The notes beneath the pieces are model-generated. The model was not told the origin of the DNA, did not search any database, and worked only from the letters and a program-made list of their open reading frames with translations. Shown here piece after piece: positions 1-64,000 of a stretch of DNA of 64,000 bases. The position numbers were made by a program, and so were the translations under genes. Location: contig NZ_QFGA01000001.1 of the NCBI RefSeq assembly GCF_004369205.1, positions 1,054,001-1,118,000 on the forward strand. Direction: 5' to 3'. The stretch is from Pelotomaculum schinkii (lineage in GTDB: Bacteria; Bacillota; Desulfotomaculia; Desulfotomaculales; Pelotomaculaceae). Positions within the stretch are counted from its first letter, which is position 1. Each line of letters begins with the position of its first letter.

Positions 1-148
1 GGTGTGGGGATCAGAATACCGTAATGAGCTGCACTACCTGAGAAATTATATCAGCAGTTTACGAAAAAAAATTGAGGATGACCCGGGCAATCCGAAATAT
101 ATTCTTGGTAAACACGGAATAGGCTACCAGCTGGCAACTGAATTATAA
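1..148 (+). CDS. OmpR/PhoB-family response regulator, C-terminal end (KdpE-like)
   Basis: Only the last 48 codons are in the window; the gene enters from the left edge and ends with TAA at 146-148. The translation is the end of a winged-helix DNA-binding domain, with the recognition-helix motif HYLRNYISSLRKKIEDDP followed by the beta-hairpin wing GIGYQL. The HYLR..ISRLR-type wording is closest to KdpE, regulator of the K+-transporting Kdp ATPase, but the family call (OmpR/PhoB) is firmer than the KdpE call. A strong terminator follows at once, so this is the last gene of its unit. Confidence 0.8.
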   Translation, partial: VWGSEYRNELHYLRNYISSLRKKIEDDPGNPKYILGKHGIGYQLATEL

Positions 149-164
149 AATAATAGTCCTTTTG

Positions 165-198
165 ATACTCTGCCAAGCAAGGCAGAGTATTTTTTTTT
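165..198 (+). terminator. Rho-independent terminator after the response regulator
   Basis: A perfect 10-bp stem (165-174 with 181-190) with a 6-nt loop is followed by eight T residues. It separates the regulator gene from the glutamine synthetase gene. Confidence 0.9.
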
Positions 199-331
199 AT
201 GAAATTCTTATATTTATAGCACTCTTTATTATGATTTATTTATGGAATATCAACTAGATTATAGTTGTTAGTTAATCATCAGCGCGTTTGTAACAATAAT
301 TACGAATGCCCTGAGTCATTTGGAGGCGCCA

Positions 332-1657
332 ATGCTTACACGGGAAGAAGTTCTGGAAAAGGCTAAGGAAGAGCATGTAAAATTTCTTCGTTTGCAGTTT
401 ACCGATACTTTCGGCACATTGAAAAACATCGCTGTGACGACCGAGGATATGGAACGGGCCATGGCCGGCAAAATCACCTTTGACAGCTCTGTGGTGGATG
501 GAGTGGTCAGCAACCATGAACAGGATATCATATTCCGTCCAGATATTTCCACTTTCGTAGTGTTCCCCTGGCGGCCCCGGAATGAAGCTGTGGCCCGCTT
601 CATTTGTGATGTGGAGAATCCAAACGGGACTCCCTACCCTGGCTGCTCACGTAGCGTCTTGAAACAGGTACTGGATGAAGCCGCCCGGATGGGTCTTGAA
701 ATTTGGGTTGGCGCAGAGGTGGAGTTCTATCTATTAAATATAGACGACAACGGCAACCCAACCACCAATACCCATGATCGTGCCGGTTTTTGCGACTTAA
801 CCCCGGTCGACCTGGGTGAAAACGCCAGGCGTGACATGGTGCTGACCATGGAGGAAATGGGACTGGACATCGGCTTCAGCCATCATGAAATGGGGCCGGG
901 CCAGCATGGTATCGCTTTAAAACTTGATAACGCCCTGTCTATAGCTGATAAGCTGGTAACTTTCAAGTTTATCGTACGTACCATTGCCCAGCGGCACGGT
1001 TTGCACGCTTCCCTGATGCCTAAACCACTGAACGGCATGCCTGGTTCGGCGCTATACTTTCACATTTTGCTGCGCCGCAAAGAGTCCGGGACTTTTTTGG
1101 AACCGGGGCAAAATTTACAACTGGACCAGGAGGTCGGGCACTTTATCGGGGGTATCCTGGCTCATACCCGTGCCAATACCGCCATTACCAATCCACTGAT
1201 TAACTCTTATAAACGGCTGGTACCCAGCGAACGCACCCCTACTTATGTAGCCTGGTCGGAAGAAAGCCGCAATTCAGTGCTCCGCATCGTCGCGCACGAC
1301 GGGCCGGGCTCCATGGTGGAAGTACGCAACCCCGATCCGGCTTGCAACCCATACCTGGCTTTAGCCTTAATCCTTAAAGCAGGTTTAAATGGCATCCGGC
1401 AGCAGCTCCCACTTCCTGCCCCTCTTTTAGAAAACACATCTCAAATACTTGCGCAACAAAATCCTGAGCTGCGAATTGCCCGCCTGCCCTTCACCCTGGA
1501 AGAAGCGCTGCGGGAACTGGCCTCTGATCCCTTGGCCAGGTCCACCCTGGGTGAATATATTTACCGGACATTCGCCAGGACCAAGGGTGAGGAATGGGAA
1601 CGTTTTCAGTTATTTGTGCACCCCTGGGAACTGGAAGAATATCTCACTAACTACTAG
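332..1657 (+). CDS. glnA: Glutamine synthetase family protein (GS type I fold, altered metal ligands)
   Basis: 441-aa protein with a GSI N-terminal beta-grasp domain (about residues 14-100) and catalytic domain (about 105-440). GGAGG at 322-326 selects the ATG at 332 over an upstream in-frame TTG at 320. The length and absence of an adenylylation region fit the GSI-alpha class of Firmicutes, which makes glutamine from glutamate, ammonia and ATP. The E-x-E metal ligands (E129, E131), HHE (184-186), the R..P..TPTYVAWS region and the E-V-R-N-P loop are kept. However, the Glu normally in the GQHEI motif is Gly193, and the His normally in GSGMH is Tyr242; both normally bind active-site metal ions. 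Either activity is changed or this is a GS-like paralogue. It precedes gdhA on the same strand, 119 bp apart, consistent with an ammonium-assimilation unit. Confidence 0.82.
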   Translation: MLTREEVLEKAKEEHVKFLRLQFTDTFGTLKNIAVTTEDMERAMAGKITFDSSVVDGVVSNHEQDIIFRPDISTFVVFPWRPRNEAVARFICDVENPNGTPYPGCSRSVLKQVLDEAARMGLEIWVGAEVEFYLLNIDDNGNPTTNTHDRAGFCDLTPVDLGENARRDMVLTMEEMGLDIGFSHHEMGPGQHGIALKLDNALSIADKLVTFKFIVRTIAQRHGLHASLMPKPLNGMPGSALYFHILLRRKESGTFLEPGQNLQLDQEVGHFIGGILAHTRANTAITNPLINSYKRLVPSERTPTYVAWSEESRNSVLRIVAHDGPGSMVEVRNPDPACNPYLALALILKAGLNGIRQQLPLPAPLLENTSQILAQQNPELRIARLPFTLEEALRELASDPLARSTLGEYIYRTFARTKGEEWERFQLFVHPWELEEYLTNY

Positions 1658-1776
1658 CAATTGTTCTTACTTTTGATGGGGGGGTGATTGGCTAATCAAT
1701 ACATTTAAATCAATAAAGCGATAGAGCAAAATTTTCAATAAATAAATTGACACATTGGATTAAGGGGGCTTTTTAA

Positions 1777-3117
<1,341 letters not shown>

Positions 3118-3119
3118 AC

Positions 3120-3139
3120 GCTATCCTATTACGGATAGC
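3120..3139 (+). other. Small hairpin between gdhA and the Cys-rich ORF
   Basis: A 7-bp perfect inverted repeat (3120-3126 with 3133-3139) with a 6-nt loop begins two bases after the gdhA stop codon. There is no T-run, so it looks like an mRNA-stabilising or processing hairpin rather than a terminator. Confidence 0.5.
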
Positions 3140-3168
3140 TAAAATTAAGAAAAGAGGGGAGAAAAACC

Positions 3169-3324
3169 ATGACGCAATGTCCGCTGGCCTATACCGACCC
3201 CTGTTCAGAATGCGATCAATTTGGAACCTGCAGCCCAAGCCAGGCTGTACAGAAGCTGGTTATCCTGGAAAACATGGTGGAAGAACTAAAGGTGATGATA
3301 CAGAGCCTTATAGATAAAAAGTAG
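3169..3324 (+). CDS. Small Cys-rich hypothetical protein (51 aa)
   Basis: ATG start preceded by GAGGGGAG at a good distance. The 51-aa product has four Cys in its first 18 residues (C4, C12, C15, C22 in the pattern C-x7-C-x2-C-x6-C), then an amphipathic helix rich in Leu, Val, Glu and Lys that could form a coiled coil. Four Cys close together suggest a metal or iron-sulfur site. It sits 51 bp after gdhA and directly before a strong terminator, so it is probably the last gene of the glutamate dehydrogenase unit. I do not recognise the family and assign no function. Confidence 0.65.
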   Translation: MTQCPLAYTDPCSECDQFGTCSPSQAVQKLVILENMVEELKVMIQSLIDKK

Positions 3325-3359
3325 TCCCTGTTTCATATAGTATGCTTTTCATGTGTATT

Positions 3360-3383
3360 AAAACCACCTTAGGGTGGTTTTTG
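3360..3383 (+). terminator. Rho-independent terminator of the glnA-gdhA region
   Basis: 9-bp stem (3360-3368 with 3373-3381) with a TTAG tetraloop, flanked by A-tract and T-tract. It can act in both directions. Confidence 0.85.
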
Positions 3384-3399
3384 TCATTACCTGAATGAA

Positions 3400-3736
3400 G
3401 AGCACGATAATACCTAACATCTCTTGAGCTAGGCTTCTGCTCAGATGGTTGGCAATAGACGCTGGCGCAATTGATGTTTAATAATTCAGCCTGGCGCTTG
3501 ACACTGATATGAGCGTTGTTTTGTCAACGAAGTCTTTTCTTCCAGTCTGGCCCGATAATTTCTTCAGATTTTATTGAGTCAGTCTACCTCAGATGACCAC
3601 AGTGCTTATACCATACTCAGCGGTGATTTCGTTGACAGTGGGGGCTTGCTGCAGCACCTCCACAGTGGGGGCTTGCTGCAGCACCTCCAGGACCACCTTG
3701 CATAAATTCTGCTGAATAATAGTTTCTCTTTTTCAT
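3400..3736 (-). pseudogene. Decayed IS3-family transposase remnant
   Basis: Read on the minus strand from an ATG at 3736, fragments match IS3-family OrfA: MKKRNYYSAEF, then after a frameshift KVVLEVLQQAPTV, then NEITAEYGISTVVI. Nearer 3400, a fragment VKRQAELLNINxASVYxQP matches the start of an IS3-family OrfB. Stops and frameshifts separate the pieces and most of the transposase is missing. The stretch between 3384 and 3935 has no other convincing coding content. Confidence 0.7.
3635..3688. repeat. Perfect 27-bp tandem duplication inside the IS3 remnant
   Basis: 3635-3661 is repeated exactly at 3662-3688. 27 bp equals nine codons, so the duplication keeps the OrfA frame (EVLQQAPTV twice). 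It looks like a slippage event during decay. Confidence 0.9.
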
Positions 3737-3935
3737 GTTTCCAGTATAACTTACATTTTTGATTTTGTGTCTCACTCTATGGGAGCATTATAAAGTTAAC
3801 TTTAAAGATTACTATGGTTTTTCATATTCGGCAGAAAAAACCTTATATGCCAGAACTGAAAACAAACAGAGTGAAAAACTATTGGCCTTAACGGGGCCAC
3901 CTTTGAAATTTTATTACGGGGGTCAAAATAAAGAA

Positions 3936-4253
3936 TTAACTAAGTAACAAAGGAGTTATTGCAAATGTAGCAGTAATATAAGAAACAGTTATACATATTA
4001 ATATCCCAAGTATCCAGAACAATGGTGAGCGATTTTGTTTGGAACGAGTATAGTAACAAAGACCTGCTAGCGATAAGCCCAATAAAAGCAGGAAAGCGAT
4101 TATTCCAGGCCAGAAGATAGCCAGAGTAATTGGGGATTTGGAAATTATATATTCCGGGCTGCTTACTGCTAAACGTGCCGAGGCTACAGGTACAAAGGTG
4201 GTCATTGTTAATACCACAATAACTGCAACTCTTAACAGTTTTAATTTAAGCAT
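3936..4253 (-). CDS. Small membrane protein with signal-like N terminus
   Basis: 105 aa, ATG start with AAGGAG 8 nt upstream. Residues about 7-28 form a hydrophobic signal-like segment ending in VASARLA; two more strongly hydrophobic segments lie near residues 45-68 and 80-103, separated by a short basic loop (YYTRSKQNR). The product is therefore probably an integral membrane protein with two or three spans. No known family is recognised. It lies downstream of and in the same direction as the O-antigen-ligase-like gene, 110 bp away. Confidence 0.6.
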   Translation of the reverse strand: MLKLKLLRVAVIVVLTMTTFVPVASARLAVSSPEYIISKSPITLAIFWPGIIAFLLLLGLSLAGLCYYTRSKQNRSPLFWILGILICITVSYITATFAITPLLLS

Positions 4254-4363
4254 TCAAACAACTCCTTCCTAAGTCATAGTCGGTGGAAATCATTATTTAT
4301 TTCTCTTGTCAACATTGATATTTTTAAGACATATCTTATTACTCGGATTTACCGGAGTCGAGT

Positions 4364-6784
4364 TCATTTCAAGATAGGCAAACTTTTAAGTTGATCATAT
4401 TTATTCGCCAGCTCCGGTGACAGATTACCAGCCTGAACAAGGAGATCTTGCGATTCTTGCACCTGACCCTGCTTGTCCCGCAGGGCGGCTAACCAGAGAG
4501 AAGCCGCTCCCTTTGTCTTATTATCGGCAAGAGCAGCCTGCAGGTTGCTGTCGGCTTCAGCCCATTTCCCAAGCAGATACAGAGAAGAGCCTAAGTAAAG
4601 TTTAACCGTTGGGGTTACCGTCATCGGTGGGGCATCTTTCCAAAGGCGTTTTTCCTCTTCGCCGAGGGTTTCTATCTGTCTTTGGATTTTGGCCGGCACT
4701 CCTGCTACTTGTTCCAAATATTGTTTCGCCGCGTCGCGATTGTCGTCGGTTAGTTCGTTATATCCGGCTACGAAGTAGGCCTGGGATAGGAGCTCGTACC
4801 GCTGGATCTCGAATGGGGCCAGGGAAAGTGCTTTATGGGCGGCCTGCACGGCTTCATCATTTTTCTTCGCTGCCGCATAGATGACGGACAAATCTGCGTA
4901 GCGAACGTCGTTGTATTGACTCAACTTCACCGCCAGACAGGCCTCAGCAATGCTCTGGTCCATTTTGCCCTGAGCCAGATAAAGATGGGCCAGATCAATC
5001 CGGTAAACGGGATCAAGGTGATAAGTGGCGTTAGTTGGATTATAAACTGAAGCTTTTTGTAACAGGGCAAGGGCTTGATCATAGCTTTTAGCATGCTTTG
5101 CGTTTGTGTAACTGTTACTGGAAGCTACTAGAGCGCCGCTGAAAATAAGCAGCAAAACCGTCGCTACCGACGCTCCGACCAGAACGGCATTATTGGGCGG
5201 CACATATCTCCTGCTATTCTTCTCTTTGGCTTTGTTTGTTGCATGGCTCAAGATACCCCTTGCTAGACCGAAAAGGGTCCAGAGAACCATGGAGAGAGCA
5301 GATAAGGAAAGGTCAAAATCAATGACGGCGTGTATCCCCACTGAAAGCGCTGCTATGGTGATGGTCCAGATCAAGATCCCGGCGGAGACATCCTCCTTTG
5401 CCCCATGGCAGAGCCTGTTGGCGGTGTATAAAAAGGTGACCCATATACCCAGTATAGTAAGCAGCCCGAGGACGCCTGCTTCCACCATAATCTGGAAGTA
5501 ATTCCCGTGTACCTGGTTGGAAATATAGAAATAGCCCTGGAAGGCGCGGTAGGCCTCCTGCCAGCCACCGCCGCCCCAGCCGATGATGGGACGCTCCCTG
5601 AACATCTTCATGGCATCATGATAGAAGTAAAAACGCTCGATAGCATTCCTGAACTTTAATATTATCTGTTCTGTGATTTTTTTTGCGATATCGGGATGCG
5701 TATTCAAATAATACGCCAGACCGACAGCAAGTACAATAACCACCAGCAACAAGATACCAATAGTTATTTTCTTATTTCCTTCAATCCGCCAACAAATGCC
5801 CCTTTTTTCTGCAGACAAATATAGAAATTGTCCCATTAGCGTCACTGTTAAACCAATAAAAATCCACAACCATGCCAGGACCATCTTTTGAGTGGAAACA
5901 GCTGAAAGAAACTGCCAGACGGCAATAGTCGAAGACATCCCGATAAGAGCAAAATGTAAAATTACCGGTATCCTGTTACATTTAGACAAACCAATGATGA
6001 AAAGGACAAAAACAAGTGAAAATACCAGGAGTCCACCATATGACTTAGTACCAAGAAGTACTGCAAAGAGCAGGAAATTCCCAGCGGCATAGAGATAATG
6101 GCTCATATTGTTTAAATTCAACCATGCCGGAACGTATTTTGATATTGTTCGTTTAACTACACCGTCCAACTCTTGTAAACTAGTCTTCCGCCAGAGGTAA
6201 AGCCCGATAAATATTACCGCTGCCAGATAGCTTGCCAGGGCGTTGGGGTACTGGAAGGAGGAATAAATCCGCCCGTTCAGAAAGCCGTCATTAATTTCAA
6301 TGATCCCGGTGGCGGTGGCCAACCCTGCCAAAGCCACGCCGACGGCACTTATATAGATGATATGTAAAATGGTGACAATATCTTTATCGTTTCTTACGAG
6401 CCGTGAGGACAGCCAGTAAACCATAAAATACAGGGCGGTCTTGACCACCTCGTCTACCGCTAGTCCATAGTTGGCGGCCTGAAAGGCCGAAATAAGGTAG
6501 ACTATGGGAAAGGCCAGGACGAAGTAGTCCAGCGGGTGGGAAAGGAAGCTGTTGTCACGCTTCGACCACTTCCACAGCCAGGCAACCCCGAAGAGAACGG
6601 TGGCAAAAAACAGTGCCCGTTCCTGCTCGGGCTGGAAGAATAATCCTCTGAAGTAAGGTGGCAGGAACAGTAAAACCCCCATTCCCCAAAAGGCAATCGC
6701 GTGGCCTAAATCCAATTGATTATTTTGGAGATTGCTCTTAACCGCTTCAATTTTCTTTTTATTCTTCGATTTCGCTGCAACCAC
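4364..6784 (-). CDS. O-antigen ligase (Wzy_C) domain protein with C-terminal TPR repeats
   Basis: 806 aa. The start is taken as GTG at 6784 because AAGGAG lies 8 nt upstream; an upstream in-frame TTG at 6808 has no ribosome binding site. Residues about 35-520 contain about a dozen membrane spans with the large loop and the RERPIIGWGGGGWQEAYRAFQ and VHGNYFQIMVEAGVLG motifs typical of O-antigen ligase/polymerase (Wzy_C/WaaL/PilO) proteins. The last about 250 residues are tetratricopeptide-like helices. Such fusions in Firmicutes are thought to transfer or polymerise surface glycans; the substrate cannot be told from the sequence. No neighbouring glycosyltransferases are present. Confidence 0.82.
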   Translation of the reverse strand: MVAAKSKNKKKIEAVKSNLQNNQLDLGHAIAFWGMGVLLFLPPYFRGLFFQPEQERALFFATVLFGVAWLWKWSKRDNSFLSHPLDYFVLAFPIVYLISAFQAANYGLAVDEVVKTALYFMVYWLSSRLVRNDKDIVTILHIIYISAVGVALAGLATATGIIEINDGFLNGRIYSSFQYPNALASYLAAVIFIGLYLWRKTSLQELDGVVKRTISKYVPAWLNLNNMSHYLYAAGNFLLFAVLLGTKSYGGLLVFSLVFVLFIIGLSKCNRIPVILHFALIGMSSTIAVWQFLSAVSTQKMVLAWLWIFIGLTVTLMGQFLYLSAEKRGICWRIEGNKKITIGILLLVVIVLAVGLAYYLNTHPDIAKKITEQIILKFRNAIERFYFYHDAMKMFRERPIIGWGGGGWQEAYRAFQGYFYISNQVHGNYFQIMVEAGVLGLLTILGIWVTFLYTANRLCHGAKEDVSAGILIWTITIAALSVGIHAVIDFDLSLSALSMVLWTLFGLARGILSHATNKAKEKNSRRYVPPNNAVLVGASVATVLLLIFSGALVASSNSYTNAKHAKSYDQALALLQKASVYNPTNATYHLDPVYRIDLAHLYLAQGKMDQSIAEACLAVKLSQYNDVRYADLSVIYAAAKKNDEAVQAAHKALSLAPFEIQRYELLSQAYFVAGYNELTDDNRDAAKQYLEQVAGVPAKIQRQIETLGEEEKRLWKDAPPMTVTPTVKLYLGSSLYLLGKWAEADSNLQAALADNKTKGAASLWLAALRDKQGQVQESQDLLVQAGNLSPELANKYDQLKSLPILK

Positions 6785-7677
6785 TAGATTGGCTCCTTCT
6801 TTTTTCAATGTTATCTTTTATTAGGTTTTTACTAAATACAATGTTGTTTATTTCTGTATTAATTTACAAATACCTTCTTGGTCTGACTTTTTTGTCAAAT
6901 TGGCATTTAAGTTTATTAGCAAGTTCCCGATCCTTCAGCAAACAATGATATGGCACAAGGTATTGTCAGGTGAAAATATTATAAAAAGGAGTGCAACTAA
7001 TTCATCAATTGGCTATTTTGCATACATATTATATTCCTCCTCTTATATTCCTCCTCAAAATTATTTCAAACTTGGTCCTATATTACGAGGTATAATTACC
7101 TGCTAGAATTGCGATTCACTAATTCTATAATAGGGGATAAAGACTTTTTCAGTGTATTATAGGTCAGTAAAACAGTATATTAGGTAAATAATATTGATAA
7201 GCATTGTAATATCACTATAATCTAATTATAGAGAATATTGTATATTAAGTATTATTTGAGTTTACTCTTGTAGGTTACAGTATTCCTCCGTTTAGCAGGG
7301 TGAGCAATTCATCAGGCCGAACTTAACAGGAACATATATGTAGCCTCGTTACACGCAAGCCCGGTGGCCAAGCTAGTCTATGTTAGGCAAAGGCAGCATG
7401 ATAAAGAGAAAAGACTAACCGTATAGCTTTTCACCCTCCTAAGGGGTATCCGGCGGCGACATGATGAAAAGAGTACGACAGCAAATATTTGACTTTGCAA
7501 ATTTATACCTTAAATATTCTTGGATACAGCATTTGTATCGGACGAGACTACTGAGAGGCTGGAAGAACTATTTTTAGTATAGTTTTTCATAGTTTTTCTC
7601 CGATATTTCTAAGAATAATGGTTGTCTGAACTTATGCAAGTAATATATATTAAAAAAAGAAAACCTAAGGTTAAAAT
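6785..7677. other. 893-bp AT-rich intergenic region with a GC-richer segment
   Basis: No convincing gene. It contains a 14-bp direct tandem repeat at 7029-7056 and a distinctly GC-richer block at about 7275-7500 with several short complementary segments (for example TAGTCT near 7374 and AGACTAAC near 7410). The block could be a structured leader RNA of the downstream exporter or a decayed intron or mobile element; I could not match it to a known riboswitch consensus. Confidence 0.4.
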
Positions 7678-9552
7678 ATGATAAATAAAAAATTTAATGA
7701 GAAATTAAAATATAAGTTTGCATTCTTTTGCAGAAAAGACTATCTCTATATAAAAAAAATACTTTTTTTTGTTAAACCATATAAATATTTATTTATTGCA
7801 ACATTTATTATTATAATAACAGGAATTGCCTTAAGTTTAATACAACCACTGCTATGGGGTAAAATTTTATCCAGCTTATTTATGAAAAATTACGACCAAT
7901 CATTTGTTTATACCTTATTTTTTTTTGTTGTATTTGCATTTCAAGCATTGTTAAGTTATATTCAAGGCTACTCATCTACTAACCTAATAAATAAAGTAAT
8001 TTATGATCTGAAAAATAAGTTATATAAAAAAATTTTAAATATGCCAGTTAAATATTTCGATGAAATGGGAACTGGTGACTTTGTTTCACGTATTCACAAT
8101 GATACCTCGGTTGTTTCATTCGTTATAATGAATTTATTTATTAACACAGCTGTTGATATATTAAAAATTTTTGTTGTAGGAATAACAGTATTCAATATAA
8201 ACGCGTTACTGGCATCAATTGTTATTTTAGGTTTTCCATTCTCATATTTAATCTTTAAAAAATACAGTATATTGTTAAGAGAAAAGAACAATAAAATTCT
8301 AAGTCTCACGGATGACTATCTTAGTAAATTAAATGAATCAATCTGCGGAATAAGAGATATTAAAGCAATTGGATTAAAGAATATCGATTTTAGAATATTC
8401 TCTTCGCTATCTTTGGAAATAAGAAATAATAATATAGAATTAAATATTTTAAGCAATACTGCACAAACAGCGACACAAGCATTCAATTATCTATCCCAAT
8501 TATTATTGATATTGATTGGTGGATACTTTGTTTGCAAGGAGACACTAAGTATTGAGTATTTTGTAGCGTTTTTCTCGTACTCCAGTATATTTAATAATTC
8601 ATTATTAAATTTAACAAAGGTAAATTCAAGTTTGCAACAAGTCTTCTCTTCATCAAGAAGAATATTTGAGTTAATTGATAATTCAATATATCAAGAGGAA
8701 GAGTTTGGAGATAACGAAATTGAACAAGTTGTCGGAAAAATAAAATTTGAAGAAGTAAAATTTGAATATATGTCAAGCTTGCCAGTTCTTAGGGGGATCA
8801 CTTTTGAGATACCCTGCAATAAAACAATAGCTATAGTGGGCAATAGTGGTAGTGGGAAGTCTACTATACTAAATTTGCTTCTAAGATTTTATGATCCATT
8901 ATCAGGGGCCATCTATATAGATGATATCAATATAAAGGACTTAACAGAGAATAAATTAAGAAAAAATATTTCTATAGTAAGGCAAAATCCAATGTTATTT
9001 AATAAGTCAATAAAAGATAATTTAATGGAGGTAAATCCAAATGCAACAGAAGATGAAATGCTGGAATCATGTAAGTTAGCTTGTATACATGATTTTATTA
9101 TGACTTTGCCCCAAAAATATGAAACATATATTGGTGAAAACGGAGTATTGCTGTCGATTGGTCAAAAACAACGAATTGCTATAGCTAGAGCTATTCTAAA
9201 AAAATCCAAAATAATACTATTTGACGAAGCAACTTCTTCACTCGATAACAATTTACAGTCTTATATAAATACGGCAATAAAAAAAATTTCAAAGAACCAT
9301 ACTGTAATAATTGTAGCTCATAAATTATCAGCTATTATTGAAGCTGATGAAATATTTGTACTAGATCAAGGTGTAATTTGTGATAGTGGCAAACACGAAT
9401 TCCTAATTCAACATAATAGTCTTTATAATAAAATGTTCAAATTGGAAGCAGAATTATTAATAAAGAATGGAAGTTCTGAAAAAACAAAGGAGGAAATATT
9501 ATATGATTTCAATGGGTCAACTACCAAAACCTTGGAAAGCGGGAATTGCTAA
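7678..9552 (+). CDS. ABC transporter ATP-binding/permease protein (peptide exporter of the RiPP cassette)
   Basis: 624-aa half-transporter of the ABC exporter type. About six membrane spans lie in residues 30-330, followed by a nucleotide-binding domain with Walker A GNSGSGKST (about residues 389-397), signature LSIGQ and Walker B IILFDEATSSLD. There is no N-terminal C39 peptidase domain, so it would export without cleaving a double-Gly leader itself. Very AT-rich compared with most of the window, as are the next native genes of this cassette, which suggests acquisition by transfer. It overlaps the maturase gene by 50 bp, implying translational coupling. The likely cargo is the Cys-rich peptide encoded at 14767. 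Confidence 0.85.
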   Translation: MINKKFNEKLKYKFAFFCRKDYLYIKKILFFVKPYKYLFIATFIIIITGIALSLIQPLLWGKILSSLFMKNYDQSFVYTLFFFVVFAFQALLSYIQGYSSTNLINKVIYDLKNKLYKKILNMPVKYFDEMGTGDFVSRIHNDTSVVSFVIMNLFINTAVDILKIFVVGITVFNINALLASIVILGFPFSYLIFKKYSILLREKNNKILSLTDDYLSKLNESICGIRDIKAIGLKNIDFRIFSSLSLEIRNNNIELNILSNTAQTATQAFNYLSQLLLILIGGYFVCKETLSIEYFVAFFSYSSIFNNSLLNLTKVNSSLQQVFSSSRRIFELIDNSIYQEEEFGDNEIEQVVGKIKFEEVKFEYMSSLPVLRGITFEIPCNKTIAIVGNSGSGKSTILNLLLRFYDPLSGAIYIDDINIKDLTENKLRKNISIVRQNPMLFNKSIKDNLMEVNPNATEDEMLESCKLACIHDFIMTLPQKYETYIGENGVLLSIGQKQRIAIARAILKKSKIILFDEATSSLDNNLQSYINTAIKKISKNHTVIIVAHKLSAIIEADEIFVLDQGVICDSGKHEFLIQHNSLYNKMFKLEAELLIKNGSSEKTKEEILYDFNGSTTKTLESGNC

Positions 9553-11491
9553 AGAAATTACTTTTTGTGTTACCGAAGATTGTAATTTATCATGCAAATA
9601 CTGTTATATGACCGGGAAAAATAATATTAATAAAATGAGTTTTGATGTTGCGAAACAAGCAGTTGACTATATACTTGCTGATAGGGAGAATTTTAATAAT
9701 GAGGCTATTGTATGGGGTTTTACGGGGGGAGAACCGTTTCTTGAAATTGAATTAATAGATCAAATAACAGATTATATAAAAATTCAAATGTATAGTTTAG
9801 AGCATCCTTGGTTTAATAATTATATGCTTCATTTTTCTACTAATGGAATTTTATATGATGCACCAAAGGTTCAAAATTATATTAAGAAAAATAAAGAACA
9901 CTGTTCAATTAACATTAGTATTGATGGAAATAAAATTAAACATGACTTACAGAGAATAAAAAAAGATGGTAGCGGTTCATATGATGATGTAGTAAAAAAC
10001 GTAAAGCTTTGGCAAGAACAGTTTATCGGGACTAGTACTAAATCAACATTTACTCATGAAGATTTGCCTTATTTGAAAGAAAGCATTATTAGTTTATGGG
10101 AATTAGGGATAAAGATGGTTGCTGCAAATGTTGTTTTTGAAGATGTATGGAATGATGGTGATGATCTAATTTTCGAAAGACAGTTAGTAGAATTAGCAGA
10201 TTATACTATAGAAAAAAAGATGTGGGATGATTATTCTGTACGTTTTTTTTCTCCTGATATTGGTTTTCCTTTAACAGAAGAAGAAATGCAGCGAAATTTT
10301 TGTGGCACAGGTAAAATGCTAGCAATTGATTGCAATGGAAATTTTTTACCATGTGTACGATTTTTGGATATAAGCCTTAACAATAGAAACAATTATTCAA
10401 TAGGGAATATATATACAGGTATTAATAAGGATAAGCTAAGACCGTTTAAAGTTTTGTCATTGAAAAATATAAGTAATATTGATTGTCTTCAATGTAATGT
10501 TGCATCGGGTTGTGGTTATTGTACAGGTTTTAATTATGATTATGCAAATACAATTTTTCAGAGAGCTACTTATGTCTGTAAAATGCATAAAGCTAATGTA
10601 AGAGCAAATAAATATTTTTGGGAAAAATTTGCCAAAACTACGGGTTTGGTTTCACCTAGGGAAGAATACTTAAGAAAAAGGAAATCACTCTCAAAGTATT
10701 TACTAATAATTACTTCTGACAAAATAACTCCACATTGTTCATATCGCAACTCACGTATAAACAAAACCGATATGAGTCAGGAGATATTATTATCTGGCTT
10801 GGATTATGCTAAGAAAAATGATTATATTCCGGTATTTTTGGGATTACCTCTATTATCCAATTTTGAAGCAAATGAACATCTTCTTATAATTGATGAAAAA
10901 TCTTATAAGGGTCAAAATAATGCAATTATAATATACGATAATAACATCGAACACACTAAAATCCCACCAATTAATTCTATTTTATTAATAACACCAGATA
11001 ACATTAAAAAAATCAGCAACTATATTATAAAATTAATAAACAATAATACTGAACGGATCAATTTGATCCTTGAAAATGTCGAAAATTGGAAAGATCATGA
11101 TTTACATCTCTATGAGATCGAATTAAATAAAATTATTAGTTATATTGTAGAACGCTATTCAATTAACAAACATATTAAAATTAACGTACTTACTGATTTA
11201 TTCGAACTTACAAAAATGAATAACTGTGATGCTGGGATTAGTACTATTTGTTTAGCACCAAACGGCAATTTTTACATTTGTCCAGCTTTTTATTTTAATA
11301 ATTCCGATAACATTGTTGGCAACCTGAAAATGGGTATTAATAATAATTACTTAAATCATATTGACAAGTGGCCAATATGTTCTGAATGTGATACATATCA
11401 CTGTAGAAGATGTTTATTTATAAATAAAAAATTAACAAATGAATTTTACATTCTGAATATGCCGGGTCAAACTGAACAGTTTGACCGCTGA
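9503..11491 (+). pseudogene. Radical SAM/SPASM peptide maturase, 5' part, interrupted by an IS21 element
   Basis: Start ATG 9503 chosen from AAAGGAGG at 9486-9493. The radical SAM cluster motif is C27-x3-C31-x2-C34 (CNLSCKYC). A SPASM-type cluster region follows at about residues 265-370 (FCGTGKMLAIDCNGNFLPC ... CLQCNVASGCGYC), and a second Cys-rich segment lies near the end (CLAPNGNFYICP ... CSECDTYHCRRC). The layout resembles the 'CXXX repeat peptide maturase' group that acts on peptides with C-x3-C repeats (family name recalled, not searched). Native sequence ends at 11453; the last 12 codons and stop at 11489-11491 come from the inserted IS21 element. The missing C-terminal 56 residues are at 14228-14397. 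The truncated product keeps all visible cluster motifs, so residual activity is possible. Confidence 0.85.
11447..11453. repeat. Target-site duplication, left copy
   Basis: TACATTC immediately left of the IS21-family element; an identical copy lies at 14221-14227. Joining the flanks through one copy restores the maturase frame as ...NEFYIPPKIQCLIS. Confidence 0.88.
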
Positions 11492-11619
11492 GATTGAACA
11501 GTGTCTCCGTTTGAAACTGGACACCCTTTCCGGCAAAGTTGAACACCGGATATGACCTTTCTGCTAAATTGAATTTATGCATCTGAAAGGTGCAAATAAA
11601 TTCAAGGAGGGTCATAGAG

Positions 11620-13158
11620 ATGACCAGTTACAAAGAGATTCTGCGGCTACATAGCCTCGGAATCAACAACAGCCGCATTGCGTCTGGATGCGGATGCTCT
11701 CGAACCACGGTTATTAACGTGCTTCAAAGAGCAAAGGATCAAGGGCTAAGTTGGCAGACAGTGGCCGAAATGTCCGACAAGGAGTTGTCACAGCGCCTTT
11801 TTTCTTCGGAGAGCGCTAAGCCCGCGTACAAAATGCCGAATTACGACTACATCCATCGTGAGATGGCGAAAAGCGGTGTGACCTTAACTCTGTTATGGCT
11901 TGAATACTGCGACCAGTGTCGCGAATCCGGGCAAGTACCGTACAAGTCGACCCAGTTCAACAAATATTACGCTGACTATGTGAAAAGCACCAAGGCAACC
12001 ATGCACATTCACCGTAAGCCTGGGGAAATCATGGAGGTAGACTCGGCGGGACAAACCGCCAGGATCATCGACACAGACACGGGAGAGATTATCCAAGCCT
12101 ATGTGTTTGTGGCTGCCCTGCCATACAGCGGCTATGCCTATGTGGAAGCCTTCCTTTCACAAAATCAGGAGAGCTGGATTACCGCCCATATCAACGCCTA
12201 TCGCTTCTTCGGTGGAATCACTCGCATTATGGTACCGGACAACTTAAAAACCGGCGTGGAGAAGGTGACGAAAGGCGAAGCAGTTATTAACAAGACCTAT
12301 CAGGAGATGGCTGAACATTATGGTACAGCGGTTATTCCATGCAGAGTTAGGGCTCCCAAAGATAAACCCACGGTAGAAGGATCGGTCGGCATCATCTCAA
12401 CATGGATACTCGCTGCTCTGCGTAATCAGCAGTTTTTATCGTTACGAGAGCTGAATGCTGCCATTCGGGAAAAGCTAATGGTTTTTCTAGAGAAACCTTT
12501 TCAGAAGAAGAACGGGAGCAGAGCCACCTTGTTCGATGAGGAAAAACCCTTCTTGCTGCCGTTGCCCTTAAAGCCATTTGAATTGGCGACCTGGAAGATT
12601 GCCACTGTTCAATACAATTACCATATCAGTGTGGAGACCCAGAAGTATTCGGTGCCGTTTGAATACATCAAGCAGAAAGTTGATGTCAGGATTACCCGCA
12701 ATGTGATTGAGGTCTTCTTCCAAGGCAATCGCATTTGTTCTCATCCCCGGCTCTATGGTAGGAGCAATCAATACAGCACCCTGGAAGCCCATATGCCACC
12801 AGATCATCAAAAATATGTGTCTTGGAACGGCGACCGCTTTAAATCCTGGGCAGCCAAAATCGGTGAGAATACAAGCGCTGTCATTAACCTGTTTTTAGGA
12901 AGTCACAAAGTCGAGCAGCAGGGCTACAAGGCTTGTATGGCTCTTTTGAAACTGGCCGACAAATATTCGGTGGAGCGCCTTGAATCGGCCTGCACCAAAG
13001 CATTGTCCTACACTGTACAGCCTAGCTTGAAGAGCGTTCAGGCCATCTTAAAATCCGGTCAGGACAAGCTGCCGAAAGAAACCCCGGGCCATTCCTCCTC
13101 TGAGTTTGGACTCACACGAGGAGCCGATTACTACAGCAGGAGGGATGGAAAATGCTAA
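11620..13158 (+). CDS. istA: IS21-family transposase IstA
   Basis: 512 aa; ATG 11620 follows AAGGAGG at 11604-11610. It has an N-terminal helix-turn-helix region (about residues 1-50, LHSLGINNSRIASGCGCSRTTV) and a retroviral-type integrase core that begins at the VDSAG motif (first catalytic Asp, about residue 139) and includes the later PDNLKTGV segment with the second Asp. A C-terminal beta-rich domain follows. It carries out cut-and-paste transposition of the element together with the ATPase IstB. It overlaps istB by 7 bp, the usual coupling in this family. Confidence 0.95.
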   Translation: MTSYKEILRLHSLGINNSRIASGCGCSRTTVINVLQRAKDQGLSWQTVAEMSDKELSQRLFSSESAKPAYKMPNYDYIHREMAKSGVTLTLLWLEYCDQCRESGQVPYKSTQFNKYYADYVKSTKATMHIHRKPGEIMEVDSAGQTARIIDTDTGEIIQAYVFVAALPYSGYAYVEAFLSQNQESWITAHINAYRFFGGITRIMVPDNLKTGVEKVTKGEAVINKTYQEMAEHYGTAVIPCRVRAPKDKPTVEGSVGIISTWILAALRNQQFLSLRELNAAIREKLMVFLEKPFQKKNGSRATLFDEEKPFLLPLPLKPFELATWKIATVQYNYHISVETQKYSVPFEYIKQKVDVRITRNVIEVFFQGNRICSHPRLYGRSNQYSTLEAHMPPDHQKYVSWNGDRFKSWAAKIGENTSAVINLFLGSHKVEQQGYKACMALLKLADKYSVERLESACTKALSYTVQPSLKSVQAILKSGQDKLPKETPGHSSSEFGLTRGADYYSRRDGKC

Positions 13159-13898
13159 ACGATTCAACCGTAGCCAAGCTTCACGAAATGAAGCTTAGTG
13201 TCATGGCTGCAGCATTCCGGGAACAGCTCAAAAACGCAAACTTGTCTGACATGGCTTTTGAAGAACGCTTCGGTCTGCTGATCGATGCCGAATGGGCAGC
13301 CCGTAAAAACAATCGGCTGTCGCGCTTGATCAAAAACGCGGGTTTTGCCTTCAATGACGCTTGTATTGAGAACATTGAGTATCATGACGATCGCAAACTC
13401 GACAAAGCTCAAATCATCCGCTTGGCTAGCTGTAACTACATCCAAGAAGCCCATAACATCATAATCCTTGGAGCCACGGGTAGCGGAAAAACCTACCTCT
13501 CAAATGCTTTTGGCATGGCTGCCAGCCGAAACTTTTACACGGTTAAATATGTACGGCTTCCCGATCTGCTGGGTGAATTGGCCATTGCACGCGGTGAGGG
13601 GACATACCGCAAGGTCATCAAAGCTTACAAACAGGTAAAGCTGCTCATTTTGGATGAATGGCTTCTGTTTCCGCTCAAGGAAAGCGAAGCCCGCGATCTG
13701 CTTGAGATCGTAGAATCTCGTTACAAAAAAGCTTCTACCATATTCTGTTCCCAGTTTGAGATCGGCGGTTGGTATCATAAAATTGGCGAACCGACACTGG
13801 CCGATGCCATTTCAGATCGCATTGTGCATGATTCCTACACCATTTTTATCGACGGTAAAAACTCTATGCGGGAGCGCAAGGGTATTGCCAACAGATAA
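13152..13898 (+). CDS. istB: IS21-family helper ATPase IstB
   Basis: 248-aa AAA+ ATPase of the DnaC/IstB type. Walker A is GATGSGKTYL (about residues 105-114) and Walker B is LLILDEW (about 162-168). IstB oligomerises on target DNA and recruits and stimulates IstA. Normal length and apparently intact, so the element may still be mobile. Confidence 0.95.
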   Translation: MLNDSTVAKLHEMKLSVMAAAFREQLKNANLSDMAFEERFGLLIDAEWAARKNNRLSRLIKNAGFAFNDACIENIEYHDDRKLDKAQIIRLASCNYIQEAHNIIILGATGSGKTYLSNAFGMAASRNFYTVKYVRLPDLLGELAIARGEGTYRKVIKAYKQVKLLILDEWLLFPLKESEARDLLEIVESRYKKASTIFCSQFEIGGWYHKIGEPTLADAISDRIVHDSYTIFIDGKNSMRERKGIANR

Positions 13899-14220
13899 TT
13901 CAAAACAGCCTTACGGCTATTGAGGGCTCTGCCCTCAAACTCCCGAGGTTTATCGCTTAGTTTTCCAAAGAGAGTGATGTTATGTTGCTTTTAACAAAAA
14001 AAGAGCGACGCTCACCGGCATCACTCTCCCCGCAAAACTCTTAAGCCGCTCGGGTCACTCCTCAGTGTTGCCCTATCCTGCTTAAAAGTAAAAGCAGTTT
14101 GAGTATACCATGTGATCCTTTAGTTATCAATGTACAGCCACTACGGAATGATTGTTCAATTTAAACGGTCTTAGTGTTCAACTTCGGCGGTCTAGGTGTT
14201 TTTTCTTAGCGGAATATACA

Positions 14221-14397
14221 TACATTCCCCCAAAAATACAATGTTTAATTAGTAATACAGAAAAAAAGGCTGCTCAAAAATTGCAAAAGCTTTTACAGGA
14301 AAAACATGATGAACATTTTGAAAATATTTTATCCATTACCGACTATCTAGATCCACTAGAAAAATTAGATAGCAAAAGGAGCATTGCTAATGAATAA
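14221..14397 (+). pseudogene. 3' fragment of the interrupted radical SAM maturase
   Basis: Starts with the right copy of the target duplication. Its frame continues the maturase precisely when the IS21 element and one TACATTC are removed: 1951 + 170 nt gives 707 codons, a 706-aa protein. The tail (IPPKIQCLISNTEKKAAQKL...) includes one more Cys followed by an amphipathic helix. The stop codon TAA at 14395-14397 overlaps the start of the next small gene, confirming the original operon structure. The fragment has no start codon of its own apart from element-derived sequence upstream. Confidence 0.88.
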
Positions 14398-14683
14398 AGA
14401 AAAAATTGGAATTTTAACTGAAGAAGAGAAAAACAAACTTGAAAAATTGCATCATAGAAAAGCTGCATTGAGTGAGCTATTAATGACACTCAGCGATTCC
14501 AATCTTACAAATGATGAACTTGATGAGTTGCGTAAAAAAATAACTATAGAACTTGAAATAGCAACTTTAGATTATGACGAATGGTGGAAAAAACATTCTC
14601 AAAAATATAAATGGAAATCAGCCATTAATGGAAGATGGTTAATAAATGATGAGAACGAAGTATTTTTAACAACAAGTATTTAA
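14390..14683 (+). CDS. Small acidic helical partner protein of the RiPP cassette
   Basis: 97 aa. ATG 14390 has AAAAGGAG 8 nt upstream and overlaps the maturase stop by 8 bp. Residues about 8-65 are predicted by eye as a long charged helix or coiled coil (EEEKNKLEKLHHRKAALSEL), followed by a conserved-looking W-W-K-K and W-x4-GRW segment near residues 64-84. Its position between maturase and precursor and its size match the small 'modification system protein' that accompanies CXXX-repeat peptide maturases (recalled family, not searched). It could be a leader-peptide-binding chaperone, but that is inference. Confidence 0.7.
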   Translation: MNKEKIGILTEEEKNKLEKLHHRKAALSELLMTLSDSNLTNDELDELRKKITIELEIATLDYDEWWKKHSQKYKWKSAINGRWLINDENEVFLTTSI

Positions 14684-14766
14684 AGAAATTCAAATATATA
14701 TAGAGAAAAAATTTCTAATCCCTATGTCAGTGATATAAATTATTTAATAATGAAAGGATGATACTA

Positions 14767-14916
14767 ATGAAGCATCTAATGTCAAGTAAGATAAGCGATT
14801 CGTTTGAAATTGCAGCAAATTATAGCTGTATATCCTGTGATACCGTATCCCAGTGTGTGTTTGCATGTGGCAACAACTGTTCGAGTCACTGCACCTTTAT
14901 AAATGCTGGATACTAA
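14767..14916 (+). CDS. Putative Cys-rich RiPP precursor peptide with C-x3 repeats
   Basis: 49-aa peptide; ATG 14767 with AAGGATG about 7 nt upstream. The N-terminal 20 residues have no Cys and could be the leader. The core holds six Cys at 21, 24, 30, 34, 38 and 42, of which the last four form three consecutive C-x3 units (CVFA, CGNN, CSSH, C). It ends in TFINAGY. There is no Gly-Gly before the core. The gene is the last of the ABC exporter/radical SAM/partner set and is followed by a perfect palindromic terminator. The combination suggests a thioether-bridged (sactipeptide or ranthipeptide-like) product. It is easily missed because it is so short. Confidence 0.78.
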   Translation: MKHLMSSKISDSFEIAANYSCISCDTVSQCVFACGNNCSSHCTFINAGY

Positions 14917-14919
14917 ACA

Positions 14920-14957
14920 AAAATATTATGAATAATCTAGATTATTCATAATATTTT
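14920..14957. terminator. Perfect 38-bp palindromic terminator after the precursor gene
   Basis: The whole 38-bp stretch is an exact inverted repeat (18 bp each side of a central TA), AT-rich with A-tract and T-tract ends. It starts four bases after the precursor stop codon and probably ends the RiPP operon. Confidence 0.85.
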
Positions 14958-14992
14958 CCTGGCATGGGGATTTGATTTTTAAAAACTCACTA

Positions 14993-16215
14993 GTATTTTG
15001 TTAAATCTTAAACTATAAACAAACTCATTTTCGTGGTATACTCTTCCCAGGAGGGAGGGGTATGCCTTGCCAAAAATAAGATACCATGTACGTCTTTCTG
15101 ATGAGGAGCGGAAGACCCTGCTCAAGATCGTTTCCAGAGGTTCCGCCTCGGCAAAAACCATCATGCATGCCAATATTCTGTTGGCAGCTGATGAGAACGG
15201 CACGGGCGGGCGAAAGAGCGAATTTGAAATAGCAGCGTTGTTTCATGTTCACCCGCAAACCGTTCATACCATTCGAAATCAGTACTCGGAACATGGGCTG
15301 CAGGCTGCGCTCGGCAGAAAGAAACGCGAGACGCCGCCCGTTGAACCGAAGATTACCGGTGAAGTGGAAGCAAAGATCATCGCATTGAGCTGCAGTTCAC
15401 CCCCGTCGGGACGATCCAGATGGACGCTAAGGCTGCTGGCGGATAAAGCGGTTGAATTACAGTACATTGACAGCATCTCTTATGTGGCCGTTGGACGGCT
15501 TTTAAAAAAACGAACTGAAACCACATCTCCGTAAATGTTGGTGTATTCCGCCTGAACAGAACGCCGCCTTCGTCGCCTGCATGGAAGATGTTTTGGATCT
15601 GTACCAGCAGCAATATTGCAGACTATATCCGGTCGTCTGCATGGACGAAAAGCCGTACCAACTCCTTGGTGAGACCAGAACCCCGATCCCGATGAAGGCC
15701 GGAAGGCCTGAGTGTCAGGACGGTGAATATGTCCGCAACGGAACCTGCAGCATCTTTGTCTTCACAGAACCATTGGCAGGCTGGAGACATGTAACAGTCT
15801 GTGAAAGAAGAACTCGGGTTGACTGGGTAAACCAGTTCCGGGAACTGCTTGATGTTCATTATCCAAAAGCAAAAAAGATCCGGTTAGTGATGGATAATCT
15901 GAACACTCATACCACAGCATCGCTTTATGAAGCATTTACACCGGATGTAGCCAGAAGCCTCGCTAAACGCCTTGAGATCCATTACACGCCAAAGCATGGT
16001 AGCTGGCTTAACATAGCCGAAATCGAACTGAGCGTAATGTCCAAACAGTGTCTGGAGCGCCGAATTTCTTCAATTGATTCCCTTCGCCTTGAACTGTTGG
16101 AATGGGAAACTGCAAGAAACAGGAGTCAAAAGGGTGTTGACTGGCAATTTACGACCACTGATGCAACAACCAAATTAAAGCGGCTTTATCCACAGTTTAA
16201 GAGTTAACAGCGTAC
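14993..16215 (+). mobile_element. IS630-family insertion sequence
   Basis: 1223-bp element flanked on both sides by the dinucleotide TA (14991-14992 and 16216-16217), the target duplicated by IS630/Tc1 elements. Terminal inverted repeats match over about 25 bp: GTA....GTTAA.TCTTAAACT at the left and the same in reverse complement at the right. One transposase is encoded in two overlapping phases. Confidence 0.9.
15067..16207 (+). CDS. IS630-family transposase (two frames joined by -1 frameshift)
   Basis: The first frame (15067-15534, TTG start after GGAGGGAGGGG) encodes the helix-turn-helix region. The second frame encodes the DDE catalytic core up to 16207, with CMDEKPYQLL and LVMDNLNTHT giving two catalytic Asp residues and HGSWLNIAEIE the last Glu. 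The frames meet at an A7 run near 15506-15512; slipping back one base continues as NELKPHLRKCWCIPPEQN, a typical IS630 junction. This could be programmed -1 frameshifting, as known in some IS630 members, or a disabling mutation. Combined length is about 380 aa, normal for the family. Confidence 0.82.
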
Positions 16216-16343
16216 TAGCTTGGACTCTCTCTGGTTAACGGAAATAAAGTTGCTCCTAACTAAAAAATCAGAGTAAGCTCAAATTTGGGGTTTTTGTTGC
16301 TCTCATTGAGCTAGGTAAAAAATTCAAGCAAAATCAAAATCAT

Positions 16344-16547
16344 TTGCAAAGCCATCCGAATATGGGTGTGGCGTGCATGGATAAAATACTTTGGCTGGAA
16401 GGCTATCGGATGCTCATTTGCGGCCATTATCTGTGCGTCTATCGATTGTTGGGCAAAACTGTTTTTGTTTATCATATCGTGGACAGCAGAGCGAATTATA
16501 CCCGGCTGCTTGCGGACTTGCCGGTGCAAGATGATAGCGACAACTGA
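16344..16547 (+). pseudogene. Fragment of a RelE/ParE-family toxin
   Basis: The 67 codons read like the C-terminal two thirds of a ParE/RelE plasmid-stabilisation toxin: a SHPNMG motif, then a GYRMLICGHYLCVYR strand pair and VYHIVDSRANYTRLL. No proper start or ribosome binding site is present, the upstream frame stays open but has no family similarity, and no antitoxin is next to it. The N terminus was probably lost when the IS630 element inserted nearby. The remainder of 16218-16606 shows nothing else. Confidence 0.5.
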
Positions 16548-16606
16548 TTAGGGTTGCGAAAAACAGAACCATTGAGCCGGTACAGGCTTTTAATATTCCT
16601 TATAAC

Positions 16607-18205
16607 TTAATCGAATGTTGCTGTTATTTTTTTCTGGAGAGCGTCACAAGCGCGTATATAAAAGGCAGCCTCAAAGGTAGACCAGGGATAATCGCGGCCG
16701 GTTAAGATATAAGTACTACGGCAATTTTCTAAAAATCGATCCGCATTTGACAAATCGTCCATTATTACAGCCGCGTAACCGAGAATAACCCACGGGAAGG
16801 AGTCCCCCAATTCCAGGTCGGCCCAGCCGGGCAATTCTTCATTAAGCTTTTGATAGGCCAGTACGGCCTTTTCACTTGCCGGAGAAATTACTCCATACGT
16901 TGCGGGATATATCTGGGCAAAAAAACCGGGATATGCCTGGCCGGACTGCGGGAGAAACTTTCCGCCCGCCTGGTCAAGCGCCCAGGCGAAACAAGCTCTA
17001 TCTTGGTCCCAAAAGCGATTCAGGATACCATCCTTGATTAAACCGGCTTTACTGTCGTATAACCTGCTGCGTTCCGCAAAACCCATTTCTTCCAGCAAAA
17101 GCGACCAGTCTTTCAATCCACGGTAACATTCACAGTTATCCATCAAATACTTGACCTGTTGATCCGGTTTGGCCCAGATCAAGCCATCGTCATCCTGAAG
17201 TTTCAATATTACTTCCGACACTGCCGCCAGGTCACCATAATGTGCCCGGACAAAGGTTATATCACCGGTAGCACGGTAATAACCGGCAGCCAGTGAAAGC
17301 AGGGTGGCAGCATAGCTGTCTGCGGAATCATAAGAATATACGGATTGAAGCACTCCGTCTTCCAGACGGTAATCATACATTGTACCGTTCAGGCCAAAAA
17401 GATCCGGATAGTTCAGATTTGACAGGCTCCACTCCAGATACTTTTTGACCCCGTTATTGAATACCGGCTGACCCAGCTGAGCCATTTCCGTGAGGTTTCC
17501 AAAATAAGGTATGATGTCCGGCCTGCCATCATCCAAGGGCATATAACCATCATTGCTCTGGTAAGAGGCTATCCACCGACGCTCCCGGTCAATCTGCTCT
17601 GTCAGGAGCTTATTTTTTATACGCAGAACAATGACGCAGGCCTCAGCCCTGGTTAAGCCGCTTTCTTCCCCCAAAGAACGATCAGGGTAGCCACAAATAA
17701 TACCCTCTTTCTTCATAGTCGCCACCCAGTTGTTTTGCCGGTCATCTTTTGCTGCGGGAAAATCGGGCAGGTTTTCTCCCGCCATCAACCGCCCGGCCAT
17801 CCCCGCCACTTCAGCTCTGGTAATAATCCGCTCCGGCTCAAATAATCGTCCGGAGTTTTTTTCCGCCAGGATGCCAATGGCATCAGCCGCTTCAACACAG
17901 CTATAGGCCCAATATTCCCGCCCGACATCCACAAAAGCAGGCTGTTCATTTTCTTTAACGGGTCCTACCCAACAAGCTTTAACAAGCATTTTGACAAATT
18001 CAGCCCTGGTAACCATTTGCTCCGGCTTAAAGAATCCGTCCGGGTAGCCGCCTGCTATGCCCAGGCTCACAACCGTTTCTATATCTGTTTTCGCCCAATG
18101 GTTTTCAATATCTCCGGCGCTTGCTGCCTGGGCGAAGGAAAGCCTGCAACTACAAGAAAAAAGTAAAGCAGCAGCGATCCAAAGGATATCTCTTCTAATT
18201 TTCAA
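16607..18205 (-). CDS. SLH-domain surface protein with glycosidase-like C-terminal domain
   Basis: 532 aa from TTG 18205, placed by GGGGGAGGGG 9 nt upstream. Residues 1-27 form a signal peptide (basic start, hydrophobic core, FAQA cleavage region). Three S-layer homology repeats follow at about 33-75, 92-140 and 150-190 (motifs HWAKTDIETVVSLGIAGGYPDG, TRAEFVKMLVKA and TRAEACVIVLRI). Residues about 205-525 look like an alpha/alpha-barrel glycoside hydrolase or phosphorylase (YQSNDGYMPLDDG, DSADSYAATLLSLAAGYY, YPGFFAQIYPATYG). The protein would be anchored to secondary cell-wall polymer by the SLH repeats. Its substrate is unknown. Confidence 0.8.
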   Translation of the reverse strand: MKIRRDILWIAAALLFSCSCRLSFAQAASAGDIENHWAKTDIETVVSLGIAGGYPDGFFKPEQMVTRAEFVKMLVKACWVGPVKENEQPAFVDVGREYWAYSCVEAADAIGILAEKNSGRLFEPERIITRAEVAGMAGRLMAGENLPDFPAAKDDRQNNWVATMKKEGIICGYPDRSLGEESGLTRAEACVIVLRIKNKLLTEQIDRERRWIASYQSNDGYMPLDDGRPDIIPYFGNLTEMAQLGQPVFNNGVKKYLEWSLSNLNYPDLFGLNGTMYDYRLEDGVLQSVYSYDSADSYAATLLSLAAGYYRATGDITFVRAHYGDLAAVSEVILKLQDDDGLIWAKPDQQVKYLMDNCECYRGLKDWSLLLEEMGFAERSRLYDSKAGLIKDGILNRFWDQDRACFAWALDQAGGKFLPQSGQAYPGFFAQIYPATYGVISPASEKAVLAYQKLNEELPGWADLELGDSFPWVILGYAAVIMDDLSNADRFLENCRSTYILTGRDYPWSTFEAAFYIRACDALQKKITATFD

Positions 18206-18579
18206 AAACTCAATCCCCTCCCCCAAGTATATTTGGCAGTCCGCTAATGTAATTATTAGCTAAAAACATGTTTATTCCTGCCATTGACACTCCGGGAACA
18301 AACTGGCGCTTTTTAACCATCATTACCAAGCATATAACAGACTAAAAACCTCGTAGAATTATCATATAATACGACAGAACAATTCTTTACAGGGGTGCGA
18401 GTTTGTGATTATCAAATCCAAAGCTGGAACTGGTAGAACAATCCCGTCTTGCCGGCGAGCCGGCTTTTACGTTGAAGCAATCAAAACGGCGCTTAGAAGC
18501 AATCTATGCGGCGCTCTCCGCCCGATAGGCAGATTAAACAAAAGTTTCAAGTTTGGATTATAAATTATGGCAGTTACAC
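18206..18579. other. Intergenic region without convincing gene
   Basis: A short open stretch around 18420-18560 reads as a charged helix (LELVEQSRLAGEPAFTLKQ) in one frame but has no start with a ribosome binding site, and may be a gene remnant. Nothing else is supported. Confidence 0.4.
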
Positions 18580-18620
18580 TTTAAAAGAGCAGGCTTCCCA
18601 CAGAAACCTGCTCTTTTAAA
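18580..18620. terminator. Bidirectional-looking terminator downstream of asnB
   Basis: Perfect 14-bp stem (18580-18593 with 18607-18620) with a 13-nt loop and A/T-rich outer ends. It lies 28 bp beyond the asnB stop on the minus strand. Confidence 0.88.
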
Positions 18621-18647
18621 GGCTAATACTTCATAAGGGCTAAACTA

Positions 18648-20492
18648 TCAACAAATAACCACTTGATAATTTCTAAGCCAGGTGTCCACCTGGATCAGAT
18701 AGGCCAGGAACTGGGGACCCCTCATCAACTGGCCGAACCAGGGCCGGTCAAAGACGGCTGTTTCGGAGGCAGCCAGGGCGCGGACAGCTTCGATGTTGAT
18801 CAACCGGCGCAGGGGGGCTTCCCGGTCGTCCAATATTTCCAGCATCTTCCTGCTTACCGCCGCCAGATAGGATGGGTTGTGGGTTTTCGGGTAGGGACTT
18901 TTGCTCCGCTCCAGCACATCATCCGGCAGCAGTCCGGACATGGCCCGGCGCAGAATGCCCTTGGACATATGGTCGCAGTTTTTCATGGACCAGGGGATGT
19001 TCCAGACATACTCAACCAGGCGGTGATCACAGAAGGGTACCCGCACCTCAAGCCCCACGCCCATGCTCATGCGGTCCTTCCGATCCAGGAGGGTCTGCAT
19101 AAACCTGGTGATGTTGAGGTAGAAAATCTCGCGCATGCGGGCTTCCAGCGGCTCCTCGCCCTTTAAACGCGGCACTTCCCCGAGAGCGTCCTGGTAGCGC
19201 CCGGCGACATATTCTTCCGGCCTGATCAGATCTACCAGTTCGGCAGACAGGAACCCTGCCCGCTCCCGCACAAACTGAATCCAGGGAAAAGTGGCTTCAG
19301 TCAAGGCCGCACGGCTGCGAAACCAGGGATAGCCGCCGAAGACCTCATCGGCAGATTCACCGGAAAGGGCCACGGTGGCGTCTTTTTTTATTTCCCGGCA
19401 AAAAACAAACAGTGAAGAGTCGATATCCGCCATGCCGGGCAGGTCGTTGGCCAGTACCGCCGGGACCAGGGCCTCCGTCAGTTCAGGAGTATCTATTTCA
19501 ATCCGGTGGTGGCAAGTGCCGAGAAATTCAGAGACGCGTCTTACCCAGGGGGCGTCGGAATTGGGCTGAAAGTGGTCCGGCTTGAAAAACTGTTCGTTGT
19601 CCCGGTAATCGACGGAATAGGTGTGCAGGGTTCCCAGGCCGTCCCGTTTGAAGGCCCCCGCGGCAAGGGCGGTGATGATACTGGAGTCCAATCCGCCGGA
19701 CAGCAGCGTGCAGACGGGGACATCGGAAACCAGCTGGCGTTCCACCGCGTCACAAAAAAGGTTCCTGATCGTGGCCGCAGTTACTTCCAGGCTGTCTTCG
19801 TGCGGCTTGCTTTCCAGCGCCCAATAGCGGCGCAGGTGTATGCCGTTACGATCATAGAGCAGGCAATGCCCCGGCCTGATTTCCGCTACACCGCGGTAAA
19901 TCCCGTGGCCCGGCGTGCGGGAAGGCCCCATCACCAGGATTTCGGCCAACCCTTGCGGATCGACCTCAGGTTTAACCGCCGGGTGGGCCAGCAGCGCCTT
20001 TAGTTCGGAACCAAAGATAAAAAGCTCCCCTTTAAGAGCGTAAAAGAGCGGTTTGACACCCAAACGGTCGCGGGCCAGGAACAAACTCTGCTCGGCTTCC
20101 CCCCATACAGCAAAGGCGTAAATGCCGTTAAACTTCTCCACACATGCCGTCCCCCATTCAATGTAGGACAACAGAAGGACTTCCGTATCAGAATTGCGGG
20201 TGAGAAAAGTATGGCCCCGTGCTTCCAGCTCCTTTCTGAGATCCATAGTATTATAGAGCTCACCGTTATAGACGATGGTATAGACGCGCTCTCCCAGCCG
20301 CCGGGTCATCGGCTGCCCGCCTCCCTCCGGGTCAACTACAACCAGCCGTCGGTGGCCCAGGGCGGCATGGTCCGACAACCATTCTCCTTCCGCATCCGGC
20401 CCGCGCCGGGACAGCGTTTTAACCATTGCCTCCAGAGTTGGCCGCTGTTGGGTTAAGTTACCATCCCAGTCAACCCAGCCTGTTAATCCACA
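18648..20492 (-). CDS. asnB: Asparagine synthase (glutamine-hydrolysing)
   Basis: 614 aa from ATG 20492, chosen because the next codon is the catalytic Cys2 (MCGLTGW) and AAAGGGAG lies upstream; an upstream in-frame extension would bury this Cys. The class II glutamine amidotransferase domain (residues 1-200, with RRGPDAEGEW and YNGELYN) releases ammonia from glutamine. The synthetase domain (about 240-600) carries the PP-loop LLSGGLDSS and the ALSGESADEVFGGYPWF motif, and makes asparagine from aspartate and ATP via an aspartyl-AMP intermediate. AsnB homologues can also amidate cell-wall or natural-product substrates, so the exact role is less certain than the family. Confidence 0.93.
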   Translation of the reverse strand, partial: CGLTGWVDWDGNLTQQRPTLEAMVKTLSRRGPDAEGEWLSDHAALGHRRLVVVDPEGGGQPMTRRLGERVYTIVYNGELYNTMDLRKELEARGHTFLTRNSDTEVLLLSYIEWGTACVEKFNGIYAFAVWGEAEQSLFLARDRLGVKPLFYALKGELFIFGSELKALLAHPAVKPEVDPQGLAEILVMGPSRTPGHGIYRGVAEIRPGHCLLYDRNGIHLRRYWALESKPHEDSLEVTAATIRNLFCDAVERQLVSDVPVCTLLSGGLDSSIITALAAGAFKRDGLGTLHTYSVDYRDNEQFFKPDHFQPNSDAPWVRRVSEFLGTCHHRIEIDTPELTEALVPAVLANDLPGMADIDSSLFVFCREIKKDATVALSGESADEVFGGYPWFRSRAALTEATFPWIQFVRERAGFLSAELVDLIRPEEYVAGRYQDALGEVPRLKGEEPLEARMREIFYLNITRFMQTLLDRKDRMSMGVGLEVRVPFCDHRLVEYVWNIPWSMKNCDHMSKGILRRAMSGLLPDDVLERSKSPYPKTHNPSYLAAVSRKMLEILDDREAPLRRLINIEAVRALAASETAVFDRPWFGQLMRGPQFLAYLIQVDTWLRNYQVVIC

Positions 20493-20626
20493 CATAAAAA
20501 CCAAACACTCCCTTTCAATAATCACTTTCTTCCTTTGCCGGCGTCAACACACCTTGGATATCGCATTCAATACCGGACTTTTCTTGTTTGGTGATTGACG
20601 ACTGCCTGTCTCTATAGGAAAATGAA

Positions 20627-20659
20627 AGTCCCGAAAGAAGGGTTATTTCTTTCGGGACT
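20627..20659 (-). terminator. Strong terminator between the anti-sigma gene and asnB
   Basis: Perfect 13-bp stem (20627-20639 with 20647-20659) and 7-nt loop; on the minus strand it is followed by a T-rich tract. It shields asnB from upstream transcription. Confidence 0.85.
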
Positions 20660-20705
20660 CCGTTGTCCTCGTAATATTTTCTTTTTGTAAGTTTATGCTT
20701 CAAAC

Positions 20706-20770
20706 AAAAAAAGAGGGCATGGACACCCTCCTGGAAATTTTTATTCCCCATCCTGCTTGCCATGCCCCTT
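20706..20770 (-). terminator. Long hairpin with T-run just after the anti-sigma gene
   Basis: On the minus strand, an arm containing GGGGCATGG (near 20760-20769) pairs with CCATGCCCTC (near 20713-20722), followed by seven T residues. It starts about 17 bp beyond the anti-sigma stop codon and is likely its terminator. Confidence 0.65.
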
Positions 20771-20786
20771 TTAACCAGCATTTGCT

Positions 20787-21932
20787 CTATTGTATTGACA
20801 GCGCAATCTTTAAAATTTCTCCGCGGGGGAGGTCGCCTTCAACCGTAAACACCCACTCGCCACGCTGCCATCGGACAGTGGTATAAACACTTGAAGGGTC
20901 GCCTCCGGGGCTGGTTTCTTGCAGGCGGGCTTTGGCCCCGTTAAGATCAATGAATTGGCCGCCTTCTTCTCCAATCACGCCCGCCTCAGCAACCCGGCTT
21001 TGAGAAAGCGTAAAAGATTTATGGTCCGCTATCCGGTACCCCAGGCAAACTGTCCCGGTTTCCCAGGTTACGTCTTTCAGTTCGGCCTCAGGCGGCAGGT
21101 AGCCTGGTACCGCCGGAATGAACCCCACTTCCCGGGTGGCTTCCTGCAAGGTCCCCTGGGGCAAGGCAGCCCTGCTTGACATGAACAATTTGGCAGCGCC
21201 GGAGGATTGGCTGCTTGCCATGGGTATGCTCTGTTCCTCTATGTCGGGAGCCTGCGCCAGATCGGCGGCGCCATTTTCTTTCATGTTGAAAGACTCTCCG
21301 CCCCCTTGCCCGGGAGGCGCGTTCTTCCGGGCTGCAGCCTCCGCGTCCAGGTTATCTGCATCTCGCATAATAGTGGTCGCCTCATCAGCCAGCGGGGCCT
21401 TTTCAGTCACCAATGGACTGTCGGCCTTAGGCTGAGCTTCGGTCGTAGTACCGTCTTTGACAGTTGGCTGCTCTTGACCGGCGTCAGACAGGGGCGCCGG
21501 TTCAGTCTTACCCGCGCTCTCAGAAGCAGGCTGGCTTTCAGGCACGGACATCACCACAGCAGGGTTTTTGAGGGACGGGTCGAAGAGCTTGTAGTAACCA
21601 AAGAGTCCAACCGCAGCTACCAGCATTAGCATGGCCGCCGCCAAAGCCGGAGGCTGGAACAGACCAAACAGCTTTGCCTTCCCTGGCTGCCGCTTTTTCT
21701 CCCCGGCCAAGGCCTGCTCGATTCTTTGGCTAAGGTTGGAAGGGACCTCTATTTCCGTAACCATTTCAACGACGGTTGCCCTTAATATGTCATCCGCCTT
21801 TTTGGTCAGCTGGAATTCACCCCGGCAGTTCGGACATACAGCCAGGTGTGCCTGTACCTCATGTTCCTCCTTGGCAGAGAGTGACCTGTCAAGCAGGTCG
21901 TTAAATTTACGCATTATCTTCTCACAGCGCAT
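20787..21932 (-). CDS. Anti-sigma factor, zinc-finger type with DUF4367-like outer domain
   Basis: 381 aa. The N-terminal ZAS/zf-HC2 domain has the HEVQAHLAVCPNC zinc motif (H-x3-H-x3-C-x2-C form). One membrane span lies near residues 95-115 (LAAAMLMLVAAVGLFGYYKLF), followed by a long acidic, Pro/Ala-rich linker outside the membrane and a C-terminal domain (about 270-381) of the DUF4367/MucB-like kind (FIPAVPGYLPPEAELKDV). It would hold the ECF sigma factor at the membrane. It overlaps the sigma gene by 11 bp, the usual coupling of a sigma factor with its inhibitor. Confidence 0.82.
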   Translation of the reverse strand: MRCEKIMRKFNDLLDRSLSAKEEHEVQAHLAVCPNCRGEFQLTKKADDILRATVVEMVTEIEVPSNLSQRIEQALAGEKKRQPGKAKLFGLFQPPALAAAMLMLVAAVGLFGYYKLFDPSLKNPAVVMSVPESQPASESAGKTEPAPLSDAGQEQPTVKDGTTTEAQPKADSPLVTEKAPLADEATTIMRDADNLDAEAAARKNAPPGQGGGESFNMKENGAADLAQAPDIEEQSIPMASSQSSGAAKLFMSSRAALPQGTLQEATREVGFIPAVPGYLPPEAELKDVTWETGTVCLGYRIADHKSFTLSQSRVAEAGVIGEEGGQFIDLNGAKARLQETSPGGDPSSVYTTVRWQRGEWVFTVEGDLPRGEILKIALSIQ

Positions 21933-22476
21933 ACTCGTTCCCTCTCTCCAATTTTTCTCTAAGCAGGTTGCGCGCCGAGTTCAGCCTTGATTTGACGGTC
22001 CCGACCGGAATCCCCAGTACTTCTGCAACCTTCTGCACGCCAAAATCGTTTCCATAAAAGAGGGTGAGTACCAGGCGGTGCTCCGGGCTCAAGGTAGAGA
22101 TTGTTTCCTTCAGATCTAACCTCTGTTCCACTTCTGCCATATCCCCATTTCTCGTTACAGGGTTATTAGATATCTTATGCATCGCCAGGCTGTCCCGGTT
22201 CTGTTTGCGAAGCCTGTCATAGCATAGGTTTACCACAATCCTGTACAACCATGTTTTGAAAGAAGATTCCATACGGAAGGTATGCAGCTTGCGAAAACAG
22301 GTTAAAAAAGCCTCCTGGACCACATCCTCAACCTCGGTGTGGTCACGCAAAACCATGGACGCGGTGCGAAATGCATCGGCCGAATACAGTTGCACCAGTT
22401 GGGTAAAGGCATCACTATCACCTGATTGAGCTGCCCTGATCAGACTCGTTTCGGACAAAGTCCTATCTCCTGTCAT
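21922..22476 (-). CDS. ECF-type RNA polymerase sigma factor
   Basis: 184 aa with sigma region 2 (DAFRTASMVLRDHTEVEDVVQEAF, about residues 30-53) and region 4 (LSPEHRLVLTLFYGNDFGVQKVAEVLGIPVGTVKSRL, about 124-160); no region 1 or 3, so group IV (ECF). It would direct a small regulon in response to an envelope signal passed by the overlapping membrane-bound anti-sigma factor. Its targets cannot be told from this window. Confidence 0.9.
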   Translation of the reverse strand: MTGDRTLSETSLIRAAQSGDSDAFTQLVQLYSADAFRTASMVLRDHTEVEDVVQEAFLTCFRKLHTFRMESSFKTWLYRIVVNLCYDRLRKQNRDSLAMHKISNNPVTRNGDMAEVEQRLDLKETISTLSPEHRLVLTLFYGNDFGVQKVAEVLGIPVGTVKSRLNSARNLLREKLERGNEYAL

Positions 22477-22968
22477 CCCAATTTATCTTAAACGCTTTTT
22501 AGCGGCTTATAAATTTAGACGCACACTTTAGCCGCCGGGTTCATATGAATTCGGGGCGCTTGATACGTGGAGCAGATTGGCTTTGGATAGCTGCTTATTG
22601 ACATAGCTGACATTGAATGTCATAATGTTAATGGCAAATTATTCCTGGGAAGTGTGTCGGGAACACAGCAGGGTCCGGGAGCCCGCTACCGGTTCGATTC
22701 CGTGTCTTCCCTAAAAACAAGGAAGCCCTGGCTTTTAGCTGGGGCTCTCCGTTTTCCGGGTCGTTCCCCACGCCGCTATGCCGGCAAAGGATAAAAACAC
22801 TTTAACCCATTATAACTTAAAGGAGAACAATTAAGAGGAGGAAAATTTAGTTTGTACTTCATAAAGATTGAGGGATTATACGGGGATTGCTGATTATTAT
22901 AACTTGTGATAAGAGATCATGCGTTTCCGGGCTATGTGTGGAGGTACAATTACAAATAATGACCCATG
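22477..22968. other. Intergenic region between sigma operon and nifV
   Basis: Holds a 15-bp inverted repeat at 22608-22622, the tRNA-like cloverleaf at 22647-22711 and a hairpin just after it (about 22721-22748). No protein-coding gene is supported. Confidence 0.5.
22647..22711 (+). ncRNA. 65-nt tRNA-like cloverleaf (possible selC or tRNA relic)
   Basis: A 6-bp closing stem (22647-22652 with 22706-22711) encloses three contiguous hairpins: 22653-22667 (5-bp stem, CGGGA loop), 22668-22686 (GC-rich, one bulge) and 22688-22705 with a canonical T-loop TTCGATT. The third hairpin plus closing stem look like the T arm and acceptor of a tRNA, and the middle arm resembles a long variable arm as in tRNA-Ser or tRNA-Sec. 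Usual D and anticodon arms and a 3' CCA are missing, so this is either a degenerate tRNA, the 3' part left by element integration, or a distinct small RNA. The call rests on hand folding only. Confidence 0.4.
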
Positions 22969-23814
22969 TTAATTCGCAACCACAATTTCCGGACCATACA
23001 CGGCTGATGTGGCGCGTCCTGCCGCCTTGCCGACATAGTAACATAGCTGCTTGAGAAGTTTATTGTCAAACCCCAGGCCCAGCTTTTCAAAGTGGTTCAG
23101 TGCGGCGACTGCCTCCTCGAAGGAACAGTTGCCGGCACGTTCCCCGATGCCGTTTATTGTAGTGCTTAAATATTTGGCGCCGCCCTTATAGGCTGCCAGC
23201 GTGTTGGCGGTGGCCATGCCAAAGTCATTGTGGCCGTGAAATTCAATATCTATACCGGTTTCTGCTGCCAGCAGCTCAATTACCTGCCTGGTCCTGAAAG
23301 GCTCCAGCATTCCCACTGTATCTGCAAAGCGCAGCCGCGACGCTCCTTCCCGGCGGGCCTGACCGGCCAATTGGATCAAGAAGTCCAGGTCCGCCCTGGA
23401 CGCGTCTTCCAACCCCACCGTAACATTACAGCCGTGCTCCTTGGCGTAAGAAACGACCCTTCTCATGCTTTCGATTACCCAGAACCTGTCCTTTCGCAGT
23501 TTATGCTTGATATGGATGTCGGAGGCAGGCAATGTTATATGAGTATTTTTCACGCCGCAGGCCAGGGAAGCCTTAATGTCGCCAATAACCATCCTGTTCC
23601 AGGTGGATACGACGGCATTCAGTCTTAAACGGGAAATGGCTGCCACCGCCTCTATTTCCGGAGAACCCATGGCAGGAACGCCGGCCTCAATCTGACTTAC
23701 CCCCAGTTGATCCAGCATCCTGGCAATACAGACTTTTTCAATTACCGAAAATGCCACTCCCGGCGCCTGCTCGCCGTCACGCAGGGTGGTGTCCACAAAA
23801 TAAACTTTTTCCAT
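22969..23814 (-). CDS. nifV: NifV-type homocitrate synthase, catalytic barrel only
   Basis: 281 aa from ATG 23814, which has GGAGG 7 nt upstream. The TIM-barrel domain of the DRE-TIM family is complete: VDTTLRDGEQAPGVAFS at the start, then the late metal-binding EFHGHNDFGMATAN and NGIGERAGN motifs. It condenses acetyl-CoA with 2-oxoglutarate to homocitrate, the organic ligand of FeMo-cofactor. The protein lacks the about 100-residue C-terminal helical region of standard NifV/LeuA, like one of the split NifV subunits of clostridia. It has the same orientation as the nif operon but is separated from it by two IS110 elements. Confidence 0.82.
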   Translation of the reverse strand: MEKVYFVDTTLRDGEQAPGVAFSVIEKVCIARMLDQLGVSQIEAGVPAMGSPEIEAVAAISRLRLNAVVSTWNRMVIGDIKASLACGVKNTHITLPASDIHIKHKLRKDRFWVIESMRRVVSYAKEHGCNVTVGLEDASRADLDFLIQLAGQARREGASRLRFADTVGMLEPFRTRQVIELLAAETGIDIEFHGHNDFGMATANTLAAYKGGAKYLSTTINGIGERAGNCSFEEAVAALNHFEKLGLGFDNKLLKQLCYYVGKAAGRATSAVYGPEIVVAN

Positions 23815-24114
23815 ATAAACCTCCATTTCTCCGCCTACTGCGGGCGACACAAATAGGAATGAAAACCGGGATGTGCAGTAACCATCCTTTGGGTACAATA
23901 GCCTTGAAAGGCACACTACAAAGCACGGTGAGGTGAGTTGCAGACTGCCTCTTAGCTTAAATCAGTATGTAAACCAGTGTAAGGATCGCCTTTCAAGCAC
24001 AAATAAGTGGTGCCGCGAGGCCGCACGCTAATCATTGTTTTAGCTCAGCGTTAAATGTGTGGCGGTCCAGTCACTGTCTGCTCCCTCACGATTTCAACAC
24101 AAGGAGGGAGAAAT
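23815..24114. other. Intergenic region: nifV upstream side and left part of an IS110 element
   Basis: Contains inverted copies of a GCCTTGAAAGGC/GCCTTTCAAGC motif (about 23902 and 23988) and a small hairpin near 24014-24030. The left boundary of the IS110 element must lie here, but IS110 elements lack clear terminal repeats and I cannot place it. Confidence 0.4.
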
Positions 24115-25374
24115 TTGAAAGTCGTTTACCCCATCTGCTGTGGCATCGATGTACACAAGACATTTCTCGTCGCCACGCTCATCACAACTCAGGGCATCGT
24201 TCCCAGTTACAAGAAAAAGCGCTTTTCCACCTTCAACAATTCCATTCTGGCGTTCAAGCAATGGCTGATCGATAACAACTGCTTTGACGTTTGCATGGAG
24301 AGCACTGGGAAGTACTATATCCCCGTCTACAATTTGCTGGAATACAGCATCCACGTTACCGTCGCCAACCCCAAGTGGGTTGCCGCTGTTAAGGGCAACA
24401 AGGATGATGTCAAGGATTCCAAGTGGATTGGCGACCTGTTTCGTCTCGGTCTTGTACCCGGCAGCTTCATTCCTTCCAAGGATGTTCGCATCCTGCGGGA
24501 GTACACACGGTATCGTTTTAAGCTCGTTTCCTGCAAGTCCAGCGAGAAGAATCGCTTCCAAAACGCTTTTACCGTTTGCAATGTAGCCCTTGATGCTGTC
24601 GTTTCCGACATGTTTGGTAAATCTGCCTCATCCATCACGAACTACCTTGTAAACGCGGATTCCTTCGACCCAAAGTATTGCATTTCACTCCTGCAACGCT
24701 CCTTAAAAAAGAAAGCCGACGAAGTCATCGAATCCATTGAAGGCTTCCAAATGACCGGGGAACAAAAAGAACGCATCCGCTTCGTCCGTAGACATTTGGA
24801 TTTTGTGGAGCAACTCATTGCCGACCTCGATCAAACCATCACCGGTTTGGTTGAACCCTTTGAAAGCGCCATTACCCTGCTGTGTACCATTCCCGGAGTG
24901 GATCGCAACACTGCCATCACGATCCTCTCCGAGATCGGCACTGATATGTCTCAGTTCTCGTCCTCGAAGCGCTTGTGCTGTTGGGCGGGATTAGCGCCCG
25001 GCAACAACCAATCCGCCGGTAAAAAGAAGTCTGTTCGCATCACTAGAGCCGGAGTTTACCTCAAACCCGCTCTTGTGCAAGCGGCCCATGCCGCCGTGAA
25101 ATCCAAGACTTCCTCTTACTATCGCATCAAGTATGAGCGGATTGCCAAACGCAGAGGCAAGAAACGGGCCATTATCGCCATTGCCAGAATGATGCTCACT
25201 GCCGTTTATCACATGCTCCAAACCGGCGAAGTGTTTAATCCCTGCGACCTTTTTCAGGTCGATATACCGATAGAGCTTCGCAATAAGCAAAAGGAGAAAG
25301 CTTTGAGGCAGGCTGCCAAACTTTTGATTACCCAAGGCGTTATAAGCCCCCAGCATATCACGCTGCCCGCTTAA
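24115..25374 (+). CDS. IS110-family transposase (recombinase) 1
   Basis: 419 aa; TTG 24115 follows AAGGAGGG. The N-terminal DEDD (RuvC-like) domain begins GIDVHKTF with the first catalytic Asp near residue 11. The C-terminal Transposase_20 domain has LCTIPGVDRNTAITILSEIG (about 275-294) and the serine-containing AGLAPGNNQSAGKKK motif. IS110 enzymes act with an element-encoded structured bridge RNA. It is inserted between nifV and the NifB-like gene, on the opposite strand to nif. Confidence 0.92.
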   Translation: MKVVYPICCGIDVHKTFLVATLITTQGIVPSYKKKRFSTFNNSILAFKQWLIDNNCFDVCMESTGKYYIPVYNLLEYSIHVTVANPKWVAAVKGNKDDVKDSKWIGDLFRLGLVPGSFIPSKDVRILREYTRYRFKLVSCKSSEKNRFQNAFTVCNVALDAVVSDMFGKSASSITNYLVNADSFDPKYCISLLQRSLKKKADEVIESIEGFQMTGEQKERIRFVRRHLDFVEQLIADLDQTITGLVEPFESAITLLCTIPGVDRNTAITILSEIGTDMSQFSSSKRLCCWAGLAPGNNQSAGKKKSVRITRAGVYLKPALVQAAHAAVKSKTSSYYRIKYERIAKRRGKKRAIIAIARMMLTAVYHMLQTGEVFNPCDLFQVDIPIELRNKQKEKALRQAAKLLITQGVISPQHITLPA

Positions 25375-26289
25375 CCCATTCTACGCTCTGCTTCTGTTAG
25401 GGCTTGTTTGCTATACTCTTTTTTAACCTCAGGGGCCTTCAACCCTTGCTGTGAATGTTTTCACGCTATATCACCTCGTATAATAGTATTAGAACCACCG
25501 GACAACCAAAATTCCAATTGAGGGAAATATGGGTAATCCAGATAGGTTCGGGAACCGGTTCCCAAAGTACGGGTACCGAGACCAACAAAAATCATTTGCC
25601 TATTCCACAGCGGGTATGGTCCTGGTACCGGTCAGTCGCGCGACTACTGTATTGTGGAAATAGCCATTGAAGTGGTTGGTCAACAGTACCTGAAATATGG
25701 TGGTGATACTAAGACATTAAATAATCATACAATATCAACAATCCAAGCTCTGAACGCCATTGTGCGAATGGGCAGTGAAGTCCTCTTAGATGGGTATGGG
25801 TTGTTATGATGATAATAGCTTTTATGCCGGCCCCCCAGGTCACTGTTTAGCAGCTACCTTGGCCGGGCCGGTTTTCTGTTACCTTTTTTAGTGCATTGTT
25901 TTTCAAAATAATGATAAAATCCATCTTTGCGCGAAGGATGCGTAGCATCCGTAGAGCGCACGAATTAGTTTCGGTTATTTGTCAAGCAGTGTCTGGACAT
26001 GGGCGCCTTTTTACGGGACAATGTGACCAACAAGTTGGTATGGGGATATTTCTTCTTCCCCTCGTGGAGCCTTTAGGGTTACTACTTCGTGAAGCCTGTT
26101 ACCCTTGGTCCGCCGTCCTTTTCTAACCGCTGGTTGTACCCCCGGCTTTATGGTGATGGGATTTTGCAGCTTCCCATTCATGCACCCACCTGACCGGGTG
26201 AGTACTTATTACGAGGCTGAGTAAGGCGGTTCCCAAGGGCGCCCAGGTCCTGTACCTTGCTTGATTTCTTTTGGAGTGGAGGTGATCTT
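25375..26289. other. Spacer between two IS110 elements, including a structured upstream region
   Basis: About 25440-25850 shows broken coding-like fragments without a full gene. About 25905-26289, upstream of the second transposase, contains several hairpins (a perfect 6-bp one at 25937-25951, AGGGT/ACCCT arms near 26078 and 26100). In IS110-group elements this left-end noncoding region encodes the bridge RNA, so this is where to look for it. Confidence 0.45.
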
Positions 26290-27522
26290 TTGAGCAAACT
26301 TTTTGTCGGTATTGATGTTAGCCTGCGCAAAAACAATGTTCGCTGTATTAACAGCAATGGTGATACTGTACGTAAGTTTAACGTGCCCAATACTTTATCT
26401 GGAGCCCAAGCGCTGGTAGATCATGTTGCACAGGCTGCAGTACTCAACTCCTCGCAAGAGGTGGTGCTGGGCTTGGAGGCCACCTCCAATTATGGCTACC
26501 ACCTGGCCTCTTTCTTTAAAAGCTCGGATAAGATGGCCCCGTTTTCACCACAGGTCCATGTGCTAAATGCCCGTGTCGTACATCAGTTCAAGAAGTCTTA
26601 TAACGACCTCCCAAAAAACGACGACGTGGATGCCTGGGTTATTGCGGATAAGTTGCGCTTTGGTCGCCTCCCACAGGAGGTCTTTATGGATGAGCGTTTC
26701 CTTGCTTTACAACGGTTAACCCGTTCTAGATTTCACCTGGCGATGATGATTTCACGGGAGAAGACTTATTTTCTTAATAACCTTTTCTTGAAGTTCAGCT
26801 CTTTACGCCAGGAGAAAATTTTTTCTGACCAGTTTGGCGCTACGGCTATAGCAGTCGTGCAGGAATTTTTATCCCCGGATGAACTCGCCGCTATGCCACT
26901 GGAGAAACTGGTGTCCTTTCTGGAAGAGAAGAGCAAAAACCGTCTGGTAGACTCGGAAGGAGTAGCCAAGGCCCTGCAAAAGGCGGCCCGATCTTCCTAC
27001 CGTCTGAGCAAGTCTTTAGCTGACCCGGTAAATGCTTCTCTGGCCACCAGTATCAGTGTAATCAAGGCCATGCAGTCTGAGCTTAAAAAGTTGGACAAGC
27101 TGATTGCCAAACATCTGGAGGCGCTTCCTCAAACATTGAATTCCATCAAGGGTATCGGCCCAGTTTATGCCGCCGGTATCCTGGCTGAAGTTGGCGATAT
27201 CAAACGCTTTAAAAATCATAAGTCCCTGGCCAAATTTGCCGGGCTGGTATGGAATGAACAACAGTCGGGTGAGTGGAAGGCCGAGGATATCCGGCGTGTC
27301 CGCTCTGGCAACAAGTACTTGCGCTATTATCTTGTAGAGGCCGCTAACCTGATTCGGTTGCATGATCAGGAATATGGCTGTTTCTACCGGGTCAAGTACG
27401 ATGAAGCCCATACTCATAAACATAAAAGAGCCCTCGTCCTTACCGCAAGAAAATTGGTCCGGCTGGTTTATGCTTTGCTGCGCACGAACCAGCTTTATAC
27501 TCCCAGAAAGAGGGGTGATTAA
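26290..27522 (+). CDS. IS110-family transposase (recombinase) 2
   Basis: 410 aa; TTG 26290 with GGAGGTGAT upstream. DEDD domain starts FVGIDVSLRKNN; later acidic residues lie in GLEATSNYG and in KNDDVDAWVIAD. The C-terminal domain has LNSIKGIGPVYAAGILAEVGDI and a KFAGLVWNEQQSGEWK motif with the expected Ser. It is only distantly similar to the first IS110 enzyme, so the two elements are separate insertions and not duplicates. Confidence 0.92.
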   Translation: MSKLFVGIDVSLRKNNVRCINSNGDTVRKFNVPNTLSGAQALVDHVAQAAVLNSSQEVVLGLEATSNYGYHLASFFKSSDKMAPFSPQVHVLNARVVHQFKKSYNDLPKNDDVDAWVIADKLRFGRLPQEVFMDERFLALQRLTRSRFHLAMMISREKTYFLNNLFLKFSSLRQEKIFSDQFGATAIAVVQEFLSPDELAAMPLEKLVSFLEEKSKNRLVDSEGVAKALQKAARSSYRLSKSLADPVNASLATSISVIKAMQSELKKLDKLIAKHLEALPQTLNSIKGIGPVYAAGILAEVGDIKRFKNHKSLAKFAGLVWNEQQSGEWKAEDIRRVRSGNKYLRYYLVEAANLIRLHDQEYGCFYRVKYDEAHTHKHKRALVLTARKLVRLVYALLRTNQLYTPRKRGD

Positions 27523-27734
27523 TCGCCTCCCTTAGCTGGACCACCCTCTCAGACCCAGATATTGTAATTTTCTGGGCTTAGTTTGTTATATTCTTTTGTC
27601 TCGCATAATGAAATATTTTTTCCAATTCTTTTTTAAAGTGGGCTTGACATTTTACCGCTGGGCTTTTGCTCTATTACGATGGTTAAGGGTAAACGCATCC
27701 TTGCGCCTTTACCCTTATTCGCCCCTATAGCCAC

Positions 27735-28505
27735 TTATATCGTCTGGCGAATAATAGTCGACAATTCCCGCTTCACCTGGTGCAACATCTTTCCGCTGGT
27801 GGCAGGCAACTGGGCCAACTCCGCCTGGGGAATAAAAGGAATTACTTTCATTGTATAAGCGCCGGCCTGTTTAACCACAACAGCCACCTGTTTTAAATGC
27901 TCCTCGTTTAGCCCGGGTATTAAGACCGTGTTGACCTTAATCAGTATACCTCTTTTCCTTGCTTCTCGAATGCCGGCCAACTGCTTGTTTAGAAGAAGTT
28001 CTGCAGCGGAGATTCCCTGATAGGGCTGATTATTGTAAAAAACCCAGCCGTATATTTTCCGGCCCAGGGCGGGGTCGACGGCGTTAACCGTCACAGTGAC
28101 GGCCCTCACACCAACAGCATAAAGCTTTTCAGCATAATCTTCCAAAAGCAGGCCGTTGGTGCTGACGCACTTGATCAGCTGCGGAAAGTGGTTATGCACA
28201 CGTTCCAAAGTATCCAGCGTTTCCTTGTTAGCGAGAGGCTCGCCAGGCCCATTAAAGCAGACTACCCGGATACGCTCGCTCTGCCGCTGAGCGTTATGCA
28301 GCTTCTTAAAGGCTTCCCGGGGTGACAATGTTTTGCTGACGCGGCCGGGAAGATTGTCGTTCATACAGTCGTATACCCTGGAGCAGTAATGGCACCTGAT
28401 ATTGCAACCGGCAGCCACCGCCAGTGGATACCGGTCAAACCAGCGTTCAACAGCGGAATTGAAACAGGGGTGCTGGCTTAATATCCACTTTTCCTCAAGA
28501 GACAT
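27735..28505 (-). CDS. NifB-like radical SAM protein without NifX domain
   Basis: 256 aa from ATG 28505. It keeps the NifB-type N-terminal HPCF motif and the cluster motif GCNIRCHYCSRVYDC (C-x3-C-x2-C plus the extra Cys typical of NifB), followed by FNGPGEPLAN in place of the AGPGDALAN of NifB, and the later VTVTVNAVDP and KVNTVLIPGLN segments. Unlike true NifB, it lacks NESRPGV (here NDNLPGRVS) and the C-terminal NifX-like domain. It is next to nifB in the same direction, 393 bp downstream. It may be a NifB paralogue with a changed substrate or an accessory cofactor enzyme; no function is assigned. Confidence 0.75.
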   Translation of the reverse strand: MSLEEKWILSQHPCFNSAVERWFDRYPLAVAAGCNIRCHYCSRVYDCMNDNLPGRVSKTLSPREAFKKLHNAQRQSERIRVVCFNGPGEPLANKETLDTLERVHNHFPQLIKCVSTNGLLLEDYAEKLYAVGVRAVTVTVNAVDPALGRKIYGWVFYNNQPYQGISAAELLLNKQLAGIREARKRGILIKVNTVLIPGLNEEHLKQVAVVVKQAGAYTMKVIPFIPQAELAQLPATSGKMLHQVKRELSTIIRQTI

Positions 28506-28564
28506 TGCTAACCACAACTCCTATCCTGCTATGAAAATAACTGTACAGCTGTTCAGCTCACAGA

Positions 28565-28680
28565 GGTGCGAATTCATTCGCACAAATGTTACATTAGCTA
28601 CAACAAGTTCGGCGCTGACGCGCCGTGTGCGATTGAAATCGCACCCACATCGCCAAATTTTCATTCGCTGCTGGTACCGC
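28565..28680. repeat. Dispersed palindromic repeat, copy A
   Basis: Contains two palindromic modules, GTGCGAATTCATTCGCAC (about 28566-28583) and GTGCGATTGAAATCGCAC (about 28627-28644), joined by a segment with TTCGGCGCTGACGCGCC. The same layout recurs at 63829-63915, with partial copies near 48960 and 62050. It resembles REP/MITE-like intergenic repeats. Confidence 0.75.
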
Positions 28681-28764
28681 CTTTAGCGACACTGGTGTCT
28701 AACTTACGATGTATTCTGTTAAGGCTTAGGTTGAAAATATAAACAGGATCGTTATATGATAATA

Positions 28765-28835
28765 ATGGCCGCACCCGGGACCGGGCGCCTTATGGTCAGG
28801 GAGTATCCCTTCCCATCCGGACCGGGTACGGCCAT
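28765..28835 (-). terminator. Long imperfect hairpin downstream of nifB
   Basis: Arms 28765-28778 and 28822-28835 pair over 13 of 14 positions around a 43-nt loop that is itself GC-rich. It lies 62 bp beyond the nifB stop codon; the T-run is weak on the minus strand and better on the plus strand (ATTTTAT), so it may act as terminator or as a processing barrier. Confidence 0.5.
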
Positions 28836-28897
28836 ATTTTATCCAGGTTGATAAATAGTAGCTCATGCTGCAAGATGTGCGGGTTTGAATGATTACC

Positions 28898-30187
28898 TCA
28901 ACCGCTCTTTTTACTCAGCTTCCCTAATTTTTTAGCCGCGTGTTTAAGCCCGTTTTCGACGGTGTCATACAGCTCAAAACTTAATATGCCTTTTTTCAGC
29001 AGCTTTTCCCTGGCCTGATAGCCAATCCGCAGAGATAGCACAACATTGCAGTCCTGCAAAGCGTTCACGGTATTCCGCCGGTCTTCTTCATCGCAATCTT
29101 CCTTACCATTGCAGTAACGGAGCACCTTACGCTTTTCAACCAGTTGAAATACCTCACCGTCTCCCCTGTAGATGGCAAACTCCGAGGTGTGACCGAAGTG
29201 CCGGTCCACCAACCGGCCGTCACCGGTAGCCACGGCAATGCGGTATTGTTCCCGGTCCGCTTTTTCCGGGACCTCTGGGTTGGTCTCTTTGGCGACTTCC
29301 GGATCGCGAAACTCCAAAGACCGGTCATCCCCCAACAAGCCGATGGCGTCGGCCCGGCACTGCCGGCAATGGCTCATCTGTGGCAGCACAACCTCACAAA
29401 TGGCCCTCATGATCTTAATATCCCTCATACTGGTCTGGGAGTAGTTTTCAAAAGTACTCCCCCCGGCCGGGATTAGCGGCATAATGTTGGTGAGCGAGGC
29501 CCCCAGATCTTTTACATTTTTGACGATAACGGGCACGTGACTGTCGTTGATACCCTGGATCATCACGATGTTGACCTTGACCAATACCCCTTGAGAAGTC
29601 AATTCCTTTATTCCTGCTATCTGATTTTGAATTAAAATGGACGCGCCATAAGCACCCTGGTACCTTTTCCCCTGATAGTGCACATGGTGATAAATTTTTT
29701 CCCCAATAGCCGGATTCAGGCAGTTAACCGTGACGGTGACATGCCGCACACCTAGTTTAACGATCTCTGAAGCATATTCCGGCAGCATCAACCCGTTGGT
29801 TGACAGGCAGAAAATCACCTCGGGGTCATACTCCTTGATTAACTCAATCGTCCTTCTGGTGCTCTCCCAGTTGGCCAGCGCATCACCCGGTCCGGCAATA
29901 CCGGCTACGCTGAGGTTCTCCATATGCTTTTTGACTCCCATGTACTTGGCCAGTGCCGCTTCCGGTGTCAGGATTTCACTGGTGACGCCCGGCCTGCTTT
30001 CATGCAGGCAGTCAAATAAACGGTTGCAGTAATTACAGCTGATATTGCACGCCGGCGCAACTGGCAAGTGCATTCTGGCATATTTATGGCTGGCTCCGCA
30101 TGTGAAACAGGGATGCCGGCTTGTTTTTTTCTGGATGTCCGAGGACAGGGGATGGATGTTCTTAACAGTGTTGTCTTTGCCGTTCAT
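28898..30187 (-). CDS. nifB: Nitrogenase cofactor biosynthesis protein NifB
   Basis: 429-aa radical SAM enzyme that builds the carbide-containing 8Fe core (NifB-co) of FeMo-cofactor. It has the HPCF motif near the start, VAPACNISCNYCNRLFDC with the SAM-cluster Cys residues, ESRPGVTSE, and AGPGDALANWE. Residues about 310-425 form the NifX/NafY-like cofactor-binding domain (AVATGDGRLVDRHFGHTSEFAIY). ATG start with GAGGTGAG upstream. It is the last gene of the main nif run, 202 bp after the ferredoxin gene. Confidence 0.96.
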   Translation of the reverse strand: MNGKDNTVKNIHPLSSDIQKKTSRHPCFTCGASHKYARMHLPVAPACNISCNYCNRLFDCLHESRPGVTSEILTPEAALAKYMGVKKHMENLSVAGIAGPGDALANWESTRRTIELIKEYDPEVIFCLSTNGLMLPEYASEIVKLGVRHVTVTVNCLNPAIGEKIYHHVHYQGKRYQGAYGASILIQNQIAGIKELTSQGVLVKVNIVMIQGINDSHVPVIVKNVKDLGASLTNIMPLIPAGGSTFENYSQTSMRDIKIMRAICEVVLPQMSHCRQCRADAIGLLGDDRSLEFRDPEVAKETNPEVPEKADREQYRIAVATGDGRLVDRHFGHTSEFAIYRGDGEVFQLVEKRKVLRYCNGKEDCDEEDRRNTVNALQDCNVVLSLRIGYQAREKLLKKGILSFELYDTVENGLKHAAKKLGKLSKKSG

Positions 30188-30389
30188 TTATGCTCACCTC
30201 AAACTTCCTTCAGCCAGATTGTCGCTTTCAGGCCTCGCAGTAAACATGGCGCGCGCGGTAGTAATTATGATAACTTTCCAATAGTGTGAAGGCGTGTCTC
30301 CTTACCTTCGCAGGATGGCTTTTCAACCTGTGATCAAAGATGAATCATAAAAATGAATATTGAATGCAACCGCCCGTTCCAGGGAAACG

Positions 30390-30653
30390 CTAAACCGCTT
30401 TGGGTTCGAAGCTATAGGCTTTTTTGACGCAGGTCATGCCGCAGGCCCTGCAACCAATGCATTTATCCTTGTTGGCAATGGATGCGCGCATCCGGTCTTC
30501 TTCCTCGTCATCAAGGTATCCAAAACCCAGAACGCCCTGAGAGCATACCTTGACACAGCGACCGCAACCGATACATTTTTCAGGGTCGATACTTGCCACG
30601 AATTTGGGAGTCCATTCCGACCCGCCGTAGTTTAATCCCTTGTACACTTGCAT
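30390..30653 (-). CDS. fdxB: Nif-associated 2[4Fe-4S] ferredoxin (FdxB/ferredoxin III type)
   Basis: 87 aa with two cluster motifs, C-I-G-C-G-R-C-x3-C (about residues 27-37) and C-I-G-C-x2-C-x3-C (about 65-75), separated by an acidic DDEEEDRMRASIAN loop. The start WTPKFVASID and this spacing match the nif-specific ferredoxin III family, thought to give electrons during cofactor assembly by NifB. It overlaps nifX by 22 bp. Confidence 0.9.
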   Translation of the reverse strand: MQVYKGLNYGGSEWTPKFVASIDPEKCIGCGRCVKVCSQGVLGFGYLDDEEEDRMRASIANKDKCIGCRACGMTCVKKAYSFEPKAV

Positions 30654-31039
30654 TCCAATGTTTCCTCCTTGATCTTCATTTCTTCAGCTAAACGTTTGCG
30701 CAACCATGGAGGCGGATTGCCTTTCAGCAGCGTGTGCAAACGCTGCAGCTCGTCTTCGATAAGGGTACTTGCGTTCACTTTGAGCGGATGAATTTTCTGC
30801 TGGACCAGCCGGGCCGCGGCCGGCCCCCCGATTTGCGTGCAGTAAACCACCGCGCATTCCCGCAGCGTCTCCGCGCGGATTTCGACCTTATCATCTTCGG
30901 AGAACTGTTCCGGGAGGTGGATCATACCGGTAAACCGGATGTTATCAGGGGTAACATCATAGACGGCAAAGGCGGGAGCCAGACCAAAGTGGGCGTCGAC
31001 CCTATCTTGACCGCCCATGGTAGCAAAAGCGACACGCAT
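30632..31039 (-). CDS. nifX: Nitrogenase cofactor carrier NifX
   Basis: 135 aa from ATG 31039, with GGAGG 8 nt upstream. It has the Di-N2ase-cofactor domain (MRVAFATMGGQDRVDAHFG..., the DAHFG motif being characteristic, then VVYCTQIGGPAAARL) and a short charged C-terminal tail ending in two Cys. It would bind and pass on NifB-co or FeMo-co precursors between NifB and NifEN. It sits 24 bp after nifN. Confidence 0.88.
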   Translation of the reverse strand: MRVAFATMGGQDRVDAHFGLAPAFAVYDVTPDNIRFTGMIHLPEQFSEDDKVEIRAETLRECAVVYCTQIGGPAAARLVQQKIHPLKVNASTLIEDELQRLHTLLKGNPPPWLRKRLAEEMKIKEETLECKCTRD

Positions 31040-31063
31040 GAACAGCACCTCCATAGCCGGCCG

Positions 31064-32350
31064 TTACTTGGCCATAGTATTTAAAACATCGATCAGAAAT
31101 TGTTGGGTCCCGCGATAGCCCACCCACACTTTTTGTGGTATACCCACCCTGTCAAAAACAGGCAGCCCTGCTCTCAAGTGGGGGATCTTTTTGGGGCCGG
31201 CCACCTGACGGGCGTTGGAATTGCCAATAACCAGGTGGCTGCCGGCGGCTATGTCCTCCAGGTGTTCCAGATCGCCCACGGCAACCGGGATGCCGGGGGG
31301 CATCGCCTGCAGCCCGAGGGGTGAGGCAGTCAGCGCCCCCTGAACAATAGCTCCCACTTCCGTAAGGCTGCCGGTCAGGGCGACCAGCAAATCGGCTTCC
31401 AGGGCCAACACGACCCTTTTCGTACCTAGTTGATCGTGGTAATCGGCCATCGTATCCAACAACCGGCTGCGCTGTCTCAACAGCTTCTCCGGGATCGGTT
31501 TTTCAGAAAGCTCGGCAAGCTTAAGGATAAAAGCATCCACAGCTTCCAGGCCGGTAAGGGAGTCCACTTGATGATGCGCTACTCCATGGCGTTTTTCCAA
31601 CGCCGCGCCAACTCCCGTCATACTGGGACCGAAGGAAAAGGCGGCCTTACATCCCGGCAGCCGGCGAATATCCGAAAGAGAAATCCCTCCCTGCACAACT
31701 GGAGCAGGTTCCAGCTCGTCATGGCCATCCAGGGATGTGGAAATGTCCGGCAGAGACAACGGCTCAAAACCAAAAAGGTCCAGGATTTCCTTGAGTTCTT
31801 CCACATCTGCCGGGCTAAAATGCGCCCCGGGAAACAGGGCTACCGTTTTGGCTTCGCGAGGCGCGGGTTCTGAAGCCAGGGTCTCCAACAAGGCCAATAC
31901 CGCCCGAAGGTAGCCTTCTTGCAAAGAACCGATATAATCCGGGGTCTGGGCCAGCACCACCGGAGTTGCCGCAAGGTCGGGACGTTCCTGCAACAGACTC
32001 GCCCAAGCGCTGTTCATGTCGTCGCCGAAAGTTTCCGTCAACCCGGAACTCATGACCCCGATGATGCGCGGCTTAAACTTGTCGGCCGCTTTGGCGATAC
32101 CTTTTTTGAGATGCTCCCATCCCCCAAAGATAGCCGTTTCCTCCAAGAGGGCCGTGGAGTTCAGTGGGATCGGCTCTTTGAAATGGCGGGACAGTTGGAG
32201 ACGAATAAAAGTGGAGCAGCCTTGCGATCCATGCAGGAGCGCCAGGAGTCCGTCCACGCCCATATAAGCCATGGTGGCTCCCAGGGCGGGGCTGTTTTTC
32301 TGGGGATTCCCCGTGTAATGGCGCTCGGCCAGGCTCACGCTGTTTTTCAT
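31064..32350 (-). CDS. nifN: FeMo-cofactor scaffold subunit NifN
   Basis: 428 aa of the oxidoreductase/nitrogenase component 1 superfamily. The N-terminal segment LGATMAYMGVDGLLALLHGSQGC (Cys45) corresponds to the NifK-like cluster region, and the gene lies after nifE. With NifE it forms the scaffold on which NifB-co is converted to FeMo-co. Start ATG overlaps the nifE stop by 4 bp, so the two are coupled. Fewer conserved Cys than in NifK distinguish it from a structural subunit. Confidence 0.92.
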   Translation of the reverse strand: MKNSVSLAERHYTGNPQKNSPALGATMAYMGVDGLLALLHGSQGCSTFIRLQLSRHFKEPIPLNSTALLEETAIFGGWEHLKKGIAKAADKFKPRIIGVMSSGLTETFGDDMNSAWASLLQERPDLAATPVVLAQTPDYIGSLQEGYLRAVLALLETLASEPAPREAKTVALFPGAHFSPADVEELKEILDLFGFEPLSLPDISTSLDGHDELEPAPVVQGGISLSDIRRLPGCKAAFSFGPSMTGVGAALEKRHGVAHHQVDSLTGLEAVDAFILKLAELSEKPIPEKLLRQRSRLLDTMADYHDQLGTKRVVLALEADLLVALTGSLTEVGAIVQGALTASPLGLQAMPPGIPVAVGDLEHLEDIAAGSHLVIGNSNARQVAGPKKIPHLRAGLPVFDRVGIPQKVWVGYRGTQQFLIDVLNTMAK

Positions 32351-33708
32351 GCCTGCTCACCTCCCACCGGAGGGAAAGGCTGCCGCATCAGTTCCCAGAC
32401 CGGACTGAATACGGTGCGGGAAACGGCTTGAGCAAAGGTGACCATGCCCTGGTATCCCGCGTAGGGCAGGTTGCGGCCGTGGTTGATATCCAGAAAAGGA
32501 GTACGGGTTTTATGCGCCGTGTATTTGATCTTGCCCCCGGCCACGATCAGATCAGGCCGCTTCTCTTCAATCAGGGTGAGAAAGCCCGCGGCGCTGGTAT
32601 CTTCAATGATCTCGGCGGAGGGGTCCATGAGCGCTTTCATGCGCAGGAAATCTTCAGGTGTTGAATTCTGTGTTCCCCCGGCCAGAACCTCAATGCCAAG
32701 TTCTTTTAAGGTCGTCACCATGGACCATGTCTTAACCCCGCCGGTAAATAGAACGGCTCTTTTGCCCGCCAGGCGTTTTTGGTATGGTTCGATGATTTGA
32801 CGGATCTTGGCCTCCTGTTCGCATATATGCGCTTCGGCGCGTTTCATCAAACCGGGGTCGTCAAAAGCGCGGGCAATGGCCCTCAAGGTATGACTCGTAT
32901 CATGAATACCGTAAAAAGATCCTTCGATATAGGGGATACCCCACTTTCTTTCCATTTGCTTGGCCAAATTGGTCAGGCTTTTGGAACAAACCAGGATATT
33001 CAGTTGAGCCCGGTGGGCGGTGCGCAAGTCATCAAAACGCGCGTCCCCGCTGATGCAAGCCTGCAAATGAATCCCCAGAGCATCCAGGGACGGTTGTATA
33101 CCCCAGAGATCACCGGCGATGTTGTACTCACCTATGAAATTGATCGCCGGTTTGTAGGTCTTTTCCGGCTCGGCGGTACCGATAACGTGACGGAACAACA
33201 CCTCGCCGGAGATCCGGTTGCCGATGTTCTTGTCGCCCATGAATCCCGGGGCGTTGACCGGGATTACCGGAACGGATACATGGGGCTGCGCTTTTTGGCA
33301 AGCGGCTTCCAGGTCGTCTCCGATCAAAGCCGAAACACAGGTGGCGTAAACAAAGACAGCTTTGGGCTTGTGCTTGTTGGCAACTTCTATGATGGCCTGG
33401 GTCAGCTTGTTTTCCCCGCCGTAAACAATGTCCATCTCCACCAGATCAGTGGTCAAACCCCTGCGGAAAAGCTCCGGCCCGGAAGATTTCGCGCCCCGGT
33501 TGTCCCAGGAATTTCCCGCACAGGCAATGGGTCCGTGCACGAGATGAGCCGCGTCGGTAACCGGCATGAGGACCACCCTTGCTCCGTCAAAGGCGCAGCT
33601 GCGTTCCGCGCCTTCCCCCGGCAACGCTTTCATACACAGTTTTGGCGCCCCTTTGTCTTCCAGGGGGCAGTTGTCTTTCAGTTCCAGTTTGGAGAGAGTG
33701 ACAAACAC
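32347..33708 (-). CDS. nifE: FeMo-cofactor scaffold subunit NifE
   Basis: 453 aa, NifD-like. It has the GAERSCAFDGARVVLMPVTDAAHLVHGPIACAGNSW region with the conserved cluster Cys residues and the later GDYN-like segment (IGEYNIAGDLWGI), plus PFLDINHGR near the C terminus in place of the Nif[12 protein letters not shown] motif. Forms the NifEN scaffold with the downstream, overlapping NifN. It follows nifK after 170 bp that hold only degenerate short repeats (about 33790-33830). Confidence 0.94.
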   Translation of the reverse strand: MFVTLSKLELKDNCPLEDKGAPKLCMKALPGEGAERSCAFDGARVVLMPVTDAAHLVHGPIACAGNSWDNRGAKSSGPELFRRGLTTDLVEMDIVYGGENKLTQAIIEVANKHKPKAVFVYATCVSALIGDDLEAACQKAQPHVSVPVIPVNAPGFMGDKNIGNRISGEVLFRHVIGTAEPEKTYKPAINFIGEYNIAGDLWGIQPSLDALGIHLQACISGDARFDDLRTAHRAQLNILVCSKSLTNLAKQMERKWGIPYIEGSFYGIHDTSHTLRAIARAFDDPGLMKRAEAHICEQEAKIRQIIEPYQKRLAGKRAVLFTGGVKTWSMVTTLKELGIEVLAGGTQNSTPEDFLRMKALMDPSAEIIEDTSAAGFLTLIEEKRPDLIVAGGKIKYTAHKTRTPFLDINHGRNLPYAGYQGMVTFAQAVSRTVFSPVWELMRQPFPPVGGEQA

Positions 33709-33878
33709 CGGGTGACCTCCTTTCTGCCTGTATAGTGGCTGATATTTTCTGGAGACTTGGTTTGTGTGTCAATATAGCTGTAGACCGTAGGCAATGTAGT
33801 CGTAAGTCGTAAGGCGTAGGGCGTATAACGATTTTCATCCCCAAAGCAGGTATGTCCCCCTGACTTTTGAATGATTTG

Positions 33879-35312
33879 TTATCTCAGGATTTCAAAACGT
33901 TCCTCGGGACAGTTACGGTCGTACTCGTCGATAAAGATGTTGGCAATCATGGTGATCAGGTTGATCGCCCCTTGATAGCCGACGATGGGCTGGCGGTGCA
34001 GGTGTACACGATCCGGCAGGTAATAGCCGATGCGGGCCATGGGGATATCGGCGTCTTTGGCAATCTGCTTGCCATGGGAGTCACCGATCAGCATATCCAC
34101 CGGATCGGTGAGCAAGAGGGAGCGCAAATGCCAGAGGTCTTTACCGTTGTACACCTTGCCGTGAGCCCCAAAGGGGCTGGACGCCAGCAGCGCTTCCATC
34201 TCTTTGCGGAAGGGCTCGTTGCCGTTGCTGCAAACGATATGCGCCGGGACACCGCCCATATCCAGCAGGAATCCGACGAGACCAAGCAGCAAATCCGGAT
34301 CGCCGTACATGGCAAAGCGCTTGCCGTGGATGTACTGGTGGGCGTCAATAGCCGCGTCCACCGCACGTCCTCTCTCAGCTTCCAGTTCGGCTGGAATGGA
34401 TTTGCCGGTCATCTCATGCAGGGTCATGAGGAAGGCGTCGGTGTTGCGGATGCCGATGGGCATGGTTACCGCTTCGCTCGTGATCTTCTGCACGTTCTCG
34501 ACAAACTTCCGGGTGCCCACGGTGGAATACTTCTGCATGAAGATGAAGCCGGAAGCGTTCAGAGCGTCTGCCAGTTCGCCCATGGGTGTACCGGGCTGGT
34601 ACATCTTGTACTCACCGGTATGAGGAGAATCAAGGGCCTCCGTGGGATCAGGCAGCATGGTCATATAGATGCCCATACTGGTAACCAGGCGGCGGTATTC
34701 CCGCAAATTGGCGGGATAAAGGTCAAACCCCGGAACCACATATAAACGGCCATTGGTCCATTTGCCTTGGCGCGGGTCGGCCAGAGACTGCAGGAAGCCC
34801 TTTAACATGTTGTCAAAACCGGTGATGTGCGAACCCGTGAAACTCGGGGTGTTGGCAAAAGCGATGGGGAAGTCGGCCGGTATAGCCTCTTGATTTCGCG
34901 CATTGCCAATAAATGATTTCATGTCGTCTCCGATCACTTCCGCCATACAGCTTGAAAAAATAGCCATTATCGCTGGTTTGTAGGTGGCATAGGCGTTTTT
35001 CAAGCCTTCGATCAAGTTGGCCTGACCACCGAAGACCGCGGCGTCCTCCGTCATCGAGTCTGATACCAGCGGTACGGGCTCACGCACATGCCTGGTCAAG
35101 CAGGAACGGAAATAGGCGGCGCATCCCTGAGAGCCGTGCACAAAGGGAAGGCACCCGTCAATTCCCAAAGCGCAAAGCATCGCGCCAAAAGGCTGACAGG
35201 TCCTGGCCGGGTTGACGACCAAGGCTTGCCGGGCAAAATTCTTTTCTTTGTATTCTTCTGTAGCCATCCATTCCAGCACAGATTGGGTGCAATTACTGGT
35301 TGCCTCGCCCAT
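33879..35312 (-). CDS. nifK: Nitrogenase molybdenum-iron protein beta chain NifK
   Basis: 477 aa from ATG 35312, which overlaps the nifD stop as TGATG and has AAGGAGGTG just upstream. The P-cluster Cys pattern is visible in NPARTCQPFGAMLCALG and HGSQGCAAYFRSCLTRH. With NifD it makes the alpha2beta2 MoFe protein that reduces N2 to ammonia. Coupling to nifD ensures equal synthesis of the two chains. Confidence 0.96.
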   Translation of the reverse strand: MGEATSNCTQSVLEWMATEEYKEKNFARQALVVNPARTCQPFGAMLCALGIDGCLPFVHGSQGCAAYFRSCLTRHVREPVPLVSDSMTEDAAVFGGQANLIEGLKNAYATYKPAIMAIFSSCMAEVIGDDMKSFIGNARNQEAIPADFPIAFANTPSFTGSHITGFDNMLKGFLQSLADPRQGKWTNGRLYVVPGFDLYPANLREYRRLVTSMGIYMTMLPDPTEALDSPHTGEYKMYQPGTPMGELADALNASGFIFMQKYSTVGTRKFVENVQKITSEAVTMPIGIRNTDAFLMTLHEMTGKSIPAELEAERGRAVDAAIDAHQYIHGKRFAMYGDPDLLLGLVGFLLDMGGVPAHIVCSNGNEPFRKEMEALLASSPFGAHGKVYNGKDLWHLRSLLLTDPVDMLIGDSHGKQIAKDADIPMARIGYYLPDRVHLHRQPIVGYQGAINLITMIANIFIDEYDRNCPEERFEILR

Positions 35313-36745
35313 CAGCGCACCTCCTTCTCTTTTTTCCACGGCGCTTTCGCCAACGTCCTGGTCGGGCTGTTTATGGCCATATCCATATCCCGGGCGAAGA
35401 TGGGGAAGCCGTCATAGCCATGGTACGGCCCCGAGTAGTCCCAGGAGTGCATCTGGCGGAAGGGAAAGCCCGCTTTTTCAAAGACGTATTTTTCCTTGAT
35501 CCCTGAACCGACGAGGTCGGGCCGCATCCTGTGAATGAATTCCCCTAACTCATGTTCAGTCGCATCATCATATATGATGGTCTCATTATTCATCTGGGGG
35601 AAGGTCCGATCATAATCGTCCTTGTGGGCAAATTCGTAACCCGTGCCGATCACTTCCATGCCCAGATCCTCATAGGCGCCTATGGTGTGACGGGGACGCA
35701 AACCGCCGACATAGAGCATCACCCTTTTGCCCTCCAGGCGGGGACGGTACTCGTCGATCACTTTCCGCATCAGCGGCTCGTACTTGGCAATGACCTCTTC
35801 ACCTTTACGCTGGATGGTTTCATCAAATTGGGCGGCGATTTTACGGATGGACTCCTTAATCTTGGTCGGCCCGAAGAAGTTGAACTCCAACCAGGGAATA
35901 CCGTAGGTCTCTTCCATATGCCGGCAGATGTAGTTCATACTGCGGTAGCAGTGGATCAGGTTCAGTTTGACCTGGTGGGCCGCCATCATCCCCTCCACAG
36001 TGCCGTCGCCCGTCCAGACGTTGCGGACTCTTAAACCCATCTCTTCAAGAATTTTTTTGGAAGCCCAGGCATCCCCGCCGATGTTGTAGTCACCGATCAG
36101 GGATATGTCATAAGGGCCTGCGTCATCACGTTCCCTTTTCCCCAGCAGGTGATCCCGGACCGCGTCGTTGGCGATATGGTGGCCTAAAGACTGGCTGATG
36201 CCGCGGAAGCCTTCACAGCGAACCGGAACAATGGGGACATCCAATTCCTTCATCATCTTCTTGGCTACGCTCTCGATGTCATCTCCGATCAAACCCACCG
36301 GGCACTCGGAACAAATGGAAAACCCCTGGACGCTTGGGAACAATTCTCTGGCTTCCCGCAGGACCTTTTCCAGTTTCTTATCGCCGCCATAAACAATGTC
36401 ACTTTCCGAAAAGTCCGAGGTGAACTGCATCGGCGTAAAGCTTTCGACGCCCACTACGCCCTTGGTCAGGTTGCGCCGGCCTCCCCAGGAGTAATAGCCG
36501 CAACCGACCGGACCGTGGGATAGATGGATCATGTCTTTCAAGGGTCCCCAAACAACACCTTTAGCGCCGGCATAGGCGCAACCGCGGGCTGTCATCAATC
36601 CTGGAACGCATTTTATGTTTGCCTTGATGGCGCAGGTAGAACCCTCTTCCTTGACAACAATGTGTTTGGCTCTTAGCTTTCTGGCCTTTTCCGGATAAAC
36701 AGATAAGACTTCTTCAACCATTGAAGCGTTAGGTTTTTCTCCCAC
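35312..36745 (-). CDS. nifD: Nitrogenase molybdenum-iron protein alpha chain NifD
   Basis: 477 aa from GTG 36745, chosen because GGAGGTGA lies 5 nt upstream; another in-frame GTG lies three codons earlier. P-cluster Cys residues are Cys56 (TARGCAYAG) and Cys82 ([12 protein letters not shown]). FeMo-cofactor ligands are the Cys in [12 protein letters not shown] and the His in [13 protein letters not shown]. These residues mark a genuine Mo-type structural subunit rather than a NifD-like paralogue. It follows nifH by 47 bp. Confidence 0.96.
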
Positions 36746-36792
36746 CGCGGTCACCTCCGATTCGTTGATTTATTATTTCGGTTTATTGATCA

Positions 36793-38069
<1,277 letters not shown>

Positions 38070-38083
38070 CTGCCCTCGCTCCT

Positions 38084-38401
38084 TTACAGCTCAGCTTCGC
38101 CGGTTCGTACCGTATAAGCGGCCTCCACGGCTGAGACAAAGACTTTTCCGTCACCAATGTTACCCGTCTTGCCGGCTTCGATAATAATGTCCATTGCTTT
38201 TTCAAGATCTTCATCCGGAACAACTGTGAGCAACATAACTTTGGGAAACTCGTCATAACGAATATCACCGACTTGCAAACCCTTGGTCTTACCCCGGCCA
38301 AACACGTGCATCTTGGTCATGGAAACAATTCCGGATTCAGCCAATTTCTCAGCGACAGTTTCACTTTTTTCAGGTCTAACTATAGCTCGAATCATCTTCA
38401 T
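38084..38401 (-). CDS. nifI1: PII-like nitrogenase regulator NifI1
   Basis: 105 aa; ATG 38401 with GAGGAGG upstream. GlnB-family fold with a shortened T-loop (LQVGDIRYDEFPKV) lacking the tyrosine of GlnK, and the GNIGDGKVFVSAVEAAYTVRTGE signature. First gene of the nif operon, so regulators and nitrogenase are made together. Preceded by a 180-bp structured leader with an attenuator-like hairpin. Confidence 0.95.
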   Translation of the reverse strand: MKMIRAIVRPEKSETVAEKLAESGIVSMTKMHVFGRGKTKGLQVGDIRYDEFPKVMLLTVVPDEDLEKAMDIIIEAGKTGNIGDGKVFVSAVEAAYTVRTGEAEL

Positions 38402-38763
38402 GGGTATTTCCTCCTCTTTTTACTCGTATAAACACCAAATCGTTCCCGCTCCACCCCCGTAAGCGGCCCGACCAGCTGACGCTTTGGAGGTCCGGCATTA
38501 CCCAGCCACCTTGTTTTATGTGGTGGAAGACTTACTGATCTTGTCGTAAGCACCAACCCTCCTTGATTTATCCTATTTTTGGCAATAGAAAAGGACGCCC
38601 GACCCATCTCTGGGGAATTACAGGCGTCCTTGCCCAATTTTCGTTTTCTGTCGCCGCTGCGCAAACTTACTTAAACTACACTGTTTTTACTTGCGATAGC
38701 CACCCTGGCTGAACTTAAGAAGATGTCAAGGGCGTCCCATTCCCGTCTGCCGGGAATAATAGA
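38402..38763 (-). promoter_or_regulatory. nif operon leader with attenuator-like terminator
   Basis: No convincing gene. On the minus strand a hairpin with 8-bp outer stem (38592-38599 with 38623-38630) is followed by TTTT and lies about 190 bp before nifI1. Its loop holds a small CCC-AGAGAT-GGG hairpin. Between it and nifI1 are further possible stems, for example a 5-bp CCACC/GGTGG pair near 38509-38529. Another 7-bp hairpin (38739-38757) lies just after the glnK stop. The promoter itself could not be placed with confidence; no convincing sigma-54 -24/-12 site was seen. Confidence 0.6.
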
Positions 38764-39102
38764 CTAGATCGCCTCATCACCGGTTTCACCGGTTCTAATA
38801 CGAATGGCGTTGTCAACCTTGTAGGTAAATATTTTACCGTCCCCGATTTCTCCCGTCCTTGCAGTATCAGTAATTATTCGAATTACCTCACTGACATTCT
38901 TATCCGGTATAACCATCTCCAACTTGATTTTGGGGAGCAGGTTGATACTGTACTCGGCGCCGCGGTAAACCTCGGTTCGTCCCTTCTGCAGACCGCAACC
39001 GATTACCTGGGTTACCGTCATGCCATGTATACCATATTCATTAAGAGCATCTTTAACGTTTTCCAGTTTGCCCGGTCGAAGTATGCATTCAATCTTGGTC
39101 AA
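38764..39102 (-). CDS. glnK: PII nitrogen regulatory protein GlnK (copy 1)
   Basis: 112 aa, the canonical PII length, from TTG 39102, which has GAGGAG 8 nt upstream; an ATG three codons earlier touches the ribosome binding site. T-loop YRGAEYSINLLPK with the Tyr51 position, B-loop and the GEIGDGKIFTYKVDNAIRIRTGE C-loop are present. It senses ATP/ADP and 2-oxoglutarate and plugs the AmtB channel when ammonium is high. It directly follows amtB copy 1. Confidence 0.93.
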   Translation of the reverse strand: MTKIECILRPGKLENVKDALNEYGIHGMTVTQVIGCGLQKGRTEVYRGAEYSINLLPKIKLEMVIPDKNVSEVIRIITDTARTGEIGDGKIFTYKVDNAIRIRTGETGDEAI

Positions 39103-39189
39103 ACGGATCATCTCCTCGCAAATATTTATCCTTTCCTTATATAGATATAGCCCGTTTATGCTTTAAGCTTGAGACACATTATCATCCTT

Positions 39190-40599
39190 TTACAAGGCCG
39201 GCTTAACCGCACCGGCAGTTGCTTTGGCTGCCGGGACTGCAGCAAATGCGGCTAAAGTAGAACCCGAGACCAGGTCGGTATAGGCATCCTCACCGTGCTG
39301 GGTGAAATCGAGGCCGGTATCCTGTTCTTCGTCGGTAGCGCGCAGCTTGCTGAAGAGATTGATGACCTTAAGAATGACGTAAGTGCCGACGATAGCCACG
39401 CCCCAGGTTACTGCTACAGCAATGAGCTGGTTGACCAACTGTTCGGGATTCCCGAAGAAAAGTCCGTCGCCGCCGGCCGGGTTAACCGCCGTGCTGGCAA
39501 AGAGGCCGGTGGCAATGGCCCCCCAGGTGCCGCCGATACCGTGGATACCAAAGGCGTCCAGCGCATCATCATAACGAAGCTTCGCTTTTACCACACTGAC
39601 CATGAGGTAGCATACCACACCGGAAATCAGACCAATCAATATGGCAGGCATTGGCCCTACAAAGCCGGCGGCGGGAGTGATGGCCACCAGTCCGGCTACC
39701 GCGCCGGAAGCAGCGCCCAGTGTGGTCGGTTTGCCATGGTGCAGCCATTCTGCCACTACCCAGGAGAACGCCGCTGCCGCGGTGGCCAGGTGAGTTACAA
39801 CAAAGGCACTGACGGCAAGTCCGTTGGCGCCTAATGCGCTGCCGGCGTTGAAACCGAACCAGCCGAACCAAAGGAGCGCCGCTCCTAGTACCACAAAGGG
39901 CAGGTTGTGCGGGATCATCGGTTCACTGCCCAGGCCCTTGCGCTTGCCCAGGACCAGGCAGGCTACCAGACCCGACACACCCGAGAGGATATGCACAACG
40001 GTGCCTCCGGCAAAGTCGAGAGCGCCCAGGTTGCGCAGCCATCCGTCAACACCCCAGACCCAGTGGGCGACAGGGTCATAGACAAAGGTAGCCCAGAGCA
40101 GCAGGAACGCTATAAATGCAGGGAAACGCATCCTTTCTGCGAAGGCGCCGGAAATCAGCGCCGGGGTTATTATCGCAAACATCATTTGAAAGATCATGAA
40201 GGCTTGATGAGGTATCGTAGCCCCGTAGTCGGGATTGGGATCAATGCCGACATTGCTCAGGCCGAACCAGTCCAGACTGCCGATAATGTGGTTTATATCA
40301 GGCCCAAAGGACAGGCTGTAGCCCCATAACGGCCACTGCAGACTAATGATAACCATCGCGAAAAAACTGTACATAATAGTGCTGAGAACGTTCTTTTTCC
40401 GGGACAGGCCGCCGTAGAACAGGGCCAGGCCGGGCAGTGTCATGAGCATAACCAGCGCTGCAGAGATCAGGACCCATGATGTGTCACCTGTATCTATAGT
40501 TGCTGCTGCCTGGGCTGCATCATCCGCCCAAGCCAAGGCCGGAATGGTCATCATAAAAGTTGAAAACAAGGCAAACGTCCGCAAAAAACGACTTTTCAT
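39190..40599 (-). CDS. amtB: Ammonium transporter AmtB (copy 1)
   Basis: 469 aa. N-terminal signal peptide (FALFSTFMMTIPALAWA) followed by 11 predicted membrane spans. Family motifs include DTSWVLISAALVMLMTLPGLALFYGGL, DFAGGTVVHILSGVSGLVA and DALDAFGIHGIGGTWGAIATGLFA. Trimeric channel for ammonium uptake, paired with the downstream glnK 87 bp away. A long leader with two terminator-like hairpins precedes it. Confidence 0.95.
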   Translation of the reverse strand: MKSRFLRTFALFSTFMMTIPALAWADDAAQAAATIDTGDTSWVLISAALVMLMTLPGLALFYGGLSRKKNVLSTIMYSFFAMVIISLQWPLWGYSLSFGPDINHIIGSLDWFGLSNVGIDPNPDYGATIPHQAFMIFQMMFAIITPALISGAFAERMRFPAFIAFLLLWATFVYDPVAHWVWGVDGWLRNLGALDFAGGTVVHILSGVSGLVACLVLGKRKGLGSEPMIPHNLPFVVLGAALLWFGWFGFNAGSALGANGLAVSAFVVTHLATAAAAFSWVVAEWLHHGKPTTLGAASGAVAGLVAITPAAGFVGPMPAILIGLISGVVCYLMVSVVKAKLRYDDALDAFGIHGIGGTWGAIATGLFASTAVNPAGGDGLFFGNPEQLVNQLIAVAVTWGVAIVGTYVILKVINLFSKLRATDEEQDTGLDFTQHGEDAYTDLVSGSTLAAFAAVPAAKATAGAVKPAL

Positions 40600-41088
40600 T
40601 TTAACTACCTCCTTAATCTGAGATAAGTTAGACTTAAGATGAGTTAAACCGCCCCGGGATCCTTGCTAAATACCTCTCATTTAAAGCTGGCGCCTGGCTT
40701 TGCCAAAGAGGATTTTTATCTTGAGGCCCCGTATAACAGAAAAACGCCCTCGCGACAGTCTTATTCCTGTCTTGAGAGCGTCACTGCTCAAAAATATACA
40801 TCTTCGTCTAAAAACAAAAGCGCTTTTCAAGAATTTCCTTCTTAAAAAGCGTCATCGCCAATGTAGATACAACTTTGTATCAGTGTTTTTAATTATAGAA
40901 ATATTATATAAGGCAATCCAATCACTGTCAACGTCTTTTTATGAGAACTTCTGATTTATTTTAAATATCAACTTGCAACCTGGCTATATCCATACCTTGT
41001 CCCTAAATCCACAGCGTCTCATACTGTTTCGCGGCCAACCTGGCGCCGGCGTTTCCTTAAGGGCTGAAGATACCATGGTGGAGAGTTG
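40600..41088 (-). promoter_or_regulatory. amtB copy 1 leader with two tandem terminator-like hairpins
   Basis: Minus strand, 5' to 3': a 5-bp hairpin with hexaloop AAAGTT (40866-40881); a 12-bp stem (40839-40850 with 40822-40833) followed by GCTTTTGTTTTT; and a second stem made of 8 bp plus 5 bp (40744-40751/40774-40781 and 40754-40758/40667 plus 100 to 40771) followed by TTTTT. The rest (to 40600) is an untranslated stretch ending in AAGGAGG before amtB. Such tandem terminators ahead of a transporter gene suggest attenuation control. No gene is seen between 40882 and 41088. Confidence 0.6.
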
Positions 41089-43062
41089 CTAATTGCTGTC
41101 ATTTATTTCACCACATACGTTTTCAACACGCTTGATGTTTACCTTTGTTTCAAAATAAGGTGTTCCATTTCCCACTTTACTTACCAGATCGCGTGTTAAC
41201 ACGTTAATCCCCCTGCCGGCCTTAATCCACCCCCCCCTGGGGCATACGACAATATCCCTTCTTTGCGCATCGTCCAGCTTTAGCCTGGCCTTCATTTCCC
41301 CGGCCATACTTACAATGCGAACTGTATCTCCATCACACAAACCCAGTTTCAATCCCTCTTGTGAATTCATGCGAACCACAAGCAATTCACTCTGTTCAGA
41401 CAGCGTCAACTCCGAACCAATCCAATCGCGTGCCATAACCGACATTAAATAGAATGGAAATTCTGCGTCATGGCTCGTGGTTGGTGGCTCAAACTCCGCT
41501 AAAAAAGAAAACTTGCCCGAAGGAGTCGGGAAAATCCGGCCGGCGTAAGGAACCATAGGAGCGTCCGGAACCCTTACCGGCCCCTTAGAAAGCTCCCCCA
41601 AAGCCACTCCCTTGGCAAGCAAAGGAGCCGTCAGCATAGACAACCACTCCTCCGGACTGTGGTTGAATTCAGCTCCGAAGGAGAACCTTGCAGCCAACGC
41701 ATGAAACATTTCGAAATCAGACTTACTCTCACCTAAAGGTTCAATAGCGCGGTTTACCGGTCCGACATAGTTATGACCGAAACCGGCTGCAATGTCTGTC
41801 TCTTCCAGGAACGTAGTAACGGGTAAAAATATATCCGCATAGTCGGCCGTGTCATCCAGGAAGTGCCCCGCTACTACCACAAACGGGGTTTTCGCGAACG
41901 CTTTCGCCACCTTTGCAGAATTTGGAGCCATGCTTACCGGATTACCCGCGGTAACAAAAATCATCTCTACAGGCGGATCCTGGGCCATTAAGATCTCTTC
42001 CCCGATGAGCGGCATCAAAAACTTTCTGCGAGGCGGATTGAGTTCGTGTCCCATTAAATTCAGGTCATAAGGCCCGTATTCCTCAAAACCCTGACTCACG
42101 CCACCGCCAGCCACGCCAATATTACCGGTAATGGCGCTCAAAGCATCAATACTGCGAATGGTATAATGGGCATGTTCCCAACGGTGCAGCCCCCATCCCA
42201 AAAGAATAGCGGTTGGCTTTTTATTCATAAGGACTTCCGCCAGCAACTCAATTTGCCCGACAGGAACATCGCAATGGACGGCCAGTTGTTCCACTGTAAA
42301 GGAATCCAACACTTTCTTGAAGGCATCAAATCCCTCGCTATGGCGCATCAGGAAGTCAATGTCCTCTGCGCCGCGAGATAAAATGATCTTGGCTGCCGCC
42401 ATCGCCAAATAGGCATCTTTCCCGGGGGCAGGCTGTATATGGTAATCACAAATACTTCTACTTTCCGATGCCACCGGATCAATTAATATGACCGGACTAT
42501 CTTGTTTACGTATTTGTTTAATAACAGGCAGCAAATTTATATTGGTAATAACAGGGTTTCTTCCCCAAAGGATCAATGACTTACTGTTAAGATGATCAAA
42601 TGGATCATGTGAAATGCGGCGCCCGAAATCAAGGTCTTGAGAGGCCTGGCCGGTACCGCCGCAAAGAGTGCCGTGAATAGTGGTAACCCCGCCGAATAAA
42701 TTAAAAAATCTGTTATTTAATAGTTTTAGCGCCGTACGCTCCCCAAAGCCCTGATAGTACAGAATAGCTTCGGAGCCGAAACGCTCCTTAATCTTATCCA
42801 TCCGCCCGGCGATTTCATCCAGCGCGTCTGTCCAGGAAATCCGCGCCCAGGCGCTGCCTTTTCTGCGCAGCGGTGTGAGTACGCGTTCAGGACTGTAAAC
42901 CCGTTTCACAAACCCGGCGCACTTATGGCACACTCTACCCTGATTGACAGGATGTTTCGGGTTTCCTCTTAAGCTTACGACTTTGCCGTGTTCCACCGTA
43001 GCGATCAGGCCACAGGTATTGGTACAGTCCCTCGTGCAAGTAGTAATTACTTCTCGCTTCAT
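41089..43062 (-). CDS. Molybdopterin-dependent oxidoreductase (DMSO reductase family)
   Basis: 657 aa. N-terminal 4Fe-4S site C9-x3-C13-x3-C17-x27-C45 and three molybdopterin domains; the likely Mo/W ligand is Cys134 in HGTLCGGTGQAS. The C-terminal dinucleotide-binding domain ends with RGGWIKAGRGINVLTRDLVS. No Tat signal, so it is cytoplasmic. The family covers formate dehydrogenases, thiosulfate and other reductases; the substrate cannot be assigned. It lies between two amtB-glnK modules and has the same direction. Confidence 0.85.
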   Translation of the reverse strand: MKREVITTCTRDCTNTCGLIATVEHGKVVSLRGNPKHPVNQGRVCHKCAGFVKRVYSPERVLTPLRRKGSAWARISWTDALDEIAGRMDKIKERFGSEAILYYQGFGERTALKLLNNRFFNLFGGVTTIHGTLCGGTGQASQDLDFGRRISHDPFDHLNSKSLILWGRNPVITNINLLPVIKQIRKQDSPVILIDPVASESRSICDYHIQPAPGKDAYLAMAAAKIILSRGAEDIDFLMRHSEGFDAFKKVLDSFTVEQLAVHCDVPVGQIELLAEVLMNKKPTAILLGWGLHRWEHAHYTIRSIDALSAITGNIGVAGGGVSQGFEEYGPYDLNLMGHELNPPRRKFLMPLIGEEILMAQDPPVEMIFVTAGNPVSMAPNSAKVAKAFAKTPFVVVAGHFLDDTADYADIFLPVTTFLEETDIAAGFGHNYVGPVNRAIEPLGESKSDFEMFHALAARFSFGAEFNHSPEEWLSMLTAPLLAKGVALGELSKGPVRVPDAPMVPYAGRIFPTPSGKFSFLAEFEPPTTSHDAEFPFYLMSVMARDWIGSELTLSEQSELLVVRMNSQEGLKLGLCDGDTVRIVSMAGEMKARLKLDDAQRRDIVVCPRGGWIKAGRGINVLTRDLVSKVGNGTPYFETKVNIKRVENVCGEINDSN

Positions 43063-43126
43063 CGTTCATAATCTCCTATCAAGGCAAGACATCCTTACTG
43101 GCAGATCGTCCATATCAATATTCCAA

Positions 43127-43158
43127 AAAGACCGGCGATTTAAAATCATCACCGGCCT
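43127..43158 (-). terminator. Terminator between amtB copy 2 and the molybdopterin enzyme
   Basis: On the minus strand, GGCCGGTGAT-type and ATCGCCGGTC-type arms (about 43145-43158 and 43129-43139) pair around a short A/T loop and are followed by TTTTT. Confidence 0.75.
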
Positions 43159-43298
43159 TCTACATCTTTGACGCTTCACATTCTTTATCTGTAAAACCAC
43201 ATCCCTGGCCGTTACTGCAAAGTGCAAGTCAGTATTTTCCCCGGCGAGAATTCATCCGTCTTTGTTTACCGGTACTGCAGGCCCATTCGTAAGCCAAG

Positions 43299-44612
43299 TC
43301 ACGACAGGCGCAGTGCAGGTTTTCTATCTTCAGCGGCGGCGTGAAGAGGGGCTTCATCCACATCGTAAAGGGGTGAGGTTACCAATCCGGTATAGGCCGG
43401 CATACCGTGTTCAATAACATCCATACCTTCGAACTCTTCCTCCACCGAGACCCTGATCCCAACTGTCTTCTTCAGAGCGCTGAGAATAAGGTAGGTTAAA
43501 GCAAAAGCCAGAACCGATACCGACACAACACCCAGAGCCTGCACCCCCAGGAGTTTAAAGCCGCCGCCGTACAACAAGCCGCCATTCTGGGCGAAAAGCC
43601 CCACGGCCAGGACCCCCCAGGTACCGTTAACACCGTGGACGGCAATGGCGCCGACCGGGTCATCAGCTTTAATCCGGTCAAAAAACGCTACCGCCAGCAC
43701 CACCAGTACCCCTGCCACCGCGCCAATAATTACCGCGCTTAACGGGCTGACAAAGGCGCACCCGGCGGTTATGGCTGCCAGGCCCGCCAGCGCGCCGTTC
43801 ATGGCCATGCTGGGATCAGCCTTGCCGTACCTGAACTTGGTAAAGAGGGTTCCCGCCGTCCCGCCGGCAGCCGCAGCCAGGTTCGTGGTAACGGCAATCC
43901 TGGCGATATTCATGTCGAGACCTGAAAGAGAACTGCCGGGGTTAAAGCCAAACCAGCCGAACCACAGGATGAACGTTCCCAGAAAGGCCAGGTGCAGGTT
44001 ATGGGCGGGCAGCACATTCATCGACCCGTCTTCGTTATACTTGCCCGTCCGCGGACCCAACACCATAACCGCGGCCAGGGCGCTCCACCCCCCCACCGCG
44101 TGGACCACGGCAGAACCGGCGAAGTCCAGCATGCCCAGGTTATAGAGCCAACCGCCGGCGGCCCAAACCCAGTGTCCCGCCAGGGGGTAAATCAACCCGG
44201 CGGCCAGAACGGTGTAGATTATGTAGGGGCTGAATTTCATCCGCTCGGCAACCGCTCCCGAAACGATGGAAGCCATGGCCATGGCGAAAGCCGCCTGGAA
44301 AAGCCAGTAAGCGTAGATGGGCACTCTCAGTTGGATGTGCTCCAGGTTTCCTTCCATAAAAAACCCGCTGGTACCGAAAAGTCCCGCCTTGTCCAGACCG
44401 TACATAATGCCGAAGCCAAAGGCCCAATAGCTCAACATGCCTAAAGTACTGTCGGTAAAAACTTTCATGACAATATTCATGGAGTTTTTTGCTCGAATAA
44501 AACCGGCCTCTAAAAAGGCAAAGCCGCCTTCCATAAAAAATACCAGGGCTGCGCACAAAAGCACCCAGATGGTATCAATACCTGACGCCAGCTCCTTTAT
44601 AGTCGGTTCCAC
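43299..44612 (-). CDS. amtB: Ammonium transporter AmtB (copy 2)
   Basis: 437 aa, 11 membrane spans, no cleaved signal. GTG start with AGGAGGAA upstream. Motifs LLCAALVFFMEGGFAFLEAGF, DFAGSAVVHAVGGWSALAAVMVLGPR, WFGWFGFNPGSS and VGAIAVHGVNGTWGVLAVGLF are diagnostic. It differs clearly from copy 1 (a different Amt subfamily), so the two may differ in affinity or in GlnK partner. It follows its own glnK (copy 2), the reverse of the copy 1 order. Confidence 0.95.
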   Translation of the reverse strand: MEPTIKELASGIDTIWVLLCAALVFFMEGGFAFLEAGFIRAKNSMNIVMKVFTDSTLGMLSYWAFGFGIMYGLDKAGLFGTSGFFMEGNLEHIQLRVPIYAYWLFQAAFAMAMASIVSGAVAERMKFSPYIIYTVLAAGLIYPLAGHWVWAAGGWLYNLGMLDFAGSAVVHAVGGWSALAAVMVLGPRTGKYNEDGSMNVLPAHNLHLAFLGTFILWFGWFGFNPGSSLSGLDMNIARIAVTTNLAAAAGGTAGTLFTKFRYGKADPSMAMNGALAGLAAITAGCAFVSPLSAVIIGAVAGVLVVLAVAFFDRIKADDPVGAIAVHGVNGTWGVLAVGLFAQNGGLLYGGGFKLLGVQALGVVSVSVLAFALTYLILSALKKTVGIRVSVEEEFEGMDVIEHGMPAYTGLVTSPLYDVDEAPLHAAAEDRKPALRLS

Positions 44613-44632
44613 AATAATTCCTCCTGTTAATA

Positions 44633-44711
44633 AAATTAAAAGCGCACTTAGAACCCTGGGTTAAAAAACCCGGTTTTAAGAGCGCCTTTGCCCGACAGGA
44701 ACCATTCCTGT
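44633..44711 (-). promoter_or_regulatory. Attenuator-like hairpins between glnK copy 2 and amtB copy 2
   Basis: A 14-bp stem with one mismatch and wobble pairs (44642-44655 with 44672-44685) encloses an inner 5-bp hairpin (44658-44662 with 44667-44671) and is followed on the minus strand by a T-rich tract. Just upstream is a perfect 6-bp hairpin (44695-44700 with 44706-44711). The pair could stop or tune transcription from glnK into amtB. Confidence 0.65.
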
Positions 44712-44742
44712 TATTATGCTGTTAAGTTAACCATCAGTAGAT

Positions 44743-45081
44743 TTACAGGGCGTCTTCGCCTGATTCCCCGGTTCTGATCCGAACAACCTCTTCCACCGGG
44801 AAAATGAATATCTTGCCGTCACCAATCGCTTCAGTGCGGGCTTTTTGGCTGATGATATCCACTACATCCTTAACCCACTGGTCTTTCAGCACTATCTCAA
44901 GCTTCAACTTGGGCAGCAGATTAATGTTATACTCATGCCCCCGGTAAACCCCCACACGCCCTTTTTGCAGGCCACAGCCCACTACCTGACTCACCGTCAT
45001 GCCATGAATACCGAACCTGCCCAGAGCCTCCTTAACCTCTTCCAGCTTTTCAGGGCGGATTACCGCTTCAATTTTTTTCAC
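44743..45081 (-). CDS. glnK: PII nitrogen regulatory protein GlnK (copy 2)
   Basis: 112 aa from GTG 45081. This start is chosen because it gives the canonical PII length and N terminus (VKKIEAVIRPEKLEEV), with GGGAG upstream; an open extension to 45174 has no family similarity. T-loop YRGHEYNINLLPK keeps the Tyr51 position, and AIGDGKIFIFPVEEVVRIRTGE is the C-terminal signature. First gene of the second glnK-amtB unit. Confidence 0.92.
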   Translation of the reverse strand: MKKIEAVIRPEKLEEVKEALGRFGIHGMTVSQVVGCGLQKGRVGVYRGHEYNINLLPKLKLEIVLKDQWVKDVVDIISQKARTEAIGDGKIFIFPVEEVVRIRTGESGEDAL

Positions 45082-45266
45082 CCTTTGTGTACAACTCCCT
45101 TGTTGTTCGTCAATTTTGCCCAAAATAATACGATATATATCCATCCCGCAAAACCTTGCGAAACCGGCCGCCATCGGCCGCGATACAGCTTCGTATCATT
45201 GCAGTCAGATTAATTATATATTTGATAAAAAAGACCAGCAAGGGGTATTGTTAAGATTTTGTTTAT

Positions 45267-46394
45267 TTAAACATATACCCTCGGAACACGTTGGTTGACC
45301 ATGCACGTCACTTCGTAATTAATGGTGCCGATCCTGGCGGCAATATCATCAGCAGAAATTTTCTCACCGTTCTGCCGCCCGATTAGCACTGCTTCGTCCC
45401 CTATTTTTACACCGGGGATATCGCCGGCGTCCACCATCAGCTGGTCCATACACACCCTGCCCACGACCGGCGCCCGCCGGCCGTTTAACAGGACTTCCCC
45501 CCTTGATGAGAGCAGCCTTGAATAACCATCGGCGTAGCCCAAAGGGAGCGTGGCGATATTTGTGTCACGCTCTGTAGCGTAAGTGCACCCGTAGCTAACC
45601 TTGAAGCCGGCCGGGACGTCTTTTACATAGGCCACCCGGGCCTTTAGGCTCATTACCGGGCTGAGCGCAACCCTGCCGCGGTCGACTTCATCTGACGGAT
45701 ACAGGCCGTAGACTATGATGCCGGCCCTGACCAGGTCAAGGTGGGTTTCCGGCAACTCCATTATCGCCGCGCTGTTGGCCGCGTGCCGCAAGGGAAACTC
45801 CAGCCCGTTTTGGCGCAGCTTTTCAATGATTTCCATGAACTTTTGAAATTGCCGCTGTGTGTATTGTTTGTCCGCAGCATCGGCTGCGGCAAAGTGGGTA
45901 AAAATCCCTTCTATTTCCAGGTTGGGGTTGCGGGCCAGTTCCAGGGTTTCCTGTATCACGCGGGATGGCTCTGTCCAGCCAATCCGCCCCATCCCTGTAT
46001 CAACCTTGAAATGGACCCTCGCTTTGGTCCCTGCCCGGACGGCAGCTTCCGCCAGAGCAAGCCCCATTTCCCGGGTGTAAACAGCTTGCGTCAGCCGGCG
46101 CCGTACCACCTCATCACACTGCTCAGGCGTTATGTATCCCAGCACTAAAACAGGCGCTTCTATGCCCGCCTCGCGCAGAGCCGTACCTTCCGCCACGCGG
46201 GCTACACCCAACCAGTCCGCGCCGTTAGCTAGGGCTACCCGGCTGACCTCCACGGCCCCGTGCCCATAAGCATTGGCTTTGACCACAGCCATGACCCGGG
46301 CTGTGGCAGCGGTAACCCTGCGAATTTCCCGCATGTTCCCGGCAACCGCCTGTAAATCAATTTCTGCCCACACCGGAAACGGCTGCAAATTCAT
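45267..46394 (-). CDS. alr: Alanine racemase
   Basis: 375 aa, fold-type III PLP enzyme that makes D-alanine for peptidoglycan. The PLP lysine is in [10 protein letters not shown] (about residue 39), and the second catalytic Tyr is in [11 protein letters not shown] (about 267). C-terminal beta domain ends [15 protein letters not shown] start with AAGGTGG 7 nt upstream. It lies downstream of the nnr-acpS pair, a common Firmicute arrangement, but a terminator at 46544 separates them. Confidence 0.95.
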
Positions 46395-46626
46395 CCACCT
46401 TCTCTGCTATGAAAATAAATGTTCAGCATACGGATTAGTTCCCCATAAGCTCATACATAGCTATGATTTCATACTCAGCGGGTCACGTCAACGACATTCT
46501 TTTATCTGTTTTATATTCTCATTAACAATAGCATTTCCTTCATAAAAAAGCAAAACCCTGGCGCCCAGGGTGAGGTTACAAAAGAAACCTTATGATAGAA
46601 CTGTTTAGTTATCTTTAGGCCGGGAA
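46395..46626. other. Intergenic region upstream of alr
   Basis: Contains the terminator at 46544-46572 and, near 46407-46425, a short stretch (CTATGAAAATAA.TGT.CAGC) also found next to repeat copy A at 28530. Nothing else is supported. Confidence 0.4.
46544..46572 (-). terminator. Terminator upstream of alr
   Basis: Perfect 7-bp stem (46555-46561 with 46565-46571), CGC-type triloop, followed on the minus strand by TTTTGCTTTTTT. Confidence 0.85.
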
Positions 46627-46722
46627 CTAGCGGTGCTGCAAATGCCTGTCATCCCAAGCTAAAAAGCGGTAGACTAAATAATATACACCCGCGGTGGCCA
46701 GTGAGAACAAAAAGTAGTTCAC
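46627..46722 (-). CDS. Possible 31-aa membrane peptide
   Basis: GTG start at 46722 with AAGGGAGG 8 nt upstream, ending in TAG at 46627. The peptide is a single hydrophobic, aromatic helix (MNYFLFSLATAGVYYLVYRF) with a charged tail, followed by a terminator about 55 bp on. The good ribosome binding site and single-span composition make it plausible, but the short length means it could be chance. Confidence 0.45.
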   Translation of the reverse strand: MNYFLFSLATAGVYYLVYRFLAWDDRHLQHR

Positions 46723-46940
46723 TCTACAGACCTCCCTTCAATGTACTATTAATTTATATTGTATACAATATTATGTAATACGCAATACTTTATACAGTAT
46801 TCATAATTGCAAGTTTATTTTGAAAGAAAAAAAAATTCCGGTATTGCGCCAGAATTTTTTAAATCCAGGATGGGATCGGTCGATTCTTTTACTTCCGACT
46901 ACCATATTGATTCCCAATCAAACAATGAACGGGTGAACTC

Positions 46941-48488
46941 TCAGCCAATCTCCATGGTGGCTTCCGGCAGGGCCGCGGCGATGTCTCCTGCTACCAGACC
47001 TATCATGCCTTTGCGGCGTGCGGCCAGGTCACCGGCCAAACCGTGGATATAGGCTCCGGCCGCAGCAGCCCGGGACGCTTCCAGTCCCTGGGCCATGAGG
47101 GCTGCGACGGCCCCGGTCAGGACATCGCCGCTGCCCGCCGTGGCCATGCCCGGGTTGCCGGTCGGGTTGATGAAAACCGCTCCTTTCGGCGCGGCCACAA
47201 CCGTCCTGGCCCCCTTCAGGAGGACCACCACGTTCCAGGCAGCAGCCGCGTTGGCGGCGACAACAAGCCTGTCATGCTGTATTTCACGTATTTTAGTCCC
47301 CGTTAACCTGGCCATTTCTCCGGGATGCGGCGTAACGACCACAGGGGCCTGAACCTTTCTAAGCGTTTCCCCGTCTCCGGCCAGGGCGTTGAGGGCATCA
47401 GCGTCCAGGACGCAGGGAACGTGTACCGCAGGAAGCAGTTCCTTGACTAAGGCCACCACTTCCGGGTCGGTCGAAAGACCCGGACCGATGGCTAAAACAT
47501 CCTTATCTTCCAACAGCGATATAATACGCTGCTTGGCTTCCCTTACCAGCTTGCCGTTCCCGGAGTCAGGCAGGGGGGCTGTCATAACCTCCGTAAGTTT
47601 GGCTTCCATTATACTGTGGAGTGTTTCCGGCACAGCCACCGTTACCAAACCTGCCCCGACCCGCAAGGCTGCTTCTCCGCACAGGCTGGCCGCTCCGGTC
47701 ATGCCGCGGGATCCGGCAACCACCAGGACCCTGCCAAAATCACCCTTGTGGGCGGAAGACCGGCGGTTGGGCATCCATTCCTTCACCAGCTCGCGGGTGG
47801 TCAGGTACCTCTGTGGTCCGTCCTTTTCCACCAGGCCGGAGGGGATAGATATGTCCACTACGTGCAAGTTGCCCGCATAATCAGCACCGGGCTCAAGTAT
47901 CAGCCCCAGCTTGGGCAGACCGAAGGCGACGGTGTGATCAGCCTGGATGCAGGGCCCGTTGACCCTGCCGCTGTCGGCTTCCAGGCCGGACGGAATATCC
48001 ACGGCCACTATCGGCTTGCCGCTGCCGTTTAAAACCTCAATAATACGGCCGGCCTTCTCCCCGATCTTGCCTTTGAAGCCGGTCCCATAGATAGCGTCTA
48101 CAATCAGGTCGGTATTCATCAGGATCAGCCTTACGATATTGATGCCGTCGCCATGCTGGAGGGAGTATATCTTCTGCTCCATCTTACGCCAGATTTCCAG
48201 ATTTATTGCTGCGTCGCCTGAGATTTCTTCGATATTGGCCAGGGCCAGCAGTTTAACCACGGCGCCCATGTTCAGAAGATGGCGCGCGACAACCAGTCCG
48301 TCCCCGCCATTGTTGCCCTTGCCGATAAAAACGGTAACTGTCTTGTCCCGTACATCTCCCAATACTTGTTTGACAACTTCCACCACATGGCGGCCGGCGT
48401 TTTCCATCAGGACTAGGCCTGGTATGCCGTAATCCTCAATGGCGGTCCTTTCCAACGCCTTCATTTCTTCAGCGGTAACCACCCTCAT
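46941..48488 (-). CDS. nnr: Bifunctional NAD(P)H-hydrate repair enzyme (epimerase and dehydratase)
   Basis: 515 aa. The N-terminal NnrE/YjeF epimerase domain (about 1-215) has GKGNNGGDGLVVARHL, and the C-terminal NnrD/carbohydrate-kinase-like dehydratase domain (about 225-510) has KGDFGRVLVVAGSRGMTGAA, HPGEMARL and GNPGMATAGSGDVLTG. It restores damaged NAD(P)HX to NAD(P)H. ATG start overlaps the acpS stop by 4 bp (ATGA). Confidence 0.95.
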   Translation of the reverse strand: MRVVTAEEMKALERTAIEDYGIPGLVLMENAGRHVVEVVKQVLGDVRDKTVTVFIGKGNNGGDGLVVARHLLNMGAVVKLLALANIEEISGDAAINLEIWRKMEQKIYSLQHGDGINIVRLILMNTDLIVDAIYGTGFKGKIGEKAGRIIEVLNGSGKPIVAVDIPSGLEADSGRVNGPCIQADHTVAFGLPKLGLILEPGADYAGNLHVVDISIPSGLVEKDGPQRYLTTRELVKEWMPNRRSSAHKGDFGRVLVVAGSRGMTGAASLCGEAALRVGAGLVTVAVPETLHSIMEAKLTEVMTAPLPDSGNGKLVREAKQRIISLLEDKDVLAIGPGLSTDPEVVALVKELLPAVHVPCVLDADALNALAGDGETLRKVQAPVVVTPHPGEMARLTGTKIREIQHDRLVVAANAAAAWNVVVLLKGARTVVAAPKGAVFINPTGNPGMATAGSGDVLTGAVAALMAQGLEASRAAAAGAYIHGLAGDLAARRKGMIGLVAGDIAAALPEATMEIG

Positions 48489-48901
48489 GCGTTAGCCCCC
48501 CGTCCGGTGGCGACAGCAAAAGCCACCGCAAATTCACGACTATGTGATAAGGTGATGTGCAATGATCCAATTCCTCTCTTGGCTGCCAGAGCAGCTGCGG
48601 CTCCGTGCAGTAAAACTCCGGGCGGGCCCTCCCGGCTGCGGCTGACCTCCACTTCCACCCAGCGACAACCCGAAAGGCCGCTCCCGATAGCCTTCAAAAC
48701 CGCTTCTTTGGCTGCAAAACGCGCGGCATAGCAGGAAATGCGGTCACGTCTGGCCTCGCAATAAGCAATTTCCGCGGAGGTATAGACCCGCTCCAGAAAC
48801 CGGCTGCCTGACCGTTCCACAGCAAGCTTGACCCGGTCGATTTCGATAATATCGGTTCCTACACCAATTATTGAATCATCACGTTTATATTCTTGGACCA
48901 A
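48485..48901 (-). CDS. acpS: Holo-[acyl-carrier-protein] synthase
   Basis: 138 aa, phosphopantetheinyl transferase that activates acyl carrier protein. It has GVGTDIIEIDRV (metal-binding Asp) at about residues 13-24 and AARFAAKEAVLKAIGSG (Glu and Lys of the active site) at about 59-75; HITLSHSREFAVAFAV closes the fold. TTG start with GGGGAGA upstream; the first 11 residues are slightly longer than in most AcpS, so a later non-ATG start is conceivable. Confidence 0.93.
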   Translation of the reverse strand: MVQEYKRDDSIIGVGTDIIEIDRVKLAVERSGSRFLERVYTSAEIAYCEARRDRISCYAARFAAKEAVLKAIGSGLSGCRWVEVEVSRSREGPPGVLLHGAAAALAAKRGIGSLHITLSHSREFAVAFAVATGRGANA

Positions 48902-48954
48902 AACCGTTTCTCCCCAAAAATGCTATCTGAAAATACAAAAGCCTTCTTAAAAAA

Positions 48955-49030
48955 AGTTGGCGTGAATTATTCGCACAAATGAAGCATTAGCTATAATTAA
49001 AAAATTCGCCGGCGCCGGTAAAAAACCTGC
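48955..49030. repeat. Degenerate copy D of the dispersed repeat
   Basis: GCGTGAATTATTCGCACAAATGAAG..TTAGCTA matches the first palindrome and following bases of copy A with several substitutions, and a GCCGGCGCCGG palindrome replaces the middle segment. Confidence 0.5.
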
Positions 49031-49099
49031 CTCAACCTTATCTGACTTAACAGACAAGCATTCTATTAAAAACCTTACAACTGCCCGCCTATACACAAA

Positions 49100-49129
49100 A
49101 GCCCTCTAACCGCTGCTGATTAGAAGGCT
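49100..49129 (-). terminator. Terminator after the LytT-like gene
   Basis: Arms 49100-49109 and 49120-49129 pair with one mismatch; on the minus strand TTTTG follows. It lies two bases beyond the regulator stop codon. Confidence 0.75.
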
Positions 49130-49131
49130 CT

Positions 49132-49920
49132 CTACAGGCCCAGGATCTTTTTCAACTTTTTGGCCTGGGCCCGGCTGACCGGCACCTCACTGGTCTCCTG
49201 GTCCTCAACGGTAAGGTTATAGGTCCCGTTGAAGAAAGGCACAATCTCTTTTACTTTGTGCAGATTGACCAGGTAACAGCGATGGGTCCTGAAAAAAACG
49301 TTGGGGTTTAAGCGGGCCTCCAGTTCCTTCAGGGTAAAACGGGTGAAAAGCTTGTTATTAAACGTTTTGATGTAGACATAATCCTGCTCTGTAAAGGCAT
49401 AGAAGATATCGGACTCTGCAACCAGGATAGTTTTACCCTGCTTTTCCGCGGGAACACGTTCGATCCTGATCTGGTTTGGGGGTGGGCCTGTTTTGAGTTC
49501 GGCTTCGCGCTCGGCTCTGACCTCGCCTGCGCTTTGAAGGACGCCGGCCTCCTGGGTTATTTTAACAACCTTGTCAATCGCTTTCTTTAACCGCTTCGGC
49601 TCAAATGGCTTAAGGATATAGTCCACAGCGTTAACTTCAAACGCAGAGACCGCGTACTCGTCATAAGCCGTAACAAAAACAATATGCGGCCGTCTGGGCA
49701 GTTCCTGGATGACCGCTCCCAGTTCCAGCCCGCTCATGCCGGGCATGGATATATCCAGAAAAAGGACCTGGTAATCCAGCGCCTTAATCAGGGCAAGGGC
49801 TTCCTGGGCATTGGTAGCCTCACCGACGATTTCCACATCTTCGGTGCTGTTCAAAGCATGTCTAAGCTCCTGTCTGGCTGGGTATTCATCATCCACGATC
49901 AGCGCTTTAAGCTTCAACAA
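49132..49920 (-). CDS. LytTR-family response regulator
   Basis: 262 aa. Receiver domain with acidic pair DDE (residues 10-12), phospho-acceptor Asp in VLFLDISMPGMSG (about 56) and Lys in ILKPFEPKR (about 107); C-terminal LytTR DNA-binding domain (about 160-260, FYAFTEQDYVYIKTFNNKLFTRFTLKELE, FFRTHRCYLVNL). It overlaps the kinase gene by 14 bp and is its cognate regulator. LytTR systems often control cell-wall, carbon-source or surface functions; the target is unknown. Confidence 0.93.
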   Translation of the reverse strand: MLKLKALIVDDEYPARQELRHALNSTEDVEIVGEATNAQEALALIKALDYQVLFLDISMPGMSGLELGAVIQELPRRPHIVFVTAYDEYAVSAFEVNAVDYILKPFEPKRLKKAIDKVVKITQEAGVLQSAGEVRAEREAELKTGPPPNQIRIERVPAEKQGKTILVAESDIFYAFTEQDYVYIKTFNNKLFTRFTLKELEARLNPNVFFRTHRCYLVNLHKVKEIVPFFNGTYNLTVEDQETSEVPVSRAQAKKLKKILGL

Positions 49921-51220
49921 CAGCCCCCTCCTCCCGGTGTTTCTTCAGGGGTATCCGTATATACACCGAAGTGCCTTTGTCGACCTCACTCACTATTTTT
50001 AGACCGTAATCCTCTCCATACAGGCTCTTTAAACGTTCGTGCACGTTGCTCATACCAACCCCGTTGCCGGAACCAAAACCCGGCAGCAGCACCTTGGGCA
50101 GTCTGTCCCGGCTGATTCCCACCCCGTCGTCCTCAATGATAAAGAGCATTTCTCCATTGTCCAGTCGCGCTGTAATTTTAACCGTGCCAGGCCCGATCAT
50201 AGGCTGGACGCCGTGTTTGATGGCGTTTTCCACCAGAGGCTGCAGGGTCAGCACGGGTACCTGATACTCAAGGAGGGCCGGGTCAATATCCTTTTTGATC
50301 CTGATCTTTTCCCGGAAACGGGCCTTTTCCAGCACAAGGTAGGTATTTACATATTCTATTTCTTCTTTTAAACTGTTAAAATGTCCTTGCCTTTTGAGTG
50401 CCTGCCGGAAAAATGAAGCAAGGCGGATTAAAAGCCTTCTGGCAGTTTCCGGGTGCGACCTGCTGTAGCTTATTATAGCATTCAGGGTATTGAATAAAAA
50501 GTGAGGGTTTATCTGGGCATGCAGAGCGTCAAGCTCGGCAATCGTGACCAATTGAGCCTGCCGGTCCAACTCCGCCAGCTCCATCTGCATACCAAGGAGC
50601 TGCGCCACCGCCAGCGCCATCTTCACAACGGAAGGCTGCAGGTCACCCTGATTGGTCTGATAAAGCTTCACCGTGCCGGCCACTTCGCCCTTGCATTTCA
50701 GCGGGGCGATGACAGCTGCCTGCAGGGTGCAGTTCTTTTCCGGGCAATTAAGTCCTTTCTTATCCTTGACAATCATCAACTCACCGGTGGCTATGGCCTG
50801 CATGGTAGAATGGGTGAGAATCGGTCCCCCGGCCTTGTGATGATCCGAACACTCACCGATATACGCCAACACCTTCTCCCGGTCGGTAATGGCCACAGCC
50901 GACACTTCGCTGATTTTCTTGATGATTTCCGCTGTTTTCTGCGCCGTTTCTTCATTGAGCCCTCGTCTCATAAACGGCAGGGTCTCGTTGGCAATCTGCA
51001 GGGTAGGGTCCATGGGGTGTTCGTCCAGCTTTAAGGCGGCCACTTTATGCCTTTTAATATAGTCAACCACAAAGTAGGTCCCCACGGCGTTGACGAGGAT
51101 AATTAAGGCCAGCAAGCCCCAGAGTCCCGGCTTGGCAAAAAAAACAACCGCTGCAATTAGGAGCTGCGCCAGGCCCCATCGTAGAACGATGCCTCCGGCC
51201 GGCTGGCTGAACTGGTTCAC
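49907..51220 (-). CDS. LytS/YehU-type sensor histidine kinase with GAF-like domain
   Basis: 437 aa. Two N-terminal membrane spans (about residues 10-50), a GAF-like sensor region (about 75-200) that includes GECSDHH and LNCPEKNC, suggesting metal or redox binding, then the His_kinase domain with the phosphorylated His in HAQINPHFLFNTLNAI (about 235) and an ATPase domain with NAIKHGV (N box), DDGVGI and GVGMSNVHERL. It passes the signal to the overlapping LytTR regulator. Confidence 0.92.
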   Translation of the reverse strand: MNQFSQPAGGIVLRWGLAQLLIAAVVFFAKPGLWGLLALIILVNAVGTYFVVDYIKRHKVAALKLDEHPMDPTLQIANETLPFMRRGLNEETAQKTAEIIKKISEVSAVAITDREKVLAYIGECSDHHKAGGPILTHSTMQAIATGELMIVKDKKGLNCPEKNCTLQAAVIAPLKCKGEVAGTVKLYQTNQGDLQPSVVKMALAVAQLLGMQMELAELDRQAQLVTIAELDALHAQINPHFLFNTLNAIISYSRSHPETARRLLIRLASFFRQALKRQGHFNSLKEEIEYVNTYLVLEKARFREKIRIKKDIDPALLEYQVPVLTLQPLVENAIKHGVQPMIGPGTVKITARLDNGEMLFIIEDDGVGISRDRLPKVLLPGFGSGNGVGMSNVHERLKSLYGEDYGLKIVSEVDKGTSVYIRIPLKKHREEGAVVEA

Positions 51221-51331
51221 ACCTTCACCCGCCTAAAAAGTTAATAGTAAAAATGCACAAATATCCTCAATTTATTGCCGGTATATATTCTTCAATATGT
51301 GCATAAAGCTTTCCTGCATATACATACCGGG

Positions 51332-52279
51332 TTATCTCTTTTTCATTCTTTCAAAATAGTTGACAATCCCACCAGCGTTAAGTCCCATATCCGTGGCCAG
51401 CAACTCTATAATTGACTGTTCCTGTTTGAATTCTCCATACTGGGACAGCTCACCCCACAACATGCTCCACAGGGCTTCTTCAATATCTTTCAGCCCGCCC
51501 CCTGAAGCAAGCATGTGCCGCCCCGTCTCGGCGTAGACCCGCACCAGATCCCTGTTGCGGGCGATTACCTCGGACGCGCCCGCTACCTTGCCGAAATGGG
51601 TAAAGTAGACATCCTCCAGGTCCAGACGGTTCAAGCGGTTAAAGGTTTCCATAAAGGCCGCGGGATCAAATTCTGAGGGTGGGGTAATCGGAAGTACATA
51701 CGGACGCCCGATCAACCGGCTTAACAAAGGGTAATGGCCGCCCAGGCAGTCGCCGCTAAAAATGCCGCGGCTGGCCGGGTCGTGTAAGACCATGTGGTGG
51801 CGGGCATGCCCCGGCGTGTGGTAAATGGTCAGCACTCTCCCACCTCCGAGGTCCAGGGCCTCGCCTTCCTCGGGGGTATGTATCCGCTCTTCGGGCACAG
51901 GGTAGATGTCGCCAAATAAAACGTCAAAAGATGCTCCATAAAGCTGCCTGGCAGCATTAATCAGGCGGGAAGGCTCAACCAGATGCCTGGCTCCGCGCGG
52001 ATGTACCAATACCCGGGCGTTGGGGAACTCCCGGGCTAGCGCTCCGGCGCCGCCCGAATGGTCCAGGTGGATATGTGAGACTATGATGTAAGCCAATTGC
52101 CCTGGGGGCACTCCCAGGTCTTTGAGGGCCTCCACCAAACGGCCAATGCCCGGTGTCGCGCCGGTTTCAAAAATAGCGGCCTTCTCCGCCAGGATAATGT
52201 AGCAGGATGTACGCTCAGGCTCACCCTGGTAGTTGACATCCACCTGATAAATATTTTCACCCAAGCTAATCACTGACAA
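51332..52279 (-). CDS. Metallo-beta-lactamase-fold hydrolase
   Basis: 315 aa. Zinc motif HIHLDHSGG (about residues 68-76), later metal ligands in YHTPGHARHH and FSGDCLGG, and a C-terminal helical part. This variant resembles the glyoxalase II/thioesterase-like MBL proteins of anaerobes; the substrate is not known. Monocistronic by spacing, oriented with the neighbouring kinase and selenium/sulfur genes. Confidence 0.87.
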   Translation of the reverse strand: MSVISLGENIYQVDVNYQGEPERTSCYIILAEKAAIFETGATPGIGRLVEALKDLGVPPGQLAYIIVSHIHLDHSGGAGALAREFPNARVLVHPRGARHLVEPSRLINAARQLYGASFDVLFGDIYPVPEERIHTPEEGEALDLGGGRVLTIYHTPGHARHHMVLHDPASRGIFSGDCLGGHYPLLSRLIGRPYVLPITPPSEFDPAAFMETFNRLNRLDLEDVYFTHFGKVAGASEVIARNRDLVRVYAETGRHMLASGGGLKDIEEALWSMLWGELSQYGEFKQEQSIIELLATDMGLNAGGIVNYFERMKKR

Positions 52280-52574
52280 CTCATATCCCCCCCGTTATTT
52301 AAAAGTGGGCTTACACAACTAGAATATCTGAAAAGTTTGAAGATTGTCAACATATATTGTATCAACCATATTTACAATAATAAGACATTACAGGTTATTT
52401 CACCCTCCGGGCCGTCATTAGATGCCTCAATCATATTTGACTGCGGCAACCTGTTGGCATTCAGGCGTACTCATGTCCGCCAACTATAAATGCACGGTAT
52501 GATTTGCCTGAAGGCAAGGAAATTACCAAGCGCTTTACTCTTTAAAGCGGTATTCTAGCTTATCTTCGGACTCA
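52280..52574. other. Intergenic region upstream of the MBL gene
   Basis: AT-rich around 52310-52390, presumably holding the MBL promoter on the minus strand. No gene is supported. Confidence 0.4.
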
Positions 52575-52611
52575 ATTAAAAATGACCGCCCATTTAGCTC
52601 TGGCGATCATT
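52575..52611 (-). terminator. Terminator of the yedE-TusA-like pair
   Basis: Arms 52581-52590 and 52602-52611 pair with a single mismatch; on the minus strand TTTTTAATT follows. It lies about 40 bp beyond the last stop codon. Confidence 0.82.
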
Positions 52612-52649
52612 ATGGTGTTTTATTCAGTTTTTGGTATGAATACCGGCTT

Positions 52650-52862
52650 TTACTTCGTTAGCTGCAGTAAAAATTCTTCCCCGTCCTGGGTAATGTCAAT
52701 GTTCCACTTTTGATTTTTTGCCAGCCGGGAAATATTATCCCGTGCGGCCGCTGAATCTACAAGCACTTTGATCGTGCCCGTACCCAGCCGGTCCATCTCC
52801 TTCTTGACGATCAGGAGCGGTTCAGGACAGAGAAGCCCTCTCGCGTCCTTGACTTCCTGCAT
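52650..52862 (-). CDS. TusA/SirA/YedF-like sulfur or selenium carrier protein
   Basis: 70 aa with the N-terminal DARGLLCPEPLLIVKKEMD motif; the CPxP Cys (residue 12) is the persulfide/perselenide carrier of the TusA family. It overlaps the YedE-like transporter gene by 41 bp. The YedE-YedF pairing occurs with selenium metabolism in many bacteria that have SelD, and selD lies 5 kb away. Clostridial YedF proteins usually have an added DsrE-like domain that this short version lacks. Confidence 0.88.
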   Translation of the reverse strand: MQEVKDARGLLCPEPLLIVKKEMDRLGTGTIKVLVDSAAARDNISRLAKNQKWNIDITQDGEEFLLQLTK

Positions 52863-53931
52863 CAGCTTTCACCCCCCGAACTGACAGATTAGCTTTGCAA
52901 ACAAAGAATGCTATCACAAAGACTGCGGCAAAACCGATCAGGACCGCCGTCTGCCCTGCCGCCGGGACACCCTTGGCGCTGGCAGCCAGGCCGAAGTTAT
53001 GGGCGAAAGCGGCGCCGGCTATTAAACCGAGCACCGTTACGGCGGAATCGGTATTCCCCTCTGAAGCGGAAATAAGCTGGCGGAGCGGACAGCCGCCCAG
53101 CAACACCGCGCATAAACCAGCCAGGGCCATACCGAGGAAATTCCAGGGACCGTCGCTGTGCGCGATAGGTTGACCTTCAAAACCCAGTTTAAAAGTACCC
53201 ATAGTTAAATTACCGATAAGTGCCACAATCAGGATTGCCGCAAAGCCGTAAAGCAGGTAAGAGTCCCGGAATAGAATAAAATCACGGATACCGCCAGCCA
53301 AACAGAGCCTTGAACGCTGGGCCAAAACACCCACGATAACGCCTGCCATAAGCGCCAGCGCCAGGGGCGCGCGCATGGAAGCAGGACCTTCCGTACTGAA
53401 AATAATATAGGCCGGCTTGGCCAGCAGGAGAATAAACACAGTAATAACCATGCCGATAAAAACATAGCCGTTCGATTTGTTTTGAGGCATGGCCCGGCCC
53501 AGGGAAAATCCCTTGCGTAAGAAAGGCAGGCCCAGCCCAACTCCCGCAATCAGCCCGGCAATACCCCAGAGGGCATTCAAGTCACCTCCGGCGAGGCGCA
53601 AAATGGCTCTTAATGGGCAGCCCAGGAAAACCAGCATGCCGATCATGGCTATAAAACCGAGCAAGAACCTGGTCAAGGCGCTGGACCCGCCCAGAGACTT
53701 GAATTCCCTGGTAGCGACAGCCGCCCCAAAGGCTCCCAGCACCATCCCAATGATTTCCGGGCGTATATACTGCACTGTCGCTACTTTTTGCAAGCCGAGT
53801 CCTCCGGAGATATCCCTGAGAAAACAGGCAATACAATAGCCCATGTTAGCAGGGTTACCGTATTTCACCAGCAGGATCGCCATAAGACCGGTAATAGCGC
53901 CGGCAATAATGATCGTCCATTTTTGCTTCAT
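52822..53931 (-). CDS. yedE: YedE-like selenium/sulfur-related membrane transporter
   Basis: 369 aa, about ten membrane spans in two related halves (DUF395/YeeE-YedE family). Each half has a conserved Cys-containing GCPLR motif (FLGCPLRAILRLAGG about residue 105, LLGGCPLRQLISASEG about 275), plus GYCIACFLRD at the start and QRSRLCLAGGIRD in the middle. YeeE relatives import thiosulfate; the YedE variant is linked to selenium by gene context. It would feed the overlapping TusA-like carrier. Confidence 0.9.
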   Translation of the reverse strand: MKQKWTIIIAGAITGLMAILLVKYGNPANMGYCIACFLRDISGGLGLQKVATVQYIRPEIIGMVLGAFGAAVATREFKSLGGSSALTRFLLGFIAMIGMLVFLGCPLRAILRLAGGDLNALWGIAGLIAGVGLGLPFLRKGFSLGRAMPQNKSNGYVFIGMVITVFILLLAKPAYIIFSTEGPASMRAPLALALMAGVIVGVLAQRSRLCLAGGIRDFILFRDSYLLYGFAAILIVALIGNLTMGTFKLGFEGQPIAHSDGPWNFLGMALAGLCAVLLGGCPLRQLISASEGNTDSAVTVLGLIAGAAFAHNFGLAASAKGVPAAGQTAVLIGFAAVFVIAFFVCKANLSVRGVKADAGSQGRERASLS

Positions 53932-54196
53932 CTAAGATTCACCTTTCTTTTGCTGGAATGCTTTCCCACTCAACTGTAACTACCTACCTCAAAATACGTT
54001 ATAATTTAAGCCCTCCTCCCCTTAATATTGCTCACAAGTTTTATATAAATTTTATTTCTCTGATAATTTTCAATATGACGGCTTAGTAATCCTTTATTAA
54101 GATTATTCGATATTTTTATAACACTTGGTACTCCTAATTACTTGCTTTTATACGTTATTATCATGATAAGATAACTATGGATTTAAATCGAAACCC
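53932..54196. other. AT-rich intergenic region upstream of yedE
   Basis: Probably holds the yedE promoter (minus strand). No gene or recognisable riboswitch was found. Confidence 0.4.
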
Positions 54197-54233
54197 AAAA
54201 GGGAGGTAAGGCCTGAGCCGTTACCTCCCTTTT
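54197..54233. terminator. Strong bidirectional-type terminator
   Basis: Perfect 13-bp stem (54197-54209 with 54221-54233) with an 11-nt loop, A-tract on one side and T-tract on the other. It ends the sigma-factor operon on the minus strand. Confidence 0.9.
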
Positions 54234-54266
54234 TATAATTTTACTTTGCCAATATAACGGTAAATC

Positions 54267-55376
54267 TCAATTAATGTTTAACTCTATCGGACCGTTTTGT
54301 GTGCTCAGCTTGGCCTGGCCTTTCCCTGCACCAAGCTTTAGCTCATAGCCCTTGACACCAGGGTCGGGCTCGGGACCTTTCCCTGCTACCGAGATTGAGC
54401 CATTACTGGTCCTGGCTTCCAGCTCCAGGCTGGACTGCCCTGGGATGGTTAAAGTGAGCGCACCATTAACAGAACGCAGATCATAAACCTTTTCCAGCGG
54501 CAGTTCTGAAATAAGCTCCACCAGGCCGTTCCGGCTTTCCACCTTGACACTGCCTTTCGGGTTCTCCACCCTTACCTCTCCATTTTCAGAGGTAAGCTTT
54601 AAATCTCCGCTTATCCCGACGGCTGTTAAGCGGCCGTTCTCGCCTTTCACTTCCAGACTGCCGTCAAGATTACTTACAATGACGTCGCCGTGAAGAGAGT
54701 TAATGTTCATGTTTCCGGATAAATTTCCGGCCTCAATTTCCCCGTTGCCGCCAGCCAGTTCCAGGGTCAACCCGGGTGGCGCCTCCACCGCCAGGATCAC
54801 CTCTCCCGGAGTTCTGCGAGCAGCTTCAGAAAGGCTGGTAAATATCCTGGTGGTTGAGCCCTCCTCCACGGTGACCTCAAACTTATCGGCGCTAGCCGTG
54901 GCCTTTTCCTCATTCGGCCCGTAAGAGATAATCTTAGCCATGGCGTGCAGTTCGCCGTCCTGGGAAGGTTTAATCAATATCGAACCCAACTGGTTATCCA
55001 CCTTCAGCCGGGACCCTTCAGCCAGGCTGACGGGCTTGGACTCCCACTGCCTGGTATAGCTGTACCGGTTTTCAAAAAGGGACTCTTCTATAATCCGGTT
55101 CAACTCAAGAGAAGGCAGCGCGTTGATAACCAACCCGGCTAAAACCAGGAGGCCAACAACCAGGATGCTTGGGATGTGAAAGACTACTTCCCGGTCCTTG
55201 TTGGTGTATCGCCTGATAAAGAACTCCGCCCCCAGGGCAATTAAGAGCAGGGGCCAGAACCTCCAAAAGATTTTCGGTGATTGGAACCCGCCAAAATTGT
55301 AAACAAGCATGCCCACGCCGGCAGTGACCAATCCCAGCGCCAAGGTTAAAGGCCCGGCTTTAATCTGAGTCGCCAT
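54267..55376 (-). CDS. Membrane protein with DUF4097 (toast-rack, LiaF-like) domain
   Basis: 369 aa. Three to four membrane spans in residues 8-90 (LiaI/LiaF-type N-terminal region) followed by a long repetitive beta-solenoid domain (about 110-369) made of short strands such as GDLKLTSENGEVRVENPKGSVKVESRNG. In Firmicutes these domains occur in envelope-stress systems. It is the last gene of an operon with an ECF sigma factor and anti-sigma factor, overlapping the preceding gene by 17 bp, so a role as a membrane-side component or target of that system is likely. Confidence 0.83.
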   Translation of the reverse strand: MATQIKAGPLTLALGLVTAGVGMLVYNFGGFQSPKIFWRFWPLLLIALGAEFFIRRYTNKDREVVFHIPSILVVGLLVLAGLVINALPSLELNRIIEESLFENRYSYTRQWESKPVSLAEGSRLKVDNQLGSILIKPSQDGELHAMAKIISYGPNEEKATASADKFEVTVEEGSTTRIFTSLSEAARRTPGEVILAVEAPPGLTLELAGGNGEIEAGNLSGNMNINSLHGDVIVSNLDGSLEVKGENGRLTAVGISGDLKLTSENGEVRVENPKGSVKVESRNGLVELISELPLEKVYDLRSVNGALTLTIPGQSSLELEARTSNGSISVAGKGPEPDPGVKGYELKLGAGKGQAKLSTQNGPIELNIN

Positions 55377-55983
55377 TTTGCTCCCCCCTTCTGGTATTCT
55401 TATAAAGCATGTAAATGCCCAAAGCCAGAATTAACAACGGGGGTACCAGACGGTTCATCAGGTAGTGATAGGGCAGGTAATTAGGCAAGAGGTTATTCAA
55501 AAGGGCCAGAGCGCCGACAACGATTAAGGCTATACCAACCAGGCCACCCCTGGATTCCAGAAAGCCTGTCTCAATCAGAGGGCTGTCTTCCACCGCCTGT
55601 CCCTGGTTAATTTGCTTTAGCAACTGCAAGGTGTCAAAGATGGTGTAAAAGATCACCACCGGCAGTACCAGGGCGGTTATTGCCCCAAATTCGGTTGCCG
55701 CAGCCAGGAATATTGTACCATAAAAGATAATCATTGTCTGCAAACCGCGCTTCATTAAACCCAGATACAAGTATCCGGCGCCGGGGATGATTGAGAGAAA
55801 AAAGGCCCAAAAGGTACTTCTGGTACTGTCAGCGGTCTTCGTATCCTCACCCACCCTGCTCTCCAGGCAGTTCCGGCAAAACTGCCTGTTACGTAAGTTA
55901 ACCAGACAGTCCTCACAGACTGGCTGGTGGCAGACTGAACAGATTGCGACAGCCTCCTGTTCTTCATGGTTGGCGCACTTCAT
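55360..55983 (-). CDS. B-box zinc-finger membrane protein
   Basis: 207 aa. Residues 1-45 hold a B-box-like zinc finger (CANHEEQEAVAICSVCHQPVC..C with further CRNC), followed by four or five membrane spans (about 60-195), including the GAGYLYLGLMKRG motif of TM2-type proteins. It overlaps the anti-sigma gene by 20 bp and the DUF4097 gene by 17 bp, so all are translated together. Function unknown. Confidence 0.82.
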   Translation of the reverse strand: MKCANHEEQEAVAICSVCHQPVCEDCLVNLRNRQFCRNCLESRVGEDTKTADSTRSTFWAFFLSIIPGAGYLYLGLMKRGLQTMIIFYGTIFLAAATEFGAITALVLPVVIFYTIFDTLQLLKQINQGQAVEDSPLIETGFLESRGGLVGIALIVVGALALLNNLLPNYLPYHYLMNRLVPPLLILALGIYMLYKNTRRGEQNGDSD

Positions 55984-56464
55984 CCTTGATCAACTCCTTT
56001 GTTAATAGCTCGCTGATATTCCCCATCATGGAATACGCCGTATTTACTGCTTCTTCCGATGTTGAAAAGTAACCCTGCACGGCATGCTCCACTCTCTTGC
56101 CGGCCAAGTCGAGATTGTTACTGTTTAGAATTCCTCCCCCAGCCCAAAAAAGGAGCATGCTGATGGCTGCCGCGGCGGCAAGATCCCTGAATAAACCCGG
56201 CCACCCGCCAACTGCTCTTTTCCTGACCAAAACTGCCGGCGGCCTACTGCGCTTGATAGAGTTTATAATCTCGTTAGTAAGGTCAGCATGAGGGCGCACA
56301 ACAGGCAGCTTGTCCAGAAAACAGTCCACTTCCCGGAGACGCGCCAATTCTTCCCGGCAACCGGAGCAATGCGCCAGGTGGCCTTCCAATTCCTCAAGAT
56401 TAAAGAAGCTATATTCCCTGGCCATGTAGTTGACCAGATTGGCCTTTGCCTTCTTGCAACGCAC
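55964..56464 (-). CDS. Anti-sigma factor, zf-HC2 type
   Basis: 166 aa from GTG 56464, placed by GGGAGGTGA 5 nt upstream. The N-terminal zinc motif is HLAHCSGC (H-x3-C-x2-C), a membrane span lies near residues 105-120 (LAAAAAISMLLFWAGGG), and a short outer domain follows. It overlaps the sigma gene by 56 bp and the B-box gene by 20 bp. It would inhibit the ECF sigma factor encoded just before it. Confidence 0.85.
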   Translation of the reverse strand: MRCKKAKANLVNYMAREYSFFNLEELEGHLAHCSGCREELARLREVDCFLDKLPVVRPHADLTNEIINSIKRSRPPAVLVRKRAVGGWPGLFRDLAAAAAISMLLFWAGGGILNSNNLDLAGKRVEHAVQGYFSTSEEAVNTAYSMMGNISELLTKELIKDEVRQP

Positions 56465-57017
56465 CCGACTCACCTCCCGCAAGCTTTTCTTTTAATATCA
56501 GCTTGGCCCGGTAAAGCCTTGTCGCCACGGTTTTTACCGGTACATTTAAAATCTCGGCAATCTCTTTATATGGCAACTGCTGGTAATGGTGGAGCACCAG
56601 TACAATCCGGTAAGTCTGCGGCAGGTCTTTAATGGCTGCCTTTAGCCTGCGGCTTTCATCCCGCCTGATAGCCGCTTCCTCCGGTCCTTCACGACAGTCG
56701 ACAGGCAAAGCGTCTCCACCTCCGGGCGATAATACGACCTGCTTTTCCCTGATCTTCTTTCTTCTTAAAAAATCCAGGCATTTATTGGCGGCAACCCGGT
56801 AGGCCCAGGTCCCAAAACTAGATTCGTTTCTGAAATGGGGAAGTGACTGGTAGAGCTGCACGAAAACCTCCTGGGTGAGGTCGCGCGCATCTTCTCCGTT
56901 TGCTACCATTTTGGCGGTTAAGTTGTAGATTTTATCCTGGTGGCGCTCGACCAGAGCAGCATATGCTTCCAAATCACCATTTCTTGCCGCGTGCACCAGC
57001 AGTTCGTCCGTTGCCAT
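56409..57017 (-). CDS. ECF-type RNA polymerase sigma factor (SigW-like)
   Basis: 202 aa from ATG 57017, which starts the conserved MATDELLVHAARNGDLEAYAALVERH region; an upstream open extension to 57101 is not needed. Region 2 includes GEDARDLTQEVFVQLYQSL, region 4 has LPQTYRIVLVLHHYQQLPYKEIAEILNVPVKTVATRLYRAK. Likely an envelope-stress sigma factor heading a four-gene operon with its anti-sigma factor and two membrane proteins. Confidence 0.9.
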   Translation of the reverse strand: MATDELLVHAARNGDLEAYAALVERHQDKIYNLTAKMVANGEDARDLTQEVFVQLYQSLPHFRNESSFGTWAYRVAANKCLDFLRRKKIREKQVVLSPGGGDALPVDCREGPEEAAIRRDESRRLKAAIKDLPQTYRIVLVLHHYQQLPYKEIAEILNVPVKTVATRLYRAKLILKEKLAGGESGALQEGKGQSGQLHGQGI

Positions 57018-57220
57018 GCCCAACCTTCTTCCCCGCTTCTTTCTATTTAGACGTATGTACCGGTATAATTGCTTCAAGTAAAGTGAAAAAATTTCAACCA
57101 AAAAAATAAGCGCTCATATCGCGCCTCAGTAACAAAATTAATATTCCCTTGTGTACCATTGCCCACCCGGGGTTGTCCATTGATATAGAATACCAATAAT
57201 GGAGAGTCATCGGCACCTGT

Positions 57221-57769
57221 TCAGACATGGCCACGCGCCTGCCTGATTTCTGTCAAGGCGCTTATGTAGGCGCCCAGAGTAGCGTCATCAAAAAGCACAA
57301 AACGGACCTCCGCAAACTCATGCCCGTCAAGAAAATCAAGCACCGTCTGCAAGGCGATGCGGGCAGCCCTTTCCACTGGGAAATGGTAGATACCTGTGCT
57401 TATGGAAGGGAAAGAAACTGAACTGATTTTACGCTCCCAGGCCAGGGCCAGGCTGGTGTGGTAAGCGCTGCGGAGGAGGTCGTCTTCCCCTTTGTGGCCG
57501 CCGGACCAAACTGGACCCACCGTATGTATGACAAAGCGGGCTTTAAGAAGCCCACCCCCGGTAATAACCGCCTGGCCGGTGGGACAGCCCCCCTGCCGGG
57601 CGCGAATTTCTTTGCATTCCGCCATGATCTGGGGGCCTCCGGCTTGGTGGATGGCTCCGTCTACCCCAAATCCGCCCAAAAGCCCGGAGTTGGCCGCATT
57701 GACAATGGCCTCGGTATCCTGGGTGGTTATATCACCTTTTAGAATGCTCAAACGTGTCTTGCCTATCAA
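57221..57769 (-). CDS. Macrodomain protein (O-acetyl-ADP-ribose deacetylase type)
   Basis: 182 aa. Macro-domain motifs GDITTQDTEAIVNAANSGLLGGFGVDGAIHQAGG (split here as the NAANSGLLGGFGVDG loop, about residues 25-39), CPTGQAVITGGG and SFPSISTGIYHFP are all present; Asn and Asp of the first loop are the catalytic pair. It removes ADP-ribose-type modifications or hydrolyses O-acetyl-ADP-ribose. TTG start. It stands alone between oppositely regulated units. Confidence 0.92.
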   Translation of the reverse strand: MIGKTRLSILKGDITTQDTEAIVNAANSGLLGGFGVDGAIHQAGGPQIMAECKEIRARQGGCPTGQAVITGGGLLKARFVIHTVGPVWSGGHKGEDDLLRSAYHTSLALAWERKISSVSFPSISTGIYHFPVERAARIALQTVLDFLDGHEFAEVRFVLFDDATLGAYISALTEIRQARGHV

Positions 57770-57852
57770 GATTTCCAGGGGGAAACCCTCCTTAATAGAA
57801 AGGACAGCCGGGCCAACAGTCCTTTGGCCTTTTATGCTCTGAGCCTTTGAAC

Positions 57853-58425
57853 TTACTCCTTTTTAGAGAACCCGTAGGTTCCAAGTTTTTCAGTCAGCAA
57901 CCGGTATTCTCCCATACAGTAACCATAAGGACTTATTTTATTAAAATCGGGCCGCCCTTTTTCGTCCAGGACATCTTCGTTGTAATGGACCACCAGGACA
58001 TCGGCTATAAACACGTTGTGACTTCCAAGAGGAATTTCCTGCCTCACCCGGCATTCGAGATTAACCGGGCATTCAGCAATTAAAGGCGCCCTGACCTGTG
58101 AAGCAGGTACAGGCGTCAGGCCTGTCTTGTTAAATTTATTAAAATCCCTGCCTGTTACCACACCGCAATAGTCTACCACCCTGACCTGTTCTGACGATGG
58201 CACATTGATCACAAATTCACCGGATTCCCTGATCAGCCGGTAGGAATGCCTTCCCTCCGGCCGTACTCCTATATATACCACCGGTGGTTCAGAATTCATA
58301 ATGCCTGTCCAGGCAATGGTGATAATATTGGGATCACCGCCCTCCAACCAGGATGTCACAAGCACGGTCGGGACAGGAAACAAAACCGTTGACGCTCCTC
58401 TGGTAACTTTCTTAATCATAATCAC
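57853..58425 (-). CDS. Flavin reductase family protein (FMN-binding)
   Basis: 190 aa with the flavin-reductase-like split-barrel domain: PVPTVLVTSWLEGGDPNIITIAWTG split by loops, then PPVVYIGVRPEGRHS, SGEFVINVPS and later NLECRVRQEIPLGSHNVFIADVL. Members bind FMN and act as flavin reductases or flavoredoxin-like electron carriers in sulfate reducers. The substrate is not known. It is divergent from selD with a 213-bp AT-rich spacer. Confidence 0.88.
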   Translation of the reverse strand: MIMIKKVTRGASTVLFPVPTVLVTSWLEGGDPNIITIAWTGIMNSEPPVVYIGVRPEGRHSYRLIRESGEFVINVPSSEQVRVVDYCGVVTGRDFNKFNKTGLTPVPASQVRAPLIAECPVNLECRVRQEIPLGSHNVFIADVLVVHYNEDVLDEKGRPDFNKISPYGYCMGEYRLLTEKLGTYGFSKKE

Positions 58426-58638
58426 TCCTTGTTATTTTTATATATTATACCAAATAATAAAGCAATAATAATTAATTATTGTTATAGATGGTATATTTAT
58501 TTGTCATAAGTATGATTGTTGTATATAATCTCCATAATAGGCTTTCATGTTTTCCAGGATGCTAATTGACTTATATTTGATAAACGCTAATTTTAGTCCA
58601 TATATGTAATATTTTAGATGCGGAAGGAGGTATCATTC

Positions 58639-59670
58639 ATGCAGAAAACCTTAACCCAGATGACCAGATTTTCCGGGTGAGCTGCCAAGGTGGGACCGGA
58701 GGTCCTGTCAAATATTTTGCGTGATCTACCTAAAAAAATTGATGAGAATTTGCTGGTCGGAGCAGACACTTCCGACGACGCGGCGGTTTACAAGCTTACC
58801 GAAGATCTGGCAGTGATCGTAACCGTGGACTTCTTTACCCCAATGGTGGACGACCCTTACCAGTTCGGGCAGATTGCTGCGGCCAACGCACTAAGTGATG
58901 TATACGCCATGGGCGGCAGGCCCCTGCTGGCTCTTAATATCTTCTGCCTGCCTAACTGCCTGCCGGCGGAATCAGCCTTAGAGATCATCCGTGGCGGGGC
59001 GGACAAGGTGCTGGAATCGGGCGCCCTGATTGGCGGCGGCCATACGGTCCAGGACGAGGAGCCCAAGTACGGCCTGGCTGTGGTTGGTCTGGTCCACCCC
59101 GAACAGGTGCTGAGCAATGCCGGTGCGCGTCCCGGTGACCTCCTGGTCTTGACCAAACCTCTCGGCACCGGTATTGTCAACACCGCCTTTAAAGGAGGGT
59201 TGGCCGAAGAAGAGGTATACCGGGCGGCTGTCGAGAACATGGCCGCATTAAACAAAGACGCGGCAGAGTGTTTGAAAGCAGCGGGCATTGCAGCCTGTAC
59301 TGATATCACCGGTTTCGGCTTCCTCGGCCATGCGGCTGAAATGGCCAGGGCCAGTAAAGTCAGCCTGCAAATCAGCTCGCAGGAATTGCCTCTCTTGCCG
59401 GGAGCGCTTGATTTTGCCTGCATGGGCCTGATCCCGGCCGGCGCCTACGACAACCGCCGCTTTTTGCAGGATGACGTGGTCTTTGCAGCAGGAGTAGAAC
59501 AAGAACTGCAGGATATCCTGTGTGACCCGCAGACGTCAGGGGGGCTGTTAATTCCGGTTAAACCTGAGCAGACCGGCTCTCTACTGGAAAACATGCAAAA
59601 AAAAGGTGTATCAGCAGTTGCTGTGGGCCAAGTAATCGCCCCACAGGACTTTCTGATCGAGGTTAAATGA
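58639..59670 (+). CDS. selD: Selenide, water dikinase SelD, a selenoprotein with in-frame UGA
   Basis: 343 aa if the TGA at 58678-58680 is read as selenocysteine (residue 14). AAGGAGGT lies 9 nt before ATG 58639. The start reads ...FSG-Sec-AAKVGPEVL, which aligns with the GCGCK/GUAAK active site of SelD. Without recoding, the open frame would start after the stop and lose the catalytic residue. The AIRS-type domains follow: TSDDAAVYKL, NALSDVYAMGGRPLLALN, CTDITGFGFLGHAAEMA and DPQTSGGLLI. It makes selenophosphate for selenocysteine synthesis from selenide and ATP. A hairpin just after the UGA is the likely SECIS. Confidence 0.95.
58681..58708 (+). promoter_or_regulatory. Bacterial SECIS-like hairpin in selD mRNA
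   Basis: Directly 3' of the UGA, GGGACC (58692-58697) pairs with GGTCCT (58701-58706, one G-U) around a GGA loop. Position and the G in the small apical loop fit bacterial SECIS elements bound by SelB. Hand-folded. Confidence 0.6.
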
Positions 59671-59700
59671 CTCTCGTTACCGGAGCCATTTGCATACTTC

Positions 59701-59743
59701 ACAGCCAGGCTCATCCCTTCCGTTGGACTTGGCTGTTTTTTTT
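59701..59743 (+). terminator. Terminator of selD
   Basis: Arms 59701-59709 and 59728-59736 pair with one mismatch, followed by eight T residues. Confidence 0.88.
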
Positions 59744-59901
59744 GCATAAACTTATTGTGCTGTAGATAAAATTTCAATATTAACTAGATAATTTAATGAA
59801 ATAGTCTTTGATTATAATAAAATTAAATATTTCTGATAAAGGATATTTCAAATTAAAGTAATATATGTAATCAACTAAAAGAAGCTTATCGGAGGATGAA
59901 G

Positions 59902-62031
59902 ATGCCGACGATTGAAAGAAGGGCCGCCATCTGCGGTATATGCCCGGGAGGCTGCGCGGTAGAGGTTACGCTGAAAGATGGCCGGTTAACCAACGTTGAA
60001 CCATTAAAAGATGCGCCATACGGACACCTTTGCGTCAGGGGCAAACATGCGCCTGAGGTTGTCTATTCCCCGCACCGCTTAAAAACTCCGTTGATCCGTA
60101 CAGGAGAACGTGGTAAAGGAAAATTCAGGGAAGCCGACTGGGATGAGGCGCTGGACTTCACGGTCCAAAAAATGCGAGAGCTCAAAGAAAAGTACGGGCC
60201 TCAAGCGATCGCAAGCCACTCCGGCCGGGGCGCCTTCGAACAGTCTTTAGTGGAATTCTGCAATGAACGGGACGGCGTGGCGTCAAAACTGCTGCTGCCT
60301 TTTGGCTCACCAAATATTGCCAGCACGGGTACCGTATGTTACGTTTCATTTGGTATATTAGCGCCTATGGCTAACTTTGGCTTTTCCGGCCACAGACTGC
60401 TGCCGGATGTGGAAAACTGCAATCTTCTCGTAGTTTGGGGCACCAATCCGGCTACAGATTCACCGCCTACTTTTTGGAAGAGAATAACCAGGATCCAAAA
60501 AAACAAGGTGAGGGTGATCGCCATCGATCAAATGCGCTCCGACATCGCCGACCACGCCGACCAGTGGGTAGGCGTCCGGTCAGGGACGGATGGCGCACTC
60601 ATAATGGGAATGCTCCATGTGGTCATCAACGAAAAGCTTTATGATCAAGAATTTGTACAAAAATGGACCCTGGGTTTCGAAGAGCTGAGCGATTACGTAC
60701 AGAAATATACACCTGAAACAGTCGAACGAATCACCCTTGTTCCATCACAAACGATCAGAACACTGGCCAGAGAGATCGCTAACACAGATAAAGTATGCCT
60801 GCACACCTATACCGGCCTGGAATACACCAACAGCGGAGTACAGAATATCAGAGCGTTATACATTCTATGGGCGATAACAGGGCATATCGACGTACCGGGA
60901 GGACTGTACATTACCGGACCGGCAAATTTGCCCATACAACGTGAAAAATTTGCAAGACCCGCCGGGATAAAGGCAATCGGCGCCGGTGAATATCCTATGT
61001 TTCATGAATTAACCGGTTGCGCCCACTACATGGAATTTCCCAAGGCCGTCTTAACAAAAACACCCTATCCCGTCAAAGGGCTGTTGATTAACGGGTCATC
61101 GACCTTGACCTCATACCCGCAGCCGGAGATTTTTGAAGAAGCATACCGCAAGCTGGACTTCATGCTGGTAATCGACCTGTTTATGACCAGGGATGCCCTG
61201 TTTGCTGACGTCGTGCTGCCTTCGGCAACTTATTATGAAATAAATTCGTATAAGCGCTATCCTGATTACGTCCGCCTGCGCAAGCGGGTAATCGAACCAG
61301 TGGGGCAAGCACGCAACTGCACCTTGATTATGGCCGAATTGGCAAAGAGGCTGGGGTACGGGCATCTATACCCGCAAAGCGAAAAAGAGTTTATAGAAAA
61401 AGCTTTTGCCGGGGATCCGGAACTTCTGGAGCGCTTAAAAAATTCTCCCGACGGGGTTCGCTTACCGGTCCAGGAGCGCACATATAAGAAATATGCATTG
61501 GGTTTATTAAGAAGCGATGGCCGCACCGGATTTCCAACGCCCTCCGGCAAGCTGGAGATCACCTCCAGCCTGATGGCTAAATATGGTTACGACGCCCTGC
61601 CGGTCTATGTGGAACCGGTGGAAGGTCCCCTGCAAGCACCGGAGCTCTATCAAAAGTATCCGCTGGTGCTGAATACCGGAGCTAGAATTCAATCCACCTT
61701 CCGCTCCCAACATTTGAACATCCCCGGTTTGGTCAAACTGCAAGATAAACCTCTGGTGTTAATTCATCCCGGGGATGCAGAAAAACGCGGCATTGTGAGC
61801 GGAGATAAAGTCCTGGTCAGCACCCGCAGGGGACAGGTAGCCTTTTATGCCGATGTAACGAATAAAGTCCTGCCGGGTCAGGTGGAGGTCAATATGGGAG
61901 GCGGCAACCCCACACAAGTTGAGGCTTGGAGACAGGCTAACGTCAATTGCCTCACGGACGCCAATAACAGAGACTATGTCTCAGGGTTCCCCGTTTTCAA
62001 GGCGTTGCTGTGCCAGGTGGAAAAAGCTTAA
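59902..62031 (+). CDS. Molybdopterin-dependent oxidoreductase (DMSO reductase family), second copy
   Basis: 709 aa from ATG 59902, 6 nt after GGAGG. 4Fe-4S site C11-x2-C14-x3-C18-x25-C44; likely Mo/W ligand Cys146 in STGTVCYVSFG. Middle motifs VVWGTNPATDSPP, TGLEYTNSGVQNIRALY and the C-terminal GARIQSTFRSQH and VEVNMGGGN segments are typical of thiosulfate/polysulfide-reductase-like and related enzymes. No Tat signal and no adjacent electron-transfer subunits. Only distantly like the enzyme at 41089. It stands between selD and a double-cubane-type protein; substrate unknown. Confidence 0.86.
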   Translation: MPTIERRAAICGICPGGCAVEVTLKDGRLTNVEPLKDAPYGHLCVRGKHAPEVVYSPHRLKTPLIRTGERGKGKFREADWDEALDFTVQKMRELKEKYGPQAIASHSGRGAFEQSLVEFCNERDGVASKLLLPFGSPNIASTGTVCYVSFGILAPMANFGFSGHRLLPDVENCNLLVVWGTNPATDSPPTFWKRITRIQKNKVRVIAIDQMRSDIADHADQWVGVRSGTDGALIMGMLHVVINEKLYDQEFVQKWTLGFEELSDYVQKYTPETVERITLVPSQTIRTLAREIANTDKVCLHTYTGLEYTNSGVQNIRALYILWAITGHIDVPGGLYITGPANLPIQREKFARPAGIKAIGAGEYPMFHELTGCAHYMEFPKAVLTKTPYPVKGLLINGSSTLTSYPQPEIFEEAYRKLDFMLVIDLFMTRDALFADVVLPSATYYEINSYKRYPDYVRLRKRVIEPVGQARNCTLIMAELAKRLGYGHLYPQSEKEFIEKAFAGDPELLERLKNSPDGVRLPVQERTYKKYALGLLRSDGRTGFPTPSGKLEITSSLMAKYGYDALPVYVEPVEGPLQAPELYQKYPLVLNTGARIQSTFRSQHLNIPGLVKLQDKPLVLIHPGDAEKRGIVSGDKVLVSTRRGQVAFYADVTNKVLPGQVEVNMGGGNPTQVEAWRQANVNCLTDANNRDYVSGFPVFKALLCQVEKA

Positions 62032-62051
62032 CACTGCGCTTTTTGCGCGAT

Positions 62052-62083
62052 TGAAATCGCGCCTGCATCAGAGATAGCAATTG
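62052..62083. repeat. Partial copy C of the dispersed repeat
   Basis: Palindrome GCGCGATTGAAATCGCGC followed by CTGCATC matches the second module of copy A (GTGCGATTGAAATCGCAC then CCACATC) with compensating base changes that keep the stem paired. Confidence 0.6.
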
Positions 62084-62217
62084 AAAGTTATTTTTGTTCA
62101 TGAACCCTGGATAAACCGTTACGCAACCTGCAAGCAGCATGCTCATTGCCCTAATTTATTGGTACAGGCCTAAAGTAATACAGCAATAACCACCTTGACG
62201 ATAATAGAACAGTCAGG

Positions 62218-62255
62218 CAGCCAACTCTGCGGTTGAACCTGGCTGTTTTATTTTA
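62218..62255 (+). terminator. Terminator after the molybdopterin gene
   Basis: CAGCC (62218-62222) pairs with GGCTG (62241-62245), with an inner AAC/GTT pairing, followed by TTTTATTTT. Confidence 0.7.
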
Positions 62256-62461
62256 ATACCTGGTATTTCTCTTTACCTGAGTTTTTTTACGAACTATTAA
62301 TAATATGCGTTATATCTAAATCATTTAAATAGGTGATAGGAAACCATGCAGCAATAAATAAATTAAATAACACTCATAAAGGGGTAAACATATTCCGGGA
62401 CGAATAGTTTTTTAAATATATTATTTCTCCCCAAATCAATTATAAAGATGAGGTGTCAATA

Positions 62462-63748
62462 TTGGCAAATGATTACCGCCCCATGTGGGAATCTCTCGGG
62501 CTCGACCTGGAGGCGCACGACCAACTGCTGCAGGTAATTCCGCCGGCTTTCGGGGAAGTTTATATGCAGCAGAAGAACCGGCCGGCGGAAATGGAGTATT
62601 TTGATTTTGTGATTAGCGAAATCCACGGCCTGCGCATTCAGGAACTGCAGGAACACAAGGCACGTGGTGGCAAGGTAGTCGGCGCTTTTTGCATTTTTGT
62701 CCCGGAGGAAATCGTCCGGGCCGCCGGCGGCATCTGCGTCGGACTGTGTTCCGGAGCCGAGATAGGTACCGCCCAGGCTGAAAAGGTGCTGCCCAGGAAC
62801 ATCTGCCCCTTGATTAAGTCCTTCATGGGTTTCAAACTCGGTCACGTCTGTCCTTATTTTGAGTCCTGTGATATGGTCGTCGGCGAAACCACGTGCGACG
62901 GCAAGAAAAAAGCTTTTGAAATCCTCAACGACTATGTGCCCGTGCATATGATGGAAACCCCTCAGATGAAAAGGGAAAAAGACAAAGCATTATGGCGCAG
63001 CGAGGTGCGGGACTTTGTAACCGAAATGGAACAGTTTACCGGGAACAATGTCACTTATGAATCCTTAAAAAGGGCCATTCAGGATGTGAACGGCAAGAGG
63101 AAGGTACTGGCACGCCTGGCAGAACTGCGCAAAAATATTCCTGCGCCCATCAGCGGCAAAGACAGCCTTTTGATTGAACAGATCGCTATGTACGACGACG
63201 TGGACAGGTTTACCGGACAGACCGCCAAACTCTGTGACGAACTCGAGGAACGGGTCCGCACAGGCGCCGGTGTGCATGAACCGGGGGCCCTGCGGATAAT
63301 TGTATCCGGCACTCCCATGGCCGTCCCCAACTGGAAGGTCCCCCATATCATCGAAAGCAGTGGAGCGGTTATTGTTGCCGAGGAGCTTTGCACAGGCCTG
63401 CGCTATTTTGAGAACACCGTAGCTGAAGACGGCCACGACCTGGAACAGCAGGTAGACGCCCTAGCCAAACGCTACCTCGATATCGACTGCGCCTGCTTTA
63501 CCCCTAACGCTGCGCGCACCGATAAACTGGTGCAACTAGCTGAAGAATATAAGGCTGACGGGATCATCCACTGCTCCCTGGCTTTCTGCGACCCTTATCT
63601 GGTCGAAGCAAACCGGGTTGAAAAAGTATTGAAAGAGCACAATATACCACTCTTGAGAATTGAAACGGACTATGGCCAGGAAGATTCGGGACAGCTAAAG
63701 ACAAGAATTGAAGCGTTCTTTGAAATGCTTGCCGCAAAAAAAGCCTGA
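62462..63748 (+). CDS. 2-hydroxyacyl-CoA dehydratase family protein (double-cubane-cluster protein type)
   Basis: 428 aa from TTG 62462 (GAGGTG 6 nt upstream; a GTG three codons earlier is possible). HgdB/BcrC/YjiM superfamily: VGAFCIFVPEEIVRAAGG with the first cluster Cys (about residue 75), CPLIKSFMGFKLG, CPYFESCDMVVGETTCDGKKK and a late CSLAFCDPYLVE segment with further Cys. Single-subunit members of this length include the double-cubane [8Fe-9S] proteins of Carboxydothermus, which carry out ATP-dependent low-potential reductions with a separate activator ATPase. No activator gene is in view within the remaining 250 bp. Confidence 0.82.
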   Translation: MANDYRPMWESLGLDLEAHDQLLQVIPPAFGEVYMQQKNRPAEMEYFDFVISEIHGLRIQELQEHKARGGKVVGAFCIFVPEEIVRAAGGICVGLCSGAEIGTAQAEKVLPRNICPLIKSFMGFKLGHVCPYFESCDMVVGETTCDGKKKAFEILNDYVPVHMMETPQMKREKDKALWRSEVRDFVTEMEQFTGNNVTYESLKRAIQDVNGKRKVLARLAELRKNIPAPISGKDSLLIEQIAMYDDVDRFTGQTAKLCDELEERVRTGAGVHEPGALRIIVSGTPMAVPNWKVPHIIESSGAVIVAEELCTGLRYFENTVAEDGHDLEQQVDALAKRYLDIDCACFTPNAARTDKLVQLAEEYKADGIIHCSLAFCDPYLVEANRVEKVLKEHNIPLLRIETDYGQEDSGQLKTRIEAFFEMLAAKKA

Positions 63749-63828
63749 TTGTCCCACCATCCCTGATAACGGCATTGTGGATTGGCCTTCAAATTCACAC
63801 ATGACCATTGAAACTACCTGAAAATGCA

Positions 63829-63915
63829 GGTGCGAATTCATTCGCACAAAAGTTACTGTAGATGCCCAAGTTCGGCGCTGACGCGCCGTGTGCGATTAAA
63901 ATCGCACCTACATCG
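63829..63915. repeat. Dispersed palindromic repeat, copy B
   Basis: Same architecture as copy A at 28565: GTGCGAATTCATTCGCAC, a spacer with AAGTTCGGCGCTGACGCGCC, then GTGCGATTAAAATCGCAC and CTACATCGC. The middle segment is identical between copies. The final 85 bp of the window hold no gene. Confidence 0.78.
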
Positions 63916-64000
63916 CTGGTATTTTCATTATACGTGGCGCCGCTGACGGCACGGGCAACTACCTTGAATAGGAACTCGCTGACAAGCAGAAAATGGCCAC

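Follow-up and report, generated by a model that had tools for sequence, protein, structure and literature searches.

Does an open reading frame of 49 residues, six of them cysteines, standing behind a radical SAM/SPASM enzyme encode a true RiPP precursor, to which system would it belong, and does its pathway still work in the strain that carries it? We addressed these questions for Pelotomaculum schinkii using one stretch of 64 kb (64,000 nucleotides), referred to as the window.

The precursor gene and its operon

The operon consists of an ABC exporter, a radical SAM/SPASM maturase, a small partner, the precursor and a hairpin, with all genes on the forward strand (Table 1). The initial annotation had described the exporter, SPASM enzyme and partner correctly, but neither its title nor its reasoning mentioned the 2.77-kb IS21 element that lies within the maturase gene; its statement of what would refute the proposal refers simply to "the intact enzyme". 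Its description of the short reading frame was accurate: a ribosome binding site precedes the ATG, the 20-residue leader is free of Cys, and the six Cys are spaced by 2, 5, 3, 3 and 3 residues, such that the last four (C30, C34, C38 and C42) follow in exact C-x3 steps. An in-frame ATG at 14758 is an unlikely start because it overlaps the Shine–Dalgarno-like AAAGGA. The perfect palindrome behind the stop codon, which ends in TTTT, is probably the transcription terminator that closes the operon.

Table 1. Features of the CXXX-repeat locus, in window coordinates
Feature	Position	Strand	Evidence or remark
ABC exporter, 624 aa (ABC_membrane + ABC_tran)	7678-9552	+	Pfam PF00664 E 3.5e-34, PF00005 E 2e-30
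Maturase 5' part, first 650 native codons	9503-11452	+	Identical to empty-site protein through residue 650
Target duplication TACATTC (7 bp), two copies	11447-11453, 14221-14227
IS21-family element, 2767 bp, inside maturase gene	11454-14220	+	PF01695 IstB E 1.5e-58; rve; Mu-transpos_C_2
istA	11620-13158	+	Within IS21-family element
istB	13152-13898	+	Within IS21-family element
Detached maturase 3' end, C-terminal 56 residues	14228-14397	+	TIGR04119 positions 160-208, E 4e-9
Partner, CXXX repeat peptide modification system protein, 97 aa	14390-14683	+	TIGR04116
Shine–Dalgarno-like AAAGGA of precursor	14753-14758	+	8 nt upstream of ATG; read from sequence
Cys-rich precursor, 49 aa	14767-14916	+	ATG start, translation MKHLMSSKISDSFEIAANYSCISCDTVSQCVFACGNNCSSHCTFINAGY
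Precursor layout			Leader, residues 1-20; core with C21, C24, C30, C34, C38, C42
Perfect 19+19 palindrome ending TTTT	14920-14957	.	Repeat search; behind precursor stop

The pattern C-x3-C-x3-C-x3-C occurs twice in the six frames of the window, in the precursor and at 18952 on the minus strand, and at most once in first-order Markov shuffles of the window (mean 0.05). This spacing is unusual by itself, and the case for a gene is made by its context and relatives. A chance reading frame might be suspected from the small size and from a top database match that falls under its cut-off, but the frame has a ribosome binding site, sits behind the partner gene with the palindrome immediately after it, carries a pattern hardly expected in shuffled sequence and has relatives of equivalent position and length in an Oscillospiraceae MAG (L007) and an IMG/VR contig (L080). 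A chance origin is therefore extremely improbable, and the reading frame is a true precursor gene of a CXXX-repeat RiPP.

The G+C content of the operon DNA (750-bp bins, 7750-11499) is 25-31%, against roughly 43-50% outside and 47-49% in the IS element, and among 113 genomes of the order only 3 had a TIGR04116 match, while the 397 others sampled across the phylum had none. The AT-rich composition together with this rarity suggests that the operon was acquired horizontally. A second insertion element, an IS630-type transposase spread across two frames (HTH_32, then DDE_3), lies just past the operon at 15067-16207. PADLOC matches to viperin and Mad3 were set aside as generic radical SAM and ABC similarity. 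A large membrane protein with a repeat-rich C-terminus, O-antigen-ligase-like by eye, is encoded at 4364-6808 and again in G013, a genome of the same bacterial family (L056, 6122-8803); its presence near RiPP genes in both hints at a common insertion region.

A divergent member of a named system

The initial annotation had proposed an undescribed system. In NCBIfam, however, its maturase, partner and precursors already have models (TIGR04114 to TIGR04119). The chemistry is another matter: as the annotation had held, the group is largely uncharacterized chemically, in the sense that no open-access paper was found on the TIGR model names, on "CXXX repeat" or on the chemistry of the system, and no mass data on the class were found in the literature. 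The maturase scores 524.3 bits with TIGR04115 (cut-off 350) and 204.4 bits with TIGR04119 (cut-off 150), the last quarter of the latter domain lying behind the IS element, and the partner scores 67.4 bits with TIGR04116 (cut-off 50). The proposed search with profile models thus placed maturase and partner in the system, whereas the precursor resembles TIGR04118, with a nearly full-length match of 23.8 bits (E 3.3e-5) under a cut-off of 35. It misses every curated precursor cut-off in NCBIfam, and neither it nor the partner has a Pfam match above cut-off.

Since the precursors of three relatives (L007, L008 and L066) also fall under the TIGR04118 cut-off, we place the 49-aa peptide in the system and not in TIGR04118. 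A Cys-x3 repeat peptide (C30-C34-C38-C42) does adjoin the maturase, and the locus is an additional member, with a divergent precursor, of a RiPP system that NCBIfam has named and whose chemistry lacks description. It thereby extends a curated family for which no product was found in the literature.

Relatives of the locus

The relatives comprised two clostridial MAGs (L007 and the Lachnospiraceae MAG L008), an Anaerococcus plasmid (L066), the IMG/VR contig L080 and a human faecal contig (L068). The initial annotation had tied its proposal to short Cys-repeat reading frames beside related maturases; such frames are present in L007, L008, L066 and L080, so the absence that would have spoken against a CXXX-repeat precursor was not observed. 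The order maturase, partner, precursor is common to the window, L007 and L080. The L007 locus holds a maturase, a partner, an ABC exporter and seven precursors, one of them (48 aa) between partner and exporter and the other six also of C-x3 type; in L080 a 49-aa Cys peptide with spacings of 2, 3 and 5 lies between partner and ABC exporter. L008 combines maturase, partner and ABC gene with two precursors of 18 Cys, and L066 (pAPRE01) carries a precursor of 56 aa, its four Cys at a spacing of three, together with a maturase, a stop-shortened partner and an ABC gene. On the faecal contig each of the two maturase domains is encoded as a protein of its own, and a precursor of 174 aa and 32 Cys adjoins them. 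Across the peptides of these relatives the residues between the Cys are mostly G, S, T and N.

Several of these loci have further features. The two 18-Cys precursors of L008 (10120-11562) are near-identical, part of the ABC gene being duplicated ahead of the second, and are a recent tandem duplication. Plasmid pAPRE01 (L066, 1-10204) is a conjugative plasmid of Anaerococcus prevotii in which the CXXX-repeat cluster is immediately next to one for a class III lanthipeptide; the TIGR04116 gene of the plasmid ends early, at 41 aa. In the faecal contig (L068, 2222-6270, filed as a phage record) the 32-Cys precursor has a Tat-like start, SRREFF, and the split TIGR04115 and TIGR04119 genes are followed by a TatC gene (PF00902, E 2.9e-59), which suggests that the modified peptide is exported folded via Tat and not by an ABC exporter. 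A second Cys-rich peptide, of 39 aa (MRILLPKANTEAKMCDSSCTGCGTVCQASGCAYNCSGPS), lies behind the TIGR04116 gene in G013 and G020 (L056, 191-2820, and L057). Its companion is a radical SAM enzyme resembling PapB (282 bits against a cut-off of 340) that itself has a Cys-rich C-terminus, and the stretch looks alike in these two genomes from different genera.

As genome queries, TIGR04116 was specific, whereas TIGR04119 matched most genomes via ordinary SPASM domains. The maturase alone gave no matches to viral contigs; matches were obtained with alignment-based scans. On these contigs (L069 and L070-L077) TIGR04115 maturases without the TIGR04119 domain adjoin very large Cys-repeat proteins of up to 408 aa and 77 Cys; in L071 (2993-4219 and 4899-6221) the maturase reaches 513 bits with TIGR04115 (cut-off 350). 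In L077 (864-8255) the Cys protein is flanked by baseplate J and tail genes on one side and by GH25 lysozyme and holin on the other, which is a tail-fibre position, and it is possibly a radical-SAM-crosslinked tail protein. No paper on such a phage-type Cys-repeat/radical SAM protein was found.

Maturase architecture and leader recognition

A feature missed by the initial annotation is a second, degenerate radical SAM/SPASM unit in the maturase. In six maturase sequences the Cys of the radical SAM CX3CX2C motif and of the first SPASM domain are invariant. When six C-terminal halves were compared with six N-terminal halves as profiles, 294 columns aligned with a probability of 97% (E 7.7e-11). 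The C-terminal half has kept the SPASM Cys pattern, and a single aligned Cys is left of CX3CX2C (C412, in PHC). It is also matched by the TIGR04115 and PapB models, and the genome search returned it as a second stretch. As read from these alignments, it is a predicted pseudo-radical-SAM/SPASM duplicate of the catalytic half. A single-sequence structure prediction of the L007 maturase reached a mean pLDDT of 35, too low to carry this argument, so the duplication is argued from the profile comparison, the model matches and the second genome-search stretch. The separate TIGR04119 protein of the faecal contig indicates that the pseudo-domain can exist on its own. No paper on a pseudo-radical-SAM domain was found in the open-access literature.

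The solved structure closest to the catalytic half is 5wgg (E 3.5e-41), the SCIFF ranthipeptide maturase CteB, whose N-terminal part is a recognition domain. The catalytic half of the window maturase opens directly with the radical SAM fold. Because the alignment begins at CteB residue 93, this N-terminal recognition domain is absent from the maturase, leaving the TIGR04116 partner and the pseudo-domain as candidates for leader recognition. The partner is predicted to fold as a helical hairpin with a beta hairpin (pLDDT 77), and a fold search returned generic coiled-coil matches only (best E 0.5, best Z 7.9); no winged-helix recognition domain was listed among its structural matches, although the partner may still be related to one.

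State of the locus in this strain

The IS21 element has seven full copies in the genome; their flanks define the ends as TG...CA, and the copies are bordered by short target duplications. Removing it in silico restores an empty site with a single maturase frame of 706 aa. The maturase gene is thus not uninterrupted, which bears on function and not on membership of the system. The truncated reading frame extends to 11491 (650 native and 12 IS-derived residues) and retains the radical SAM domain and the first SPASM domain. The detached 56 residues carry C656 (empty-site numbering), the seventh and final Cys in the second SPASM domain, conserved in all five aligned relatives.

The insertion has cost the maturase these last residues and pushed the partner and precursor 2.77 kb further from the first genes. 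Loss of the last SPASM ligand together with this separation makes a working pathway doubtful, and maturation has probably been lost or weakened in this strain. Whether the locus is dead altogether, with the maturase inactivated, partner and precursor uncoupled and the peptide a relic, is evenly balanced. The insertion itself argues for such a relic, as does a profile search of the genome, which found no second maturase above the TIGR04115 cut-off; in G013 the maturase gene is likewise broken near its 3' end, its two parts lying on different contigs and the break showing repeat-rich sequences that resemble the ends of another insertion element. Both flanking frames, the partner and the precursor are intact, however, the empty site reads through, and the catalytic domain is still present. 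Most of the IS copies in the genome are 100% identical, which also counts against a dead locus since the element may have arrived too lately for decay to be visible. By analogy with the phage-type relatives, of which TIGR04115 is the sole domain, the truncated maturase may still be active, because it keeps that domain complete; many single auxiliary-Cys mutants in the thuricin CD system remained active. AgrB and LytTR response-regulator genes lie directly upstream of the G013 maturase (L049, 1968-3465), which makes quorum-sensing control of that locus possible.

A Cys-rich reading frame beside a maturase is therefore not proof of a functioning pathway. The natural truncation, which removes one conserved auxiliary-cluster Cys, makes the role of this domain testable.

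Proposed maturation

We consider it probable that the observations are jointly explained by a CXXX-repeat precursor that is recognized by its leader, bridged into a thioether ladder and exported, with maturation impaired here. Its genes, family assignments, insertion and relatives are directly shown; the chemistry, leader recognition, export and loss of function are what we infer. At an intact locus, leader residues 1-20 would be held by the TIGR04116 partner, the C-terminal pseudo-radical-SAM domain or both, since no N-terminal recognition domain is present in the maturase. Within every C-x-x-x step one residue would lose an H atom to the N-terminal radical SAM domain, and the Cys thiolate, bound at an auxiliary SPASM cluster, would close the thioether, with a loss of 2 Da for each bridge. 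The outcome would be a ladder of small rings spanning C30-C42, to be cleaved by a protease and exported by the ABC exporter, in which Pfam found no C39 peptidase domain.

Thioether bridging by this maturase is plausible by analogy with the PapB and SCIFF enzymes. In PapB the substrate thiol binds at the auxiliary cluster (PMC10470005) and the acceptors are Asp or Glu three residues past Cys (PMC9413430); PapB, SCIFF and QhpD enzymes form thioethers to beta or gamma carbons (PMC8326336; PMC10470005). The top non-self models for the maturase are PapB, SCIFF, CcpM and QhpD, with RumMC, the sactipeptide model, lower. As the nearest enzymes bridge to beta or gamma carbons, thioethers are favoured, and those of the window precursor would probably not be at alpha carbons. 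Sactipeptide-type chemistry, with Cys sulfur joined to alpha carbons, is unlikely: the enzyme superfamily is the same, Asn, Ser, Thr or similar acceptors would permit it and RumMC does match (E 8e-23), yet the maturase fits PapB (NF047865, 198.1 bits, cut-off 340), SCIFF (TIGR03974, 127.3 bits, cut-off 425) and QhpD (114 bits) far better than RumMC (81 bits), the first two scores lying under their cut-offs.

A ladder of Cys that binds metal or forms disulfides, the radical SAM enzyme performing epimerization or C-C bond formation, is rather improbable. Cys-dense peptides of small residues do look like metal-binding peptides and the chemistry of the class lacks description, but in bacteria and phages unrelated to one another the Cys periodicity goes along with the maturase family.

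More tentatively, the maturase could combine a catalytic and a pseudo-catalytic unit in one chain that contains two SPASM domains, in which the degenerate half and TIGR04116 replace the recognition domain and a thioether ladder is built on non-acidic acceptors. Asp or Glu three residues past a Cys occurs in C21-x3-D25 alone, and the C30-C42 ladder contains neither, which, like the precursor scores under the curated cut-offs, counts against the maturation proposed above. If this is true, the ring ladder would be a bridge pattern not yet described and the IS-truncated maturase a natural test of the role of the second SPASM domain.

Comparison with known systems

The locus shares with the NCBIfam CXXX-repeat system (AC3_0185 family) a TIGR04115 plus TIGR04119 maturase, a TIGR04116 partner, a short C-x3 precursor and a nearby ABC exporter. 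It differs in a precursor under the TIGR04118 cut-off with irregular first spacings (2, 5) and in the IS21 insertion that divides its maturase gene. PapA/PapB (freyrasin-type ranthipeptides) contribute the next most similar radical SAM/SPASM enzyme by model and likewise place three residues between a Cys donor and its partner, whereas here the repeated C-x3-D/E of PapA is reduced to a single instance, the enzyme lacks the N-terminal recognition domain, and a pseudo-radical-SAM/SPASM half and the TIGR04116 partner are additional. SCIFF (CteA/CteB) supplies the solved structure nearest to the catalytic half, and its peptide, about 45 residues long, likewise contains six Cys, but the maturase here is without the N-terminal domain and precursor and partner are different. 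Thuricin CD (TrnC/TrnD) serves as a working analogy, since it pairs a catalytic radical SAM enzyme with a second protein of radical SAM fold, TrnD, which has been modelled as mainly leader-binding and works without its own radical SAM cluster (PMC12093266). There the two are separate proteins and the bridges are to alpha carbons, whereas here they form one fused chain whose second half is without CX3CX2C.
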